From the NCBI RefSeq assembly GCF_004403515.1, contig NZ_SOHH01000087.1, forward strand, positions 62,001-126,000: a stretch of 64,000 nucleotides of DNA, read 5' to 3'. Origin of the DNA: Cryobacterium fucosi. Lineage in GTDB: Bacteria; Actinomycetota; Actinomycetes; Actinomycetales; Microbacteriaceae. Of this stretch, positions 1 to 64,000 are shown piece by piece. Made by a program: the position numbers and the translations under genes. Each line of letters starts with the position of its first letter. Position 1 is the first letter of the stretch. Below the pieces are notes generated by a model that was not told the DNA's origin, made no database searches, and saw nothing but the letters and a program-made list of their open reading frames with translations.

Positions 1-2158
1 CCGTCGCGGTGTTGTCGTCGGCCAGCGCCGCGTCGATTTCGGCGCTGCCGGCCTTGCCGCCGGCGACGAGGGCGATGAGCAGCTCCCAGGCCAGGTCGGT
101 GTCGATCGTGAGGCCGTCCAGCGGCACGGAGCCGTCCAGGATCGCCGCGACCGAGGCCAGGTGGCTGCCGGTTGACGCGACCGAGGCGAAGAACTTGACG
201 AACTGGAACTGCGCGTCGGTGCCGGGCTCGGCGTGCCGGGCGAGGGACCAGAGGGCGTCGCCGACCTCGGTGACCGTGTTCGCGCGGAACTCCGCGGCCA
301 CGTAGTAGGTCGCGGCCAGCACGACCTGTCCGAGCACGGTGCGGAGCGTGGTCGACTCGGTCTCGGTGGCGACGTTGCCCAGGACGAGGCTGATGAAGTC
401 CCGCGGCGCGGTCTCGGCGTCGCGGGTGGCGTCCCAGACGGCACCCCAGACGATGGCCCGGGCGAGCGGGCTCTCGATCGAGGAGAGATTCTCGAGGGCG
501 ACGTCCTGCGATGCGGTGTCGAGGCGGATCTTCGCGTAGGCGAGGTCGTCGTCGTTGAGCAGCACGAGGGCGGGGCGGGCCAGGCCGACGAGCTCGGCGA
601 CATCCGTTCTCGGTCCGTCGATGTCGATCTCGACGCGGTGGGCGCGCACGAGGGCGCCGTCGGCGAAGTTGTAGAAGCCGATCGCGATGCGGTGCGGGCG
701 GATCGTGGGGTAGTCCGCAGCGGCGGTCTGCAGCACGGTGAAGCCGGTGATCATTCCGGTCTCGTCGACCGCCACCTCTGGGCGCAGCGTGTTCACGCCC
801 GCCGTCTCAAGCCAGAGCTTGGTCCACTCGCTGAGATCGCGGCCGCTGGAGGCCTCGAGCTCCACCATCAGGTCGTTCAGTTCGGTGTTGCCCCACTCGT
901 GTTTGGCGAAATAGGCGGCAACCCCGGCGAAGAACTCGTCCCGGCCGACCCAGGCGACGAGCTGTTTGAGCACGGAGCCGCCCTTGGCGTAGGTGATGCC
1001 GTCGAAGTTGACCTGCACGTCTTCGAGGTCGGTGATCGTGGCGACGATGGGGTGCGTCGACGGCAGCTGGTCCTGCTTGTAGGCCCAGCTCTTCTCCATC
1101 ACGGCAAAGGTGGTCCAGGCCTCGGTCCACTCGGTGGCCTCGGCGGTGGCCATGGTCGACGCCCATTCGGCGAACGATTCGTTCAGCCACAGGTCGTTCC
1201 ACCATTTCATGGTGACCAGGTCGCCGAACCACATGTGCGCCAGCTCGTGCAGCACGGTGACCACGCGACGCTCCTTGATGGCGTCGGTGACCTTGGAGCG
1301 GAAGACGTAGGTCTCGGTGAAGGTGACCGCTCCGGCGTTCTCCATCGCTCCGGCGTTGAACTCGGGCACGAACATCTGGTCGTACTTGTCGAACGGGTAC
1401 GGGTAGTTGAACTTCTCCTCGAAGTAGGCGAAGCCCTGGCGGGTCTTCTCGAAGAGGTAGTCGGAGTCGAGGTACTGGAACAGGCTCTTCCGGCTGAACA
1501 GGCCGAGGGGGATGACGCGGCCGTCGCTGGAGGTCAGCTCGCTGCGCACGACGGCGTACGGGCCGGCGACGAGGGCCGTGATGTAGCTGGAGATGGTGTG
1601 GGTGGGCGGGAAGACCCAGGTCTTCGCGCCGTTGCCGGCATCCGTGGGCACGGGCGTGACGGAGTTGGAGATGACCTCCCAGGCCCCGGGCGCGGTGACC
1701 GTGAAGGCGAAGGTGGCCTTGAGGTCAGGCTGCTCGAACACCGCGAAGACGCGGCAGGAGTCGGGCACCTCGAACTGGCTGTAGAGGTAGACCTCGTTGT
1801 CGACCGGGTCGACGAAGCGGTGCAGGCCTTCGCCGGTGTTCGTGTAGAGAGCGTCGGAGACGACGGTCAGGGTATTCTCGGCGGCGAGGCCGTCGAGCTG
1901 GATCCGGATGCCGTCGCTGACGGATCCCGGGTCGAGGGAGACCCCGTTGAGGGTCACCGAGTGCACAGTGCTGGTGATCGCGTCGATGAACGTGGTGGCG
2001 CCGGGCGTGGCCGCGAACTCCACGGTGGTCGTGCTGCCGAATGTCTCCGCACCGGTGGTGAGGTCGAGGGCTACGGCGTAGCTCCGCACGGCGATGAGCG
2101 CCGCGCGCTCCTGGGCTTCGATCCGGGTGAGGTTTTCTCCAGGCAACGTTTTCTCCAT
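1..2158 (-). CDS. pepN: Aminopeptidase N (M1 metallopeptidase), 3' end beyond window
   Basis: Zinc-dependent cytosolic exopeptidase removing N-terminal residues from peptides. About 719 codons are visible. The reading frame stays open to the left edge, so the C-terminus is missing. Reading right to left, the M1 exopeptidase motif GAMEN lies at about 1337-1351 and the zinc site HELAH, followed by the downstream NESFAEW glutamate, at about 1160-1250. The order and spacing are those of family M1. The ATG at 2158 begins MEKTLPGENLTRIEAQERA, typical of actinobacterial PepN. A TAGGCT hexamer on the minus strand (2213-2218) could be the -10 element, giving a leader of about 50 bases. The family assignment is secure. 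Confidence 0.97.
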   Translation of the reverse strand, partial: MEKTLPGENLTRIEAQERAALIAVRSYAVALDLTTGAETFGSTTTVEFAATPGATTFIDAITSTVHSVTLNGVSLDPGSVSDGIRIQLDGLAAENTLTVVSDALYTNTGEGLHRFVDPVDNEVYLYSQFEVPDSCRVFAVFEQPDLKATFAFTVTAPGAWEVISNSVTPVPTDAGNGAKTWVFPPTHTISSYITALVAGPYAVVRSELTSSDGRVIPLGLFSRKSLFQYLDSDYLFEKTRQGFAYFEEKFNYPYPFDKYDQMFVPEFNAGAMENAGAVTFTETYVFRSKVTDAIKERRVVTVLHELAHMWFGDLVTMKWWNDLWLNESFAEWASTMATAEATEWTEAWTTFAVMEKSWAYKQDQLPSTHPIVATITDLEDVQVNFDGITYAKGGSVLKQLVAWVGRDEFFAGVAAYFAKHEWGNTELNDLMVELEASSGRDLSEWTKLWLETAGVNTLRPEVAVDETGMITGFTVLQTAAADYPTIRPHRIAIGFYNFADGALVRAHRVEIDIDGPRTDVAELVGLARPALVLLNDDDLAYAKIRLDTASQDVALENLSSIESPLARAIVWGAVWDATRDAETAPRDFISLVLGNVATETESTTLRTVLGQVVLAATYYVAAEFRANTVTEVGDALWSLARHAEPGTDAQFQFVKFFASVASTGSHLASVAAILDGSVPLDGLTIDTDLAWELLIALVAGGKAGSAEIDAALADDNTAT

Positions 2159-2265
2159 CTCGGTTTCGACCGGGGCTTCTGGCTCCGGTCGCACGACGGT
2201 TAAGCCTAGCCACTATTGCGACGGGGGCAGGGGTGAGCTGAGCCCGGCACTCCGGGTCGGTGCGA

Positions 2266-2997
2266 TCAGGTTCGTGGGGCGAGGGCCTGCCAGCCGTCGG
2301 CCCGCAGCCGGCCCTGGCGCTCGCGGCGCCAGGAGTCCGACTCCGCCACGGCGGCGAGGTGCAGCACCACCCCGACGGTGGGCTCGTCGGAACTGTGCGC
2401 GAACGGCGCATGCTCGACGTGGTGCACCACGGTCCGCTGGGCGGCGAATCCCGTCAGTTGCCCGGGAAGGAAGCTCTCCCCGGCCCGCGGAACGGCATCG
2501 ACGAGCGTGCGCCGGTGCAGCGCCTCGCCGGTGAACTCCGTGCAGGCGGTGTCGCCGAAGACCAGCAGTCGCACGTCGATCGCGGTGCGGTTCTTCGTGA
2601 CCGAGTGCACCGGTCGCACATCGACTGCGGGAGCGCGTTCAGCGACCTGGCCCCGGGTGATCGCACCGGCCTGGTATTCGAACATCGCCGTCGCCACGGC
2701 ACCGAGGCTGACCCGCTCGGCGTCGTTGCCGATCAGGAACTCCACCTCGTCGTACACCGGGTGCACGGGCTCCACGATGAGCATGGCCCGTGCGTCCGGG
2801 GTGATCGCATGATCGCCCCGGCTCGCCCGCCCGGCGCCGCTCCCGAGCAGGGTCTCCACCTCGTCGTAGACCGGGCTGCCGAGTTCGAGCACGAGCACGG
2901 GACGTTCCAGTGGGGCCCTCCGCTCGCTGGTGGCGCGAAGCGTGCTGCGCATCTCACGCAGCAGGGCCTCCCTGAGTTCTGTCGAGATCTCGGTCAT
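2266..2997 (-). CDS. Unrecognised protein, tandem paralogue B
   Basis: 243 residues, function not recognised. It is a clear paralogue of the next gene upstream (3064-3705): both share the block TGEALHRRTLVDAVPRAGE, a preceding TAID.....VFGD segment and a following VEHAPF segment. The N-terminal half carries two copies of a VYDEVE motif (SPVYDEVETLLG and HPVYDEVEFLIG), whereas the partner has one, so an internal duplication is likely. No signal peptide or membrane segment is seen. The start at 2997 (MTEIS) is chosen over an in-frame codon at 3021 because it aligns with the paralogue's MTETP start and has GGAAAG upstream. The two genes point the same way, 66 bases apart, and are probably co-transcribed. 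Confidence 0.72.
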   Translation of the reverse strand: MTEISTELREALLREMRSTLRATSERRAPLERPVLVLELGSPVYDEVETLLGSGAGRASRGDHAITPDARAMLIVEPVHPVYDEVEFLIGNDAERVSLGAVATAMFEYQAGAITRGQVAERAPAVDVRPVHSVTKNRTAIDVRLLVFGDTACTEFTGEALHRRTLVDAVPRAGESFLPGQLTGFAAQRTVVHHVEHAPFAHSSDEPTVGVVLHLAAVAESDSWRRERQGRLRADGWQALAPRT

Positions 2998-3063
2998 CGT
3001 CGGCTTTCCGTTTCGTTGCATCCTGCATTGGCGGGGTCGTGCCGGTCGGGATTCGGGGGGAGC

Positions 3064-3705
3064 CTACGCTCCGGGCGCTGCCACCTGGGTCTGGGGAAGG
3101 GCGATGTCCCACCCCTCCTTGCGCAGCTCTCGCTGACGCTCCAGCCGGTGTTCGGCCGGCTCGGCCACGGAGGCCACATGCACCACCACCAGGACCGTCG
3201 GTGTGTCGCAGTTCTCCGGGAAGGGCGCGTGTTCGACCCGGTCCACCACCGGGCGCAAGGTGTCGAAGCGACTCAATTGGCCGGGAGAGAAGCGCTCGCC
3301 GGCGCGAGGCACGGCGTCGACGAGGGTGCGCCGGTGGAGGGCCTCGCCCGTGTATTCCGTGCAGTCCTCGTCGCCGAACACCATCACCCAGAGGTCGATG
3401 GCGGTGCGGTGTGCGGGCACCGCCTGGGTCGATGGTGCGGGGGTGCTGCGCGCATCCCGTGGAATGCGCCGCAGCCGCGCCATCCGGGCCTGGTGCTCCA
3501 CCAGGGCGGTGGCGACGAGCGCGAGGCTCTCATGCTCGGCGATGGTGTCCAGGCGGGACTCGACCTCGTCGTACAGCGGACTCGCGGCCGGGTAGGCGCT
3601 CGCGTGCGCCCGAGGACGCCGGGCGAGACCCGGTTCGGTCGGGGCGAGGGAGTCCAGCATGTCGCGCAGCGACAGCTCCCTGGTCGGCGTGGGCGTCTCG
3701 GTCAT
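3064..3705 (-). CDS. Unrecognised protein, tandem paralogue A
   Basis: 213 residues, function not recognised. Layout: a short polar N-terminus, one SPLYDEVES motif near residue 45, a linker rich in Arg, Ala and Pro, then the conserved block HRTAIDLWVMVFGDEDC followed by TGEALHRRTLVDAVPRAGE and VDRVEHAPFPENC. The C-terminal third is charged. It is soluble by inspection. It is the upstream member of a two-gene same-strand cluster with 2266-2997. The conserved Cys, Asp and Glu in FGDEDCTEYTGE are kept in the paralogue as FGDTACTEFTGE, so this block may be the functional core (inference). No neighbour suggests a pathway. Confidence 0.72.
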   Translation of the reverse strand: MTETPTPTRELSLRDMLDSLAPTEPGLARRPRAHASAYPAASPLYDEVESRLDTIAEHESLALVATALVEHQARMARLRRIPRDARSTPAPSTQAVPAHRTAIDLWVMVFGDEDCTEYTGEALHRRTLVDAVPRAGERFSPGQLSRFDTLRPVVDRVEHAPFPENCDTPTVLVVVHVASVAEPAEHRLERQRELRKEGWDIALPQTQVAAPGA

Positions 3706-3841
3706 CCGGTGGTTCCGTTCCGGTCATCATCGGCAGTCGGCGGCAGGCACAGCATTGCGCAGTTCCGTGTGACCTCATCCGGGTCGGGAGAGCAGCCTGT
3801 CGGCAGGGCGTGAAACCGCAAACGAGCACTGACCCCCCAAA

Positions 3842-4066
3842 CTAGTCACAGTTGGGAGCAGAACCTAAAGGGCCCGGCGCTTGGGCGCGCCGTGCGCCCG
3901 GGACGGGTCCCACCGGCCGGGACGGCGTCGGCGGAGTGACCCAACGGATGATCCCGGCCGGCACCAGGAGCACCGCGCCGACGACGGCCGCGCCGAAGAA
4001 CGCGGAGCCAGGGCCTCCCGCTTCGATGAGCACCCCGGCCAGGGCGCCGCAGACGAGCCCGGGCAT
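3842..4066 (-). CDS. Small membrane protein or transporter-tail fragment
   Basis: 74 residues. The ATG at 4066 has a CGGAG ribosome-binding site seven bases upstream. The frame is open further upstream but without a better start. Two hydrophobic stretches (about residues 3-14 and 20-38) separated by a Gly-rich turn are followed by a Pro/Arg/Gly-rich tail. The pattern GALAGVLIEAGGPGSAFFGA resembles the last two membrane helices of MFS exporters, so it could be the remnant of a lost transporter rather than an independent gene. It lies between the SDR gene and paralogue A, on the same strand. Confidence 0.35.
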   Translation of the reverse strand: MPGLVCGALAGVLIEAGGPGSAFFGAAVVGAVLLVPAGIIRWVTPPTPSRPVGPVPGARRAQAPGPLGSAPNCD

Positions 4067-4194
4067 GGAAGAACTCCGAAGAATGTGCGCGCCGGGCGCG
4101 GGTGAAGGATCCGGGTGGTCGAAGCCGAGCCGGTCGCTAATCACACAAGGGGAGCATCCGGCCACCATAGCCGATCGGATGCCGCCCGGGCGGT

Positions 4195-5703
4195 TTACCA
4201 GGCGGCGGGCTTGTAGTCCTTGAGGAAGACGCCGCACAGGTCTTCGCCCGCCTCGCCGCGCACGATCGGGTCGTAAACGCGCGCCGCGCCGTCGACGAGG
4301 TCGAGCGGGGCGTGGAAGCCCTCCTCGGCAAGGCGCACCTTGGTGGGGTGCGGGCGTTCGTCGGTGATCCAGCCGGTGTCAACACTCGTCATGAGGATGC
4401 GGTCGGAGAGCATCTCCTTGGCGCTGGTGCGGGTGAGCATGTTCAGCGCAGCCTTGGCCATGTTTGTGTGCGGGTGGCCAGGACCCTTGTAACCGCGGCC
4501 GAAGACGCCCTCCATCGCGGAAACGTTGACGATATAGGTGCGCCGGGCCCCGGATGCCGCGAGCGAGGCGCGCAGGCGGCTCACCAGCAGGAATGGTGCC
4601 GTGGTGTTGCAGAGCTGCACCTCGAGCATCTCGAGCGGGTCGACGTCCTCGACGTTGGCGGTCCAGCTGTTCGCCTCGTGCAGGTCAGGCACGAGCCCTC
4701 CGGCGTCAATGGCGGTGCCGGCGGCGAGGCGGTCGAGCGACGACGAACCCGGGGCGAGGGCCAGGGCCGTGAGGTCGTCGGCGGTCAGCACAGACGAGGC
4801 CGAGCCGGCTGCCGCGGCGGCCAGGATCGGGTGGCTGGTCACGGATGCGGCCAGCGCGGTCGGGTGCGCGTCATTGGTGTGGCCGAAGCTGACGATCTCG
4901 GGGATGCTGCCCTCGGGAAGCGGCGATGACTCGGCCTCGACCAGCATCGAATAGGAGCCGGGGGATCGACGCACGGTCTGCGCGGCGTTGTTGATCAGGA
5001 TGTCGAGCGGGCCGGCTTCGGCGACGGACTCGGCCAGGCCGATCACCTGGGCCGGGTCGCGCAGGTCGATTCCCACGATGCGCAGCCGGTGCAGCCAATC
5101 GGGCGAATCGGGCATGGCGCTGAACCGGCGCACCGCGTCGCCCGGGAACCGGGTGGTGATCGTCGTGTGGGCGCCGTCGCGCAGCAGGCGCAGGGCGATG
5201 TACATGCCGATCTTCGCGCGGCCGCCGGTCAGCAGGGCACGCTTGCCGGTGAGGTCGGTGCGGGCATCCCGTTTCGCGTGGCTCATCGCGGCGCAACTCG
5301 GGCAGAGCTGGTGGTAGAACGCGTCGACGAGCGTGTAGCGCTCCTTGCAGATGTAGCAGGGGCGGGCCACGAGCAGCTCGCCGGCCGAGGCCTTGCTCGT
5401 GCCGAGGCGGAGCTGGGCGCCGATGGTCTCGTCGTCGATGCGGGTGGGCGCGCCCGTGGCGGTCGCGGCGATCACTTCGCGGTCGGCATCCGCGATGGCC
5501 TGACGCTTCTCGCCGCGCCGCACGATCTTCACCGACTTGAACATCTTGGCGGTGGCCTGGCGCACGGTGACGAAGTCGGGGTCGTCCGGGTCGATCGTGC
5601 TCAGCGACGCGAGCACTCTCAGGGCGACCTCTAGGTCGTGCGGGTCGATGGTCGGTGCTGCCTGCGTCGAGGGTGCGGGCTCGGTCGAAGGCGCGGTGCT
5701 CAT
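4195..5703 (-). CDS. SDR-family protein with N-terminal Cys4 segment
   Basis: 502 residues, twice the usual SDR length. The first 100 residues are unassigned. Residues 116-137 hold CxxC-14-CxxC (CYIC...CPSC), a likely zinc knuckle. The Rossmann domain starts near residue 155 with the cofactor loop TGGRAKIG and has the NNAAQT motif. The SDR serine is present (VNVSAMEG), but the YxxxK tyrosine position reads T in TNMAK, so classical dehydrogenase chemistry is doubtful. A proline/threonine-rich N-terminus precedes the core. It follows the MFS gene on the same strand but is separated from it by a hairpin and a repeat array, so it is probably transcribed separately. Substrate unknown. Confidence 0.85.
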   Translation of the reverse strand: MSTAPSTEPAPSTQAAPTIDPHDLEVALRVLASLSTIDPDDPDFVTVRQATAKMFKSVKIVRRGEKRQAIADADREVIAATATGAPTRIDDETIGAQLRLGTSKASAGELLVARPCYICKERYTLVDAFYHQLCPSCAAMSHAKRDARTDLTGKRALLTGGRAKIGMYIALRLLRDGAHTTITTRFPGDAVRRFSAMPDSPDWLHRLRIVGIDLRDPAQVIGLAESVAEAGPLDILINNAAQTVRRSPGSYSMLVEAESSPLPEGSIPEIVSFGHTNDAHPTALAASVTSHPILAAAAAGSASSVLTADDLTALALAPGSSSLDRLAAGTAIDAGGLVPDLHEANSWTANVEDVDPLEMLEVQLCNTTAPFLLVSRLRASLAASGARRTYIVNVSAMEGVFGRGYKGPGHPHTNMAKAALNMLTRTSAKEMLSDRILMTSVDTGWITDERPHPTKVRLAEEGFHAPLDLVDGAARVYDPIVRGEAGEDLCGVFLKDYKPAAW

Positions 5704-5751
5704 CCGCCAATTCTACGTCGACCCGGATCGAACCGCCGCTCGAGCCCGCCC

Positions 5752-5904
5752 GGTGGTCGAGCCCGCCCGGTGGTCGAGCCGCCCCGGTGGTCGAGCCGCC
5801 CCGGTGGTCGAGCTCGTCGAGACCCCGCCCGGTGGTCGAGCGGCCCCGGTGGTCGAGCTCGTCGAGACCCCGCCCGCCCCGGTCTCTACGAGCTCGACCA
5901 CCGG
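5752..5904. repeat. Palindromic GGTGGTCGAG repeat array 1
   Basis: Three 17-bp direct units starting GGTGGTCGAGC (5752, 5769, 5786) lead into longer 22-bp units that end GTCGAGACC (from 5803 and again before 5880). The array closes with an inverted copy starting GGTCTCTACGAGC at 5881. It fills the space between the SDR start codon and the MFS stop codon. It belongs to the same family as the arrays at 12225, 32755 and inside ileS. Confidence 0.9.
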
Positions 5905-5913
5905 TACATGCAC

Positions 5914-5947
5914 GATGGGCCCGATCACCGTGGTGATCGGGCCCATC
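5914..5947 (-). terminator. Terminator-like hairpin downstream of MFS gene
   Basis: GATGGGCCCGATCACC at 5914-5929 pairs perfectly with GGTGATCGGGCCCATC at 5932-5947, a 16-bp stem with almost no loop. It sits 22 bases after the MFS stop codon. No U-tract follows on either strand, so intrinsic termination is uncertain. Confidence 0.5.
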
Positions 5948-5969
5948 GTATGGGTGCTGGGTGACGCGA

Positions 5970-7553
5970 TCAGACCTTGAGCGGCTCCGGCTGATCGTCC
6001 AGCACCGGAAGCTCGATCGACGAGGTCGGCGGCTCATAGGTGTGGTCGAACGGCATCTCGTCGGTGTTCAGGCCGGGATTGTCGTCCTGGGTCGCGACGA
6101 GTTCGCGGGCCTCGAAGACCGAGTCCACGCTCGGCATCGACCCGAGCAGCGGCAGGCCTGCGGTCTCTCTCATGAAGAAGATCGCGATTCCGCCGATGAC
6201 GGATGTTCCCATCAGGTAGTACGCCGGCATCATGTCGTCGCCGGTGGCCGCGATCAGCGCCGCGATGATGAACGGCGTGGTGCCACCGAAAATCGCGACG
6301 GAGAAGTTGTACGCGATTCCCATCGCGCCATAGCGGCTCTTGGTCGGGAACAGCGCAGGAAGGGCGGAGGCGAGGTTGGAAACGTAGAAGGTGACGGGGA
6401 GGGCGATCAGTGCCAGGCCGAGAAGGGTCGACCAGATCTCGCCGGCTCCGATCAGCAGGAATGCCGGGATGGAGAGCACGATGGCCGTACCGGAGCCCAT
6501 CCAGAGCACCGGGCGGCGGCCGATCTTGTCGGAGAGCTTTCCGGTCAGCGGGATGCAGAGTGACATGATCACGAGGATCGGAATGGTCAGCAGGGTACCG
6601 TGCAGCTCGTCGTACCCCTTGGTGCTGGTGAGGTAGGTCGGCATGTACGAGGTGAGGGCGTAGCCGAGGGTGTTCGCGGCGGCGACGAGGATCATCGCGA
6701 CGATGATTCCGCGCCAATGCGCCTTGAAGATGCTCAAGGGGCCGTTGGATGCGGGTTCCTCGGTCGTCGTGGGATCGCTGGCGAGGGCATCCTTGGCATC
6801 CATGGTGGCCTGGAACGTGGGGGATTCCTCGATCTTCATCCGGAACCAGATCGCGATCAGGCCGAGCGGCCCGGCGATGAGGAACGGGATTCTCCAGCCC
6901 CAGTCCTCCATGACCGGCTGTCCCAGCGTGACCTGGAGCACCGACACGAGCGCGGCACCGATGGCAAAGCCGAGATAGCTGCCCATGTCAAGCAGGCTCG
7001 CGAAGAATCCGCGGTGCTTGTCGGGGGAGTGTTCGCTGACGAACGTGGTGGCGCCGGCGTACTCCCCACCGGTCGAGAAGCCCTGGATCAGCTTCGTGAA
7101 GACGAGAAGGGCCGCGGCGAGCATGCCGACCATGGCGTAGCTCGGGAGGAGGCCGACCGCGAAGGTGGAGGCGGCCATCAGCATCAGCGTCATCGACAGC
7201 ACCCTCTGGCGGCCGATCCTGTCGCCGAGCCAGCCGAAGAAGACACCACCGAGCGGGCGGGCGATGAACGTGGCGGCGAAGGTGCCGAGCAGGAACAGGG
7301 TCTGTACCGTCTTGTCGGCCTCCGGCAGGAAGACCGGGCCCATCGTCGTGATCAGGTAACCGAACACTCCGACGTCGTACCACTCCATCGTGTTACCGAC
7401 GATGGTTCCGCCGAGCGCCTTCTTCAGGCGGGGCTGGTCGACCACGTTGACGTGGGACACCTTCAAGCGGCGCTGAAGGAGGGGTTTTCTGGTCTGTCCG
7501 GAGGCGCTCCTGACGCCCTTTTTCATGTCGGTCATGCTGGGGTCTCTCGGCAT
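5970..7553 (-). CDS. MFS transporter, metabolite:H+ symporter (ProP/MHS) type
   Basis: 527 residues, with 12 predicted membrane helices in the usual MFS arrangement. The first helix motif GNTMEWYDVGVFGYL and the loop DRIGRQRVLSMTL between helices 2 and 3 are hallmarks of the MHS family, which includes proline/betaine, citrate and alpha-ketoglutarate symporters. QGFSTGGEYAGATTFVSEHS in helix 4 is also typical. A basic N-terminal extension of about 40 residues and an acidic C-terminal tail of about 60 residues are longer than in ProP. Substrate cannot be read from sequence; a compatible solute or organic acid is likely. It is a single gene with its own upstream region (7554-7776). Confidence 0.9.
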   Translation of the reverse strand: MPRDPSMTDMKKGVRSASGQTRKPLLQRRLKVSHVNVVDQPRLKKALGGTIVGNTMEWYDVGVFGYLITTMGPVFLPEADKTVQTLFLLGTFAATFIARPLGGVFFGWLGDRIGRQRVLSMTLMLMAASTFAVGLLPSYAMVGMLAAALLVFTKLIQGFSTGGEYAGATTFVSEHSPDKHRGFFASLLDMGSYLGFAIGAALVSVLQVTLGQPVMEDWGWRIPFLIAGPLGLIAIWFRMKIEESPTFQATMDAKDALASDPTTTEEPASNGPLSIFKAHWRGIIVAMILVAAANTLGYALTSYMPTYLTSTKGYDELHGTLLTIPILVIMSLCIPLTGKLSDKIGRRPVLWMGSGTAIVLSIPAFLLIGAGEIWSTLLGLALIALPVTFYVSNLASALPALFPTKSRYGAMGIAYNFSVAIFGGTTPFIIAALIAATGDDMMPAYYLMGTSVIGGIAIFFMRETAGLPLLGSMPSVDSVFEARELVATQDDNPGLNTDEMPFDHTYEPPTSSIELPVLDDQPEPLKV

Positions 7554-7764
7554 TTTGGCTTCTCTCGTGGAGGTCGTTTGCAGGTGAAGTTTGTGGACCC
7601 GTGTTCGGGCATAAAGAGCAATTTTAGCGCAAAAGCGCCGTCAACCCGAATTTCTGCCGAGGATAGGGCTTCTGGACAGGGGTTTACATGGGGTCGTCGG
7701 CGGGCGTTCGGGGGCCATCCGGCACCTGGGCTGGCAGCTCTATGACGCCCTCGACCCAAGGACA

Positions 7765-7770
7765 TAGGCT
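7765..7770 (+). promoter_or_regulatory. -10 element, leaderless DUF998 gene
   Basis: TAGGCT ends six bases before the ATG at 7777, so transcription would begin at or next to the start codon. There is no Shine-Dalgarno sequence in between. No clear -35 element. Confidence 0.6.
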
Positions 7771-7776
7771 GACACG

Positions 7777-8538
7777 ATGACCCCGCCCAACCGCCAGTTC
7801 ACAGCGGGAATCGTCCTGCTCTTCGGGCTCGTCTACCTCGTCTTCGAGTCCGTCGCGGCGGCGGCCTGGGTCGACCCGCCCTACGACTGGGCCCGGAATT
7901 TCATCTCCGATCTGGGCTTCGCTGACTGCGCAGTGGTCGATGGGAATCGCTTGTGCTCACCGTTGCATCCGTTGATGAATGCCGGCCTGCTCGTACAGGG
8001 CACAGTGTTCACGATCGGCGGGTTACTCGTGGCCCGCGTGACACTCGACACGGCCCGGCAGCGAATGGTGATCGGGATCCTCCTCGCGACTTCAGGAGTC
8101 GGCACCTTCTTCGTCGGGGTGCTCCACCAGAGCATCGCCCTCGCCGCCGCCGGACTCGACCCGCTTCACCTGACGGCAGCGGTCCTGTCGATCGGCGCCG
8201 GCAATGCGGGCATTCTGGTGCTCGGCGTGTTCGTGGTCGGGAAGACCTCCTGGCGCGGCTACGGCATCGCCAACGTAGCGCTCGGCGCCGTCGGACTGAC
8301 CGCCGGGGTGCTGCTGCGCCTGGGAATCGACGCGGGCCTGGGCTACGGCTTCATCGAGCGGATCGCCGTCTATCCGCTCAATGTGTGGACGGTCGGTTCC
8401 GGCGTATACCTCCTCGCGAAGTCCGTGCGCGAGCGTCGGCGCCCGCTGTCCCGTTCGGCGCCCGCTGTCCCCTTCACGCCCGACCGAGTCGTCGGCGCGC
8501 TGCCCCAACCCGCTCCGCCAATCCGTCGAGCTAAATAG
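7777..8538 (+). CDS. DUF998 family membrane protein
   Basis: 253 residues with about six hydrophobic segments (near residues 9-30, 65-85, 97-117, 125-150, 157-180 and 190-215) and a positively charged, proline-rich cytoplasmic tail. The extracytoplasmic motif NFISDLGFADC after helix 1 and the paired Cys before SPLHPLMNAG are characteristic of DUF998. Biochemical role unknown for the family. The stop codon lies inside the -10 hexamer proposed for rpiB, which starts ten bases later. A 17-base direct repeat around GGCGCCCGCTGTCCC lies in the tail-coding part near 8440-8475. Confidence 0.85.
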   Translation: MTPPNRQFTAGIVLLFGLVYLVFESVAAAAWVDPPYDWARNFISDLGFADCAVVDGNRLCSPLHPLMNAGLLVQGTVFTIGGLLVARVTLDTARQRMVIGILLATSGVGTFFVGVLHQSIALAAAGLDPLHLTAAVLSIGAGNAGILVLGVFVVGKTSWRGYGIANVALGAVGLTAGVLLRLGIDAGLGYGFIERIAVYPLNVWTVGSGVYLLAKSVRERRRPLSRSAPAVPFTPDRVVGALPQPAPPIRRAK

Positions 8539-8541
8539 ACT
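8536..8541 (+). promoter_or_regulatory. -10 element, leaderless rpiB
   Basis: TAGACT overlaps the DUF998 stop codon and ends six bases before the rpiB ATG at 8548. No ribosome-binding site lies between, indicating a separate leaderless transcript. Confidence 0.6.
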
Positions 8542-8547
8542 CGACCC

Positions 8548-9036
8548 ATGCGCATTCACATCGCCACCGACCACGCCGGACTCGACTTCAGCCGTTTCCT
8601 CATCGATCACCTCACGGAGGCCGGGCATGACGTCATCGACCACGGCCCGCAGGCCTACGACGCTCTGGACGACTACCCGGCGTTCTGCATCAATGCCGCT
8701 CAGGCTGTGGTGAATGACCGGGTCGCCGGGATCGAATCCCTCGGCGTGGTCTTCGGCGGCTCGGGCAACGGCGAACAGATGGCCGCGAACAAGGTCGTCG
8801 GCGCCCGGGCCGCGCTGGTCTGGAGCCTCAACACCGCCAGGCTCGCCCGCGAACACAACAACGCCAACGTCATCTCGATCGGGGCCAGGCAGCACACCAT
8901 CGACGAGGCGATCACCTTCATCGACGCGTTCATCGCCGAGCCGTTCCCCGCCGACGAACGGCACCTTCGCCGCATCCGCCAGCTCGCCGAGTACGAGGCG
9001 ACCCGCGACATCGCCGGCAAAGGCATCGTGCGCTGA
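8548..9036 (+). CDS. rpiB: Ribose-5-phosphate isomerase B
   Basis: Interconverts ribose 5-phosphate and ribulose 5-phosphate in the pentose phosphate pathway. 162 residues, the usual length for actinobacterial RpiB. The start MRIHIATDHAG carries the phosphate/substrate loop DHAG. The segment VFGGSGNGEQMAANKV has the SGNG loop, with the Gly/Ser in place of the Cys of enteric RpiB as is normal in actinobacteria, and NNANVISIGAR follows. The next gene, an Nei/Fpg glycosylase, begins two bases after the stop codon, so the two are translated from one message. Confidence 0.96.
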   Translation: MRIHIATDHAGLDFSRFLIDHLTEAGHDVIDHGPQAYDALDDYPAFCINAAQAVVNDRVAGIESLGVVFGGSGNGEQMAANKVVGARAALVWSLNTARLAREHNNANVISIGARQHTIDEAITFIDAFIAEPFPADERHLRRIRQLAEYEATRDIAGKGIVR

Positions 9037-9037
9037 C

Positions 9038-10027
9038 GTGCCAGAGGGCCACTCCGTACACCGCATCGCCCGCCAGTTCGCCCGCAATTTCGTCGGCCGG
9101 ACGGTGCATCTGTCGTCGCCGCAGGGCCGTTTCGCCGTGGGCGCCGCTCTGCTCGACGGCCACGTGATGACGGATGCCCGCGCCGTGGGCAAGCAGATGT
9201 TCCTCCAGTTCGACCACGGGCTGTGGCTGCGCGTGCACCTGGGCATGTACGGCGCGTGGGACTTCGCCGGGGACATCCTGATGGATGCGACGATCGCCTC
9301 CGCGAACGGCCGGATGGGCCAGACGAACCAGCGGGGCACCGATGTCGCCTCGGCCGTGGTGGATTCGGCGGGGGAGAACTCGATGCACAGCATCGGGGCA
9401 CCGCGTCGAACCCGGGTGCGGATGGCCGAGCAGGAGAAGGAGATCGACCAGCCGGGCACCTTCCCGCCGGAACCGGTCGGCCAGGTGCGGGTGCGCCTGC
9501 TCACCGACACTGTGTCGGCTGACCTGCGCGGGCCGACGGCCTGCGAGGTGCTCGACCCGGCGGAGGTGCAAGCCGTGATCGACAAGGCCGGACCGGACCC
9601 GCAGCTCGATGCCAGCACGGCCGCCGAGGACCGGTTCACCGCGGTGGTGCGCCGCAAGCCCACCCCGATCGGCCTGCTCCTAATGGACCAGTCCGTCGTC
9701 AGCGGCATCGGCAACGTCTATCGCGCCGAGCTGCTGTTCCGGGCCAGGGTGAACCCGTACGCCCCGGGCAAGACGCTCCGCGAGGATACCGTGCGCGGGC
9801 TGTGGCGGGACTGGGCGCACCTGCTGCGAATCGGGGTGGAGACCGGCCAGATGATGACCATGGACGACCTCGACGGTGACGCGTGGCGGTCGGCGATGAA
9901 GAACCGGGCCGACCGGCACTGGGTCTACAAGCGAGAGGGTCTGCCCTGCAGGGTCTGCGGCACCCACATCACCCTCGCGGAGATGGGCGCCCGCAAGCTC
10001 TACTACTGCCCGCGCTGCCAGGCCTGA
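9038..10027 (+). CDS. Fpg/Nei family DNA glycosylase/AP lyase
   Basis: Base-excision repair enzyme removing oxidised bases and nicking the abasic site. 329 residues. The GTG at 9038 is fixed by chemistry: it yields MPEGHSVHR, and the Pro2 amine and Glu3 are the catalytic residues after Met removal. The PEGH start favours the Nei branch. The helix-two-turn-helix region includes SGIGNVYRAELLF near residue 225. A C-terminal zinc finger CRVC...CPRC closes the protein. It is 40-60 residues longer than E. coli Nei; the extra sequence lies around residues 85-150 (NGRMGQTNQRG...). It follows rpiB at two bases. Confidence 0.94.
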   Translation: MPEGHSVHRIARQFARNFVGRTVHLSSPQGRFAVGAALLDGHVMTDARAVGKQMFLQFDHGLWLRVHLGMYGAWDFAGDILMDATIASANGRMGQTNQRGTDVASAVVDSAGENSMHSIGAPRRTRVRMAEQEKEIDQPGTFPPEPVGQVRVRLLTDTVSADLRGPTACEVLDPAEVQAVIDKAGPDPQLDASTAAEDRFTAVVRRKPTPIGLLLMDQSVVSGIGNVYRAELLFRARVNPYAPGKTLREDTVRGLWRDWAHLLRIGVETGQMMTMDDLDGDAWRSAMKNRADRHWVYKREGLPCRVCGTHITLAEMGARKLYYCPRCQA

Positions 10028-10066
10028 CACCCGTTGACCCGCTCCAAGAGACAGGAACCTCATCCG

Positions 10067-10744
10067 ATGAGACACAATCCCTCCTTCGCGCTCGACGACC
10101 CGGCCGAGATCAGGCGCCTGGTTCGGGAGAACCCGTGGGCGACCATGATCAGCCACACCTCCGACGGGGAACTCGTCGCCTCGCACTACCCGGTCGTGCT
10201 CGACGAGGACAGCGACGGGATCGTGCTGCTGAGCCATGTCGGCCGGCCGGACGAGCAGTTGCACGAGCTCGGCCGGCACGAGCTGCTGGTGGTGATCCAG
10301 GGGCCCCACGGCTACATCTCACCCGGTTGGTACGACGCGTCACCCGCCGTCCCCACCTGGAACTTCATCACCGCCCACCTGTACGGCACCCCCGAACTGC
10401 TCAGCGCCACCGAGAACCTCGCCGTCCTCGAACGGCTCGTCGATCACTTCGAAGACCGGATGCCGGTGCCCCGGCGGATGAACGGCACCGCCGAGAACGC
10501 CGCCTACGCCGCCCGGATCTCGGCCGGCACGGTCGGCTTCCGGCTTCGGGTGACCCGGATGGTTGCCAAGAGCAAGCTCAGCCAGAACAGGCCGGCCGAG
10601 ACCGTCAGCCGGATCCTGGCCGAACTGGAGGGGGCAGGGCCCTACGCCAGCCCGACTCTCGCCGCCGAGATGCGCCGGGTGCACGGCCAGCCCGAACAGT
10701 CCGACCCGACAGGCCAGACCGACCCGAGCGGCGACCGGTCATGA
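10067..10744 (+). CDS. PaiB-like FMN-binding protein
   Basis: 225 residues. Resembles the PaiB family (FMN-binding split-barrel, annotated as negative transcriptional regulator or protease synthase regulator). Motifs: N-terminal MRHNPSFALDD, the NPWATMISH strand, LLSHVGRPDEQ, then GPHGYISPGWY and VPTWNFITAHLYG, which form the flavin/dimer surface. The start at 10067 is preferred because it matches family N-termini and has AGGA nine bases upstream; an in-frame TTG at 10034 is possible. Its stop codon overlaps the next gene's ATG (ATGA), so translation is coupled to the amidohydrolase. Confidence 0.88.
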   Translation: MRHNPSFALDDPAEIRRLVRENPWATMISHTSDGELVASHYPVVLDEDSDGIVLLSHVGRPDEQLHELGRHELLVVIQGPHGYISPGWYDASPAVPTWNFITAHLYGTPELLSATENLAVLERLVDHFEDRMPVPRRMNGTAENAAYAARISAGTVGFRLRVTRMVAKSKLSQNRPAETVSRILAELEGAGPYASPTLAAEMRRVHGQPEQSDPTGQTDPSGDRS

Positions 10745-12216
10745 CCCAGGCCTCGCTCACGCTGCGCAACGGACGCCTTCCCGGCAGCGACGAACGAGTG
10801 GACGTCACGATCAGCGGCGGGGTGATCCGGCGGATCGGCTACCGGGACAAGGCAACTCCCGGGCAGGAGAGCGTCGATCTCGGCGAGCGGTGGCTGATCC
10901 CCGGCCTCTGGGACAACCACGTGCACTTCAGCCAGTGGGCGCAGACCGCCCGGCGCCTCGACCTGTCAGCCACGGCCAGTGCTGCCGAGGTTGCCGCGCT
11001 CGTGCGCGAACGCGTCCGGGAGACGCCGCCGGGCGAGACCCTCGTCGGGTTCGGGTTCCGCGACGGCCTCTGGCCGGATGCCCCGGGCCGGGCCGTGATC
11101 GACGACGCCTCCGGCGGTCTCCCCGTCGTGCTCGTCAGCGGAGACCTGCACAGCTGCTGGCTGAATTCGGCGGCGCTCGCCGCGCACGGCTTCCCTGACC
11201 ACCCGACCGGGCTGCTGCGCGAGGACGACGCCTTCGCGGTCGTCAACGCCCTCGGCACCGTGCCGGACGCCGTGATGGACGGCTGGGTCGACACTGCGGC
11301 GCGCGCTGCGGCCGCCCGCGGCGTTGTCGGCATCGTGGAGATGGAGATGGCCTGGAACCCCGGCGACTGGCAACGCCGGATCGAGGCCGGGACCGACGTG
11401 CTCCGGGTCGAGGCGAGCGTCTACAGCCAACACCTGGAGCAGGCGATCGCCCTCGGCCTGCGTTCAGGGGCTGCGCTCGATGGCACCGGCGGGCTCGCCG
11501 TGATGGGTCCGTTCAAGGTCATCACCGACGGGTCTCTCAACACCCGCACCGCGTACTGCTTCGACGAATACCCGGGTCTGGAGGGAACGGCCGGTTCGCA
11601 CGGGCTGTTGACGGTGCCGCACGACCGACTTGTCTCCCTGATGCGCCGGGCGGCGGCCAACGGCATCCGCCCCGCCGTGCACGCGATCGGCGACCGGGCG
11701 AACAGCCTGGCCCTCGACGCCTTCGCCGAGGTCGGTTGTGAGGGCAGCATCGAACACGCCCAGCTGCTCCGCGACGAGGACCTGGCCAGGTTCGCCGCGC
11801 TCGGCATCATCGCCAGCGTGCAGCCCGAGCAGGCCCTCGACGACCGGGACGTCGCCGACCGGTACTGGGTCGGCCGCACCGGGCGGGCCTTCGTGCTCAA
11901 GGCCCTGCTCGACGCGCGCGCGACCCTGGCCCTCGGCAGTGACGCCCCCGTCGCCCCGCTGGATCCCTGGGTCACGATCGCGGCCGCGGTCGGGCGCACC
12001 AGGGGAGGACGAGAGCCGTGGCAGCCGGGGCAGGCGATCTCCCGGCAGGCGGCGCTCGGGGCGTCCGCCAGGGGGCGGCACGGGGTCTCTGTCGGCGATT
12101 TGGCCGACCTGGCGGTGTGTGAGACGGACCCGTTCGTCGCATCCGTCACCGACCTCCGGCGGATGCCCGTGGCAGCCACCCTGATCGCCGGCCGGTTCAC
12201 GCACAACACCCTCTGA
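10741..12216 (+). CDS. Amidohydrolase, YtcJ-like
   Basis: 491 residues, metal-dependent hydrolase of the amidohydrolase superfamily (PF07969 type). The metal ligands DNHVHF near residue 60, HAIGDRANSLALDAF near 320, the SIEHAQLL histidine near 340 and the C-terminal LGSDAPVAPLDPW aspartate are all present and in order. YtcJ-type proteins have no agreed substrate; a cyclic amide or N-acyl compound is expected. Starts at the ATG overlapping the PaiB-like stop codon by four bases, so the two genes form an operon. The repeat array at 12225 lies directly downstream. Confidence 0.9.
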   Translation: MTQASLTLRNGRLPGSDERVDVTISGGVIRRIGYRDKATPGQESVDLGERWLIPGLWDNHVHFSQWAQTARRLDLSATASAAEVAALVRERVRETPPGETLVGFGFRDGLWPDAPGRAVIDDASGGLPVVLVSGDLHSCWLNSAALAAHGFPDHPTGLLREDDAFAVVNALGTVPDAVMDGWVDTAARAAAARGVVGIVEMEMAWNPGDWQRRIEAGTDVLRVEASVYSQHLEQAIALGLRSGAALDGTGGLAVMGPFKVITDGSLNTRTAYCFDEYPGLEGTAGSHGLLTVPHDRLVSLMRRAAANGIRPAVHAIGDRANSLALDAFAEVGCEGSIEHAQLLRDEDLARFAALGIIASVQPEQALDDRDVADRYWVGRTGRAFVLKALLDARATLALGSDAPVAPLDPWVTIAAAVGRTRGGREPWQPGQAISRQAALGASARGRHGVSVGDLADLAVCETDPFVASVTDLRRMPVAATLIAGRFTHNTL

Positions 12217-12224
12217 CCTCGCAC

Positions 12225-12375
12225 GGTGGTCGAGTGCGCGGTGGTCGAGCGCACGGTGGTCGAGCTCACGGTGGTCGAGCTCACGGTGGTCGAGCTCACG
12301 GTGGTCGAGCCTGTCGAGACCACGTCACGCGACCTGGTCTCGACAGGCTCGACCACCGGTTGCTCGACCACCGGG
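12225..12375. repeat. Palindromic GGTGGTCGAG repeat array 2
   Basis: Five consecutive 15-bp units built on CGGTGGTCGAG lead into one full 22-bp unit ending GTCGAGACC. After a 14-base spacer (ACGTCACGCGACCT) comes its exact inverted copy starting GGTCTCGACAGGC, then two short inverted units. The pair forms a 22-bp perfect stem, a possible bidirectional terminator between the amidohydrolase and the histidine kinase genes. Confidence 0.9.
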
Positions 12376-12484
12376 TGCGCGCCGTGCGGGGGTTTTCCCC
12401 CGAGGCGATCCGGTTGCCAGCCGGATGCCGCCGATTCCACCCGCCGGGAATGCTGGATTCAGGCACTCTGGCTGGAGGAAGACC

Positions 12485-13933
12485 ATGAGCACGACCGAAA
12501 CAACAACACCCACGACGAGCGACGACCCGAGGGATGACCGGATGGAGAACGCGATGGGCAACACCGTGGCGAACCCGGCCGCCCGTCGGGGCGGCTACCT
12601 CGGCCTGTGGCGGCGGGTTCCCCGGGATCTCGGCTTCCTGCTGCCGACGCTGCCCGTCGTCGTCGTCGCAGTCTCCGTGCTCAGCACGGTGTTTTTCACC
12701 GGCACGGGCATGATTGCGATCTTCGTCGGCCTGTTCATTGTGGTCCTGGCGTTGTACATCGCGCGCGGCTTCGGCCAGTTGGAGCTCGTCCGGCTGCGCT
12801 GGGCCGGTGAACCTGCCATCACGCCGCCGCGCTGGGACCCGCCCGGGGAGGCGCGCACCCCGCTCCGCACCATCCTCGGCCCGCTCGTCAACGGGCACTA
12901 CTGGCTCTACCTGTTGCACGGCATGGTCGTCAACTTCATCATCGGCGTGGTCAGCTGGAGCCTGACGATCGTCTGGGTGACGGGGTCGCTCGGCGGGGTC
13001 AGCTATTGGCTCTGGGGTCGGTTCCTTCCCCGGGACGACGGCAACATCTGGCTCTATGACGTGGTCGTCGATTGGATGCTGCCGGGAAATACCCTCGCCA
13101 CCGACCCGTTCCTCGGCGAGAGCCTGTTCCAGCTCGTCGTCGGCATCGTCCTCCTGACGACACTCCCGTTCATCACCCGCGGCATGACCGCGGTGCACCA
13201 GTTCGCGGCGCGCGGCATGCTCGGCGCGTGGCGCGCCGAGGCGCTCCAGCGGGAGGTCGCCGACCTGAGCGCGTCCCGCGGGGCTGCCGTCTCCGCGGAG
13301 GACCGGTCACTGCGCCGGCTCGAACGCGACATCCACGACGGACCCCAACAGCGCCTGGTGCGCCTGCAGATGGACCTCGCCAGCGCAGAGCGCAGGCTCG
13401 AGACCGACCCGGCGGCCGCCCGCGGACTACTCGCCGAGGCCAGGCAGCAGGCGCACGACACCCTCGAGGAGCTGCGCGCGCTGTCCCGCGGCCTGGTGCC
13501 CCCGATCCTCCAGGACCGGGGCCTGATCGCCGGCCTCGAGTCGCTCGCGGCCCGCAGCACCATCCCCGTGCGGCTCGAACTGACCGTCGACCCGGCGCTG
13601 CGGCTGCCGTCCGAGATCGAACGCGGCGCGTACTTCGCGGCGTCCGAGTTGCTGACGAACGCCGCCAAGCATTCCCGGGCCACCGGCATCCGGCTGCACC
13701 TTGCGCTCCGCCGCGTGCCTGACGACGACACCACCTGGCTGGACCTCTGGGTGATCGACAACGGCGTGGGCGGCGCTGTCCCGACCGAGGCGCACGGCCT
13801 GCGGGGCCTCGACGAGCGCCTGCAAGGCCTCCGCGGGATGTTGTCGATCGACAGCCCGGCGGGCGGGCCGACCGCGGTCGGGGCGCACATCCCGCTGACC
13901 GACACCGCGCCGGGCTCGATCGCCCTATCCTGA
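12485..13933 (+). CDS. Sensor histidine kinase (HisKA_3/NarL-type)
   Basis: 482 residues. After a cytoplasmic head of about 45 residues there are four hydrophobic segments (roughly 50-70, 75-95, 155-180 and 215-240), making a small membrane sensor. The dimerisation box RRLERDIHDGPQQRLVRLQ near residue 280 contains the phospho-acceptor His. The HATPase domain has the N box ELLTNAAKHSRA and G boxes DNGVGG and GLRGLDERL. The ATG at 12485 has a strong GGAGGA site at 12474-12479. The response regulator starts four bases after the stop codon. Stimulus unknown; the N-terminal half resembles the putative sensor domain common to actinobacterial kinases of this class. Confidence 0.93.
   Translation: MSTTETTTPTTSDDPRDDRMENAMGNTVANPAARRGGYLGLWRRVPRDLGFLLPTLPVVVVAVSVLSTVFFTGTGMIAIFVGLFIVVLALYIARGFGQLELVRLRWAGEPAITPPRWDPPGEARTPLRTILGPLVNGHYWLYLLHGMVVNFIIGVVSWSLTIVWVTGSLGGVSYWLWGRFLPRDDGNIWLYDVVVDWMLPGNTLATDPFLGESLFQLVVGIVLLTTLPFITRGMTAVHQFAARGMLGAWRAEALQREVADLSASRGAAVSAEDRSLRRLERDIHDGPQQRLVRLQMDLASAERRLETDPAAARGLLAEARQQAHDTLEELRALSRGLVPPILQDRGLIAGLESLAARSTIPVRLELTVDPALRLPSEIERGAYFAASELLTNAAKHSRATGIRLHLALRRVPDDDTTWLDLWVIDNGVGGAVPTEAHGLRGLDERLQGLRGMLSIDSPAGGPTAVGAHIPLTDTAPGSIALS
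13926..13931 (+). promoter_or_regulatory. Possible internal -10 element before response regulator
   Basis: TATCCT overlaps the last codons of the kinase gene and ends exactly six bases before the GTG at 13938. This is the same geometry as the other leaderless genes in this window. Could give kinase-independent expression of the regulator. Confidence 0.4.
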
Positions 13934-13937
13934 ACAG

Positions 13938-14627
13938 GTGACCCAGCCAGAACAGCCCGCGACGGACGCGGCACCGGCGACCGCTCCGTTGCGGCTGGTG
14001 CTGGCCGAGGATTCGCTGCTGCTGCGTGAGGGGCTGATCCGGCTGTTCGACGAGGCCGGCTTCGTGACCGTCGCCTCCTACGGCGACGCCGAAGGGCTGC
14101 TCGCCGAGGTAGACGCGTTGCGGCCGGACATCGCCGTGCTCGATGTGCGGATGCCGCCCACCTTCCGCGACGAGGGGGTGCGTGCCGCGCTGGAGCTGCG
14201 ACGGCGGCTGCCGTCAGTGGGCATCCTGCTGCTCAGCCAGTACGTCGAGGGCACGTACGCCCACGAGCTGCTCGCGGCCGGGGAGGGTGGCATGGGCTAC
14301 CTGCTCAAGGACCGGGTGGCGTCACTGGACGACCTCACCGACGCGCTCACCCGGATCAGCGCGGGCGGCACCGTGCTCGACCCGCAGGTGGTGCGCGAAC
14401 TGCTCGGCCGCCGCACCGACCCGCTCGCGGCGCTCACCCCGCGGGAGCGGGATGTGCTCGGGCTGATGGCCGAGGGCCGAACGAATGTCGGGATCGCCTC
14501 CGCCCTCGTGATCGGGGTCGGCTCGGTGGAGAAGAACGTCACCTCGATCTTCCAGAAGCTGCAGCTCGACGACTCCGGCTCGGACCACCGCCGGGTGCTC
14601 GCGGTGCTCGCCTTCCTCCGGCACTGA
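13938..14627 (+). CDS. NarL/LuxR-family response regulator
   Basis: 229 residues, cognate of the kinase just upstream (four-base gap). Receiver domain: acidic pocket LAEDS near residue 28, phospho-acceptor in DIAVLDVRMPP near residue 69, and the conserved Lys in LLKDRV. A C-terminal LuxR-type helix-turn-helix (LTPRERDVLGLMAEGRTN, then VGSVEKNVTSIFQKL) binds DNA. The GTG start leaves MTQPEQPATDAAP as a flexible head. Targets are unknown; two-gene systems of this kind often act on adjacent membrane or stress genes. Confidence 0.95.
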   Translation: MTQPEQPATDAAPATAPLRLVLAEDSLLLREGLIRLFDEAGFVTVASYGDAEGLLAEVDALRPDIAVLDVRMPPTFRDEGVRAALELRRRLPSVGILLLSQYVEGTYAHELLAAGEGGMGYLLKDRVASLDDLTDALTRISAGGTVLDPQVVRELLGRRTDPLAALTPRERDVLGLMAEGRTNVGIASALVIGVGSVEKNVTSIFQKLQLDDSGSDHRRVLAVLAFLRH

Positions 14628-14856
14628 CAAACCCGGTCGTTGATTGAGCCTGGCGGCGGTCGAGCCTGTTCCGAATTCAGGAGAACAGCCTGACCTCGGG
14701 GCCCCGGCGGGCATCCGTCGCACTGTCCCGGGCTTCACACCTGAATTCGGCACGGAGCTCACAGATGGGTTCGCTCACAGGCTCGATCACCGAACAGGCT
14801 CGATCACCGTTCTGGACGCGCACCCGGATGCCGGGCGGAGGGGGGAGACTAGGAGC
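14628..14856. other. Intergenic region with degenerate repeats
   Basis: 229 bases between the response regulator and ldh. It contains an inverted pair CCGAATTCAGG (14671-14681) and CCTGAATTCGG (14740-14750) 58 bases apart. Worn GGTCGAGCCTGTT and CAGGCTCGATCACCG pieces resemble the palindromic repeat family. No open frame looks real. Confidence 0.5.
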
Positions 14857-15834
14857 ATGAGCGCAATCGAGAATTCCAAGCTGGCCATCATCGGGGCGGG
14901 TGCCGTGGGCACCTCCCTCGCCTACGCCTCCCTGATCCGCCAGTCCGCGCGCGAGGTTGTGCTCTACGACATCAATGAGGCCAAGGTCGAGGCCGAGGTG
15001 CTCGACCTCGCCCACGGCACCCAGTTCACCGGCGCATCCTGCGTGTCGGGCGGTTCGGACCTGGATGCAATCGCGGGCGCCAACATGGTCGTGATCACCG
15101 CCGGCGCGCGGCAGCATCCCGGCCAGTCCCGCCTCGACATGGCAGGGGTCAACGTGGGGATACTGCGTGAACTGATGCCGAAGCTCGTCGAGCGAGCGCC
15201 CGACGCCGTCTTCATGATCGTCACCAATCCGTGCGACATCCTCACCTACGCGGCCCTGCACTTCAGTGGGCTCCCGTCGGCCAGGGTCTTCGGCTCCGGA
15301 ACCGTGCTCGACTCCTCGCGGCTGCGCTGGCTGCTTTCGCACCGGGTCGACGTTGCGATCGCCAACGTGCACGCCGTGATCGTGGGCGAGCACGGCGACT
15401 CGGAGTTCCCTCTCTGGTCCCAGGCCAGGGTCGGCCCGATCTCGCTGGCCCAGTGGGTGGCGGATGACCTCTCTCCTGTCACGAACGGGCGCGTGAAGTT
15501 CTCGGAGGCCGAGTTCGAGGCCATCACCGAAGACGTCAAGACCGCGGCGTACCGGGTCATCGCCGGAAAGGGCGCCACCAACTACGCGATCGGGCTCTCC
15601 GGGGCGCGGATTGTGGAGGCCGTGCTGCGCGACGAAGGCGCCGTGCTTCCGGTCAGTTCGGTGCTGACCGGGTACCGCGGCGTGAGCAAGGTGGCGCTGT
15701 CGGTGCCGACCGTGGTCAACGCCGATGGCGTGTCCCGGGTGATCGAGGTGCCGTTCTCCGACTCGGAGCAGACACTGTTCCAGCACTCGGCAGACACGCT
15801 CCGGGCGACGCTGGACAGGCTCGGACTGGCCTGA
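14857..15834 (+). CDS. ldh: L-lactate dehydrogenase
   Basis: 325 residues. Reduces pyruvate to L-lactate with NADH. The Rossmann motif IIGAGAVGTSLAYA is near residue 12 and the NAD-binding Asp follows in VLYDIN. The substrate loop GARQHPGQSR carries the Gln of lactate rather than the Arg of malate dehydrogenases, and NPCDILTY contains the Cys-Asp pair usual for LDH. The catalytic His is in VGEHGDSEF. Start at 14857 has AGGAG close upstream (AGGAGC-ATG). Monocistronic by position; the next gene downstream is convergent, 16 bases away. Confidence 0.96.
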   Translation: MSAIENSKLAIIGAGAVGTSLAYASLIRQSAREVVLYDINEAKVEAEVLDLAHGTQFTGASCVSGGSDLDAIAGANMVVITAGARQHPGQSRLDMAGVNVGILRELMPKLVERAPDAVFMIVTNPCDILTYAALHFSGLPSARVFGSGTVLDSSRLRWLLSHRVDVAIANVHAVIVGEHGDSEFPLWSQARVGPISLAQWVADDLSPVTNGRVKFSEAEFEAITEDVKTAAYRVIAGKGATNYAIGLSGARIVEAVLRDEGAVLPVSSVLTGYRGVSKVALSVPTVVNADGVSRVIEVPFSDSEQTLFQHSADTLRATLDRLGLA

Positions 15835-15850
15835 GCCCGGCGCATCCGTC

Positions 15851-16306
15851 TCAATCGCTGATCTGCACCGGCGCACCGCCGGAGACGAGTGTCCAATCGA
15901 CGCTTGCGAACGACGATGGTTCCACCACCCGCGCCCGGGTGACCCAGTCGATGATCAGTTGGCGGATCTCCTGCTGGGCGTTGTGAACCACCGGTGCGGT
16001 CGTGACGATCATCAGCGTGTTCTCGCGCCCGCGCTGCACGCGGACCGCTTCGACCAGCGTGGCCACCTTGGCCAGGCCGATGTCGTTCCGCGCGGAGTCG
16101 TCGTATTCCGCGTTCTGGAAGTAGTTCCAGTTGAAGACGCAGCCGTGCAGGTCGGTCGTCCCCATGATCGTCAGGGAGACCGGGTCTCCTGTCCGATGCC
16201 GGCCCCCACGCTCTGCGCCCTGGGCCGGCGTCATGCCGGCGGCGGTCAGCACGCCCACCGCCGCGAAACTACCCAGCACGCCACGTCGAATCAGTTGGAT
16301 TGGCAC
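15851..16306 (-). pseudogene. Remnant of 5'-nucleotidase/metallophosphatase, internal in-frame deletion
   Basis: 151 residues in one open frame. The N-terminus has a twin-Arg-free signal-like segment (LIRRGVLGSFAAVGVLTAAG, Ala cleavage region). It then starts a calcineurin-like phosphatase domain with IMGTTDLHGCVFNW and AEYDDSARNDIGLAKVATL. After ENTLMIV the frame jumps directly to a C-terminal piece of a 5'-nucleotidase domain (APVVHNAQQEIRQLIIDW ... ASVDWTLVSGG). Full-length family members are about 550-650 residues, so roughly 400 or more central residues, including most metal ligands, are missing. The GTG at 16306 has GGGGA six bases upstream; an in-frame GTG is at 16312. Almost certainly non-functional as a phosphatase. 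Confidence 0.75.
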
Positions 16307-16508
16307 GTTCACTCCCCAGGTGTGCCTCCGCGGGGAGGCGTTGTGAGGCAGGCAACCAACCCCACCGGCGACGCTGGACCCGTTCGAGAAATCCTGTCAA
16401 TCAATCGGGACTCGCACGGCTGAATGGGCTGTCGCACTTCGGATGCTGCGTCTAACCTGCCAATTAGGCCTGCACGTTAAGGAAGGCAGCGCGAAAGAGG
16501 AGGATCAG

Positions 16509-16709
16509 ATGGCGACCGACGGTCGGGCACGGGTGATCGTGCGAGACGGGCCATGGGGCTTCGTCTTCCTGTTGGCGTATATCGGTGCGGCCATCTACTT
16601 CGTTTCCCTCTCATCGGGCACGTTTTGGGGCGTCATCCTGGGTCTGCTCCAAGCCATCGTCTGGCCGGTCTACGTCGTCTACCACGTGTTGCTCCTGATC
16701 GGCGCCTGA
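16509..16709 (+). CDS. Small two-helix membrane protein
   Basis: 66 residues. The start ATG at 16509 has AGAGGAGG just upstream (GAGGAGG, spacing about 6). Short polar head with a VIVRDGPWG turn, then two hydrophobic segments (about 16-33 and 38-64) rich in aromatic residues and ending LLLIGA. Proteins of this shape are common conserved hypotheticals in actinobacteria; function unknown. The dienelactone hydrolase remnant begins 47 bases downstream, perhaps once co-transcribed. Confidence 0.7.
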   Translation: MATDGRARVIVRDGPWGFVFLLAYIGAAIYFVSLSSGTFWGVILGLLQAIVWPVYVVYHVLLLIGA

Positions 16710-16756
16710 TCGCCCAGAGCCAATCCTCATTGCGCAGAGCCGGAAAGGAATCGGCC

Positions 16757-16978
16757 ATGACTCAACTCGTCCTGTTCCACCGCGCACAGGGATTGAGTCA
16801 TGGGGTCACCGCGTTCGCCGAGCGGCTGCGCGCGGCCGGTCACGACGAGCACACGCCCGACCTGTTCGACGGCCGCACATTCGGCAGCATCGAAGTCGGC
16901 ATGGCCGACGTCGAGGCGCTGGGGTTCGACGAGATCATGGACGCGGAACCCAGGCCGTCGAGATTCTCGACCCGGTAG
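16757..16978 (+). pseudogene. Dienelactone hydrolase family, N-terminal remnant
   Basis: The frame starting at the ATG at 16757 encodes about 62 residues that look like the first third of a dienelactone hydrolase: QLVLFHRAQGLSHGVTAF, then HTPDLFDGRTF and ALGFDEI. Similarity ends at about 16942, where the frame runs into the antisense of the VOC remnant and stops at 16978. The catalytic Cys/Ser, Asp and His region is absent. A deletion joining two unrelated genes explains the structure. Confidence 0.7.
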
Positions 16979-17117
16979 TTGACCATGAACGCAGCGGTGC
17001 TGGGCGCAAAGGGGGGCATCCTGCGCCGAACCAATGGACCAGATGGTCGTTCCACCAACGGGCGTGCCGGCGCCATCGGCCCAGGTGAAAGCCGCCGATG
17101 CCGGTAACTCGTTTCAT
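16940..17117 (-). pseudogene. Glyoxalase/VOC protein remnant with frameshifts
   Basis: Pieces of one VOC protein lie in three frames. MKRVTGIGGF starts at the ATG at 17117. ADGAGTPVGGTTIWSIGSAQ is in a second frame. PPFAPSTAAFMVNYRVENLD is in a third, at about 16960-17030. The last shift is at a run of six C on the minus strand (about 17011-17016), where five would restore frame. Between the first two pieces about 35 residues are missing. The C-terminal half is lost at the junction with the dienelactone hydrolase remnant. Confidence 0.7.
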
Positions 17118-17136
17118 GGAACCTCCGAGATTCGGA

Positions 17137-17934
17137 TCAACGAATCCAGTTGTATGGCGTGGTCGTCGATACCTTGATCAGGCCGGAACGTTCGAGGATG
17201 GGGCGTGAATCCTCGGTTGAGTCGCTGTGCACGAGCCTCTTGCCCAAGGCGATCGCGGAGTGGGCCCTGGCGGCCGTCACAGCACGATAGATACCTCGGC
17301 CGCGGTATGCCGTGAGGGTGGCACCGCCCCAGATGCCGACGAAGTCGGTGCCGGGCACCGGCTCGAGTCGACCCCCGCAGACCATCCGGCCATCCGTCTC
17401 GGCCACCCAGAGTTCCAGGCCGTCGCCGCGGGCGAGTCGCGTGAGCAACGCGTCAGCGAGGCGAGTGTCGACAGCGTCACCGAACGCCTCGTCGACCATG
17501 GCACTCATGGCACGCACATCCGCCTCGGTGGTGACGCGCCGCACGGTGACACCGTCCGGTGTGGGGGCGTCCGTGCACAGGCCCTCAAGCGGCCCGATCA
17601 TGATCGATTCAGGTTCGCCGGGTTCGAACCCGTTCTCCAACAGTATCCCGTGCAATCCTGGCGCGTGATCGTGGCCGCGGGTCTTCCATTCGACGCGGGT
17701 GATCTGCGGGTCGGCACGGTAGTGATCGAGCGCGCCTGCGACCAATTCGGCTATCGCGTGGTGGTCTGCCTGGCGGAGATCCCGGTATGTGACGAAGCCG
17801 CGACCGTCGGCGAACGTCACGAGACGCAACGGTCCGAGCTCGGTGACGGTGAGAGCGCTGGGCGTCTCCGCGTCGGTTCGAAGTTGGTCGTCGTAGGCCT
17901 GGAGGTATTCCGAGGAGTCAGTCATCGGTTTCAT
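17137..17934 (-). CDS. GNAT-family N-acetyltransferase (two-domain)
   Basis: 265 residues from the ATG at 17934 (another ATG at 17925; the frame is open to 18048, where it would overlap the divergent neighbour). The C-terminal GNAT domain has the acetyl-CoA loop YRGRGIYRAVTAARA, preceded by GIWGGATLT, and the late strand DSTEDSRPILERSGL. The N-terminal half (EYLQAYDDQLRT ... VEWKTRGHDHAPGL) resembles a degenerate first GNAT fold. Substrate unknown. Start uncertain because none of the candidates has a good ribosome-binding site. Divergent from the GNAT gene at 18033. Confidence 0.8.
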   Translation of the reverse strand: MKPMTDSSEYLQAYDDQLRTDAETPSALTVTELGPLRLVTFADGRGFVTYRDLRQADHHAIAELVAGALDHYRADPQITRVEWKTRGHDHAPGLHGILLENGFEPGEPESIMIGPLEGLCTDAPTPDGVTVRRVTTEADVRAMSAMVDEAFGDAVDTRLADALLTRLARGDGLELWVAETDGRMVCGGRLEPVPGTDFVGIWGGATLTAYRGRGIYRAVTAARAHSAIALGKRLVHSDSTEDSRPILERSGLIKVSTTTPYNWIR

Positions 17935-18020
17935 GCTGGCAGCGCCACGAGCCCGCCGCAACATCATTTTGGGCCGCGAGTCGAACGCCTTGTGCATCTC
18001 AATCGGTTCCCAGGATGTCC

Positions 18021-18026
18021 TAATGT
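18021..18026 (+). promoter_or_regulatory. -10 element, leaderless GNAT gene
   Basis: TAATGT ends six bases before the ATG at 18033. No ribosome-binding site lies between. Confidence 0.5.
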
Positions 18027-18032
18027 CGAGCC

Positions 18033-18638
18033 ATGGACCTCTCGGCAACGCCCACGCTCGCAGGATCGCTCGTGACCCTTGAACCGCTCTCCCATGATCA
18101 CGTGGCTGACCTGCGTGTGGCGGCGGACGAGGGTGAACTCTGGCGTGCGTGGTACACCGCGGTGCCGCACCCGGAGGCGATGGCCGGCGAGATCGAACGC
18201 CGACTCAGTCTTCATGCGCAGGGACACATGTTGCCATGGGCCATCCGGCTCGCGTCAACGGGACGAGTAGTCGGCATGACGACCTTCATGAACCCGAGCG
18301 ATGCTGCGCCGCGGTTGGAAATTGGCTCGACCTGGCTGGCCAAAAGCGTTCAGGGCACCGGGGCAAATCGCGAGGCCAAGTTCTTGCAGCTGGCCTATGC
18401 CTTCGACGTCTTGCACTGCATCGCGGTGGAATTTCGTACTCACTGGCACAACCGCCAATCGCGGAAAGCGATAGCGGCATTGGGTGCGAAGGAGGACGGG
18501 GTGCTTCGCAATCACTCCGTCGGACCAGACGGCGCGCTACGAGACACAGTCGTATTTTCGATTATTCAGAGTGAGTGGCCGGCCGTGCGCCTCGGTCTTT
18601 TGCACTCCCTGGCGAGGGGAAGGGGCTTCGAAAACTAG
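18033..18638 (+). CDS. GNAT acetyltransferase, RimJ/RimL-like
   Basis: 201 residues. Acetyltransf_3-type fold: N-terminal LAGSLVTLEPLSHDHVADL, central RVVGMTTFMNPSDAAPRLEIGSTW, then an acetyl-CoA loop region VQGTGANREAKFLQLAYAFD (the usual Q/R-x-x-G-x-G/A is present as QGTGAN). The late segment VEFRTHWHNRQSRKAIAALGAKEDGVLR is the classic RimJ/RimL helix-strand. The substrate may be a ribosomal protein, an antibiotic or a small molecule; not decidable. The last codons overlap the convergent ABM gene by a few bases. Confidence 0.9.
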   Translation: MDLSATPTLAGSLVTLEPLSHDHVADLRVAADEGELWRAWYTAVPHPEAMAGEIERRLSLHAQGHMLPWAIRLASTGRVVGMTTFMNPSDAAPRLEIGSTWLAKSVQGTGANREAKFLQLAYAFDVLHCIAVEFRTHWHNRQSRKAIAALGAKEDGVLRNHSVGPDGALRDTVVFSIIQSEWPAVRLGLLHSLARGRGFEN

Positions 18639-18943
18639 GTGCGCGATGGCACAACGCTCACAGTCTGAAAGTGCTCGACCACTGGAAAAGGGTCGTAGAA
18701 ACAATGAAGGAGGTCGCGCCACTCCTGGTACTCCCCAGACCCTCTGAACCCGTCGGTGTGGTCCTCGAGGCGGGCCCAGTTGACGAGGAGCAGGTACGTG
18801 CTCGGTCGTTCCATGCACCGTGCCAGGGTCAGTCCCTGGAATCCTGGTATCGACGCGATGATGGTTCGCGCGCGCGCAAAGGCTGCTTCGAACTGTGCCT
18901 CCTGGCCGGCAACGACAGGAAGGAGGGCGTGTTCCGTGATCAT
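18635..18943 (-). CDS. Antibiotic biosynthesis monooxygenase (ABM) domain protein
   Basis: 102 residues, a single dimeric ferredoxin-like ABM domain. It begins MITEHALLPVVAGQEAQFE and continues with ASIPGFQGLTLARCMERP and YLLLVNWARLEDHTDGFR, the usual strand order. The His after LRD is displaced to LLHCFYDPFPVVEHF. Members act as cofactor-independent oxygenases or as quinol-handling enzymes; role here unknown. It starts three bases after the stop codon of the small membrane protein at 18947-19231. A CATAGT hexamer six bases before its ATG could be a weak internal -10. Confidence 0.88.
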   Translation of the reverse strand: MITEHALLPVVAGQEAQFEAAFARARTIIASIPGFQGLTLARCMERPSTYLLLVNWARLEDHTDGFRGSGEYQEWRDLLHCFYDPFPVVEHFQTVSVVPSRT

Positions 18944-18946
18944 CGA

Positions 18947-19231
18947 TCAACTATGGCAGCGGCGTGCCACGGCTCCAATGCCAAGAGCGACATCTGTGCG
19001 CCTGCGGTCAGAGTCGAAAGCGACGACCAGCGTCCCCAAGCACGCGAAGAGTCCGAGAGTGGCGAGAAGAAAGGCGAGAACCTGGATACCGAGTCCTACC
19101 GGAGCAATTGCGAACGATTCGTAGCCGCCCCAAAGAAACAACCCCGAGCCCAAGATAGCGGCTCTTCCAATCAACGTGGCGGCCCAACGCATCCGGTTGG
19201 CCGCGAGGTGCGCCTTTGTGATGCCGGTCAC
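18947..19231 (-). CDS. Small membrane protein, two helices
   Basis: 94 residues from a GTG at 19231. Two hydrophobic segments (about 16-36 and 44-70) are separated by GGYESFAIAPVG; a basic C-terminal tail contains DSDRRRTD. Function unknown. It lies immediately upstream of the ABM gene on the same strand and downstream of tRNA-Gly, so it may be read with the tRNA transcript. Confidence 0.6.
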   Translation of the reverse strand: MTGITKAHLAANRMRWAATLIGRAAILGSGLFLWGGYESFAIAPVGLGIQVLAFLLATLGLFACLGTLVVAFDSDRRRTDVALGIGAVARRCHS

Positions 19232-19271
19232 GCGTCCCGCCGAGATGCGCTGTCGGCCCGGTCGATCTGGG

Positions 19272-19342
19272 AGGGGATGACGGGAATCGAACCCGCGCCA
19301 TCAGTTTGGAAAACTGAGGCTCTACCATTGAGCTACATCCCC
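19272..19342 (-). tRNA. tRNA-Gly (anticodon TCC)
   Basis: 71-base cloverleaf. The acceptor stem GGGGATG pairs with CATCCCC, the discriminator is U, the anticodon loop is TTTCCAA within stem TCAGT/ACTGA, and the T arm is GCGGGTTCGATTCCCGT. CCA is not encoded; CCC follows. Reads GGA/GGG codons. Confidence 0.97.
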
Positions 19343-19510
19343 GGGCGTGGTCTCCCGCGCACTCGATCACTTTAGTACACGTTCCGGGGCGACGGATGCA
19401 CGGAGGGTCGCTTTCGCATCCTGACCGTGCAGTAGACTTACCGAGGTCATTCCGCTGGTGCGTGAGCTTTGCGCGTCAGGAGGATGACTCCAACGGGTTG
19501 AGAAAATATC

Positions 19511-19584
19511 CGGGGCGTAGCTCAGCTTGGTAGAGCGCTCGGTTTGGGGCCGAGAGGTCGCAGGTTCGAATCCTGTCGCCCCGA
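19511..19584 (+). tRNA. tRNA-Pro (anticodon TGG)
   Basis: 74-base cloverleaf. The acceptor CGGGGCG pairs with CGCCCCG and the discriminator is A. Anticodon stem CTCGG/CCGAG encloses loop TTTGGGG, giving anticodon TGG with G37. T arm GCAGGTTCGAATCCTGT. CCA is not fully encoded (CAG follows). It lies 43 bases upstream of the trigger factor gene and is probably transcribed just before it. Confidence 0.97.
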
Positions 19585-19627
19585 CAGTCACCCCCCAGAA
19601 CATCGTTCGAACACAGGAGATACCCAC

Positions 19628-21028
19628 GTGAAGTCCACGGTCGAAAAGCTGAGTCCCACGCGCGCCAAGGTCACCATTGCGGTGACCCCCGAGGAACTGA
19701 AGCCCAGCATCACCCACGCCTACGGGCACATTGCCGAGGACATCAACATCCCCGGCTTCCGCAAGGGCAAGGTTCCGCCGCCCATCATCGACCAGCGCGT
19801 CGGCAAGTCCGCCGTGCTCGAGCACGCGGTCAACGAGAGCCTCGACGGGTTCTACCGCAAGGCCGTCGAAGAGCACAAGCTGCGCCCCCTGGGCCGCCCG
19901 GAAGCCGACATCGTCGAATGGCCCAGCGACAAGGACTTCTCCGGAGACCTGCTCCTCGCCATCGAGGTCGACGTGCGTCCCGAGATCGACCTTCCCGCCT
20001 ACGAGGGCCTCAAGCTCACCGTTGACGCCGTCGAGGTGTCCGATGAAGACGTCGCTGAGGAACTCGACCAGCTGCGCAGCCGTTTCGGCACGCTCGTCAC
20101 GGTCGACCGCCCCGCCACCACCGGCGACTTCGCCCAGATCGACCTGGTCGCCAGCATCAACGAGCTCGAGGTCGACAACGCGACCGGGATCTCCTACGAG
20201 GTCGGCTCCGGCGACCTGATCGACGGCATCGACGAGGCGCTCGACTCCCTCAGCGCCGGCGAGACCACCACCTTCAACTCCAAGCTGATGGGTGGCGACC
20301 ACGAGGGTGAGACCGCCGAGATCACCGTCAAGGTCATCGCCGTCAAGGAGCGCGAGCTTCCGACCGCCGACGACGACTTCGCACAGATCGCCAGCGAGTT
20401 CGACACCATGGCCGAGCTCACCGAGAGCCTCAAGGCGCAGGTCCTGCGTTCCAAGGCCTTCGGTCAGGGCAGCCAGGCCCGGGAGAAGCTCGTCGAGCAG
20501 CTCCTCGCCTCGGTCGAGGTTCCGATCCCGACATCGATCATCGAAGACGAGGTGCGTCGCCACCTTGAGGGCGAGAACCGCCTCGAGGACGACGAGCACC
20601 GCGCCGAGGTCACCGAGTCCAGCGAGAAGACCTTCCGCCAGCAGATCCTGCTTGACACGATCGCCGAGGCCGAGAAGGTCCAGGTCAGTCAGGACGAGCT
20701 CACCCAGTACCTGATCCAGGGCGCCGGCCAGTACGGCATGGACCCGAGCGAGTTCGTCCAGGCGCTGAGCGGCAACGGTCAGATCCCGTCGATGGTCGCC
20801 GAGGTCGCCCGCAACAAGGCCCTCGCGATCGCGTTGGGCAAGGCCGAGGTCGTCGACTCCAACGGGGCGCCCGTCGACCTGTCCGAGTTCGCCGCCGTCG
20901 CCGCGAACGACGAAGCCGACGAGGATGACGAAGCCGACGACGAAGCCGACGACGAGGTCGAGGATGCCGCCGAGGCACCCGAGGCCGTCCCGGCCAAGCC
21001 GAAGAAGAAGGCCGCAGCCAAGAAGTAG
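19628..21028 (+). CDS. tig: Trigger factor, ribosome-bound chaperone/PPIase
   Basis: 466 residues. Binds at the ribosome exit tunnel and shields nascent chains. The N-terminal ribosome-binding signature GFRKGKVP is near residue 45. A PPIase FKBP-like domain follows ([10 protein letters not shown] ... [15 protein letters not shown]), then the helical C-terminal arms. The tail after residue 420 is strongly acidic ([15 protein letters not shown]) and ends with a Lys/Ala stretch, as in other actinobacteria. The GTG at 19628 is chosen because it gives [15 protein letters not shown] with AGGAG upstream. Followed by a strong terminator and the clpP pair. Confidence 0.98.
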
Positions 21029-21040
21029 CACGCCACGAGA

Positions 21041-21077
21041 ACGGGGCCGGATGTCACAGACATCCGGCCCCGTTTTT
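21041..21077 (+). terminator. Rho-independent terminator after tig
   Basis: ACGGGGCCGGATGT at 21041-21054 pairs with ACATCCGGCCCCGT at 21060-21073 (14-bp stem, five-base loop), followed by TTTT. Confidence 0.93.
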
Positions 21078-21107
21078 GCGCCGGGCCGGCGCCCCGTCTT
21101 GTCTCGC

Positions 21108-21196
21108 CCGTCGAATTCGACGGACATTGTGCCCAATCGGGGCCCAGAAACGCGTCCTGACACCGTTTCCCACAAAATCTCCGTCGAATTCGACGG
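21108..21196. repeat. Two identical 16-bp palindromes upstream of clpP1
   Basis: CCGTCGAATTCGACGG occurs at 21108-21123 and again at 21181-21196, 73 bases start to start, between the tig terminator and the clpP1 promoter region. Each is a perfect palindrome, the size of a dimeric regulator site. Function not known. Confidence 0.75.
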
Positions 21197-21305
21197 GGGA
21201 GTGTCGCGGGCGGCGGCGCGCAATCTGCCGAGGGCGAACACGGCCGTTCCGGCGCGTTCGACCCTATAGATTCATTCTGAAGCGACAAGCGAAACGGAGC
21301 GCGAC

Positions 21306-21905
21306 ATGGCCGATATGGCACCTACACCCGGCGTTTTTGACCGACTGCTCAAGGACCGCATCATCTGGCTCGGTTCAGAGGTTCGGGACGAGAACGCCAA
21401 CGAGATCTGTGCCAAGATCCTGCTGTTGGCCGCAGAGGACTCTGAGCGGGACATCTTCCTGTACATCAACTCGCCCGGCGGCTCGATCACGGCCGGCATG
21501 GCCATCTACGACACGATGAAGTTCGTGCCGAACGACATCGTCACCGTCGGCATCGGACTTGCCGCGTCGATGGGCCAGTTCCTCTTGTCCTCCGGCACCA
21601 AGGGCAAGCGCTACATCACCCCGAACGCCCGCGTCCTGCTGCACCAGCCGTCCGGCGGTTTCGGCGGCACGGCCGCCGACATCCAGACCCAGGCCAAGGT
21701 GATCCTGGACATGAAGAAGCGGATGGCCGAATTGACGGCAGAACAGACCGGCAAGTCGGTCGAGCAGGTCCTCATCGACAACGACCGCGACAACTGGTTC
21801 ACCGCCCAGGAGGCCGTGGCATACGGCTTCGTCGACCACCTGCGCGAATTCGCGTCGGATGTGGTCGGTGGCGGCGGCACCGACGACTCAGTGAACAAGA
21901 AGTAG
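21306..21905 (+). CDS. clpP1: ATP-dependent Clp protease proteolytic subunit (ClpP1)
   Basis: 199 residues. Serine peptidase ring subunit. The catalytic Ser is in [14 protein letters not shown], the His in [11 protein letters not shown], and the Asp in DNDRDNWF. The oxyanion strand [17 protein letters not shown] is intact. The start is the ATG at 21306 (MADMAPTPG; a second Met is three codons in). A TATAGA hexamer at 21265 gives a leader of about 30 bases. clpP2 begins 16 bases after its stop codon, so both subunits of the mixed ClpP1P2 complex of actinobacteria are made from one message. Confidence 0.97.
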
Positions 21906-21921
21906 GACGGGCGGAAACGAC

Positions 21922-22593
21922 ATGGAATTCACGAATTTTGGTCACCAGGCCGGGGGCCGCGCCCCGCAGTCGCCCGAGGCCCGCTACATCCTCCCCACGT
22001 TTGAAGAGCGCACCGCCTACGGGTACAAGCGTCAGGACCCCTACGCGAAGCTCTTCGAGGATCGCATCATCTTCCTCGGTGTCCAGGTCGACGACGCGTC
22101 GGCCGACGACGTCATGGCCCAGCTCCTCGTGTTGGAGAGCCAGGACCCCGACCGCGACATCGTGATGTACATCAACTCACCGGGTGGCTCCTTCACCGCG
22201 ATGACGGCGATCTACGACACAATGCAGTACATCCGGCCGCACATCCAGACGGTATGCCTCGGCCAGGCGGCATCCGCCGCTGCCGTGCTGCTCGCCGGCG
22301 GAACGCCCGGAAAGCGCCTCGCGCTTCCGAACGCGCGCATCCTGATCCACCAGCCCTCGGCCGGCGGTCAGGGTGGCGGGCAGGCTTCCGACATCGAAAT
22401 CCAGGCCGCCGAGATCCAGCGGATGCGCGAGTGGCTGGAATTCACCATCTCCCACCACTCCAACCGCACGGCGGAGCAGGTTCACAAGGACATCGACCGT
22501 GACAAGATCCTCGGCGCTCCCGAGGCCCTCGAGTACGGCCTGATCGACCAGATCCTGACCAGCCGCAAGAACGTGCCCACGCTCGTCAAGTAG
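21922..22593 (+). CDS. clpP2: ATP-dependent Clp protease proteolytic subunit (ClpP2)
   Basis: 223 residues, the longer of the two paralogues, with an N-terminal extension of about 30 residues ([20 protein letters not shown]) typical of actinobacterial ClpP2. The triad is complete: Ser in [14 protein letters not shown], His in [12 protein letters not shown], Asp in DIDRDKILG. Partner of ClpP1 in a heteromeric tetradecamer. ClpX, one of its ATPases, is encoded 225 bases downstream beyond a terminator. Confidence 0.97.
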
Positions 22594-22620
22594 CTCTTCG
22601 CAACAATCGCACGTCGAACG

Positions 22621-22663
22621 CGGCGGATGCGCGGCTGCCTGGCAGCCGGGCATCCGCCGTTTT
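22621..22663 (+). terminator. Rho-independent terminator after clpP2
   Basis: CGGCGGATGC (22621-22630) pairs with GCATCCGCCG (22650-22659), extended by CGGCTG/CAGCCG across a G-G mismatch, followed by TTTT. Confidence 0.88.
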
Positions 22664-22763
22664 CAGGGTCCAACGGCGGTTTCCCGGCCGGCCCCCGCAA
22701 TCGTATTTCCACCGGTCCGCACGGCCTGCACAACACAGTCACAGGCACAGGCTAGGCTCAGTT

Positions 22764-22799
22764 CAGCATTACCAGCATTACCAGCGTTACCAGCAATAC
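22764..22799. repeat. Four 9-bp tandem repeats before clpX
   Basis: CAGCATTAC, CAGCATTAC, CAGCGTTAC and CAGCAATAC follow one another directly, ending 19 bases before the clpX ATG. They probably lie in the 5' untranslated region, next to a TAGGCT hexamer at 22753-22758. Confidence 0.85.
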
Positions 22800-22818
22800 C
22801 GATGGAGGAGGCTGACGG

Positions 22819-24099
<1,281 letters not shown>

Positions 24100-24120
24100 C
24101 CCGTCCCGGATCCTGAATCG

Positions 24121-24151
24121 AACCGCCCCCGGCCTCTGGTCGGGGGCGGTT
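24121..24151 (+). terminator. Terminator-like hairpin after clpX
   Basis: AACCGCCCCCG (24121-24131) pairs with CGGGGGCGGTT (24141-24151) around a nine-base loop. Only a weak U-tract follows (TATGTT). Confidence 0.75.
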
Positions 24152-24273
24152 ATGTTCGCGATCTCCGCGAACGGGGGAAGCGGGAACGGACGTGTGCCGC
24201 GACGCGAAAAGGGATTCGTCGATTCAGCACTAATCAAACCTGGTTCGACCGACACCGGGTCCGCTTCCGTGCG

Positions 24274-24279
24274 TAGGCT
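24274..24279 (+). promoter_or_regulatory. -10 element, leaderless methyltransferase gene
   Basis: TAGGCT ends six bases before the ATG at 24286. Confidence 0.6.
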
Positions 24280-24285
24280 CAGGGC

Positions 24286-25119
24286 ATGACTGACCAGCCC
24301 GAACGCCCCGAGACCGCGCCGCGCGACCAGTACACCCACGGTCATCACGAAAGCGTGTTGCGCTCGCACACCTGGCGTACCGTGGCGAACTCGGCGGCCT
24401 ACCTCATTCCGCACCTCGACCCCGGTTTGACCCTGCTCGATGTGGGGTGCGGGCCAGGCACGATCACGGTCGACCTGGCCAGGCGCATTTCGCCCGGCCG
24501 GGTCACCGGCATCGACGCCGCGGAGGAGATCATCCGGCGCGCGGCCGGGCTGGCCTTCGACGAGGGGGTGCGCAATGTGGTGTTCCAGGTCGGCGACGTC
24601 TACGCCCTGGATTTCCCGGACGAGTCCTTCGACATCGTGCACGCCCACCAGGTGCTGCAGCATGTCGCCAACCCGGTTGCGGCGATGACGGAGATCCGGC
24701 GGGTGCTGAAGCCCGGCGGCATCTTCGCCGCGCGGGACGTGGACTACGGCGGGGTGATGGTGCATCCGAAGCTGCCCGGTCTGCTGCTCTGGATGACCGC
24801 CTACCGGGACGTGCACTACTGGAACGGCGGCGACCCGGACGCCGGGCGGGCGTTGAAGGCGTGGGCACGGCAGGCCGGGTTCGGCCGTGTCGCCAGCAGC
24901 GCGTCGATCTGGTGCTTCGCCTCGGATGCCGAACGAGAGTGGTGGGGAGAGTCGTGGGCCGTGCGGGCCACCGAGTCCGCCTTCGCGGCGCACGCGATCG
25001 AGGTCGGCGCGGCCGACCTGGCCGACCTGCGGCAGATCGCGGCCGCCTGGCGGCAGTGGGCCGCCGACCCCGACGGCTGGTTCGGGATGCCGCACGGCGA
25101 GATCATCGCCCGGAAATAA
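24286..25119 (+). CDS. SAM-dependent methyltransferase (class I)
   Basis: 277 residues. Motif I LLDVGCGPGTITVDLA near residue 48 binds AdoMet, motif II acidic residue in VTGIDAAEE, motif III QVGDVYALDFPDESFDIVHAHQVLQH, and post-motif RRVLKPGGIFAARDVDYG. Closest in style to the UbiE/Methyltransf_11 group. The C-terminal 90 residues (ADLADLRQIAAAWRQW) are helical and probably form the substrate lid. Substrate unknown. Its gene is followed 51 bases later by the AMP-ligase/thiolase pair on the same strand, but that pair has its own -10-like element. Confidence 0.92.
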   Translation: MTDQPERPETAPRDQYTHGHHESVLRSHTWRTVANSAAYLIPHLDPGLTLLDVGCGPGTITVDLARRISPGRVTGIDAAEEIIRRAAGLAFDEGVRNVVFQVGDVYALDFPDESFDIVHAHQVLQHVANPVAAMTEIRRVLKPGGIFAARDVDYGGVMVHPKLPGLLLWMTAYRDVHYWNGGDPDAGRALKAWARQAGFGRVASSASIWCFASDAEREWWGESWAVRATESAFAAHAIEVGAADLADLRQIAAAWRQWAADPDGWFGMPHGEIIARK

Positions 25120-25159
25120 CACCGTCCGAAGCCACGCCACCGACAGTCATCACCGGCAG

Positions 25160-25165
25160 TAACAT
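25160..25165 (+). promoter_or_regulatory. Possible -10 element before AMP-ligase gene
   Basis: TAACAT ends five bases before the GTG at 25171; leaderless-like, weaker than the others. Confidence 0.35.
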
Positions 25166-25170
25166 CAAGG

Positions 25171-26595
25171 GTGCCCTTCCTGGATCAGCTGAACCACTGG
25201 GCCCGGCACCAGCCGGGCGCGACGGCCGTCGAGGTCGGCGCCGACCGGCTCAGCTTCGCGGGACTCGCGGCCAGGGCAACCGACGCGCTGTCCGTCGGGA
25301 CCGACGGTGCAGGCATCGGCGTCCTCAGCCTGCCCAACGGCATCGACTTCGCGGTCGCCCTCGCAGCCGGGATCGCCGGTGACCGCGCCGTGGCAGTGCT
25401 CGATCCAGGCTGGCCGGATGCCCAGCGGCACGCCGTCACGGAGCGACTGGCCGCGGAGGGCGTGCGGCGGCAGGCGCAGCCCCGGCCCGATTCCGTCCCT
25501 TCCCTGGCCGACGGGCACCCCGACTCGGTCTTCCTCTACGGCTTCACCTCCGGGACGACCTCCGTGCCCAAGGCGTTCACCCGCACCCGAGGATCCTGGC
25601 GGCGCTCCTTCGAGGCCGGGACCGACTACTTCGGGCTGACCGGGCACGACCGCACGCTTGCGCCGGGCCCGTTGTCGTCCAGCCTCACCCTGTATGCCCT
25701 CGCCGAGTCCCTCCACGCCGGGGCGACCTTCGTCACCCTGCCGGAATTCGACCTGGCCGCCGCCCTCGCCTGCGTCGCCGACCGCGGGATCACCCGGCTG
25801 GTTCTCGTGCCCACCGTGCTGCGTATGCTCAGCGAACGTGGCCTGGCCGGCGGGGTGGACGGCCGGACGCTCACCAGCATCGTCAGCGCCGGGGCCCGGC
25901 TGGATCCGGCCACCCTCGCCGCCGCACGCCGGTTCGCGCCCAACGCGACCATCCACGAGTACTACGGGGCGGCCGAGCTGAGCTTCATCGCAGCGTCCGG
26001 TCTGCGCCCGGGGGACTCGCCCGGCGCGAACGCCACAGCCGTCGGTCGCGCGTTTCCCGGCGTTTCCCTGGCTATCAGGGACGAAGCCGGGCGGGAACTG
26101 CCCCGGAACGAGCCGGGCACGATCTTCGTGCGCAGCGACCTGGTCAGCACCGGCTACGCCTGGGGCGACGACGGCGAGGCGTTCCGCCGGGACGGCGACT
26201 GGTGCACCGTCGGGGACCTCGGTTTCCTCGACCGGGACGATGTGCTGCACTTCCTGAACCGTCGGGCGGACATGATCGTCACGGCAGGCCAGAACATCTA
26301 CCCGCAGGAGGTGGAGGCCGCACTGCAGGAGCTGCCGGGCGTGGCATCCGTGGTCGCGGTCGGTGTGCCGGATGCCCGCCGAGGCAGCAAGCTCGTCGTG
26401 GCGGTCCTCGCCGGCCCCGAGGTCGACGCGGCAGCGCTGCGCCGGGCCTCCGCCGCCGCGCTCGCGGAGGCGAAACGGCCACGGTCCTTCTACCGGCTGG
26501 CCGCTCTTCCCCTCGCCCCGACCGGCAAGCTCAGCCGTGATCTGCTGGCCCGATGGATCACCGAGGGAGACCCGCGTGTCACCGCACTCGACTGA
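25171..26595 (+). CDS. AMP-binding acyl-CoA ligase (short, VraA-like context)
   Basis: 474 residues, GTG start. Adenylate-forming enzyme that activates a carboxylic acid as acyl-AMP and then as a CoA thioester. P-loop-like A3 motif FTSGTTSVPKAF near residue 127, A5 motif EYYGAAELSF near residue 267, A7/A8 region WCTVGDLGFLDRDDVLHFLNR, and A10 Lys in PTGKLSR near the C-terminus. Shorter than fatty-acyl ligases (about 500-550). The thiolase gene starts inside its 3' end (20-base overlap). The ligase-thiolase pairing recalls staphylococcal vraA-vraB; the shared function is inference. Confidence 0.88.
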   Translation: MPFLDQLNHWARHQPGATAVEVGADRLSFAGLAARATDALSVGTDGAGIGVLSLPNGIDFAVALAAGIAGDRAVAVLDPGWPDAQRHAVTERLAAEGVRRQAQPRPDSVPSLADGHPDSVFLYGFTSGTTSVPKAFTRTRGSWRRSFEAGTDYFGLTGHDRTLAPGPLSSSLTLYALAESLHAGATFVTLPEFDLAAALACVADRGITRLVLVPTVLRMLSERGLAGGVDGRTLTSIVSAGARLDPATLAAARRFAPNATIHEYYGAAELSFIAASGLRPGDSPGANATAVGRAFPGVSLAIRDEAGRELPRNEPGTIFVRSDLVSTGYAWGDDGEAFRRDGDWCTVGDLGFLDRDDVLHFLNRRADMIVTAGQNIYPQEVEAALQELPGVASVVAVGVPDARRGSKLVVAVLAGPEVDAAALRRASAAALAEAKRPRSFYRLAALPLAPTGKLSRDLLARWITEGDPRVTALD

Positions 26596-27691
26596 CCACG
26601 ACCGGCCCGGCGCCGAAATCGGGAGTGACACCGACCGCGAGCCGGTCATCGTCCTCGGCCGCCGCACCGCCTTCGGGCGAGTGAACGGCGGCCTGGCGCA
26701 GCTGACCGCCGACCGGTTGCTCGCGCCGGTGCTGGCCGCGCTGCTGGCCGACTCCGGCGTCGCCCCGGACACGGTCGACGACGTCATCGTCGGCAACGCG
26801 GTCGGCGGAGGCGGGAACGTGGCCCGCCTGTCCCTGTTGCGCGCGGGGCTCCCCGTGTCGGTGCCTGGCCTGACCGTCGACCGCCAGTGCGGCTCCGGGC
26901 TGGAGGCCATCGTCCTGGCCTGCCGGCTCGTCGCGGCCGGAGCCGGAGATGTCTATCTGGCCGGCGGCGTGGAGAGCTGCAGCACCGCGCCCCTGCGCGC
27001 CCACCGGCTCTCCTCGACGCCCGGCCGCCCCGACTTCTTCGACCGGGTGCGGTTCTCCCCGGACGAGGTCGGCGACCCTGAGATGGGCGTCGCCGCCGAG
27101 AACGTGGCCGACCGGTTCGGCATCACCCGGGAGCGACAGGACGCGTTCGCGCTCCGGAGCCACCGGCTGGCCATCGCTGCGAGCGAGTCGGGGCAGCTGA
27201 CCGAGGAGATCGTCACCCTCGACACGGATACCGGCCGGGTCGATGCCGACGAGGGACCGCGGCGCAGCCTCACGGCCGGCCTGCTGCCCCGGTTCGCCCC
27301 GGCCTTCCGGGCAGGCGGCACCGTCACCGCCGGCAACTCCTGCGCGGACGCCGACGGGGCCGTCGCGGTGCTGGTGACCAGCCGGCGGACCGCGGACGCC
27401 CTCGGGCTCGGCGGCGGCCTGCGCTTCGTCGATTCCGCGGTGACGGGCACGAACCCGGTCCTCCTCGGCATCGCGGAGGAGCGCGCCAACCCGCAGGGTG
27501 GGGCGCTGGCGGTCGGCCATCCGTTCGGCGCGAGCGGCGCGCTGTTGGTGCTCAACCTGCTGCGGCAGTGCCGGGCCGCTGCCTCGGCGGGCGACCTCGG
27601 CCTCACGGCCGTCAGCATCGCCGGGGGACTGGGCGTCGCGGCGCTCTGGCGCTGGGACGGCACCGTTGGCGGGTCGCGGCGGGGCCGGTAG
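26576..27691 (+). CDS. Thiolase-family protein lacking the second catalytic Cys
   Basis: 371 residues from the GTG at 26576, with GAGGGAG upstream inside the ligase gene. The acyl-accepting Cys is present (DRQCGSGLEAI, near residue 101) and so is the His of VGHPFGASGA. The C-terminal CxGGG motif reads SIAGGLG, with Ser where the general-base Cys is expected. The protein may therefore run only one direction, or act as an acyltransferase/condensing enzyme (inference). The central insert HRLSSTPGRPDFFDRVRF matches other thiolases in spacing. Translationally coupled to the ligase. Confidence 0.88.
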   Translation: MSPHSTDHDRPGAEIGSDTDREPVIVLGRRTAFGRVNGGLAQLTADRLLAPVLAALLADSGVAPDTVDDVIVGNAVGGGGNVARLSLLRAGLPVSVPGLTVDRQCGSGLEAIVLACRLVAAGAGDVYLAGGVESCSTAPLRAHRLSSTPGRPDFFDRVRFSPDEVGDPEMGVAAENVADRFGITRERQDAFALRSHRLAIAASESGQLTEEIVTLDTDTGRVDADEGPRRSLTAGLLPRFAPAFRAGGTVTAGNSCADADGAVAVLVTSRRTADALGLGGGLRFVDSAVTGTNPVLLGIAEERANPQGGALAVGHPFGASGALLVLNLLRQCRAAASAGDLGLTAVSIAGGLGVAALWRWDGTVGGSRRGR

Positions 27692-27711
27692 ACGGCGAGT
27701 CGAGCCGCGGT

Positions 27712-29142
27712 TCAGCTCGGTGTCGGAGTAGCGCTCGATAGGGCCACCATGGATCGTCGGCTCTCCAGGCGCAGTTCCATCTCGCTCATGACAAGTGCCG
27801 CGAGGTCCCCGAGGGTGGCGAGTTCCTGTTCCGTGGCCACGCGCGGTTCGTAGTCGAGCACGCACAGCGTGCCGAGGTTATGTCCGTCGCGGGTGCGCAG
27901 GGGCGCCCCGGCGTAGAACTGGAGACCGAAATCGCCGGCGACGAGGGGGTTGGCCAGTGTCCGGGGGTCGAACCGGGCATCCTCCACGACCCAGGGCATG
28001 TCATCCAGGATCGCCGAGGCGCAGAGCCCGGGGTGCCTGTCGATGTGGTCGATCTCGAGTCCGTGGTGGGACGTGAACCAGATCCGATCGTGATCGACGA
28101 TCGTGACGAGCGCGACCGGAACCGAGAATACGCGGGCGGCAATCGCCGTGATCCGATCGAAGGCGCCGTCGACCGGTGCCTCCGGTAGCCGATAGCGCGC
28201 AACCGCGCGCATCCGGGCCTCCTCGGGCGAGGGCTCGGGAGAGGACCCGATATCCCTGTGCCGGCCGGTCTCGGCGGTCACCAGCTGGCGCAGCGCCGGG
28301 ACCAGATCGTGGATGGACGGACGGTCTTTCGGGTTGCGGGCGGTCATGGCCGCCAGGAGCGCCCTCCATTCAGGGGCGATGCCGTGCGGAATGGTCGGAT
28401 CGTTTCGCAGCCGGGCCAGTGCCGACTGGATCGGGTCGCCGGGAAAGGCAACGGTGCGGGTGAAGCACTCGAGGAGCACGAGCCCCAGCGAGTAGATGTC
28501 GCTGGCCGACCCCAGCTTCTGTCCCCGCGCCTGTTCGGGGCTGAGGTACGCGGCAGTCCCCGTCGTGACGGTGTCCGTGTCCCCGCCCGGGGCGGCGCCG
28601 ACCAGGGCGATGCCGAAGTCGGTGAGTTTCGCGTGGTGCCGTGCGCTGCCCTGGCTGTAGTCCACCAGCAGGATGTTCGCCGGCTTCACGTCTCGATGCA
28701 CGACGCCCCGATGGTGAATGTATTGCAGGCCCTCGGCCAGGTCGAAGCCGATGTGCGCTATCTGGCGAGGAGTGAGCGGACCGCGCTCGAGCTTGACCTT
28801 GAGATCGGCGCCCGTGACGAGCTCCATGACGAAGTAGACGCGGGGCCGGGCAGCATCCGTTCGGTCGACGCCCGCGTCGAGCAGGGTGACGAGGCTGTGG
28901 TGGTTCAGGCTCGCGACGAGGTTCACCTCGTCTTCCTGCAGACGGATGTCCTTCTCGCTCGTTGCGGTCGCGTCGAAGACCTTGACGGCGACGTCGCGAC
29001 CCAGTGACTCGTCCCTGGCGCGATAGACCGACCCCGTGCCGCCTCGGCCGATCAGTTCCTGCAACCGGTATCGTCCGCGCAGCCGCGGTGCGCCGGCCTC
29101 AGCGACCTCAGGCAAGCGCCGGGCCGTGGTTATGACATCCAT
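27712..29142 (-). CDS. Soluble Ser/Thr protein kinase with C-terminal GAF domain
   Basis: 476 residues. Kinase domain about 25-285: glycine loop IGRGGTGSVYRA, ATP-binding Lys in DVAVKVFDA, catalytic HRDVKPANILL, DFG, and a TGTAAYLSPEQARGQ activation segment. GAF domain about 320-455 (AIAARVFSVPVALVTIVDHD ... GAPLRTRDGHNLGTLCVLD), typical of ligand or redox sensing. No membrane helix or PASTA repeats, unlike PknB. ATG at 29142 has GAGGG upstream; an in-frame start at 29199 is less likely. Convergent with the thiolase gene 20 bases away. No partner gene is obvious. Confidence 0.93.
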   Translation of the reverse strand: MDVITTARRLPEVAEAGAPRLRGRYRLQELIGRGGTGSVYRARDESLGRDVAVKVFDATATSEKDIRLQEDEVNLVASLNHHSLVTLLDAGVDRTDAARPRVYFVMELVTGADLKVKLERGPLTPRQIAHIGFDLAEGLQYIHHRGVVHRDVKPANILLVDYSQGSARHHAKLTDFGIALVGAAPGGDTDTVTTGTAAYLSPEQARGQKLGSASDIYSLGLVLLECFTRTVAFPGDPIQSALARLRNDPTIPHGIAPEWRALLAAMTARNPKDRPSIHDLVPALRQLVTAETGRHRDIGSSPEPSPEEARMRAVARYRLPEAPVDGAFDRITAIAARVFSVPVALVTIVDHDRIWFTSHHGLEIDHIDRHPGLCASAILDDMPWVVEDARFDPRTLANPLVAGDFGLQFYAGAPLRTRDGHNLGTLCVLDYEPRVATEQELATLGDLAALVMSEMELRLESRRSMVALSSATPTPS

Positions 29143-29345
29143 ATGAGCGCCCTCGTTTCGTGCCGCCTCCACCACCGGCGGTCCGGCGTGTCCACTCATT
29201 GGACGTAGCTCGAGGCCGATATGTCACGGCGAACGTCGAAATCTCTGACCTCGGGGTCTGCTGTGAGGCCACGGCAGTCGTTGCCTGTGACATCCAGTCA
29301 GGGTCAGGCCGGCGGTCCCCGGTCAAGCCGGCTGAATCCAGTCGG

Positions 29346-29612
29346 TTAGATCCAGTCCTCGTCGTCCTCGACCGGCACGGCAGGCTGGGTGATGGTGGCG
29401 CTGTCCTCACCGGGGTTGTACCGGATGACGGTGCCGTCGTCGAGCTCGAGCACCGGTTGGGCCTCAAGCCAGGTCAGTGTCCAGCGCCAGGCGCTGTTGT
29501 CCTCGCCGAGGGCGGCGAGTTCCTCCTCGACCGCCTGGATCGCGATCTCGACCACGTGCGGCAGACCCGGGGGAACCGGTCCGCCGAGCGGGAAGCGGCT
29601 TCCCAGTTGCAC
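29346..29612 (-). CDS. Hypothetical protein downstream of GNAT gene
   Basis: 88 residues, GTG start one base after the stop codon of the GNAT gene, so it is translationally linked to it. Pro/Gly-rich head, helical middle (VVEIAIQAVEEELAALGED), then WRWTLTWLEAQPVLELDDG and an acidic end. No family recognised. Soluble by inspection. Confidence 0.65.
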   Translation of the reverse strand: MQLGSRFPLGGPVPPGLPHVVEIAIQAVEEELAALGEDNSAWRWTLTWLEAQPVLELDDGTVIRYNPGEDSATITQPAVPVEDDEDWI

Positions 29613-29613
29613 T

Positions 29614-30060
29614 CTAGAGCTCGATCTCGTAGGTCACCCAGTCCGTGCGGGTGGCGACATCGTCGTAGAGGCGCTGGGCCTCCTCATTGTCGGTCGCCGT
29701 GATCCACGCCATGGTGCTGAGATGGTGCTGCGTGGCGTACTGCTTGGCGAATTCGATCAGGGCGCGTCCCACCCCGGTGCTGCGCGATTCGGGGACCACG
29801 AACAGGTCGTCGAGGTAGAGCCCGCGGGTGGCGCTGAGCGTGTTGGGCACCTCGCGGTAATGTGCGAACCCGATGAGGTCGCCCTCGTCATTGACGGCGA
29901 CCGCTCCGGCGAGCACGTGGTTCTTGTCGATGATCCAGCTCCAGACCTGGAGCGCCTTCTCATCGGTGAGCGCACTCTTGTAGAACTCGCTGTAGCCCTC
30001 GAAGAGGCCTAACCACGAGAAAAAGTCCTTGTCGCCCAGTGTTCGTACCTTGATTGACAT
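29614..30060 (-). CDS. GNAT-family N-acetyltransferase
   Basis: 148 residues, a single GNAT domain. Acetyl-CoA loop in VVPESRSTGVGRALIEFAKQ (R-x-x-G-x-G/A-x-A present as RSTGVGRA), strand 4 LDDLFVVP, and the late ITATDNEEAQRLYDDVA segment. ATG at 30060 with GGAGAA upstream. It sits nine bases after the valS stop codon on the same strand and just before the 88-residue gene, so it is read with valS. Similar to small aminoglycoside/polyamine-type or protein acetyltransferases; substrate not known. Confidence 0.92.
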   Translation of the reverse strand: MSIKVRTLGDKDFFSWLGLFEGYSEFYKSALTDEKALQVWSWIIDKNHVLAGAVAVNDEGDLIGFAHYREVPNTLSATRGLYLDDLFVVPESRSTGVGRALIEFAKQYATQHHLSTMAWITATDNEEAQRLYDDVATRTDWVTYEIEL

Positions 30061-30069
30061 CCGGTTCTC

Positions 30070-32652
30070 CTATCTCTCCGGCACCGTGTCGAGCACGATG
30101 TCGGTGACAGCCAATACGCTGCCATCCACAAAAACCAATTCCGAGATACGACCCACGGCCCGCAGATCGGCGGAGGCCTGCGCGAGCAGGGCAACCTCAG
30201 CGGCCGTTCCGCTAATTACAGCAGATGCGACGGCAGATTTCTGGGAAGCTTTCGCATCGGTCTTGGCGCGCCGGATGCCGGTCAGGGCCCGGCTTGCCAG
30301 ATCGAGCAGGGCGACGTTGCCGATACCGCCCGCCGCGAGCTCGGCCTGACTCGGCCACGGCGCACGGTGCACCGATCCGTCGTTGGACCAGGACCAGGCT
30401 TCTTCGGTGGCGAACGGCACGAACGGCGCGAACAGGCGCAGCAGTGTGGCGAGGGCGGTGCGGAGCGCGGCGACGGCCGACGCCTGCCCTGCGCCGCTCT
30501 CTCCGTAGGCGCGTTCCTTGACCAGCTCGAGGTAGTCGTCGCAGAAGGTCCAGAAGAAACTCTCGGTGAGTTCGAGCGCACGGGCGTGGTCGTAGCCCTC
30601 GAATGCGGCCGTGGCCTCGCCGACGACGACGCTGAGCCGGGCGAGCATGCTCTGGTCGATCGGCTCGGTGACCGGGGCATCCGCGGCGCCGTCGAAGCCG
30701 AGGATGAACTTGGACGCGTTCAGGATCTTGATCGCGAGGCGACGGCCGATCTTGATCTGGGTCGGGTTCTTCGGGTCGAACGCGGCATCCGTGCCCAGGC
30801 GGGAGGACGCGGCCCAGTAGCGCACCGCGTCAGAGCCGTGCTGTTCGAGCATGTCGGCCGGGGTCACCACATTGCCCTTGGACTTGGACATCTTCTTGCG
30901 GTCGGGGTCGACGATGAAGCCGGACAGCGCCGCGTGCTGCCACGGTGAGACGCCGTGTTCGAGTTCGGCGCGGAGCAGGGTGGAGAACAGCCAGGTGCGG
31001 ATGATGTCCTGGCCCTGCGGGCGGAGCGAATACGGGTAGACCAGGTCGAACAGGTCCGGGTCGCGTTCCCACCCTCCGGCGAGCTGCGGGGTGAGCGACG
31101 ACGTGGCCCAGGTGTCCATCACGTCAACCTCGCCGACGAAACCGTTCGCGGCCCCGCGCTGGTCGGCGCTGTAGCCGGGGGCGGTATCGGAAGACGGGTC
31201 GACCGGGAGCAGATCGCGGGTGGCGACGATCGGCTGGTCGAAGACCGGGTTGGCGTCGGCATCCAGCGGGTACCACACGGGCAGGGGCACGCCGAAGAAG
31301 CGCTGGCGGGAGATCAGCCAGTCGCCGGTGAGGCCGTTCACCCAGTTCTCGTAGCGAACCCGCATGAACTCGGGGTGCCACTGCAGGTCGGCACCGTGGG
31401 AGATCAGGCGGGAGCGCAGGACCTCGTCGCGGGCACCGTTGCGGATGTACCACTGGCGGGTCGACACGATCTCGAGCGGCTTGTCGCCCTTCTCGAAGAA
31501 CTTGACCGGGTGCACGATCGGCTTGGGCTCGCCGATCATGTCGCCGCTCGCACGGAGCAGCTCCACGACGGCCTGCTTGGCGGAGAAGACCGTCTTGCCG
31601 GCCAGCTGGGCGTAGGCGGCGCGGCCGGCCTCGCTCACGATGACGTCGGGGGTCTCGGCGATGATCCGGCCGTCGAAGCCCATGATCGCGCGGTTGGGCA
31701 GGTCGAGTTCGCGCCACCAGACTACGTCGGTCACGTCGCCGAAGGTGCAGATCATCGCGATTCCGCTGCCCTTGTCCTTCTGGGCGAGGTGGTGCGCAAG
31801 GATCGGCACCTCCACGTCGAAGAGCGGGGTGCGCACAACGCTGCCGAAGAGTGCCGTGTACCGTTCGTCGTCGGGGTGCGCGACGAGGGCTACGCAGGCG
31901 GGGAGCAGCTCGGGGCGGGTGGTCTCGATCTCGATGGTGCCGCCGTCTGGCTTCCGGAACGAGACCCGGTGGTAGGCGGCGGGCATCTCCTTGTCTTCGA
32001 GCTCCGCCTGGGCGACCGCGGTGCGGAAGGTCACGTCCCAGAGGGTCGGCGCCATGGCCTGGTAGGCCTCGCCGCGTTCGACATTGCCGAGGAACGCGAG
32101 CTGGGAGGTGATCAGCGAGTCGTGGCCGATCGTGCGGTAGGTCTGGGTCCAGTCGACGCTCAGGCCGAGGGTACGCCAGAGGGCCTCGAACTGCTTCTCA
32201 TCTTCGATGGTGAGTCGCTCGCACAGTTCGATGAAGTTGCGTCGGCCGATCGGGAGCTGGTCGGCGGCCTTGCTGCTCTTGCCGTCGCCGCCCTCGAAGG
32301 GCGGGGTGAAGTCGGCCGCGTAGGGGAGCGAGGGGTCGCAACGCACTCCGTAGTAGTTCTGCACGCGGCGTTCGGTGGGAAGGCCGTTGTCGTCCCAGCC
32401 CATCGGGTAGAACACGTCGCGGCCGCGCATGCGCTGGAACCGGGCGATCACATCCGTGTGGGTGTACGAGAACACGTGCCCGATGTGCAGCGAACCGGAG
32501 GCGGTCGGCGGCGGGGTGTCGATGGAGAAGATGTTCGCGCGGGTGGCGGAGCCCCGGTCGAACCGGTAGGTGCCGGAGTCTTCCCAGCTGCCGCCCCACT
32601 TGGTTTCGAGACCCTCGAGGGCCGGCTTATCCGGAACGCTGGCGGCGGTCAT
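30070..32652 (-). CDS. valS: Valine-tRNA ligase
   Basis: 860 residues, class I aminoacyl-tRNA synthetase. HIGH motif as LHIGHVFSYTHTD near residue 47, GWDDNGLPTERRVQ, editing (CP1) domain with TTRPELLPACVALVAHPDD, and KMSKS as DRKKMSKSKGNVVTP near residue 590. The C-terminal anticodon region and a short coiled tail are present. Start at the ATG at 32652 (MTAASVPDKPALEG) with GGAGAAAC directly upstream; a start at 32679 is less likely. The upstream space holds a palindromic repeat array and no recognisable T-box. Confidence 0.97.
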   Translation of the reverse strand: MTAASVPDKPALEGLETKWGGSWEDSGTYRFDRGSATRANIFSIDTPPPTASGSLHIGHVFSYTHTDVIARFQRMRGRDVFYPMGWDDNGLPTERRVQNYYGVRCDPSLPYAADFTPPFEGGDGKSSKAADQLPIGRRNFIELCERLTIEDEKQFEALWRTLGLSVDWTQTYRTIGHDSLITSQLAFLGNVERGEAYQAMAPTLWDVTFRTAVAQAELEDKEMPAAYHRVSFRKPDGGTIEIETTRPELLPACVALVAHPDDERYTALFGSVVRTPLFDVEVPILAHHLAQKDKGSGIAMICTFGDVTDVVWWRELDLPNRAIMGFDGRIIAETPDVIVSEAGRAAYAQLAGKTVFSAKQAVVELLRASGDMIGEPKPIVHPVKFFEKGDKPLEIVSTRQWYIRNGARDEVLRSRLISHGADLQWHPEFMRVRYENWVNGLTGDWLISRQRFFGVPLPVWYPLDADANPVFDQPIVATRDLLPVDPSSDTAPGYSADQRGAANGFVGEVDVMDTWATSSLTPQLAGGWERDPDLFDLVYPYSLRPQGQDIIRTWLFSTLLRAELEHGVSPWQHAALSGFIVDPDRKKMSKSKGNVVTPADMLEQHGSDAVRYWAASSRLGTDAAFDPKNPTQIKIGRRLAIKILNASKFILGFDGAADAPVTEPIDQSMLARLSVVVGEATAAFEGYDHARALELTESFFWTFCDDYLELVKERAYGESGAGQASAVAALRTALATLLRLFAPFVPFATEEAWSWSNDGSVHRAPWPSQAELAAGGIGNVALLDLASRALTGIRRAKTDAKASQKSAVASAVISGTAAEVALLAQASADLRAVGRISELVFVDGSVLAVTDIVLDTVPER

Positions 32653-32754
32653 GTTTCTCCGTTTGTGTATGTGCGGCACCGTGTCTTTGGTGAGATGCCT
32701 GAGTGTTGGGCCTGACCCAATCTACCGGATGCCCTGTTCCCCGCCGATTCCGGC

Positions 32755-32943
32755 GGTGGTGGAGCCTGTCGGAACCGGCCGCCGCGGTCTCGACGGGCTC
32801 GACCACCGGGGTCTCGACGGGCTCGACCACCGGGGTCTCGACGGGCTCGACCACCGGGGCTCGGCCGCCGGGGTGTCGACGGGCTCGGCCACCGGGGCTC
32901 GACCGCCGGGGCTCGGCCGCCGGTGGTTGAGCCTGTCGAAACC
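32755..32943. repeat. Palindromic GGTGGTCGAG repeat array 3
   Basis: A copy ending GTCGGAACC (32755-32776) is followed by three head-to-tail 24-bp units starting GGTCTCGACGGGC (32786, 32810, 32834). Next come 14-bp short units (32858, 32896, 32910) around another 24-bp unit at 32872, and the array closes with TGGTTGAGCCTGTCGAAACC (32924-32943). Lies between the valS start and the ABC ATPase stop codon. Confidence 0.92.
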
Positions 32944-32954
32944 GGCCGGAGCCC

Positions 32955-34724
32955 TCAGGCGAGCCGGGGGACCGCGGCGAGCAGGGACTGCGTGTACGGA
33001 TGCCGCGGCGCCCGGAACACCTGCGCCGTCGCACCGGTCTCCACGATCCTGCCGTCCAGCATCACCGCGACCTGGTCGCTGGCGTGCTGGATCACGCCCA
33101 GGTCGTGGGAGATGACGAGCAGGCTGAGGCCGCGTTCGCGCTGCAGCTCGTCGAGGAGATCGAGCACCTGGGCCTGCACGGTCACGTCGAGGGACGACAC
33201 CGGTTCGTCGCAGACGAGGATCTGCGGTTCGGAGGCGAGCGCCCGCGCGATACCGACCCGCTGGCGCTGGCCGCCGGAAAGCGACAGCGGCCGCCTGGTG
33301 AGGAGCGTTCTGGGGAGGGACACCTGGTCGAGTAGCTCGAGTACCCTGGCCCGGTCGCGGGCGGCGGTCCCGGCCCCCGCCGATCCGGTTCGCGCCGCGC
33401 GGCGCGCGCCCCGGACGGCGTCGCGCAGCACCGCGTCGACCGTCAGCCGAGGGTCGAAGGAGCTGAGGGCATCCTGGTACACCGCGCCGAGCTCCGGGCG
33501 CAGTCGACGGCGTTGCCGCTCGGTGGCGGCGCTGAACGGGCGCCCGAGCACCCGCACCTCGCCCGAATCCGGCAGGCTGAGCGCCAGCAGAAGCCGCGCC
33601 GTCGTCGTCTTGCCCGACCCGGACTCGCCGACCAGACCGAGGGTGGTGCCGCGGGCGAGCCGGAACGAGACCCCGTCCACCGCCAGCTGGTCGCGGCCGT
33701 CCGGTCGCCGGAAGGTCTTGACGAGTCCGATCGCCTCCAGCACGACCTCGCCCGAGGCGAGGTCGTGCGCGGGAGACGCGGAAGAGGCCGCCGCCGCCGC
33801 GGGCGCTGAGACGTGGAAGGCGGGCGGTGAGAGCGGGGTCGCCGGAGCATCCGCCCGGTCACCGGGAGAGGCCAGGCGCGTGCCGCGCGGCTTGTCGATT
33901 GGAATCGCGGCGATCATCCGCCGGGTCTGCTCCTGCCGCGGCGAGGCGAGCAGCCGTGCGGCCGGCCCCTGCTCCACGATCCGCCCGGCGCTCATCACGG
34001 CGATCCGGTCGGCGATCCGGCCCACCACGGCGAGGTCGTGGCTGATCAGGAGGATGGCCGTCCCATGCCGTTTGAGGCTCTCCAGGAGGTCGAGGATCTG
34101 CGCCTGCACCGTCACGTCAAGGGCCGTCGTCGGCTCGTCGATGAGCAGCAGCGGCGGGTCGAGGGCGATCGCGGATGCGATCAGGGCGCGCTGGCGCTGC
34201 CCTCCGGACAGCTCGCCCGAACGCTGCCGCACCCGGCTGCGGCCGTCCGGCAGCCCCACCCGTTCGAGCACCTCCTGCACCCTGGCCCGGCGCGCCGCCC
34301 GGTCGAGGGTGGTGTGCAGCCGGAGGGAGTCGGCGATCTCGCGGCCGATCGGTCGCAGCGGGTCGAGGGAGACGAGCGCGTCCTGCAGTACCAGGCCGAC
34401 GTCGCGGCCGCGCCGGCGTCGCCACTGCGCGTCGGACAGGTCGAGCACGTCGCTGCCGTTGATCGCCAGTTCGGCGGCCTGCAGCCAGGCGCCGTCGCCG
34501 GCCAGGCCGAGCAGGCTCCGGGCGGTGACGCTCTTACCGGAGCCGGACTCGCCGACCAGCGCCAGGCATTCGCCGGGGGCGATGTCGAAGGAAATCCCGG
34601 CGATGACCGGATCGGTGCCCGGCCGGGGGCCGAACCCCACCGCGAGGTCCCGCACCCGGAGCATGGACACGAGCGGGCCGGGTGTCGCCCGGCGGTTGGC
34701 GGTGGCGCCGGTTCCCGGGCTCAT
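32955..34724 (-). CDS. ABC transporter ATPase, fused DppD-DppF type
   Basis: 589 residues with two complete ABC domains joined by a Pro/Ala/Ser linker. First: Walker A GESGSGKSVTARS, signature SGELSGGQRQRALIA, Walker B LLLIDEPTTALDV, switch SHDLAVVG. Second: Walker A GESGSGKTTTARL, signature LSLSGGQRQRVGIAR, Walker B ILVCDEPVSSLDV, and the C-terminal HPYTQSLLAAVP motif of peptide/nickel importers. Start ATG overlaps the permease stop codon (ATGA). Energises the importer encoded upstream. Confidence 0.96.
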   Translation of the reverse strand: MSPGTGATANRRATPGPLVSMLRVRDLAVGFGPRPGTDPVIAGISFDIAPGECLALVGESGSGKSVTARSLLGLAGDGAWLQAAELAINGSDVLDLSDAQWRRRRGRDVGLVLQDALVSLDPLRPIGREIADSLRLHTTLDRAARRARVQEVLERVGLPDGRSRVRQRSGELSGGQRQRALIASAIALDPPLLLIDEPTTALDVTVQAQILDLLESLKRHGTAILLISHDLAVVGRIADRIAVMSAGRIVEQGPAARLLASPRQEQTRRMIAAIPIDKPRGTRLASPGDRADAPATPLSPPAFHVSAPAAAAASSASPAHDLASGEVVLEAIGLVKTFRRPDGRDQLAVDGVSFRLARGTTLGLVGESGSGKTTTARLLLALSLPDSGEVRVLGRPFSAATERQRRRLRPELGAVYQDALSSFDPRLTVDAVLRDAVRGARRAARTGSAGAGTAARDRARVLELLDQVSLPRTLLTRRPLSLSGGQRQRVGIARALASEPQILVCDEPVSSLDVTVQAQVLDLLDELQRERGLSLLVISHDLGVIQHASDQVAVMLDGRIVETGATAQVFRAPRHPYTQSLLAAVPRLA

Positions 34725-35584
34725 GCGTGGCGCGCCCGTCGTTCGAGGGCGCGTCCGAGGCTTGTCGCGGTGACCGCGGTGAGCACGATGAACAGCCCGG
34801 GGAAGAAGGCCATCCACCAGGCCGACGTGATGTAGGTGCGCCCGGCCGAGAGCATGGCGCCCCATTCGGCGGCCGGCGGGGCGGCGCCGAGCCCGAGGTA
34901 GCTCAGCGCCGACGCCCAGACGACGGCCTGTCCGATGCCGAGGGTACCGAGCACGAACAGCGGCGCCAGGGTGTTCGGCAGGATGTGCCGCACCAGGATC
35001 TGCCAGCGGCCACGGCCGAGCACGGTGGCGGCCTCGACGAACGCCGCGGACCGCACCGAGATCAGCTGGGCCCGGATGATGCGGGCATAGCCGGGCGCCG
35101 TCGCCAGCCCCACGGCCACGGTCGCCGTCTGCGCCCCCGGCCCGAAGACCAGGATCACGAGCAGGGCCAGCAGGAGGCCGGGGAACGCGAACAGCACCTC
35201 GAGGAACCGATTGACGGTGAAGTCGACGACCCGCCCGAGCATCCCGGCCATGGTGCCGAGCACGATCCCGAGGCCGAGTCCGATCGCCGTGGCCAGCGTG
35301 CCGATCACCAGGGAGCCCCCGGTGCCGTGGCTCACCCGGGTGAAGATGTCCCGGCCGGACTCGTCGGTGCCGAACCAGTGTGCGAGGTTCGGCGGCTGGA
35401 AGGCGGACAACGGGTCGATGGCCAGGGGGTCACCCGGCGCCACGAGAGACGGCGCGAACGCGGCCGTGATGAGGAACAGTGCGAACGCCCCGGCGAGGGC
35501 CTCGGCGGCGCCGATCCGGCGTCGGCGCGGCGACCGCGCCCGAGCCTGCCGGCCGAGGTCGGCCTGGATCTCGAGGTCGCTCAT
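34721..35584 (-). CDS. ABC transporter permease, DppC type
   Basis: 287 residues with six hydrophobic segments. The N-terminal region has HWFGTDESGRDIFTRVSHG, the diagnostic DppC/OppC sequence before the permease core. The EAA loop is EAATVLGRGRWQILVRHILPN, which contacts the ATPase. Start ATG at 35584 overlaps the stop codon of the DppB-type gene (ATGA); the frame is open 30 bases further. Third gene of a four-gene importer operon. Confidence 0.96.
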   Translation of the reverse strand: MSDLEIQADLGRQARARSPRRRRIGAAEALAGAFALFLITAAFAPSLVAPGDPLAIDPLSAFQPPNLAHWFGTDESGRDIFTRVSHGTGGSLVIGTLATAIGLGLGIVLGTMAGMLGRVVDFTVNRFLEVLFAFPGLLLALLVILVFGPGAQTATVAVGLATAPGYARIIRAQLISVRSAAFVEAATVLGRGRWQILVRHILPNTLAPLFVLGTLGIGQAVVWASALSYLGLGAAPPAAEWGAMLSAGRTYITSAWWMAFFPGLFIVLTAVTATSLGRALERRARHA

Positions 35585-36603
35585 CGCCGGCGCAATCGCG
35601 GGTCGGCGATCCACTGGGCCAGGTCGGTGACGACGGTCATCAGGATGTAGCCGACGGCGACGATCATCACGACCCCGATCACCACGGGCACATCGCGCAC
35701 GGTGACGGCGTTCAGCATCGTGCGGCCGAGGCCGGGCCGGGCGAAGATGGTCTCCACCACGACGGCGCCGCTGACCAGGGAACCGAAGGCCCAGCCGGAG
35801 AGGCTGATCGCCGGCAGCGACGCGTGCCGGAGGGCGTGGATCCAGCGCACGCCGCGTTCGCCCTCGCCGCGGGCCCTGGCGGAGAGCACGAACGGCGACT
35901 CGAGCGCGGTGAGCAGGGACTCGCGCATGATCTGGCCGAGGAACCCGGCCAGCGGGATGGCGAGGGTGAGCACGGGCAGCACGAGGCCGGCCGGGCCCGG
36001 CGTGCTGATCGGCGGCAAGGCTCCCAGCCAGACGCTGAACAGCACGATCAGGGCGGTGGCCAGCCAGAAGTGGGGCAGTGCCGCGGCGACGATCTCCAGC
36101 CCCGAACCGAGGTACCAGGCGAAGCGGCCGCCGCGGGTGGACCAGGTGGCGAGCACGAGCGCGAACAACCAGGCGACGACGAGCGCCAGTGCCGCCAGCA
36201 GCAGGGTCCCGCCGAGCTGGCCGACCAGCAGCGGGGTGACATCCTGTTTGAGAGCGTAGGAGCGGCCGAGGTCGCCGCTTGCCAGCCGGCCCAGTTGTGC
36301 CAGGTACTGCACGACGACGGGCTGGTCGAGACCGTACCGGGCCCGCACCGCGGCCAGGGCCTCCGGCGACGTCTGCGAGCCCGGACCGCCCAGGATGGCC
36401 TCGGCCGGGTCGCCAGGGATCAGCCTGATCGCGACGAAGGTGATCGTGGCCACGGCCCAGAGCACGAACACCGCCCCGACCAGGCGGGCGGCGAGCAGGC
36501 CGGGCAGCGTTCGGCGGACAGCGGGCCGCGGGCGTACCCGAACCGGCCGGGCGGAGCGAGGTGCTCCATCCGGCCTCAGCGCGCCTGCCGCGGCGTCGGT
36601 CAC
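35581..36603 (-). CDS. ABC transporter permease, DppB type
   Basis: 340 residues. After a 30-residue basic/proline-rich cytoplasmic head come helix 1 (LVGAVFVLWAVATITFVAIR) and the DppB signature LIPGDPAEAILGGPGS, then five more helices. The EAA loop region reads LSARARGEGERGVRWIHALRHASLP, more degenerate than usual but with the conserved late Leu-Pro. GTG start overlaps the substrate-binding-protein stop codon (GTGA). Forms the channel with the DppC-type subunit. Confidence 0.95.
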   Translation of the reverse strand: MTDAAAGALRPDGAPRSARPVRVRPRPAVRRTLPGLLAARLVGAVFVLWAVATITFVAIRLIPGDPAEAILGGPGSQTSPEALAAVRARYGLDQPVVVQYLAQLGRLASGDLGRSYALKQDVTPLLVGQLGGTLLLAALALVVAWLFALVLATWSTRGGRFAWYLGSGLEIVAAALPHFWLATALIVLFSVWLGALPPISTPGPAGLVLPVLTLAIPLAGFLGQIMRESLLTALESPFVLSARARGEGERGVRWIHALRHASLPAISLSGWAFGSLVSGAVVVETIFARPGLGRTMLNAVTVRDVPVVIGVVMIVAVGYILMTVVTDLAQWIADPRLRRR

Positions 36604-38252
36604 TCGGCGGGCAGCCAGGCGTCGTAGAACGTGGGAGTCGACACGGTCGGCATCGCGCGGGCGCCGGAGACTCGGGAGCTCAACAGGTAGTGGTTCTGCT
36701 GGTCGTAGAGCGGCAGGATGTAGAAGCCCTCCAGCACCTTGTTCTGCACCTCCGTGTACAGGCCGGTGCGCTTGTCGGCATCCGTCACCGCCCCGGCCTC
36801 GGTGAGCAGCGCGTCCACCTCGGGGTCGTTCACCTGCGCGTGGTTGGCGAAGTAGCCGCTGGGGGCGGGGACGATACCGGCGGAGTCGAAGAGGATGCGC
36901 AGCACGTCGGGGCCGACCTTGGTGTACGGGGCGCTGACGGCGTCGTAGCCGTTCTCGCCGAGCGCCGTGTACCAGCTGGAGAGGTCCATCGGGGTGAGCA
37001 CCACCTCGAAGCCGGTCTTCTTCGCTGTCGCCTGGATCTGCTCGAACAAGGACTGCTCGGCGGGGATGGACTGGTTCGTGCTGACCGGGAACTGGACGGT
37101 GAGGCGCGCGCCGTCCTTCATCCGGTAGCCGGCCGAGTCGCGGGCCGTCCAGCCGGCGGAGTCGAGCAGCTTGTCGGCGGCCTTGGCGTCGTAGCCGAAC
37201 AGGTCGGGTCGCTGGGCCGCGGTGGCCTCCACGCTGGAGAGTGCGGAGTATGACCGCTTGGCCGTGCCCTGGAAGAGGCTGGTGACGGCGTCGTCGACGT
37301 TGGCCGAGCGGATGAAGGCCTCCCGCACGATCGGGTCGTCGAACGGCGGCCGGGACGAGTTCAACTCGATCCGGTTCGAGGCGCCCGGCCGGGGCGCGTC
37401 GAGGTGGGTGATCGTGTCGCCTTTCTCCGCCTGCACGATCGTGTCGGGCTGGGCGTTGTCGATCACGTCGGCGTCACCGGCCTGCAGGGCCGCGAACCGC
37501 GATGCAGAGTCGGGGATGAACCGCCAGATGATCCTGGCCAGGTACGCCGGGCCGGTGTGATCCGCGTCGGCGGGCGGCGACGTGTACGCGGGGTTGCGCA
37601 CGAGCACGACCGAGTCCTGCTTCTCCCAGCTCTCGACCTGGAACGGGCCGGTGCCGACCGGGGCCACGCAATTCTCATCCAGGCCACGGGCCAGGCCGGT
37701 CGGGGATTCGATCGCCAGCCAGGGCTGGGTCAGCGATTCGAGGAGGGCGCTGTCCGGTTCGCCCAGGGTGAACCTCACCACGTTTGCCGAGACGGACTCG
37801 GTGCTCGTGACCTTGGCCAGCGCCAGGTAGCCGGTCGAGGAGCCCGTCTTCGGGTCCTGCAGGTGCGCGATGTTGGCCTGCACGGCGGCCGCGTCGAGCG
37901 GTGTCCCATCCGTGAATGTGACGCCGTCCTTGAGGGTGAACTCCCAGGCGAGTCCGTCGGGGCTTACCGTCCAGGACTTGGCCAGCCAGGGGATGATGGC
38001 GCCGTTGCCGTCCCGGGAGACCAGCGACTCCAGGTACTGCGTGCTCACCAGGGCCTGCGGGTAGTTGCCGCCGACGTGCGGGTCGAGGCAGGTGGGCTCG
38101 GCATCGCCGGAGGCGTAGGTGAGGGTGCCGCCCTTCACCGGGGTGGCGCCGTCGCCGGCTCCGGGAGTGGCGGCACACGAGGTGAGCAGGAGGCCGGCGG
38201 CCAGGACGGCCCCGATGGCGGCGGGGCGGTGTGAATGAACCGAGGAACGCAT
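36600..38252 (-). CDS. ABC transporter substrate-binding lipoprotein (family 5)
   Basis: 550 residues. Lipoprotein signal: basic head, hydrophobic AAIGAVLAAGLLL, lipobox LTSC with Cys near residue 26. Mature protein is a DppA/OppA-like binding protein (SBP_bac_5): CLDPHVGGNYPQALVSTQYL, LAKSWTVSPDGLAWEFTLKDGVTFTDG (quoted in two parts: LAKSWTVSPDGL and WEFTLKDGVTFTDG), and FIRSANVDDAV. Ligand could be peptides, nickel-chelates or other small molecules. First gene of the four-gene operon, start ATG at 38252 with AAAGAGA upstream. Divergent from the ileS T-box leader. Confidence 0.94.
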   Translation of the reverse strand: MRSSVHSHRPAAIGAVLAAGLLLTSCAATPGAGDGATPVKGGTLTYASGDAEPTCLDPHVGGNYPQALVSTQYLESLVSRDGNGAIIPWLAKSWTVSPDGLAWEFTLKDGVTFTDGTPLDAAAVQANIAHLQDPKTGSSTGYLALAKVTSTESVSANVVRFTLGEPDSALLESLTQPWLAIESPTGLARGLDENCVAPVGTGPFQVESWEKQDSVVLVRNPAYTSPPADADHTGPAYLARIIWRFIPDSASRFAALQAGDADVIDNAQPDTIVQAEKGDTITHLDAPRPGASNRIELNSSRPPFDDPIVREAFIRSANVDDAVTSLFQGTAKRSYSALSSVEATAAQRPDLFGYDAKAADKLLDSAGWTARDSAGYRMKDGARLTVQFPVSTNQSIPAEQSLFEQIQATAKKTGFEVVLTPMDLSSWYTALGENGYDAVSAPYTKVGPDVLRILFDSAGIVPAPSGYFANHAQVNDPEVDALLTEAGAVTDADKRTGLYTEVQNKVLEGFYILPLYDQQNHYLLSSRVSGARAMPTVSTPTFYDAWLPAE

Positions 38253-38386
38253 GAGGGGGATCTCTTTCCAGGGCAGGGGAACGGCCGAGTGTGCTGGTCG
38301 AGGAGCCGACCCGTGGTGGGCCGCCAGTGTCCCATCGTAAAACATCTGGTGGCGGCCGGGAATTCCACTCGGCGGATGCGGCAGGC

Positions 38387-38392
38387 TAGAAT
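38387..38392 (+). promoter_or_regulatory. Probable -10 element of ileS leader transcript
   Basis: TAGAAT places the transcription start near 38399, just before the T-box stem I. A TTCCAC at 38363-38368 is a poor -35 with 18-base spacing. Confidence 0.5.
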
Positions 38393-38397
38393 CGTCC

Positions 38398-38635
38398 ACG
38401 GATGACTACGATCCGGCCATCACCGGTGAGTCTTCGGAAGAACGGCCCCCCGGGGCCTGGTAGAACCGAACGGGTCGGGCCCGTCACAGCCTCTGAACAA
38501 GCGGTCGCCCGCTCACCCGGGCGGCAAGCGAGGTGGTACCGCGGCGGATCCCTTTCGGAGTCGGCGTCCTCGTGGAACAGGGCAGGCCTGCGTGACGCAG
38601 GAACCAGACAACTGCCCGACTCGTCCAGGAGAAGC
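38398..38635 (+). ncRNA. Translational T-box riboswitch, isoleucine type
   Basis: The leader has the actinobacterial ultrashort stem I layout. The specifier ATC (38419-38421) lies in the loop GGCCATCACCGG, followed by GTGAGTCTTCGGAAGAACGG. The nearly invariant T-box sequence GAGGTGGTACCGCGG is at 38530-38544. The downstream partner GTCCTCGTGG (about 38567-38576) lies before the Shine-Dalgarno AGGAGA at 38627-38632. Uncharged tRNA-Ile would pair at the specifier and T-box and free the ribosome-binding site. No terminator hairpin with a U-tract is present, so control is at translation. The 383 bases between the divergent SBP gene and ileS hold only this element and the promoters. Confidence 0.92.
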
Positions 38636-41600
38636 ATGACGTACCCCAAAGGTCAGCAATCAGGTTCGGCCGACCAGCAGCCCGGCTCCATCGTGCCGTC
38701 ACCGAACTTTCCCCAGCTCGAAACCGAGGTGCTCTCGTTCTGGAAGGACGACGCCACCTTCCAGGCGTCGATCGACAACCGGGAGGGCGCGCCCGAGTGG
38801 GTGTTCTATGACGGCCCACCGTTCGCCAACGGCCTGCCGCACTACGGCCACCTCCTGACCGGGTATGCGAAGGACCTGTTCCCGCGCTTCCAGACCATGC
38901 GCGGCAAGCAGGTGCACCGCCGGTTCGGCTGGGACACCCACGGGCTTCCGGCCGAGCTCGAGGCCGAGCGCGAGCTCGGCATCGTCGACAAGAGTGAGAT
39001 CGAGAAGATGGGCATCGGCGCCTTCAACGCCGTCGCGCGCAGCTCCGTGCTCAAATACACGAAGGTGTGGGAGGAGTACGTCACCCGCCAGGCCCGCTGG
39101 GTCGACTTCGATAACGACTACAAGACCCTCGACATCACCTTCATGGAGTCCGTGATCTGGGCCTTCAAGCGGTTGCACGACAAGGGCCTCGCCTACGAGG
39201 GCTATCGGGTGCTGCCGTACTGCTGGCGCGACCAGACCCCGCTGTCCAACCATGAACTGCGCATGGACGACGACGTCTACAAGATGCGCCAGGACCAGAC
39301 GGTCACGGTCACGTTCCCACTGGTCGGGGCGAAGGCGGAGGCGCTCGGCCTCACCGCCGTGCGCGCCCTCGCCTGGACGACGACCCCGTGGACCCTGCCG
39401 ACCAACCTCGCGCTCGCCGTCGGCCCGCAGATCGTCTACGCCGTCGTGCCGGCCGGACCGAACGGCACCCCGGATGCCACCGTCCTCCGCGAGGAGGCCG
39501 GCAGAGCGGATGCCGCGGCCGAGGTGCTCGGCGCCGAGTACCTGATCGCGATCGACCTCGTCGGCAACTACGCCAAGGACCTCGGTTACGAGTCCGCCGC
39601 GGACGCGACCGCGGCGATCGCCCGCACCGTGCTCGGCGGCGACCTCGAGGGCGTCTCCTACGACCGGCTCTTCGACTACTACGCGGACACCGCGGTGTGG
39701 GGCACCCGGAACGCCTGGACCATCGTCGTGGCGGACTACGTCACCACCGCGGACGGCACCGGGATCGTGCACCAGGCCCCCGCCTACGGCGAAGAGGACC
39801 AGAGGATCTGCGAGGCCGCCGGCATCCCGGTGATCATCTCCCTCGACGACGGCGGGAAGTTCCTGCCCGACGTGCCGGAGGTCGCCGGCCTGCTCTGGTC
39901 AGACGCGAACAAGCCGCTCACCCAACTGATCCGGGCCGAGGGCCGCCTGCTCCGCCAGGCCAGCTACGAGCACTCCTATCCGCACTGCTGGCGTTGCCGC
40001 AACCCCCTCATCTACAAGGCCGTCTCCAGCTGGTTCGTGCGGGTCACCGACTTCCGGGGCCGCATGGAGGTGCTCAACCAGGACATCAACTGGGTTCCGG
40101 AGAACGTCAAGGACGGCCAGTTCGGCAAGTGGATCGGCAACGCCCGCGACTGGTCGATCAGCCGCAACCGCTACTTCGGTTCGCCGATCCCGGTCTGGAA
40201 GAGCGACAACCCCGACTACCCGCGGATCGACGTCTACGGTTCCCTCGACGAACTCGAGGCCGACTTCGGCGTGCGCCCCACCGACCTGCACCGCCCGTAC
40301 ATCGACGAACTCACCCGGCCGAACCCCGACGACCCGACCGGGCAGTCCACCATGCGGCGCATCACGGATGTGCTCGACGTCTGGTTCGACTCCGGCTCGA
40401 TGCCCTTCGCCCAGGTGCACTACCCGTTCGAGAACCGGGACTGGTTCGACAGCCACAACCCGGCCGACTTCATCGTCGAATACATCGGGCAGACCCGCGG
40501 CTGGTTCTACATGCTGCACGTGCTCGGGGCCGCCCTGTTCGACCGCCCGGCCTTCAAGAACGTCGTCAGCCACGGCATCGTGCTCGGCAGCGACGGGCAG
40601 AAGATGTCGAAGTCGCTGCGCAACTACCCCGACGTGAACGAGGTGTTCGACCGGGACGGGTCGGATGCGATGCGCTGGTTCCTGATGAGCTCCTCCGTGC
40701 TGCGCGGCGGCAACCTCATCGTGACGGAGGAAGGCATCCGCGAGGGCGCCCGCCAGGTGATGCTCCCGCTGTGGAGCACCTGGTACTTCTTCTCCCTCTA
40801 CGCCAACGCGTCGGGCGAGAACGGCTACGACGCGAGCTGGCGCACCGACTCCACCGACGTGCTCGACCGCTACCTTCTGGCCAAGACCCGCGCCCTGATC
40901 GTGGACGTCACCGCCGACCTCGAAAACCTGGACAGCACCCTGGCCTCCGCGCGGCTCCGGGACTTCGCCGACGTGCTCACCAACTGGTATGTGCGCCGGT
41001 CCCGCGACCGGTTCTGGGTCGGAGCGACCGGGGTCTCGACAAGCTCGACCACCGGGACGGGCTCGACCATCGGGGTCTCGACAGGCTCGACCACCGGGGT
41101 CTCGACAGGCTCGACCACCGGGACAGGCTCGACCACCGGGGTCTCGACAGGCTCGACCACCGGGCCGGTGGTCGAGCCTGTCGAGACCACACCCGGGTTG
41201 CCCACCGGTCCCGTCGACCACACCGAGGCCTTCGACACCCTGTACACCGTGCTCGAAACCGTCGCCCGGGTGGCCGCGCCGCTTCTTCCGCTCGTCACCG
41301 AGCGCATCTGGCAGGGACTCACCGGCGGGCGAAGCGTGCACCTGGCGGACTGGCCCGACCCGGAGCTCTTCCCCGACGACGACGTGCTCGTCGCCGCCAT
41401 GGACCAGGTGCGCACCATCAGTTCCACCGTGCTCTCCCTGCGCAAGCAGGCCGGGCTGCGCGTGCGCCTGCCGCTGGCGAACCTGACCGTGGTCACCACC
41501 GACACGGCGGCGATGGCACCGTTCGAGGCCATCCTGCGCGACGAGCTCAACGTCAAGAACGTGTCCCTGGTGGAGCTCGCCGCCGGCAGCGCCACCGCCT

Positions 41601-42253
41601 ACGGGGTCACCTCCCGGCTCAACGTCAACGCCCGGGCCGCCGGCCCGCGCCTCGGCAAGCAGGTGCAACAGGTGATCAAGGCCGCCCGCGCCGGCGACTG
41701 GATCGAGACCGACGGCGTCGTCACCGCCGGCGGGATCGAACTCGCCCAGGGGGAGTACGAGCTGGTGCTGCAGGCCGGCGGCCAGACTGCCGGCGCAGGA
41801 CAGGGCGCCGAGTCCGGCGACACGACCGCCCTCGCCCTGCTGCAAGGCGGCGGTTTCGTGCTGCTCGACACGACGACGACGGCCGAGCTCGAGGCCGAGG
41901 GCTTCGCCAGGGACCTGATCCGGGCAGTGCAGGACACCCGCAAGTCCGCCGGATTCGAGGTGAGCGATCGCATCCGCCTCGACCTGGTCTTCTTCGCCGA
42001 CGCGGACGCGGCCACCTTCGCCCTCGCCGTCGGGGTCGATGTGCCGGCCGAAACCCTCACCACCCGCTTCGCCACCCACCGTGCGAGCGACGCCGACGCC
42101 CAGCTGCTGGCGACGACCCTGCCGTCGGAGTGGCTCGGCGACCTGGTCGGTGCGCCGGTCGAACACTACGTGCGCTTCGAAGCGGGGCAGTACGCGAACC
42201 AGGGTGCCGTGCTGGTCGCCGTCGCCAGAGAGAACGGACTCATCCATGTCTAA
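38636..42253 (+). CDS. ileS: Isoleucine-tRNA ligase (type 2) with in-frame repeat insertion
   Basis: 1205 residues, about 100 longer than usual. Class I synthetase of the eukaryote-like, typically mupirocin-insensitive group: HIGH motif as [14 protein letters not shown] near residue 70, editing domain with [17 protein letters not shown] as [13 protein letters not shown] near residue 660. Between [12 protein letters not shown] and [14 protein letters not shown] in the anticodon-binding domain there is a low-complexity stretch of about 53 residues (about 799-851) made of VSTGSTTG units, encoded by the palindromic repeat family. Translation is controlled by the T-box upstream; folC overlaps the 3' end by eight bases. 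Confidence 0.97.
41032..41188 (+). repeat. Palindromic repeat array 4, inside ileS
   Basis: Four 24-bp units starting GGTCTCGACA (41032, 41074, 41098, 41140), two 18-bp units (41056, 41122), a three-base spacer and one inverted 22-bp copy (41167-41188). All direct units are multiples of three and encode GVSTGSTT or GTGSTT. The inverted copy encodes PVVEPVET. Confidence 0.96.
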
Positions 42254-43622
42254 GTCCAGCCCCCAAGCCGACGACGCCGGGCGGAGCGCCGGCGACGCCG
42301 TGTTCGCCGCGCTGCTCGCCCGCGTCGGCGAAGGCTCCCCGCGGCCCCGCCTCGAACCGACCAGGCGGGCCCTCGAACTTCTCGGCGACCCGCAGACCGT
42401 GTACCCGATCATCCACATCACCGGTACCAACGGCAAGACCAGCACCAGCCGGATCGCCGAGAGCCTGCTCCGCGCCTACGGTCTGCGCACCGGCCTGCTG
42501 ATCAGCCCGCACCTCGTGCGGCTCAACGAACGCATCGTGATCGACGGTGAGTCGATCGACGACGAGGCCCTCGCCGCGAACTGGGACGACATCGCCCCGT
42601 ACCTGCGGATGGTCGACGACGAACTCACCGCCGCCGGCGACGAACCGCTGACCTTCTTCGAGGCGCTCACTGTTCTCGCGTTCGCCTGCTTCGCCGACGC
42701 CCCCGTCGACGTCGCGGTGATCGAGGTAGGGATGGGCGGCGAGTGGGACTCCACGAACGTCGCCGACGGGCAGGTCGCCGTGATCACGCCGATCGCGCTG
42801 GACCACACGAGACGCCTCGGCGACACCATCGCGGAGATCGCCCGCACCAAGTCCGGGATCATCAAGCCCGCGGCATCCGTCGTCACGGCGAAGCAGGCCG
42901 AGCCGGCGCAGGCCGAGCTCGAACGCGCCGTCGAACTGACCGAGTCGACCCTGGCCAGTGAGGGCGAGGACTTCGCCCTGCTCGCCAGCCAGGTCGCCGT
43001 CGGCGGGCAGCTCATCTCGGTGCGCGGCCTCGCCGGCACCTACCCGGACCTGTTCCTGCCGCTCTACGGAACCCACCAGGCGCAGAACGCGGCTGTCGCG
43101 ATCGCCGCCGTGGAATCGTTCCTCGGCGCCGGCAGCCAGGAACTGGCCTACGACCTCGTCGAGGAAGGCCTCGCCTCCGCCACCTCGCCCGGGCGGCTGC
43201 AGTTGGTCGGCATCGACCCGACCGTGCTGGTGGATGCCGCGCACAACCCGCACGGCGCGGCCGCCCTGGCCGCGGCGCTGGTCGCCTACTTCGACTTCGA
43301 CGAGATCGTCGCCGTGGTCGGCATCCTCGCCGACAAGGATGCCGCCGGGATCATCGCTGCGCTCGAGCCCGTCGTCGCCCGCTTCCACGTCACCGCGTCG
43401 CATTCCGAGCGGGCCATCCCCGTCGACGACCTCGCCGACCTGGTGGCGCGCACGGCCGGGGATGACTCCACCATCCGGTTCGACGACCTCGCCCAGGCCC
43501 TCGAATCCGCCAGGGACTGGGCCGAGGAGTCCCCGCGGCGCGCGGTCATCGTCACCGGCTCGATCACCCTCGTCGGCGAGGCGATCGCCCTGGCCGACGC
43601 GCGGGAATGGCTGAAGAAGTGA
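42246..43622 (+). CDS. folC: Dihydrofolate synthase / folylpolyglutamate synthase
   Basis: 458 residues, Mur-ligase fold. Adds glutamate to dihydropteroate and to folates. P-loop [18 protein letters not shown] near residue 60, omega-like loop [13 protein letters not shown], and central [14 protein letters not shown] containing the catalytic Glu and the metal-binding region. C-terminal domain with [20 protein letters not shown] at 42246 overlaps the end of ileS by eight bases, so translation is coupled to isoleucine-tRNA status through the ileS leader (inference). Confidence 0.96.
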
Positions 43623-43957
43623 GCCAACGCTCGGTGAAACGGTCCCTGGCCTCGATCGTGCTGGGCTTCGAGATCGTCGTCGTCCTCCTCGCCGCGCTGG
43701 TCATCTTCGGGCTCGGCGCCCTGCCGGCCTGGCTCGCGCTCGGCGGGGGAGCGTTGCTCTGCCTGGCGATGGTCGCGGTCATCGGACTGCTCGGCCCGGG
43801 CTGGTCGTACTACGCCGGCTGGGGCATTCAGGCCATCGTCCTCGCCACCGGATTCCTCAACCCCACGATGTTTTTCGTTGGCGCAATGTTTGCCGCCATG
43901 TGGACGTACTGCATGGTCGTCGGCACCAGAATAGACAACCAGAAGGAGAGCTCATGA
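43607..43957 (+). CDS. DUF4233 membrane protein
   Basis: 116 residues with four hydrophobic segments (about 14-36, 41-62, 66-85 and 88-106). N-terminal RSVKRSLASIVLGFEIVVV is characteristic of DUF4233, found next to folC and ndk throughout actinobacteria. Role unknown. Two starts are possible: ATG at 43607, overlapping folC by 16 bases, or GTG at 43619 giving a GTGA overlap. Its stop codon overlaps the ndk start (ATGA). Confidence 0.9.
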   Translation: MAEEVSQRSVKRSLASIVLGFEIVVVLLAALVIFGLGALPAWLALGGGALLCLAMVAVIGLLGPGWSYYAGWGIQAIVLATGFLNPTMFFVGAMFAAMWTYCMVVGTRIDNQKESS

Positions 43958-44376
43958 GCACCCAGATCGAAGAAACCCTTGTATTGGTCAAGCCGGATGG
44001 CGTCGCCCGCAACCTGTCCGGCGAGATCCTGCGCCGGATCGAGGCGAAGGGCTACTCCCTCGTCGACGTGAAGCTGGTCGAACCCGACCGGTCGCTGCTC
44101 GTGGAGCACTACGCCGAACACGAGGGCAAGCCGTTCTTCGAGCCCCTCGTCGAGTTCATGGAAAGCGGCGCCATCCTCGCGCTCCGGATCGCCGGCGAAC
44201 GCGTGATCGACGGCTTCCGCGCCCTCGCCGGAACGACCGACCCGACGACAGCGGCACCCGGCACCATCCGCGGCGACCTCGGCCGCGACTGGGGCGGAAA
44301 GGTGCAGCAGAACCTCGTGCACGGCTCCGACTCGGCCGAGTCCGCCGCCCGCGAGCTGGCCCTCTGGTTCGACTGA
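43954..44376 (+). CDS. ndk: Nucleoside diphosphate kinase
   Basis: 140 residues, the usual size. Transfers the gamma-phosphate of ATP to nucleoside diphosphates. N-terminal ETLVLVKPDGVARNL with the conserved Lys, ATP-site Arg residues in GTIRGDLGRD, and catalytic His in NLVHGSDS near the C-terminus. ATG overlaps the DUF4233 stop codon and has AAGGAGAG upstream, so it can also be translated on its own. Last gene of the ileS-folC-DUF4233-ndk chain. Confidence 0.97.
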   Translation: MSTQIEETLVLVKPDGVARNLSGEILRRIEAKGYSLVDVKLVEPDRSLLVEHYAEHEGKPFFEPLVEFMESGAILALRIAGERVIDGFRALAGTTDPTTAAPGTIRGDLGRDWGGKVQQNLVHGSDSAESAARELALWFD

Positions 44377-44480
44377 ACGTTCGGCGCTACTCCAGGTCTG
44401 AGGCCTGCTCGCCCTCCGTGCTGCGGCTCGGTTCGCCGCCGTATTGCCCGCGCGGGGTGGCGGCGGGTGCTGCCCCAGGC

Positions 44481-44517
44481 GAGGCAGGGCAGCGGTGGTG
44501 AGGCAGGGCAGCGGTGG
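44481..44517. repeat. 19-bp direct repeat, two copies
   Basis: GAGGCAGGGCAGCGGTGGT at 44481-44499 is repeated directly at 44500-44517 (last base differs) between ndk and the VKOR gene, just beyond the VKOR stop codon. Confidence 0.8.
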
Positions 44518-44529
44518 AGGGGGAGCGGG

Positions 44530-45129
44530 CTAGAGGCGGTGCAGGAAGTCCATCTGCACCTGGGCGATGGTCGCGGCCACCAGGTAGAAGCCGATCGTGA
44601 TCACGACGATCCAGGAATAGGCTCCGGCGGCGAAGCGGCGCACCGCGGCGGATGCCGGCAGGTTCCCCTCCCTGAGGTTGTGCAGCGTGACCGCGAGGAA
44701 GACCGGAATGGTCACGACCCAGGTCACCATGCACCACGGGCAGAGCACGTCCAGCACGAAGAAGCTCTGGCCCATCAGCCAGACCACCAGCGCGATCGCG
44801 CCGGTCACGCCCACGTTGAGGCCGATCCAGAACCAGCGGGCGAACCGGGCCCCGGCGAGGATGCCGGCCCCGATCGCGATCACGACGCTCCAGCCCACGA
44901 GGCCGATCAGCGGGTTCGGGAAGCCGAAGATGGCGCCCTGCCACGAGCCCAGGTTGGTGCTGCAGCCCACGAGCACGCTGAAGTTGCAGGACAGCTGGGC
45001 CTGGGGATCCTCGAGGATGTGGAACTTGTCGAGGGTGAGCAGGAAGGCCGCGATCAGGGCGATCACACCGCCGACGACAAGGAAGATGGCGAGCCCAACG
45101 GGGCGCTTGGACGTCTCGGGCTGTGGCAC
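44530..45129 (-). CDS. Vitamin K epoxide reductase (VKOR) family protein
   Basis: 199 residues, GTG start. Membrane quinone reductase that reoxidises DsbA-like proteins during disulfide formation outside the cytoplasm. Five hydrophobic segments. The active-site CxxC is in DVLCPWCMVTWVV and the loop Cys pair is seen in LSCNFSVLVGCSTNLGSW. No thioredoxin or DsbA fusion and no DsbA gene nearby, so its partner is encoded elsewhere. Divergent from rne. Leaderless promoter (CATAAT six bases before the start). Confidence 0.93.
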   Translation of the reverse strand: MPQPETSKRPVGLAIFLVVGGVIALIAAFLLTLDKFHILEDPQAQLSCNFSVLVGCSTNLGSWQGAIFGFPNPLIGLVGWSVVIAIGAGILAGARFARWFWIGLNVGVTGAIALVVWLMGQSFFVLDVLCPWCMVTWVVTIPVFLAVTLHNLREGNLPASAAVRRFAAGAYSWIVVITIGFYLVAATIAQVQMDFLHRL

Positions 45130-45135
45130 CCTCGG

Positions 45136-45141
45136 ATTATG
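45136..45141 (-). promoter_or_regulatory. -10 element, leaderless VKOR gene
   Basis: CATAAT on the minus strand ends six bases before the GTG at 45129. Confidence 0.5.
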
Positions 45142-45173
45142 TCATGCGCCTCGCGTGTGATCCTGAGAATGCA

Positions 45174-45182
45174 TGCGATAAT
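45174..45182 (+). promoter_or_regulatory. Extended -10 promoter of rne
   Basis: TGCGATAAT fits an extended -10 (TGN + GATAAT). Transcription would start near 45189, leaving a leader of about 220 bases. No good -35. Confidence 0.5.
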
Positions 45183-45189
45183 CAAGGAA

Positions 45190-45407
45190 GTCGCTTGAGC
45201 CGCGCTCAAGCTGATGCCAGAGAAGGCCTAATGGGCGGCGAAAGCCCAGATTCATTGGTCCCACGACCAAAGGTATTAGCAATCAGAGCCAGGAGCCGGT
45301 TGCGAACGAAGAGGATTTCCGAGGCTTGTGCGCAAGCAGAAGCCTCGCACGAGAGTAGCCGGATGGGTGGCGCGGTCGCCCAAAACCGGTCAAGGAGCGC
45401 ACCAGTG
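45190..45407 (+). promoter_or_regulatory. Long 5' leader of rne
   Basis: About 220 untranslated bases. RNase E in other bacteria autoregulates through cleavage of a long leader. The segment contains short complementary runs (GGTCCCACGACC at about 45258-45269 is a compact hairpin). Autoregulation here is inference. Confidence 0.35.
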
Positions 45408-48065
45408 ATGGTGGAAGACAACGAAAACAAGAAGCGCAAGGGACTATTCGGCGGTCGGAGGACCAGCCGACGGGCATCCGCGGCAGCACCGACCACGCCG
45501 GAGGTGGCCGCCGAGCCACAGCCCGTTGTGACGGATGCCGCCCAGGCCACGGAAGCCGCGGCACCGGCAGGCGCCGCGCCGACCCGTGCGACCAGAACCA
45601 GTGCGGCGCGCAGCAGTGCCGCAACCACCACCGATGAGCCGGCCGCATCGAACACCGCTTTCGAGGCCCAGCCCCAGACCCCAGCGGAACAGGACGACAC
45701 CGTGGACCTCACGACCCCGCCCGTCGAGCAGGCCGAGGTGCGACGCCCGTCGACCTCCCTCCTCTTCCAGGCACCGAACATCCTCCCGCTCCCGGCCCGC
45801 ACCGGTGCCCGACAGGGTGCCTCCCGCCAGGACGGTTTCCGCCAGGACGGTTTCCGCCAGGACGGCCGCCAGGACAACCAGCGTCAGGATCAGGACGACG
45901 ACGGCGATGAGGCGTCGACCGTGCGCCGCCGCGCCCGCCGCCGCACCGGCGACGAAGGCCGCTCCGGCTCGGACGACCCGGCGAACACCGTCGTTCGGGT
46001 GCGCACCCCGCGCGAACCGGAACTGATCACCGAACCTCAGCGGATCAAGGGTTCCACCCGGCTCGAGGCCAAGAAGCAGCGCCGCCGCGATGGCCGGGAT
46101 GCCGGCCGTCGCCGCCCCGTGATCACCGAGGCCGAGTTCCTCGCCCGCCGCGAGGCAGTCGACCGGGTCATGGTCGTGCGCGCCAAGCACAACAAGATCC
46201 AGATCGGCGTCCTCGAAGACGGCGTCCTCGTCGAGCACTACGTGGCCAAGAACCAGGATGCCTCGCTCATCGGCAACGTCTACCTCGGCCGGGTGCAGAA
46301 CGTGCTCCCCAGTATGGAAGCCGCGTTCGTCGACATCGGCCGCGGCCGCAACGCCGTGCTCTACTCCGGCGAGGTCGACTGGGATGCCGCCGCGGAGAGC
46401 TCGGGCAACAGCAGCCAGGCCCGTCGGATCGAACTCGCGCTCAAGCCGGGCGACAAGGTGCTCGTGCAGGTCACCAAGGACCCGATCGGCCACAAGGGCG
46501 CCCGCCTGACCAGCCAGGTCTCCCTCCCGGGCCGCTACCTCGTCTACGTGCCCAACGGCTCGATGAACGGGATCAGCCGTAAGCTGCCCGACACCGAGCG
46601 GGCCCGCCTGAAGAAGATCCTCAAGGAGGTTCTCCCCGACAACGTGGGCGTCATCGTGCGCACCGCCGCCGAGGGCGCCACCGACGAGCAGCTGACCCTC
46701 GACGTGAACCGTCTCACCTCGCAGTGGGCGTCCATCGCCAAGCAGGTCGACACCGTCCAGGCGCCGGCACTGCTGCACAGCGAGCCCGACCTGCTGATCA
46801 AGATCGTGCGGGATGTCTTCAACGAGGACTTCCAGAAGATGGTCATCTCCGGCGACGACTCTCGTGAGGTCATCGAGGCCTACCTGCGCCAGGTGGCCCC
46901 CGACCTGGTCGAGCGCGTCGAGCGCTACGAGGGCGAGGTCGACGCCTTCGACGAATACCGCATCTCGGAGCAGATCGAGAAGGCCCTCGACCGCAAGGTC
47001 TGGCTGCCGTCTGGTGGATCACTCGTGATCGACCGCACCGAGGCCATGACGGTCGTCGACGTCAACACGGGCAAGTTCGTCGGCTCCGGCGGCAACCTCG
47101 AAGAGACCGTCACCAAGAACAACCTCGAAGCGGCCGAGGAGATCGTGCGCCAGCTGCGCCTGCGCGACATCGGCGGAATCATCGTCGTCGACTTCATCGA
47201 CATGGTGCTCGAGACCAACCGGGACCTCGTGCTCCGACGGATGCTGGAATGCCTCAGCCGCGACCGCACCAAGCACCAGGTGGCCGAAGTCACCTCGCTC
47301 GGCCTCGTGCAGATGACCCGTAAGAAGCTCGGGCTCGGACTGCTCGAATCGTTCAGCGAGAACTGCGAAGCCTGCGCCGGCCGTGGAATCATCATCCACC
47401 ACGACCCGGTCGTCAAGCACCGCCAGACCGCGCAGCCCGCCATGGAGCGTCGCCCGCGCAGCAAATCGGGCAGCAACGGCGGCAACGGAGACAACGGCAA
47501 CCGTGGCGGCGACAACCGCGGCGGCGACAACGGCCACCGGAGCGGCAACGACAGCGGTCACCGTGGCGGCAACACCGCCGGCACGCAGCAGTCGGAGCAG
47601 GCCAAGTCCACCGCCGGCACCCACGGGATCACCGAGGATGCCAAGCACGCCCTCGCACTGATCGCGGCGCGCACCATCACCCGCTCCCTGACCGGTTCCA
47701 TCACGGTGGTCCCGGCCATCGAGGCAAACCCGATCGCGGCAACGGTCGACGAGGCGACGACCGAGACGGCGACGTCGACCTCGGTCGCGGCAAGCGAGGC
47801 GGAGGCTGCGGCATCCGTGCCCCTGATCGACGACGCCTCGGAGTCCGTGGCCATCCTCGACATCCCGGTCAAGAAGTCCCCGCGCAGCCGGCGAACGGTC
47901 AGCAAGCAGGTCACCGACCAACTCCTCGACTCGGTGCTCGAGGCTCTCCCCGAGCCCAAACAGCCCGGTCAGGGTCGATCGCGCAGCCGCCGCGTCACCA
48001 CCGCCGGCGGCTCGACCGCCACGGTGCAGCCCATCATGACCCCTGGGAACGAGAAGCAGCAGTAG
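45408..48065 (+). CDS. rne: Ribonuclease E/G family endoribonuclease
   Basis: 885 residues from the ATG at 45408 (GTG at 45405 equally possible; AAGGAG at 45391-45396). Cleaves single-stranded RNA in mRNA decay and rRNA/tRNA maturation. The N-terminal 280 residues are disordered and rich in Ala, Thr, Arg and Gln, with a 15-bp coding repeat giving RQDGF RQDGF RQDG. Catalytic core: S1-like segment LIGNVYLGRVQNVLPSMEAA, metal-binding DRTEAMTVVDVNTGKF, FIDM, and the zinc-link Cys pair CEACAGRG. The C-terminus is low-complexity (NGDNGNRGGDNRGG) with later Ser/Arg motifs. Actinobacterial arrangement. Confidence 0.97.
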   Translation: MVEDNENKKRKGLFGGRRTSRRASAAAPTTPEVAAEPQPVVTDAAQATEAAAPAGAAPTRATRTSAARSSAATTTDEPAASNTAFEAQPQTPAEQDDTVDLTTPPVEQAEVRRPSTSLLFQAPNILPLPARTGARQGASRQDGFRQDGFRQDGRQDNQRQDQDDDGDEASTVRRRARRRTGDEGRSGSDDPANTVVRVRTPREPELITEPQRIKGSTRLEAKKQRRRDGRDAGRRRPVITEAEFLARREAVDRVMVVRAKHNKIQIGVLEDGVLVEHYVAKNQDASLIGNVYLGRVQNVLPSMEAAFVDIGRGRNAVLYSGEVDWDAAAESSGNSSQARRIELALKPGDKVLVQVTKDPIGHKGARLTSQVSLPGRYLVYVPNGSMNGISRKLPDTERARLKKILKEVLPDNVGVIVRTAAEGATDEQLTLDVNRLTSQWASIAKQVDTVQAPALLHSEPDLLIKIVRDVFNEDFQKMVISGDDSREVIEAYLRQVAPDLVERVERYEGEVDAFDEYRISEQIEKALDRKVWLPSGGSLVIDRTEAMTVVDVNTGKFVGSGGNLEETVTKNNLEAAEEIVRQLRLRDIGGIIVVDFIDMVLETNRDLVLRRMLECLSRDRTKHQVAEVTSLGLVQMTRKKLGLGLLESFSENCEACAGRGIIIHHDPVVKHRQTAQPAMERRPRSKSGSNGGNGDNGNRGGDNRGGDNGHRSGNDSGHRGGNTAGTQQSEQAKSTAGTHGITEDAKHALALIAARTITRSLTGSITVVPAIEANPIAATVDEATTETATSTSVAASEAEAAASVPLIDDASESVAILDIPVKKSPRSRRTVSKQVTDQLLDSVLEALPEPKQPGQGRSRSRRVTTAGGSTATVQPIMTPGNEKQQ

Positions 48066-48185
48066 CGGCTCGGCCTCACCAGGCGACCGATGGAGGGCAC
48101 GGCTTCGGCCTGGCCGTCATCGGTCGCTCCGGGTTGAGGCGCAGGGCCCCGAGGTTCGGTTCTCCAGGGCCCCCGCCGCCGACGG
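48066..48185. other. Convergent intergenic space
   Basis: 120 bases between the stop codons of rne and the DUF4031 gene. GC-rich with partial complementarity (CAGGGCCCCGAGG and TCCAGGGCCCCCG). No gene or clean terminator seen. Confidence 0.5.
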
Positions 48186-48476
48186 TCAGGGAGCCGGGTG
48201 CTCCGCACGATTCGCACGTTCCCTGGCCGACACCCTGAGTCCGCTCGCGCGCAGGCGCAGCACCAACTCCCGGTTGCCGACCGGATGCGCCCCGGCGGCC
48301 ACCAGGGCGTCGTATCGACGCGCCGGCACGTCGTAGTGGTCGAGGTCGAATCCGCGCCGGGGAATCTCGTTGGCGGCCGCGAAGGCGTGCAATTCGTCCA
48401 GCGAGGCGTCGCTGACCAGATGCGACCAGACGGTGCCGTGGGCGGGCCACATGGGTCGGTCGATCAATACGGTCAT
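48186..48476 (-). CDS. DUF4031 protein
   Basis: 96 residues. Begins MTVLIDRPMWPAHGTVWSHL, followed by SDASLDELHAFA and FDLDHYDVPARRYD, which is the full DUF4031 pattern. Acid and His residues (DLDHYD) suggest a metal site, but no activity is established. The ATG at 48476 is preferred over the GTG at 48479 because TAGAAT ends exactly six bases before it. Divergent from rplU. Confidence 0.92.
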   Translation of the reverse strand: MTVLIDRPMWPAHGTVWSHLVSDASLDELHAFAAANEIPRRGFDLDHYDVPARRYDALVAAGAHPVGNRELVLRLRASGLRVSARERANRAEHPAP

Positions 48477-48482
48477 CACCAG

Positions 48483-48488
48483 ATTCTA
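48483..48488 (-). promoter_or_regulatory. -10 element, leaderless DUF4031 gene
   Basis: TAGAAT on the minus strand with a six-base spacer to the ATG at 48476. It lies 15 bases from the -35 of the opposite rplU promoter. Confidence 0.6.
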
Positions 48489-48503
48489 TGTTCCCGGTTC
48501 GGT

Positions 48504-48532
48504 TTGACCGGGGCAGGAGGATCCGCTAAAGT
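48504..48532 (+). promoter_or_regulatory. rplU promoter
   Basis: TTGACC (48504-48509) and TAAAGT (48527-48532) are separated by 17 bases, the best sigma-70-type promoter in the window. The leader is about 135 bases and carries GAGCCGGCTTGGCTC and GGGGCCTCACGGCTCCCC hairpins that could serve ribosomal-protein control. Confidence 0.75.
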
Positions 48533-48674
48533 CGACTGTTGGTGTGCGATGGGCCTGAGCCCGCGCGGTCACCAAGGTTTTCTGACGGCGACGAGCCGGC
48601 TTGGCTCGTTCAACGCAGTAACTTTCCATCTTAGGAATCGGGGCCTCACGGCTCCCCAGAGTTAGGTACGTAAC

Positions 48675-48983
48675 GTGGTTTACGCAGTTGTGCGCGCCGG
48701 TGGGCGGCAGGAGAAGGTAGAGGTCGGGACCATCGTCACGATGGACCGAATCAAGGCTGATAAGGACGGCAACGTCGAGCTGGCCGCCGTGCTTCTCGTC
48801 GACGGCGACAAGATCACCTCTGACTCGAAGTCGCTGGCCAAGGTCACGGTCACCGCCGAGGTTCTCAACGACCTCCGTGGTCCGAAGATCGTCATCCAGA
48901 AGTTCAAGAACAAGACCGGGTACAAGAAGCGTCAGGGGCACCGTCAGGAGCTCACTCGCGTTCAGGTCACCGGCATCGCCTAA
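48675..48983 (+). CDS. rplU: 50S ribosomal protein L21
   Basis: 102 residues, GTG start ([18 protein letters not shown]). The C-terminal [19 protein letters not shown] basic cluster contacts 23S rRNA. First gene of rplU-rpmA, 19 bases before rpmA. Confidence 0.98.
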
Positions 48984-49002
48984 GGCCTGAGGAGAAGAAC
49001 AG

Positions 49003-49260
49003 ATGGCACACAAAAAAGGTGCGAGTTCCACTCGCAACGGTCGCGACTCCAACGCCCAGCGCCTCGGCGTGAAGCGGTTCGGTGGTCAGGTTGTCAGCGC
49101 GGGCGAGATCATCGTTCGTCAGCGCGGCACGCACTTCCACCCCGGTGTCAACGTCGGCCGCGGTGGAGACGACACGCTCTTCGCCCTGGAGTCCGGCTCG
49201 GTTGAGTTCGGCGCAAAGGGCGGCCGCAAGGTCGTCAACATCGTGGTGGCTGCCGCGTAG
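49003..49260 (+). CDS. rpmA: 50S ribosomal protein L27
   Basis: 85 residues. [20 protein letters not shown] is the conserved N-terminus that reaches the peptidyl-transferase centre. No cleavable N-terminal extension of the Firmicutes type. GAGGAGAAG upstream. Followed by a strong hairpin before obg. Confidence 0.98.
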
Positions 49261-49277
49261 GCATCCACAACTCTTGA

Positions 49278-49314
49278 ACGTCAGGGCGGGCTTCGGCTCG
49301 CCCTGACGTGTTTT
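49278..49314 (+). terminator. Rho-independent terminator between rpmA and obg
   Basis: ACGTCAGGGCG (49278-49288) pairs with CGCCCTGACGT (49299-49309), extended through a G-T pair to a TTCG tetraloop, followed by GTTTT. Obg starts 23 bases later, so partial termination would set the ratio of ribosomal proteins to Obg. Confidence 0.88.
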
Positions 49315-49336
49315 CGCCACCTGAAAGGGGCACCCC

Positions 49337-50914
49337 ATGGCCACATTCGTTGACCACGTCACGCTGCACCTGAGAGCGGGCAATGGAGGGAACGGCTGTG
49401 TCTCCGTCAAGCGGGAGAAGTTCAAGCCCCTCGCCGGTCCCGACGGCGGAAACGGCGGAAACGGCGGCGACATCGTGCTCGTTGCCGACCCCCAGGTGAC
49501 GACACTGCTCGGCTACCACCGTTCACCACACCGCAGCTCCTCCAACGGCGGCCCCGGAATGGGCGACCACCGCGCCGGCTACGCCAGTGACCTGATGGAG
49601 CTCTCCGTCCCGCTGGGCACCGTCGTCAAGGACGCCGAGGGCACTGAACTCGCGGACATGACGGAACCCGGCTTCCGCATCGTCGTCGCCCCCGGCGGCC
49701 AGGGCGGGCTCGGCAACGCCGCCCTCGCCTCGACCAAGCGCAAGGCCCCCGGTTTCGCGCTCCTCGGCACCTACGGCTGGGAAGGCGACATCCAGCTCGA
49801 GCTCAAGACCGTGGCGGATGTCGCGCTCGTCGGCTACCCGTCGGCCGGCAAGTCCAGCCTGATCGCCGCGATCTCGGCCGCGCGCCCCAAGATCGCCGAC
49901 TACCCCTTCACCACCCTGCACCCCAACCTCGGCGTCGTCGACGCCGGCGAGGTGCGGTACACCGTCGCAGACGTTCCCGGACTGATCGAGGGCGCCAGCG
50001 AGGGCAAGGGACTCGGGCTCGAGTTCCTCCGGCACGTCGAGCGCTGCACCGCGTTGCTGCACATCCTCGACTGCGCCACCCTCGACCCTGACCGGGATCC
50101 GCTCAGCGACCTCGACGTCATCCTCGGCGAACTGGCCGCATACCCGGTCCCAGACGGCCAGCGGCCGCTGCTCGACCGGCCGCAGCTCATCGCACTGAAC
50201 AAGATCGACGTGCCGGAGGCCCGCGAACTCGCGGACTTCGTCAAGGGCGACCTCGAGGCGCGTGGCTACCGCGTGTTCGAGATCTCCACGGTCAGCCACG
50301 AGGGCCTCCGCGCGCTCAACTACGCGCTGGCCGAGGTCGTCGAAGCCGGACGGGTCGAAGCAGCGGCGACGCAGGCCGCCAGGCCGCGCATCATCATCCG
50401 GCCGAAGGCGGTCGACGACAGCGGATTCGTCGTCAAGGTCGAGGGCGGTTCGTTCGGCAACATCTACCGGATCATCGGCACCAAGCCCGAACGCTGGGTG
50501 CAGCAGACCGACTTCACCAACGACGAAGCGGTCGGGTTCCTCGCGGACCGGCTTGCCAAGCTCGGGATCGAGAACGAACTGTTCAAGGCCGGCGCCATCG
50601 CCGGGTCCACGGTCATCATCGGCCCCGGCAACGGAGTCGTCTTCGACTGGGAGCCCACGCTCACCTCCACCGCCGAGTTGATCACCGCTCCCCGCGGAAC
50701 GGACACCCGGCTCGACGATTCCAAGCGACGCACGAGCAACGAGCGCCGTGAAGAGTACTTCGGACGGATGGACGCCAAGGCGGCCGCCCGCGCCGAGCTC
50801 ATCCGGGAACGCGAAGCCGGCATGTGGTCCACCGGCGAAGAGGAATTCAACGGCGACGTGACCGGCGACGGTTCCGTCCCGGTGAAGGGACGGCAGGAAG
50901 GCGAGTCCGAATGA
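49337..50914 (+). CDS. obg: GTPase Obg/CgtA
   Basis: 525 residues. Essential GTPase of 50S assembly. Gly-rich Obg fold ([18 protein letters not shown]), G1 [11 protein letters not shown] near residue 168, G3 [20 protein letters not shown]4 NKID, then the OCT domain and an acidic/charged tail ending near [13 protein letters not shown]. Length is at the upper end because of the C-terminal extension seen in actinobacteria. AAAGGGG upstream. Its stop codon overlaps the first proB (ATGA). Confidence 0.97.
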
Positions 50915-51720
50915 GCGCCCGTGCCCGCGCCCAGGTGTCTTCCGCCCGGCGGATCGTGGTGAAGGTCGGGTCCTCCTCGATCAGCGGTGACAACGCCGAC
51001 CAGATCGCCCCGCTGATCGAGGCCCTCGCGGAGACGCACGGCCACGGCGTCGAGGTGGTCCTGGTGTCGTCAGGGGCCGTCGCGAGCGGGATGAGCTACC
51101 TGAACCTGGACGGGCGCCCGAGCGACCTGGCCACCCAGCAGGCGGCCGCCTCCGTGGGGCAGAACGTGCTCACCGCCCGCTATCAGGAAACCCTGGACCG
51201 GCACGGCATCGCCGCGGGCCAGGTGCTGCTCACCGAGGGAGACCTCCTCAACGAACCGCACCGCAGCAACACCCGCCGCGCGGTGAACCGGCTCCTCGAC
51301 CTGCGGATCATGCCGATCGTGAACGAGAACGACACCGTCGCCACCTACGGGCTGCGGTTCGGCGACAACGACCGCCTCGCTGCGATGCTCTCCGTGCTCA
51401 TCCGGGCCGACCTGCTGCTCCTGCTCAGTGATGTGGACTCCCTCTACACCAGGCCCCCACACCTGCCCGGCGCCGAACGGATCGACCACATCGGGTTCGA
51501 CGAGGAACTCGCCGGCATGGAGTTCGGGGCGACCAAGGCGTCGGGCGGCGTCGGAACCGGCGGTGCCAACACCAAGGTGAAGGCGGCCAGGCTGGCCGCG
51601 TCCGCTGGCACCGCCGTACTCGTGACCGCCACCGCGCTGGCCGCGGACGCACTCCGCGGCGAGGAGGTCGGCACCTGGTTCGAGCCGATGCCCACCGCAC
51701 CGGGGCGCGCACTCCTGTGA
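50911..51720 (+). CDS. proB: Glutamate 5-kinase, copy 1
   Basis: 269 residues. First step of proline synthesis: glutamate + ATP to glutamyl 5-phosphate. Amino-acid kinase fold: [46 protein letters not shown], and [20 protein letters not shown]. No C-terminal PUA domain, unlike E. coli ProB. ATG overlaps the obg stop codon. It is followed after 13 bases by a second, clearly paralogous proB. Confidence 0.95.
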
Positions 51721-51733
51721 GCCGGGCCTGGGA

Positions 51734-52549
51734 ATGAGCGTGCTCGCACGGCACCAGATCGGGTCGGCGGCGCGCATCGTCGTCAAGGTCGGCTCGTCCT
51801 CGATCAGCGGTGCCAACGCCGGCCAGATCGCTCCGCTGGTCGACGCCCTCGCGGCCGCCCACGGGCGCGGCGCGGAAATCGTGCTGGTCTCTTCCGGCGC
51901 CATTGCCACCGGGATGCCCTACCTCCAGCTCGACGAACGGCCCACGGACCTCGCCACCCAGCAGGCCGCGGCATCCGTCGGCCAGAACCTGCTGATCTTC
52001 CGCTACCAGGACAGCCTCGATCGATACGACATCGTCGCCGGCCAGGTGCTCCTCACGGCCGGCGACCTCGAGAACCCGTCGCACCGCAGCAACGCGCACC
52101 GCGCCATGGACCGGCTGCTCGGGCTGCGCATCCTGCCGATCGTGAACGAGAACGACACCGTCGCGACCCACGAGATCCGCTTCGGCGACAACGACCGGCT
52201 CGCCGCCCTCGTCGCCACCCTGATCAAGGCGGACCTGCTCGTGCTGCTCAGCGACGTCGATGCGCTCTACACCCGGCCGCCGCACCTGCCAGGTGCCGAG
52301 CAGATCTCCCACGTCGTTGCCGGCGACCGGCTGCACGGGGTCGAGTTCGGCGCGAGCCGTTCCGGCGTGGGCACCGGGGGAGCGGGCACCAAGGTGTCCG
52401 CGGCCCGGATCGCGGCCGACGCCGGCACCGCCGTGCTGGTCACCTCGACAGCGCTGGTCGCCGAGGCGCTCCGCGGGGACCTCGTCGGAACCTGGTTCGA
52501 ACCGAGCGCCGGAGCGCACGGCCCGCCCTCCGGCCGCCCGGTCGGGTAG
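51734..52549 (+). CDS. proB: Glutamate 5-kinase, copy 2 (tandem paralogue)
   Basis: 271 residues, the same fold and active-site motifs as copy 1 ([71 protein letters not shown]). By eye about two thirds of residues are identical to copy 1, so the duplication is not recent. Differences cluster near the variable loop EQISHVVAGDRLHGVEF and at the C-terminus. GGGA lies upstream of the ATG. No PUA domain. ProA is 42 bases downstream with its own -10-like element. Confidence 0.95.
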   Translation: MSVLARHQIGSAARIVVKVGSSSISGANAGQIAPLVDALAAAHGRGAEIVLVSSGAIATGMPYLQLDERPTDLATQQAAASVGQNLLIFRYQDSLDRYDIVAGQVLLTAGDLENPSHRSNAHRAMDRLLGLRILPIVNENDTVATHEIRFGDNDRLAALVATLIKADLLVLLSDVDALYTRPPHLPGAEQISHVVAGDRLHGVEFGASRSGVGTGGAGTKVSAARIAADAGTAVLVTSTALVAEALRGDLVGTWFEPSAGAHGPPSGRPVG

Positions 52550-52579
52550 CTCACCCAGCCGCGGGCCAGCCCCGTCGCG

Positions 52580-52585
52580 TACACT
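52580..52585 (+). promoter_or_regulatory. -10 element, leaderless proA
   Basis: TACACT ends six bases before the ATG at 52592. The intergenic space from proB copy 2 is only 42 bases. Confidence 0.55.
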
Positions 52586-52591
52586 GCCGGG

Positions 52592-53863
52592 ATGTCCTCA
52601 CAGACCCTGACCGATACGGTCCAGCTCACGCCCATCCTCGAGGCGTCCCGGCGGGCGTCGGTTTCCCTCGCCGCAGCGCCCACCCAGGCGAAGAACCGGG
52701 CGCTGTCCGCCGTTTCCGCCGCGCTGCGCGCAAACGTCCCCGGCATCATCGCCGCCAACCGGGCAGACCTGGCCGCCGGCCGCGAAAACGGACTGTCCGC
52801 CGGTATGCTCGACCGCCTCATGCTGGACGAGGCCCGGATCGACGGGCTCGCCGCCGCCGTCGAACAGATCGCCCTGCTCACCGACCCGATCGGCGAGGTG
52901 GTGCGGGGGAGAAGCCTGCCCAACGGCATCAGGATCAGCCAGGTGCGCGTGCCCTTCGGCGTGGTCGGGGTCATCTACGAGGCTCGGCCCAACGTCACCG
53001 TCGACATCGCCGCGATCGCCCTCAAGAGCGGCAACGCCGTCGTGCTCCGTGGCGGATCCGCCGCGGAGAACACCAATCGGGTCCTCGTCGGCCTTCTCCA
53101 GCAGGCGATCGGTTCGGCAGGGCTGCCCGCCGAGTCGGTGCAGACGATCGACCCGTTCGGGCGCGATGGGGCCACCGAACTGATGCAGGCCCGCGGCCAT
53201 GTCGATGTGCTCATCCCCCGGGGAAGTGCCGGCCTGATCCAGGCCGTGGTGAACCAGTCGAAGGTGCCCGTGATCGAGACCGGCGCCGGCGTCGTGCACA
53301 TTTTCCTCGACGAGAGCGCAAACGCGGACTGGGCGGTGGAGATCGTGCACAACTCGAAGGTGCAGCGGCCCAGCGTCTGCAACTCCCTCGAAACCCTGCT
53401 CGTTCACCGGGACGCCGCAGCGCGGCTGCTCCCCGGCGTGCTCGCGAAGCTCGCGGCATCCGGCGTCACCATCCACGGCGACCCGCGGGTGCAGGAGATC
53501 TTCCCGGCCGCCGTGCCGGCGGCGGAGGACGACTGGGGCACCGAGTACATGGGCCTCGAGGTCTCCGTGGCCGTGGTCGACTCCCTCGACGACGCGATCG
53601 CGCACATCCGTCGCTATTCGACCGGGCACACCGAATCGATCATCACCAACGACGTCGTCAACGCCGAACGTTTCCTGGCCGAGGTCGACTCCGCCGCCGT
53701 CATGGTCAACGCCTCCACCCGGTTCACCGATGGCGGCGAGTTCGGATTCGGCGCCGAGGTGGGCATTTCGACCCAGAAACTGCACGCCAGGGGGCCGATG
53801 GGCCTGCCGGAGCTCACCAGCACCAAGTGGATCGTGCGTGGCTCGGGCCAGGTGCGGGCGTAG
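52592..53863 (+). CDS. proA: Glutamate-5-semialdehyde dehydrogenase
   Basis: 423 residues. Second step of proline synthesis, NADPH-dependent reduction of glutamyl phosphate. Rossmann loop region GVIYEARPNVTVDIA, GNAVVLRGGSAAENTN, and catalytic Cys in QRPSVCNSLETLLVH near residue 260. C-terminal NASTRFTDGGEFGFGAEVGIS. Complete and standard length. Together with the two proB genes it makes a local proline pathway; proC is not in the window. Confidence 0.97.
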   Translation: MSSQTLTDTVQLTPILEASRRASVSLAAAPTQAKNRALSAVSAALRANVPGIIAANRADLAAGRENGLSAGMLDRLMLDEARIDGLAAAVEQIALLTDPIGEVVRGRSLPNGIRISQVRVPFGVVGVIYEARPNVTVDIAAIALKSGNAVVLRGGSAAENTNRVLVGLLQQAIGSAGLPAESVQTIDPFGRDGATELMQARGHVDVLIPRGSAGLIQAVVNQSKVPVIETGAGVVHIFLDESANADWAVEIVHNSKVQRPSVCNSLETLLVHRDAAARLLPGVLAKLAASGVTIHGDPRVQEIFPAAVPAAEDDWGTEYMGLEVSVAVVDSLDDAIAHIRRYSTGHTESIITNDVVNAERFLAEVDSAAVMVNASTRFTDGGEFGFGAEVGISTQKLHARGPMGLPELTSTKWIVRGSGQVRA

Positions 53864-53932
53864 GCCCCACTAGAATACTGACGGACTCGTCCCTTGCCGG
53901 GCACCCCTGAATCGCCTTTGAATGGAGAACCC

Positions 53933-54133
53933 ATGTCGTTCCTGAACGTAGTGCTCGCGCAGGTCGAAACCGTCGCCCTGCCCATGCCGACGTTCGTCTA
54001 CGGCCTGATCGCGCTCGTGATCTTCGGAGCGCTCGGCGTCGTCGTCTGGTCGTACCGTGACGTGGCGAGCCGCCACCAGGCCAAGGCGAAGGCATACGCC
54101 GACGCCCACGGCGGCGCGCGCGCCGGCCACTGA
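53933..54133 (+). CDS. Small single-helix membrane protein
   Basis: 66 residues. ATG at 53933 with GGAGA five bases upstream. One membrane helix (about 18-41, [21 protein letters not shown]) and a Lys/Ala/His-rich cytoplasmic tail. Found in this position upstream of nadD in related genomes (recollection, not checked). Function unknown. nadD begins 13 bases after its stop codon. Confidence 0.8.
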
Positions 54134-54146
54134 GGTCGTCGTTCCG

Positions 54147-54740
54147 ATGCCGGCGCGCCGCCTGAGAATCGGTGTGATGGGCGGCACCTTCGACCCGATC
54201 CACCACGGGCACCTCGTCGCCGCCAGTGAGGTGGCACAGAGCTTCGACCTCGACGAGGTGGTCTTCGTGCCCACCGGGCAGCCGTGGCAGAAGCCCGATG
54301 TCACGGTCAGCGAGCACCGCTACCTGATGACGGTGATCGCGACGGCGTCGAATCCGCGGTTCACGGTGAGCCGGGTCGACATCGACCGTACCGGGCCCAC
54401 CTACACGATCGACACCCTCCGCGACCTGCACGCCCAGCGTCCGGACGCCGAACTCTTCTTCATCACGGGGGCCGACGCGATCCGGCAGATCCTGAGCTGG
54501 AAAGACGTCCAGGAGCTCTGGGACCTTGCCCACTTCGTGGCTGTGAGTCGTCCGGGACATGAGCTCAGCGTTTCGGGATTGCCCAACCAGGACGTAAGCT
54601 TATTGGAGGTTCCGGCTTTGGCCATCTCGTCCACAGACTGCCGGGCACGTGTGAATCGGGGGTTCCCGGTCTGGTATCTGGTCCCCGATGGGGTCGTCCA
54701 GTACATCTCAAAGCATCATCTGTATCGGAGTGTGGCATGA
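54147..54740 (+). CDS. nadD: Nicotinate-nucleotide adenylyltransferase
   Basis: 197 residues. Converts nicotinate mononucleotide and ATP to deamido-NAD. Nucleotidyltransferase motif [12 protein letters not shown] near the start (HxGH present) and the late [10 protein letters not shown], where Cys replaces the usual Ile/Thr before Arg. ATG at 54147. Its stop codon overlaps the next gene's ATG, so expression is coupled. Confidence 0.96.
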
Positions 54741-55714
54741 CGTTGGGTAATGACCCACAGCCACTGACGCGTCGTCAAGCGCGCGAGTTGGCCCAGGGGC
54801 ACGAGCCTGCCTCGGCGGACCAGCATCCGTCGGGCCATCTTCCCACTCACTCCTCCGGGTCCACCCCGGCACAGCGGGAGGCTCCGGCCGCGGCGCCCGA
54901 CGAACCCGCCGTCGCCTCCGCGTTCGCCCCGCCCGCGACGAAGTCCGGCTGGGCCGCCGCCGTCAACGCCCCGCGCCAGCCCGTCCCCGAACGAACCCTG
55001 ACCCGGCGTGAACTGCGCGCCCTGCAGCCGGCCCAGGGCCACGACGACGAATCGGGCCAGTCCGAATCGGGCCAGTCCGAATCGGGCCAGTCCGAATCGG
55101 GCCAGACCGAGGCTGCCCCGGTCAAGCAGCCCGCTCCCGTCGAGTTCCTCGTCGAATCGAAGTCTTCGTCCTCCTCGTCGGCCCGGGCTCGCCCCGGCGT
55201 GCTCCACCCGCCGGTGGGACACTGGTCCCTCGACCGTGACGAAGACGACGGTTCCATTCCCGGCGGATCGCCGATCGAACCGTTCGACCAGCTCATGTCC
55301 CGCGGCATCAGCGCCGGCGGAATCCCGACGACCACGAACGCACTCATCCTGCCGTCGATCCCGCACCAGGGCGCGACCTCGGGGCCGCTCACCAGCACGG
55401 GCGAGATCATGATCACCGGGTCGATCGACCTGCCGCGCAGCCTCGGGTCGACCGGTGCGCATCCGAACCTGTTCGACTCCGCCGAAATGGACCACATGCT
55501 CGACCAGCTCGACGAGAGCGGTCACCACAGCGATGTCGCGCCGGTGAGCGCGAGCCGCGCCGTCAGTACCCACGCTTCGACCAGGGGCGTCATGGCGCCG
55601 CCACCCAAGCGCGGGATGACCCTGCCCACCGTCCTGGCGATCACCGTCGGCGTGCTCGCCCTCGGTGTCGTCGCACTCTTCATCGCCGGCTACGTCTTCA
55701 AGATTTTCCAATGA
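54737..55714 (+). CDS. Unrecognised C-terminally anchored protein
   Basis: 325 residues, not recognised. Two short related motifs [11 protein letters not shown] (near residue 10) and [11 protein letters not shown] (near residue 90) flank a Pro/Ala-rich stretch. Four exact or near 15-bp repeats encode [20 protein letters not shown] (residues 105-124), followed by a poly-Ser run. The middle (residues 190-240) has [17 protein letters not shown], which looks conserved. One membrane helix near the C-terminus ([20 protein letters not shown]) leaves only a few residues outside, so most of the chain faces the cytoplasm. It lies between nadD and rsfS, overlapping nadD by four bases. Confidence 0.75.
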
Positions 55715-55751
55715 CATTTCATTCGCTCTCACTAACTCAGGGATCCATTCG

Positions 55752-56129
55752 ATGACAGCTTCTGCCCATGCTCTCGAGCTCCTCAAGCTGGCCGCTGCGG
55801 CCGCAGACTCGAAGGCGGGGGAGGACCTCGTCGCCATCGACGTCTCGAATCCCCTTCCGCTTGCGGACATCTTCCTGATTGTCACCGGGCGCTCAGAGCG
55901 CAACGTCGTGGCCATCGCCGGCGAGATCGAAGACAAGCTCACGGAGGCCGGCCACAAGCCCCTGCGTCGCGAGGGCCGCGCCGAGGGTCGTTGGATCCTC
56001 GTCGACTTCGGCGACCTCGTCGTTCACGTCTTCCATGAAGAGGAACGGGTCTACTATTCCCTCGAGCGACTGTGGAAGGACTGCCCGGTCGTTCCGATCG
56101 AGTTGCCCGCGCACAAGGCCCAGGAGTAG
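55752..56129 (+). CDS. rsfS: Ribosomal silencing factor RsfS
   Basis: 125 residues. Binds L14 and blocks 50S-30S joining when nutrients are scarce. Conserved KAGEDLVAIDVSNPLPLADIF, GRSERNVVAIAGEIEDKL, and EGRWILVDFGDLVVHVFHEEERVYYSLERLW (first half EGRWILVDFGDLVVHVFH). ATG at 55752 follows 37 bases after the anchored protein. Upstream of tRNA-Ala. Confidence 0.97.
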   Translation: MTASAHALELLKLAAAAADSKAGEDLVAIDVSNPLPLADIFLIVTGRSERNVVAIAGEIEDKLTEAGHKPLRREGRAEGRWILVDFGDLVVHVFHEEERVYYSLERLWKDCPVVPIELPAHKAQE

Positions 56130-56217
56130 TGGTTGGTACCCAACCGGGCCGGGGATGTAGTAGCCTAGAGAAGTTGTTTCGGGCCCGGTGAAATGGAATC
56201 CGGCCGAAACACAATTC

Positions 56218-56290
56218 GGGTCCGTGGCGCAGCTGGTAGCGCACCTGCATGGCATGCAGGGGGTCAGGGGTTCGAATCCCCTCGGATCCA
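56218..56290 (+). tRNA. tRNA-Ala (anticodon GGC)
   Basis: 73-base cloverleaf. Acceptor GGGTCCG pairs with CGGATCC and includes the alanine identity pair G3-U70; discriminator A. Anticodon stem CCTGC/GCAGG with loop ATGGCAT. T arm AGGGGTTCGAATCCCCT. CCA is not encoded (ACCG). Confidence 0.97.
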
Positions 56291-56313
56291 CCGAGTAGCA
56301 CCGTTTGACAAGG

Positions 56314-56343
56314 AAGACCCGCTCACTCAGCGGGTCTTTTTTT
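56314..56343 (+). terminator. Rho-independent terminator after tRNA-Ala
   Basis: AAGACCCGCT (56314-56323) pairs with AGCGGGTCTT (56329-56338), five-base loop, then a run of seven T. Confidence 0.95.
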
Positions 56344-56438
56344 GTGCGGACGGACCCGGACCCTGTCGGGGAGCGAAGGTCGGGGGGATGATGTGCGGGA
56401 GCGCAATCATTCGCGCCCGATCAAGGAGGTTCGAGACG

Positions 56439-57752
56439 ATGGTCGTCTTCGCCGATCGCGTGGATGCGGGTAGCCAACTCGCCGAACGCCTGCTCCATCT
56501 GCGCGACCGGGATGTGGTCGTGCTCGGCCTGCCGCGCGGCGGCGTCCCCGTCGCGTTCGCGGTTGCCGAGGCCCTGCACGCGCCGCTCGACGTCATCGTG
56601 GTGCGCAAGCTCGGGGTTCCGTACCAACCCGAACTCGCCATGGGGGCGATCGGCGAAGGCGGGGCACGCGTGCTGAACCCGGAGGTGCTCACTCTCACCG
56701 GCGTGACCGCCGAGGAACTCGGCACGGTAGAGCGCCGGGAGCGAACACTACTGGATGAACGCGTGGCCAGCCTCCGAATGGGCAGGGAGCGGCTGGATCT
56801 GACCGGGCGTACCGTTGTCATCGTCGACGACGGCATAGCCACGGGCTCCACGGCCCGGGTGGCCTGTGATGTGGCCCGTCACCTCGGCGCGGCGACCGTG
56901 ATCATGGCGGCGCCTGTGGTGCCGGCGGAGACGGTCGGGAACCACCCCGGGGCCGACGAGGTCGTCTGCGTCCTCGCGCCCCGCCAACTGGTCGCCGTCG
57001 GCAATCACTACCGGGACTTCTCCGCGACCAGCGACGAGGAGGTGGTGGTGCTCCTGGACGCGGCAGCCAAGCGGATGCGCAACGGCCGGGTCGTGGGCGA
57101 CGACGTGGCTCGCGACGTCGAGATCCCCGCGGACGGGGTGCTCCTGGAAGGCCATCTGCGCCTGCCGGAGGGTGCCGCCGGGATCGTGGTCTTCGCGCAC
57201 GGCAGCGGCAGCAGCCGGCACAGCCCGCGCAACCAGTTCGTCGCGGAGGTGCTTCTCCGGGCCGGCCTCGGGACCCTGCTCCTGGACCTTCTCACCGCCG
57301 ATGAGGAGCCGAACCGATCGAACGTCTTCGACATCGAACTGCTCGCGAACCGGCTGACCGCGGCAACCGCGTGGCTGCGGCACCGCCCCGAGACGGCGCA
57401 GTTCCGGATCGGCTACTTCGGCGCAAGCACCGGCGCGGGCGCGGCGCTCTGGGCGGCGGCGGAACCGGGCAGCGACATCTCGGCGATCGTCTCCCGCGGC
57501 GGACGACCCGACCTGGCCGGAGCCCGGCTGCCGCTGGTGCAGGCCCCGACGCTGCTTATCGTTGGCGGAGCAGACGAGGTCGTGCTCGAACTCAACCGGC
57601 AGGCCAAGGCCCGGCTGCACTGCCGAAGCCGGCTCACGGTCGTGGACGGTGCCACGCACCTGTTCGAGGAACCGGGAACGCTGGCCGCCGCGGCCAACCT
57701 GGCCGCCGACTGGTTCTCCCGGTACCTCATTGCCGAGCCGACGGGGTCCTGA
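56439..57752 (+). CDS. Phosphoribosyltransferase-dienelactone hydrolase fusion
   Basis: 437 residues with a perfect AAGGAGGT site at 56423-56430. Residues 1-210: PRTase fold with VVVLGLPRGGVPVAF, VVRKLGVP, and the PRPP loop VVIVDDGIATGSTARVA. Residues 225-435: alpha/beta hydrolase of the dienelactone hydrolase group with VFAHGSGSSRHSPRN, nucleophile elbow GYFGASTGAGAAL and late His in GATHLFEEPG. Fusions of these two domains are found across bacteria, often in stress or dormancy loci, but the reaction is unknown. Single gene. Confidence 0.9.
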   Translation: MVVFADRVDAGSQLAERLLHLRDRDVVVLGLPRGGVPVAFAVAEALHAPLDVIVVRKLGVPYQPELAMGAIGEGGARVLNPEVLTLTGVTAEELGTVERRERTLLDERVASLRMGRERLDLTGRTVVIVDDGIATGSTARVACDVARHLGAATVIMAAPVVPAETVGNHPGADEVVCVLAPRQLVAVGNHYRDFSATSDEEVVVLLDAAAKRMRNGRVVGDDVARDVEIPADGVLLEGHLRLPEGAAGIVVFAHGSGSSRHSPRNQFVAEVLLRAGLGTLLLDLLTADEEPNRSNVFDIELLANRLTAATAWLRHRPETAQFRIGYFGASTGAGAALWAAAEPGSDISAIVSRGGRPDLAGARLPLVQAPTLLIVGGADEVVLELNRQAKARLHCRSRLTVVDGATHLFEEPGTLAAAANLAADWFSRYLIAEPTGS

Positions 57753-57814
57753 GGCCAGAATCGGCCGGCCGCGGATGCCGCGGCATCCGTTTTGATCGCC
57801 GGCCGGTCGTGGCC

Positions 57815-57820
57815 GATAAT
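57815..57820 (+). promoter_or_regulatory. -10 element, leaderless YchJ gene
   Basis: GATAAT ends six bases before the GTG at 57827. Confidence 0.55.
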
Positions 57821-57826
57821 GGGACT

Positions 57827-58231
57827 GTGCCGACCCGTGAAACGACAGCCTCACGTCCGGGCCGGTGCCCGTGCCAGAGCGGCGATTCCTATTCGGACTG
57901 CTGCGGGCCGCTGCACGACAGCCTCGCGATCGCTCCCACCGCCGAACGGCTGATGCGCTCCCGGTACAGCGCCTTCGCGGTCGGCGACGTCGGCTACCTG
58001 CTCTCGACCTGGCATCCGAGCACCCGGCCCCCCGCATTCGAGCTCGACGCCACCCTCGTCTGGACGCGCCTCGACGTCGAACGGACCGAGCGCGGGGGCC
58101 CGTTCGACACCGACGGGGTGGTGGAGTTCACGGCGCAGTGTCGCGCGGGCGGCATCCGCAGCCGGCAGCACGAAGTGAGCCGGTTCGTGCGGGTGGATCG
58201 CCGCTGGCTCTACCTGGACGCATCGGACTGA
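57827..58231 (+). CDS. YchJ/UPF0225 protein with SEC-C motif
   Basis: 134 residues. The N-terminal SEC-C zinc motif is RCPCQSGDSYSDCCGPLH. The rest is the NTF2-like YchJ fold: AERLMRSRYSAFAVGDVGYL, then GVVEFTAQCRAGG and RWLYLDASD. Role unknown; SEC-C elements bind zinc and often contact ribosome or SecB partners. GTG start. Confidence 0.93.
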   Translation: MPTRETTASRPGRCPCQSGDSYSDCCGPLHDSLAIAPTAERLMRSRYSAFAVGDVGYLLSTWHPSTRPPAFELDATLVWTRLDVERTERGGPFDTDGVVEFTAQCRAGGIRSRQHEVSRFVRVDRRWLYLDASD

Positions 58232-58300
58232 TCCGTGACGCGTGGCGGGGAGCTCGCGCACCTGCCGGATGACCGCCGGACATCGCGTCCCTGAGTGGGC

Positions 58301-58486
58301 TCAGCGCTGACGGGAATCCAGCTCGGTGACATGACGGAGTCGGCGCTCATGCTCCGCGTCGAACGCGTCCTGCCCACCGGCCTTCGCGATGAAACCGGGG
58401 TGGGCTGAGTAGTGCGACCAGCGCTCGAGGTCGGCCCGCGCCGCGGTGAGCTCCTTCGGCGTCGGTGCGGAGGCATCAGGCTGCAT
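58301..58486 (-). CDS. Small hypothetical protein
   Basis: 61 residues, charged and helical (ELTAARADLERWSHYSAH ... DAEHERRLRHVTELD). ATG at 58486. No family recognised. The codon pattern is compatible with a real gene, but support is weak. Confidence 0.45.
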   Translation of the reverse strand: MQPDASAPTPKELTAARADLERWSHYSAHPGFIAKAGGQDAFDAEHERRLRHVTELDSRQR

Positions 58487-58605
58487 GGCTCGATTATGGC
58501 GTGATTGGTGGCCGTGGTGTTGCTCGCCGCGCAGACAGGAAAAGTGGATCTGACGGTCCGGAATAAGTCCCGCGACGGCACGGTTCCCCTGTTAAATGCA
58601 TTTGC

Positions 58606-59424
58606 ATGCAAATTGACCTGAGGAGCACCACGATGGCGCCGGAGATCGAACTGGGACTGGACACATTCGGGGACGTCACCTTCGATGCCGCGGGGCAGTT
58701 GCTTCCCCAGCCGCAGGTGCTGCGAAACGTGGTCGCCGAAGCGGTGCTCGCCGACCAGGTCGGGCTGGACTTCTTCGGACCAGTACGAGCTCCTCTTCGA
58801 GGAGAAGCTCAACCTCTTCACCGAACTGCTCAAGGAGGAGCCCGTGACCTGGGCCGGGGAAACGCGGGGCGCGCTGAAGAACCAGAGCGTCTACCCGCCG
58901 ACCGAGTCCGGTTCGCTCCGCACCTGGGTCGGGGTGGGCGGCAGCCCGCAGTCCGTCGTGCGTGCCGCGCACTACGGCCTGCCCCTCATGCTGGCCGTCA
59001 TCGGCGGTTCGCCGCTCGCGTTCAAGCCGTTGGTCGACCTGTACCACCGCGCCCTCGCACGGTTCGAGAAGCCGACCCAGCCGATCGGCGAGCACTCCCC
59101 GGGGTACATCGCGGCGACGGATGCCTGGCGCGCGAGGAAATGTGGCCGCACTACGCCGCCATGCAGGAGCGGATCGGACGTGAACGAGGCTGGGGCCCGG
59201 TCAGCCGGGAACAGTTCGAGCACGACGCCGGCCCCGACGGCGCCCTCTTCGTCGGTTCACCCGAGACCGTCGCGACCAAGATCGCTTCTGTTGCGAAAGG
59301 CCTGGGCCTGTCGCGCTTCGACCTCAAGTACAGCATCGGTACGCTGGCCCACGAGAAGCTGATGACCAGCATTGAGCTCTATGGCACCCAGGTGGCCCCG
59401 CTGGTGCGCGAGCAGCTGGCCTGA
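58606..59424 (+). pseudogene. LLM-class flavin oxidoreductase, disrupted
   Basis: Three pieces of one luciferase-like monooxygenase (family length about 340) lie in two frames. MAPEIELGLDTFGDVTF to GLDFFG is in the first frame (to about 58778). QYELLFEEKLNLFTELLKEE to IAATDAWRAR is in the second (about 58782-59135). EEMWPHYAAMQERIGRERG to VAPLVREQLA is back in the first, ending at 59424. At the first join about 75 residues (usually GEHHR... to the FDL segment) are missing. The second join is a single-base slip at GCGCGAGGAAATG (about 59130). Confidence 0.85.
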
Positions 59425-59542
59425 TTCGGCTTTCGCGGCGGCAGTGAATGAGGTGCTGGACTCCCGGAGACGGTAGCGTACTGATGTGCTCTGCGGCCGC
59501 CGCCGGGCACCTGTATCGATCCGAAAATCCCTGAGGAGTCCC
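59425..59542. other. glgX upstream region
   Basis: 118 bases between the LLM remnant and glgX. A TAGCGTACT stretch near 59474 may contain a promoter. GAGGAG at 59533-59538 serves the TTG start. Nothing else seen. Confidence 0.4.
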
Positions 59543-61849
59543 TTGGAAACCTGGCCTGGAACTGCTTACCCGCTCGGCGCCACCTATGACGGGAGCGGAA
59601 CGAACTTCGCCCTCTTCAGCGAGGCCGCCACCAGGGTGGAACTCTGTCTGTTCGACGACGACGGGGGCGAGACGCGCATCGACGTCATCGAGTCCAGCGC
59701 GTACATCTGGCACTGCTACCTCCCGCTCGTGCAGCCAGGCCAGCGCTACGGCTACCGCGTCCACGGCGACTACGACCCGGCGAACGGGCAGCGCGCCAAC
59801 CCGAACAAGCTGCTGCTCGACCCGTACGCGAAGGCCACCTGCGGCACCATCGACTGGGACCCGTCGCTGTTCTCCTACAACTTCGGTGACCCCGATTCCC
59901 GCAACGACGACGACTCCGCGCCGCACATGATGCTCGGCGTCGTCGTCAACCCGTTCTTCGACTGGGTGGGCGACCGCCCGCTGCGCACGCCCTACAGCGA
60001 ATCGCTGATCTACGAGGCCCACGTGAAGGGGCTCACCAGGTTGCAGGAACTCGTGCCGGAATCCCAGCGTGGCACCTACGCGGGGGTCGCGCATCCGTCG
60101 GTCATCGACCACCTGCAGAAGCTCGGCGTCACCGCCATCGAGCTGATGCCGGTGCACCAGTTCGTCAACGACGGCACCCTCGAAGAGAAGGGGCTGAACA
60201 ACTACTGGGGCTACAACACCATTGGCTTCTTCTCCCCGCACAACGCGTACTCGTCGACCGGCGACCGCGGCCAACAGGTGCAGGAGTTCAAGGGAATGGT
60301 GCGCAGCCTGCACGACGCGGGCATCGAGGTCATCCTCGACGTGGTCTACAACCACACGGCGGAGGGGAACCACCTCGGCCCGACCATCTCGTTCAAGGGC
60401 ATCGACAACCAGGCCTATTACCGGCTGATGGACGACGACAAGCGCTACTACATGGACTACACCGGCACCGGGAACACCCTGAATGTGCGGCATCCTCACT
60501 CCCTGCAGCTGATCATGGACTCGCTGCGGTACTGGGTGATCGAGATGCACGTCGACGGTTTCCGGTTCGACCTCGCCTCGGCGCTGGCCCGCGACCTGTA
60601 CGACGTCGACAAGCTCTCGACCTTCTTCGAGCTCGTGCAGCAGGATCCGATCGTGTCCCAGGTCAAACTCATCGCCGAACCGTGGGATGTCGGCCCCGGC
60701 GGCTATCAGGTCGGCAACTTCCCCGCCCAGTGGACGGAGTGGAACGGGCAGTACCGCGACACCGTTCGCGACTTCTGGCGCGGCGAGCCGTCAACGCTGG
60801 GCGAGTTCGCGTCGCGCATCACCGGCTCCGCCGACCTCTACGAGCACTCCGGTCGCCGACCGGTGGCCTCGATCAACTTCGTCACCGCGCACGACGGATT
60901 CACCCTCTCCGACCTCGTCTCCTACAACGAGAAGCACAACGACGCCAACGGCGAGGGAAACAAGGACGGCGAGTCCCACAACCGGTCCTGGAACATGGGC
61001 GCAGAAGGCCCGACCGACGACCCGGAGGTCCGGTCCCTGCGGGCCAGGCAGCACCGCAACTTCCTGGCGACCATGCTGCTCTCCCAGGGGGTGCCGATGA
61101 TCCTGCACGGGGACGAGCTCGGCCGAACCCAGCAGGGCAACAACAACACCTACGCGCAGGACTCCGAGCTGAGCTGGATCCACTGGGACGAGGCCGACCA
61201 CCCGTTGATCGAATTCACGGCGGCCGTGTCGCGCCTCCGGAAGGACCACCCCACGTTCCGGCGCAGCCGATTCTTCGACGGCCACCCCGGCAAGCGGGCC
61301 GAGGGGGACTCCTTGCCCGACATCGTCTGGCTGAACAGCGACGGCCAGGAGATGCAGTCGCAGGACTGGGACGAGAACCGGGCCCGCACCGTGGGCATGT
61401 TCCTGAACGGGCTCGGAATCCGGGAGCGGAACTCCCGCGGTGAGAACGTCACCGACGTCAACTTCCTCCTGATCTTCAACGCAGACCCCGACGACGTGGA
61501 CTTCACCCTGCCACCCGCCGACTACGCGCCGGCCTGGGAGATCGTCGTCGACACCGCGGGGGAGGGCGCCGACGCCGTGCCGCACGCCGCCGGGGCGGTG
61601 CAGACCGTGTGGTCCCGATCGCTCGTGGTGCTGCGCGCCTACCAGCCGCCGGAAACCGCCCCCGACCACTCCGTCGCGGCCTCCCTCGCGGCTCTGGCTG
61701 GTTCGCCGATTCCGGCGAACGTCGTGGCGGATGCCGCCGCACCGGAAGCCGTCGAAGCCGAAGCCGAAGCCGCGGCAGCGGCCGAACCTGCCGTGAAGCC
61801 GGTGAAGAGAGTGCGGAAGCCCCGCACCAAGCCGGAGGGAACCGCGTGA
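59543..61849 (+). CDS. glgX: Glycogen debranching enzyme GlgX
   Basis: 768 residues. GH13 isoamylase-type enzyme that removes alpha-1,6 branches from glycogen. The TTG start at 59543 gives [19 protein letters not shown], the family N-terminus, with GAGGAG five bases upstream. N-terminal CBM48, then catalytic region [25 protein letters not shown] (nucleophile Asp), [11 protein letters not shown] (acid Glu) and [19 protein letters not shown]. The last 60 residues are Ala/Glu-rich and end in a basic [13 protein letters not shown] tail not needed for catalysis. Overlaps treY by four bases. Confidence 0.96.
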
Positions 61850-64000
61850 GGATCCCACTCTCGACCTACCGGCTCCAGATCACGGCCGACTTCGACCTGG
61901 ATGCCGCGGCGGGCGTCCTCGACTACGTCACGGCCCTGGGCGCGGACTGGCTCTACCTCTCGCCGCTCCTCGCGGCCGAGGTCGGCTCCGACCACGGCTA
62001 CGACGTCGTCGACCACTCCACCGTCGACCCGGTGCGCGGCGGACCGGAGGCCCTCCTTCGACTCGGGACCGCCGCAACGGGCGCGGGACGCGGCATCCTC
62101 GTCGACATCGTGCCCAACCATGTCGGGGTCGCCACACCACGGCACAACGCCTGGTGGTGGGACCTGCTCGCGGCCGGCCGGGACTCCCGTTTCGCCGAGG
62201 CATTCGACGTGGATTGGGAGGCCGGAGCCGGCCGCATCCTGCTCCCCGTGCTCGGCGACGGCGACCACGAGCTCGACCGGCTCGAGGTCGTCGGCGACGA
62301 ACTGCGCTACTTCGACAACCGGTTCCCGCTCGTGCCCGGCAGCGCCGAGGACGGGGCGGACGCCGTCACCGTGCACTCCCGCCAGCACTACGAGTTCGTC
62401 AGCTGGCGCCGCGCCGACGCCGACCTGAACTACCGGCGCTTCTTCGCCGTGAATAGCCTGGCCGGGATCCGGGTGGAAGTGCCCTGGGTGTTCGAGGAAT
62501 CGCACCGGGAGATCCTGCGCTGGGTGCGGGACGGTCTCGTGCACGGGCTGCGGGTCGACCACCCCGACGGCCTGGCCGATCCGGGCGGCTACCTCGACGG
62601 GCTGCGCGCGGCCACCGGGGGAGCCTATGTCCTGGTCGAGAAGATCCTCGAGGGCCAGGAGCAGCTGCCGGCCAACTGGGCCACCAGCGGCACCACCGGC
62701 TACGACGCGCTGGGAGACTTCGACCGCGTCCTCGTCGACCCGGCCGGGGAAGACCCCCTTGACTCCCTCGAAGTGCGCCTCCAGGTCGAGGCCGGGCGCC
62801 TCGAGGACGGCGCGGAGACCCTCGACTGGGAGGAGCTGGTGCACGCCGACAAGCGCACCATCGCCGACCAGACCCTGCGCGCCGAGGTGTTGCGCCTGGC
62901 CCGGCTGGTGCCGGAGATATCCGATCCTGCCGACGCGATCGCCGAACTGCTCGCCTGCTTCCCGGTCTACCGCTCCTACCTTCCGGTCGGCATCGAGCGG
63001 CTGCACACCGCCGCACGACTGGCCGTCGCCCGACGCCCGGAACTGGCGTCGACGATCGACGCGCTGCTGCCCGTGCTGGCCGACCCGGGGCATCCGGCCG
63101 CCGTCAGGTTCCAGCAGACCTCCGGAATGGTGATGGCCAAGGGCGTCGAGGACACCGCCTACTACCGGTACAGCCGGCTGACCTCGCTCAACGAGGTAGG
63201 CGCCGACCCGTCGGAGTTCGCGATCGACCCGGCCGAGTTCCACCGCCGCCAGCAACTGCGCCAGGCCACACTGCCCGGCTCGATGACCACGCTCTCCACC
63301 CACGACACCAAACGCGGCGAAGACGTGCGGGCCAGGATCAACGTGCTCGCCGAGATCCCCGCGGAGTGGGTGGCGGCCCTGGGTTCGCTCCGCTCGGCGG
63401 TTCCGCTCGGCGACGCCCCGTTCGAGAACCTGCTCTGGCAGGCCGTGATCGGCGCCTGGCCGGCGAGCCCCGAACGCCTCGCCGCCTACGCGGAGAAGGC
63501 CGCACGGGAGGCCGGAACCTCGACCACCTGGACCGACCGGAACGATGCCTTCGAAGAGGCCCTGCGCGACCTCGCCGCTTCAACGGCCGGGAACGAGGAC
63601 GTCGCGGGCACGATCAGCGGTTTCGTCGACCGGGTGCGGCAGGCAGGCTGGAGCAACTCCCTCTCCGCCAAGCTGGTACAGCTCACCACCTCCGGCGTCC
63701 CCGACGTGTACCAGGGCAGCGAACTGTGGGAGACCTCCCTGGTCGACCCCGACAACCGGCGCCCCGTCGACTACGCGCTCCGGCGCGAGTACCTGGCGCG
63801 GATCGACGACGGATGGTTGCCAGAGGTCGATGAGACCGGCGCCGCGAAACTCCTGGTCACCACCCGGGCCCTGCGACTGCGCCGCGACGAGCCGGGCCGG
63901 TTCTTCCGCTACGCGCCGGTCCCCGCGTTCGGAGCCGGGGCCGGACACGTCATCGCCTTCGACCGCGGCGAGACCGTCACGGTCGCCACCCGGCTGCCGC
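61846..64000 (+). CDS. treY: Maltooligosyl trehalose synthase, 3' end beyond window
   Basis: About 718 codons visible, open at the right edge. Converts the reducing end of maltodextrins to a trehalosyl unit. GTG start overlaps the glgX stop codon (GTGA). N-terminal [20 protein letters not shown] and [20 protein letters not shown], catalytic regions [22 protein letters not shown] (nucleophile Asp), VEKILEG (acid Glu) and [14 protein letters not shown]. The partner treZ is expected just outside the window. With GlgX this converts glycogen to trehalose. Confidence 0.97.

Follow-up and report, generated by a model that had tools for sequence, protein, structure and literature searches.

Translational T-boxes were reportedly described upstream of actinobacterial ileS by Sherwood et al. 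in 2015. T-boxes that sequester the Shine-Dalgarno (SD) sequence of actinobacterial ileS genes were reported in 2005, in a genome set that includes Leifsonia xyli, a member of the same family as Cryobacterium, and the mechanism in which uncharged tRNA-Ile stabilises the antisequestrator and thereby frees the SD goes back as a proposal to that year (PMC1262725), with later studies by others. Class III T-boxes are defined by a short Stem I without elbow module, a specifier placed in an apical loop of five or six nucleotides and a required Stem II (PMC10482949), and they have been studied by crystallography and single-molecule work (PMC10482949, PMC10651847, PMC7583486). TBDB holds a separate covariance model (class II) for translational T-boxes (PMC7778990).

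We analysed a 64,000-nucleotide stretch of the Cryobacterium fucosi genome, referred to here as the window. Comparison and modelling indicate that positions 38398–38635, the 5' leader of the ileS mRNA, are very probably (probability about 0.93) a Class III (ultrashort Stem I) translational T-box riboswitch for tRNA-Ile(GAU). A sequence-only reading had proposed such an element before ileS, and it was borne out by a conserved architecture, covariation, a matching tRNA, a predicted sequestrator that is mutually exclusive with the antisequestrator fold and the lack of a terminator.

Like the Nocardia farcinica ileS Class III T-box (PDB 6UFM; PMC10482949, PMC10651847), the Cryobacterium element has a short Stem I without elbow-binding module and a hexanucleotide specifier loop. 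The two also share a Stem II, tRNA-Ile, the gene ileS and an SD-sequestering output, which is predicted here; for the K-turn, the S-turn of Stem II and the IIA/B pseudoknot of the Nocardia element, the Cryobacterium leader has candidate counterparts, the first two as sequence motifs. They differ in sequence detail, in an accessory sequestrator-loop hairpin present in part of Cryobacterium and in the downstream genes folC-DUF4233-ndk. As in the ileS T-boxes of 2005 (PMC1262725), a hairpin predicted to sequester the ileS SD replaces the terminator. The element resembles Rfam RF00230 and TBDB class I in its T-box sequence, UGGN bulge and antiterminator-like A1/A2, but, unlike these, it has neither the long Stem I nor the elbow module. 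Within this known family of actinobacterial T-boxes it is an ordinary case, found in another species and in no way different in kind.

Detection and covariation of the leader

The ileS leader was carried by all related genomes searched (60/60), and the closest named ileS matches came from Cryobacterium species. We built a covariance model from 30 leaders of the genus Cryobacterium only and applied it to 80 named ileS loci picked by protein similarity. This search, which the sequence-only reading had put forward as a check, placed a T-box directly 5' of ileS in 78 of the 80 loci, with E 1e-18 or better. Neither of the other two gave a T-box match. At one (L100), the contig begins 79 nt before ileS. 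At the other (L108, a Microbacteriaceae MAG), no motif was found upstream of ileS at 7001 and folC, DUF4233 and ndk still follow; a natural loss of the T-box is probable there. The model further matched 82 of 296 genomes drawn across the phylum, and in the C. fucosi genome it detected one ileS T-box element only. A contig labelled Stenotrophomonas maltophilia (L119) carries a Microbacterium-like ileS with a T-box, which is probably a contamination of the record.

The 78 leaders from named loci and the window's own were combined in a 79-sequence alignment. In this alignment 94.9% of cells were paired, and 23 of 38 pairs had changed on both sides, with covariation in Stems I, II, III, A1 and A3. 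The observed covariation was reached by none of 500 shuffles, and every slid control scored far lower. Because the alignment was fitted to the covariance model, the structure is somewhat favoured in these counts; the T-box structure is nonetheless secure, since the slid controls are far lower and Stem III and A3 show many pair types.

Rfam RF00230 gave no T-box match in the window, in a 601-base region (even at E 10) or in the whole genome, and its gathering threshold was not reached, so that the element would escape routine annotation. The sole sub-threshold Rfam match, c-di-GMP-II-GCG, lay on the wrong strand with 16 bits and was rejected as chance. Plain folding of the whole leader was uninformative (z = 0.29).

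Architecture and the matching tRNA

A TANNNT sequence preceded the model start by no more than 30 nt in 79/79 loci, in nearly all of them by 12–14 nt, compared with 0 in a control segment 100–130 nt upstream. As this putative -10 element stands at a nearly fixed distance before the T-box, the RNA probably begins at about 38398–38400, at Stem I itself. The features of the leader up to the antisequestrator are as follows.

38387–38392, + strand: putative -10 element TAGAAT, fitting the TANNNT pattern across relatives
38404–38432, + strand: ultrashort Stem I, 29 nt; base 38404–38406/38430–38432 (3 bp), with covarying pairs
38410–38411/38428–38429, + strand: tandem GA of Stem I, following a 3-nt bulge; a K-turn-like sequence pattern
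38413–38416/38423–38426, + strand: Stem I apical helix, 4 bp
38417–38422, + strand: Stem I hexaloop CCAUCA, closed by the apical helix
38419–38421, + strand: specifier AUC (Ile)
38433–38470, + strand: Stem II; covarying base helix 38433–38437/38466–38470, 99.7% paired, and variable top
38438–38442/38461–38465, + strand: S-turn-like purine-rich internal loop AAGAA/UAGAA of Stem II, a motif match
38471–38474/38480–38483, + strand: Stem IIA, within the IIA/IIB element 38471–38491; pairing supported in the 79-leader alignment
38478–38479/38490–38491, + strand: possible IIB pseudoknot; its pairs are invariant in the genus and so give no independent test
38504–38525, + strand: Stem III; 6/6 counted pairs changed on both sides
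38526–38573, + strand: antisequestrator; A1 38528–38533/38568–38573, A2 38541–38543/38565–38567, A3 38545–38550/38558–38563
38534–38540, + strand: T-box bulge UGGUACC

At the Stem I base, pairs 1–2 of helix 1 show GC/AU covariation. Three bases of the K-turn-like pattern (G38410, A38411 and A38429) each occur in 79/79 leaders and the fourth, G38428, in 74/79. The specifier, correctly read as ATC, lies in the apical loop (5–6 nt) of a short Stem I that has no elbow module, as expected of Class III; its three invariant bases and the A that follows are each found in 79/79 leaders. The C. fucosi genome encodes a tRNA-Ile with anticodon GAU and discriminator base A, and the AUC specifier fits both this tRNA and the downstream gene.

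The T-box sequence GAGGTGGTACCGCGG was likewise present, at 38530–38544. Its UGGU bulge occurs in 78/79 leaders, with A1 and A2 paired, which agrees with the UGGN bulge of Class III. The ACCA end of tRNA-Ile, made up of the discriminator A and the CCA added after transcription, is complementary to this UGGU. One ileS T-box, in an Actinomycetota MAG (L125, 6737–6960), has a UGGC bulge instead; to match it, the tRNA-Ile of that genome would need G as its discriminator base.

Predicted switching at the Shine-Dalgarno sequence

Downstream of the T-box, where the SD had been proposed to lie, AGGAG precedes the ileS ATG at 38636. The following features are involved in its predicted masking.

38569–38631, + strand: predicted sequestrator (OFF state), masking the SD; CUC 38569–38571 with GAG 38629–38631, UGGA 38573–38576 with UCCA 38624–38627
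38627–38631, + strand: SD AGGAG of ileS
38580–38617, + strand: accessory hairpin in the sequestrator loop, a predicted fold; 38580–38585/38612–38617, inner stem 38587–38592/38596–38601

When the discriminator was folded alone, SD bases 38627 and 38629–38631 paired with the A1 3' strand (38569–38571 and 38573) with a probability of about 0.9 or more. Antisequestrator and sequestrator are mutually exclusive because both need the A1 3' strand (38568–38573). An SD-masking sequestrator of this kind, supported by predicted folds and comparison, together with the absence of a terminator, agrees with Class III. In an energy model that ignores tertiary contacts and pseudoknots, forcing the antisequestrator cost 6.4 kcal/mol, and mean SD accessibility rose from 0.34 to 0.64; such modelled values are expected of a switch whose default state is OFF and which uncharged tRNA turns ON. 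Across relatives, the ON/OFF difference in SD accessibility was in the right direction in 61/77 but modest, exceeding 0.3 in only 22.

Comparison between species also points to pairing of the A1 3' strand with the SD region. Over 77 loci, the cognate duplexes had a mean energy of -10.8 kcal/mol versus -9.25 kcal/mol for swapped ones, a difference reached by 0/10000 permutations, with shared ancestry not removed. The SD region of many Microbacterium species, UGCGAGA, nearly duplicates the A1 5' strand, as competition of the two for one partner would predict. Only some Cryobacterium leaders, among them that of the window, have the accessory hairpin; in these, switch and start are 54–69 nt apart, compared with 19–46 nt in most others. 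Another candidate OFF-state pairing, GAGUCGG 38558–38564 with CCGACUC 38616–38622 (7 bp, perfect in the window), was rejected because it crosses the sequestrator, occurs in close relatives only and scores within a species no higher than between species (4.2 versus 4.14 of 7).

By analogy with the studied relatives, the leader would bind tRNA, discriminate its charging state and control translation. With charged tRNA or none, the A1 3' strand (CUCGUGGA) would pair with the SD region (UCCAGGAG) and block initiation. Uncharged tRNA-Ile would dock at two sites: its anticodon would contact AUC, between Stems I and II, and its ACCA end the UGGU bulge. The docked tRNA would stabilise the antisequestrator, the A1 3' strand would be withdrawn from the SD and IleRS would be translated.

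The same T-box could in principle act on transcription, either through an intrinsic terminator or, after a block of ileS translation, through Rho. In GC-rich actinobacteria, mRNA whose translation is blocked can become accessible to Rho, and in that case the folC-ndk mRNA could drop too. However, the leader contains no hairpin with a T run resembling a terminator (0 intrinsic terminators in 38200–38750 versus 0.4 expected in shuffles, which upholds the earlier claim that none is present), and the A1 3' strand prefers its own SD region over any terminator arm; we regard a transcriptional output as quite improbable. The idea that a longer IleRS has its N-terminal part encoded in the conserved region, which would then not be leader RNA, draws on an ORF (38402–42253) that is open in this genome from ATG 38402, with no stop before ileS. 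Yet 62/79 relatives have an in-frame stop between T-box and ileS, only 9/79 have the ATG of 38402, conservation tracks RNA pairing and a conserved SD precedes ATG 38636. The stops and the rarity of the ATG led us to reject this ORF as a coding extension of ileS, and we give a longer IleRS practically no credence.

The ileS gene and its downstream neighbours

The following genes stand behind the T-box.

38636–42253, + strand: ileS, isoleucyl-tRNA synthetase (TIGR00392, 774 bits versus a cut-off of 621); stop TAA 42251–42253
42246–43622, + strand: folC (TIGR01499, 345 bits); ATG 42246 overlaps ileS by 8 nt; weak SD CGGAC 42235–42239
43607–43957, + strand: DUF4233 small protein (PF14017); start ATG 43607 or GTG 43619, overlapping folC by 16 or 4 nt
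43954–44376, + strand: ndk (NF001908); 4-nt overlap with the DUF4233 gene; own strong SD AAGGAG 43943–43948

Clustered copies of a short, palindromic interspersed repeat (core GGTCGAGCCTGTCGAGACC) are inserted in frame within ileS at 41032–41188 of the window. They give rise to a low-complexity linker of about 60 residues (STGSTTG...VVEPVET); the linker is short in most relatives. The genome holds 582 copies of the repeat at up to 2 mismatches, compared with 0 for a reversed control; more copies occur in the window at 5806–5851, 12303–12336 and 32786–32925, and the ileS genes of two other Cryobacterium (L062 and L063) each carry a single copy at a comparable position. The ileS start is apparently TTG in a large part of Cryobacterium (L012–L019 and others) and ATG or GTG in the rest of the genus; a TTG start may lower the basal output of the T-box gene.

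The overlaps between the four genes are those that had been claimed. They recur in relatives at ileS/folC (76/80) and folC/DUF4233 (73/76), and at ndk in 24/76, and the gene order ileS-folC-DUF4233-ndk extends to further families of this taxonomic order. In the more distant actinobacterial T-box carriers sampled, folC was not found beside ileS, and a literature search returned nothing that links folC with ileS and the T-box.

The sequence-only reading had also suggested that tRNA-Ile charging could influence the folC-ndk genes by translational coupling, a proposal that is half supported. Through overlapping starts or polarity, folC-DUF4233-ndk may partly follow ileS. Judged by overlaps and SD strength, such coupling is a conjecture that is plausible for folC and less so for ndk, because the folC SD is weak and the ndk SD strong. 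In a wider form of this idea, the T-box of Microbacteriaceae and of the order's other families might govern how much is made from all four overlapping genes as one unit, with tRNA-Ile charging tuning folate polyglutamylation and nucleotide balance via termination-reinitiation or polarity; we put this forward tentatively, at somewhat worse than even odds. That the T-box affects ileS alone, the three other genes being made independently, has about an even chance. The strong SD of ndk speaks for independence, as does the T-box-ileS unit without adjoining folC in other actinobacterial families; the frequent start/stop overlaps and the absence of any promoter-like site in 41500–44500, in a scan that is weak for this phylum, speak against it. 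The sequence-only reading had held that a strong start of its own would tell against coupling: here folC has only CGGAC, whereas many relatives have a good folC SD.

Our analysis confirms that a genome whose ileS T-box goes unseen in Rfam-based annotation carries this well-understood tRNA sensor, and it assigns the predicted ON and OFF pairings base by base. The many short Stem I variants provide a natural data set on the limits of trimming or extending a T-box switch. If the coupling is true, the effects of isoleucine starvation would extend to folate and nucleotide metabolism in one actinobacterial order.
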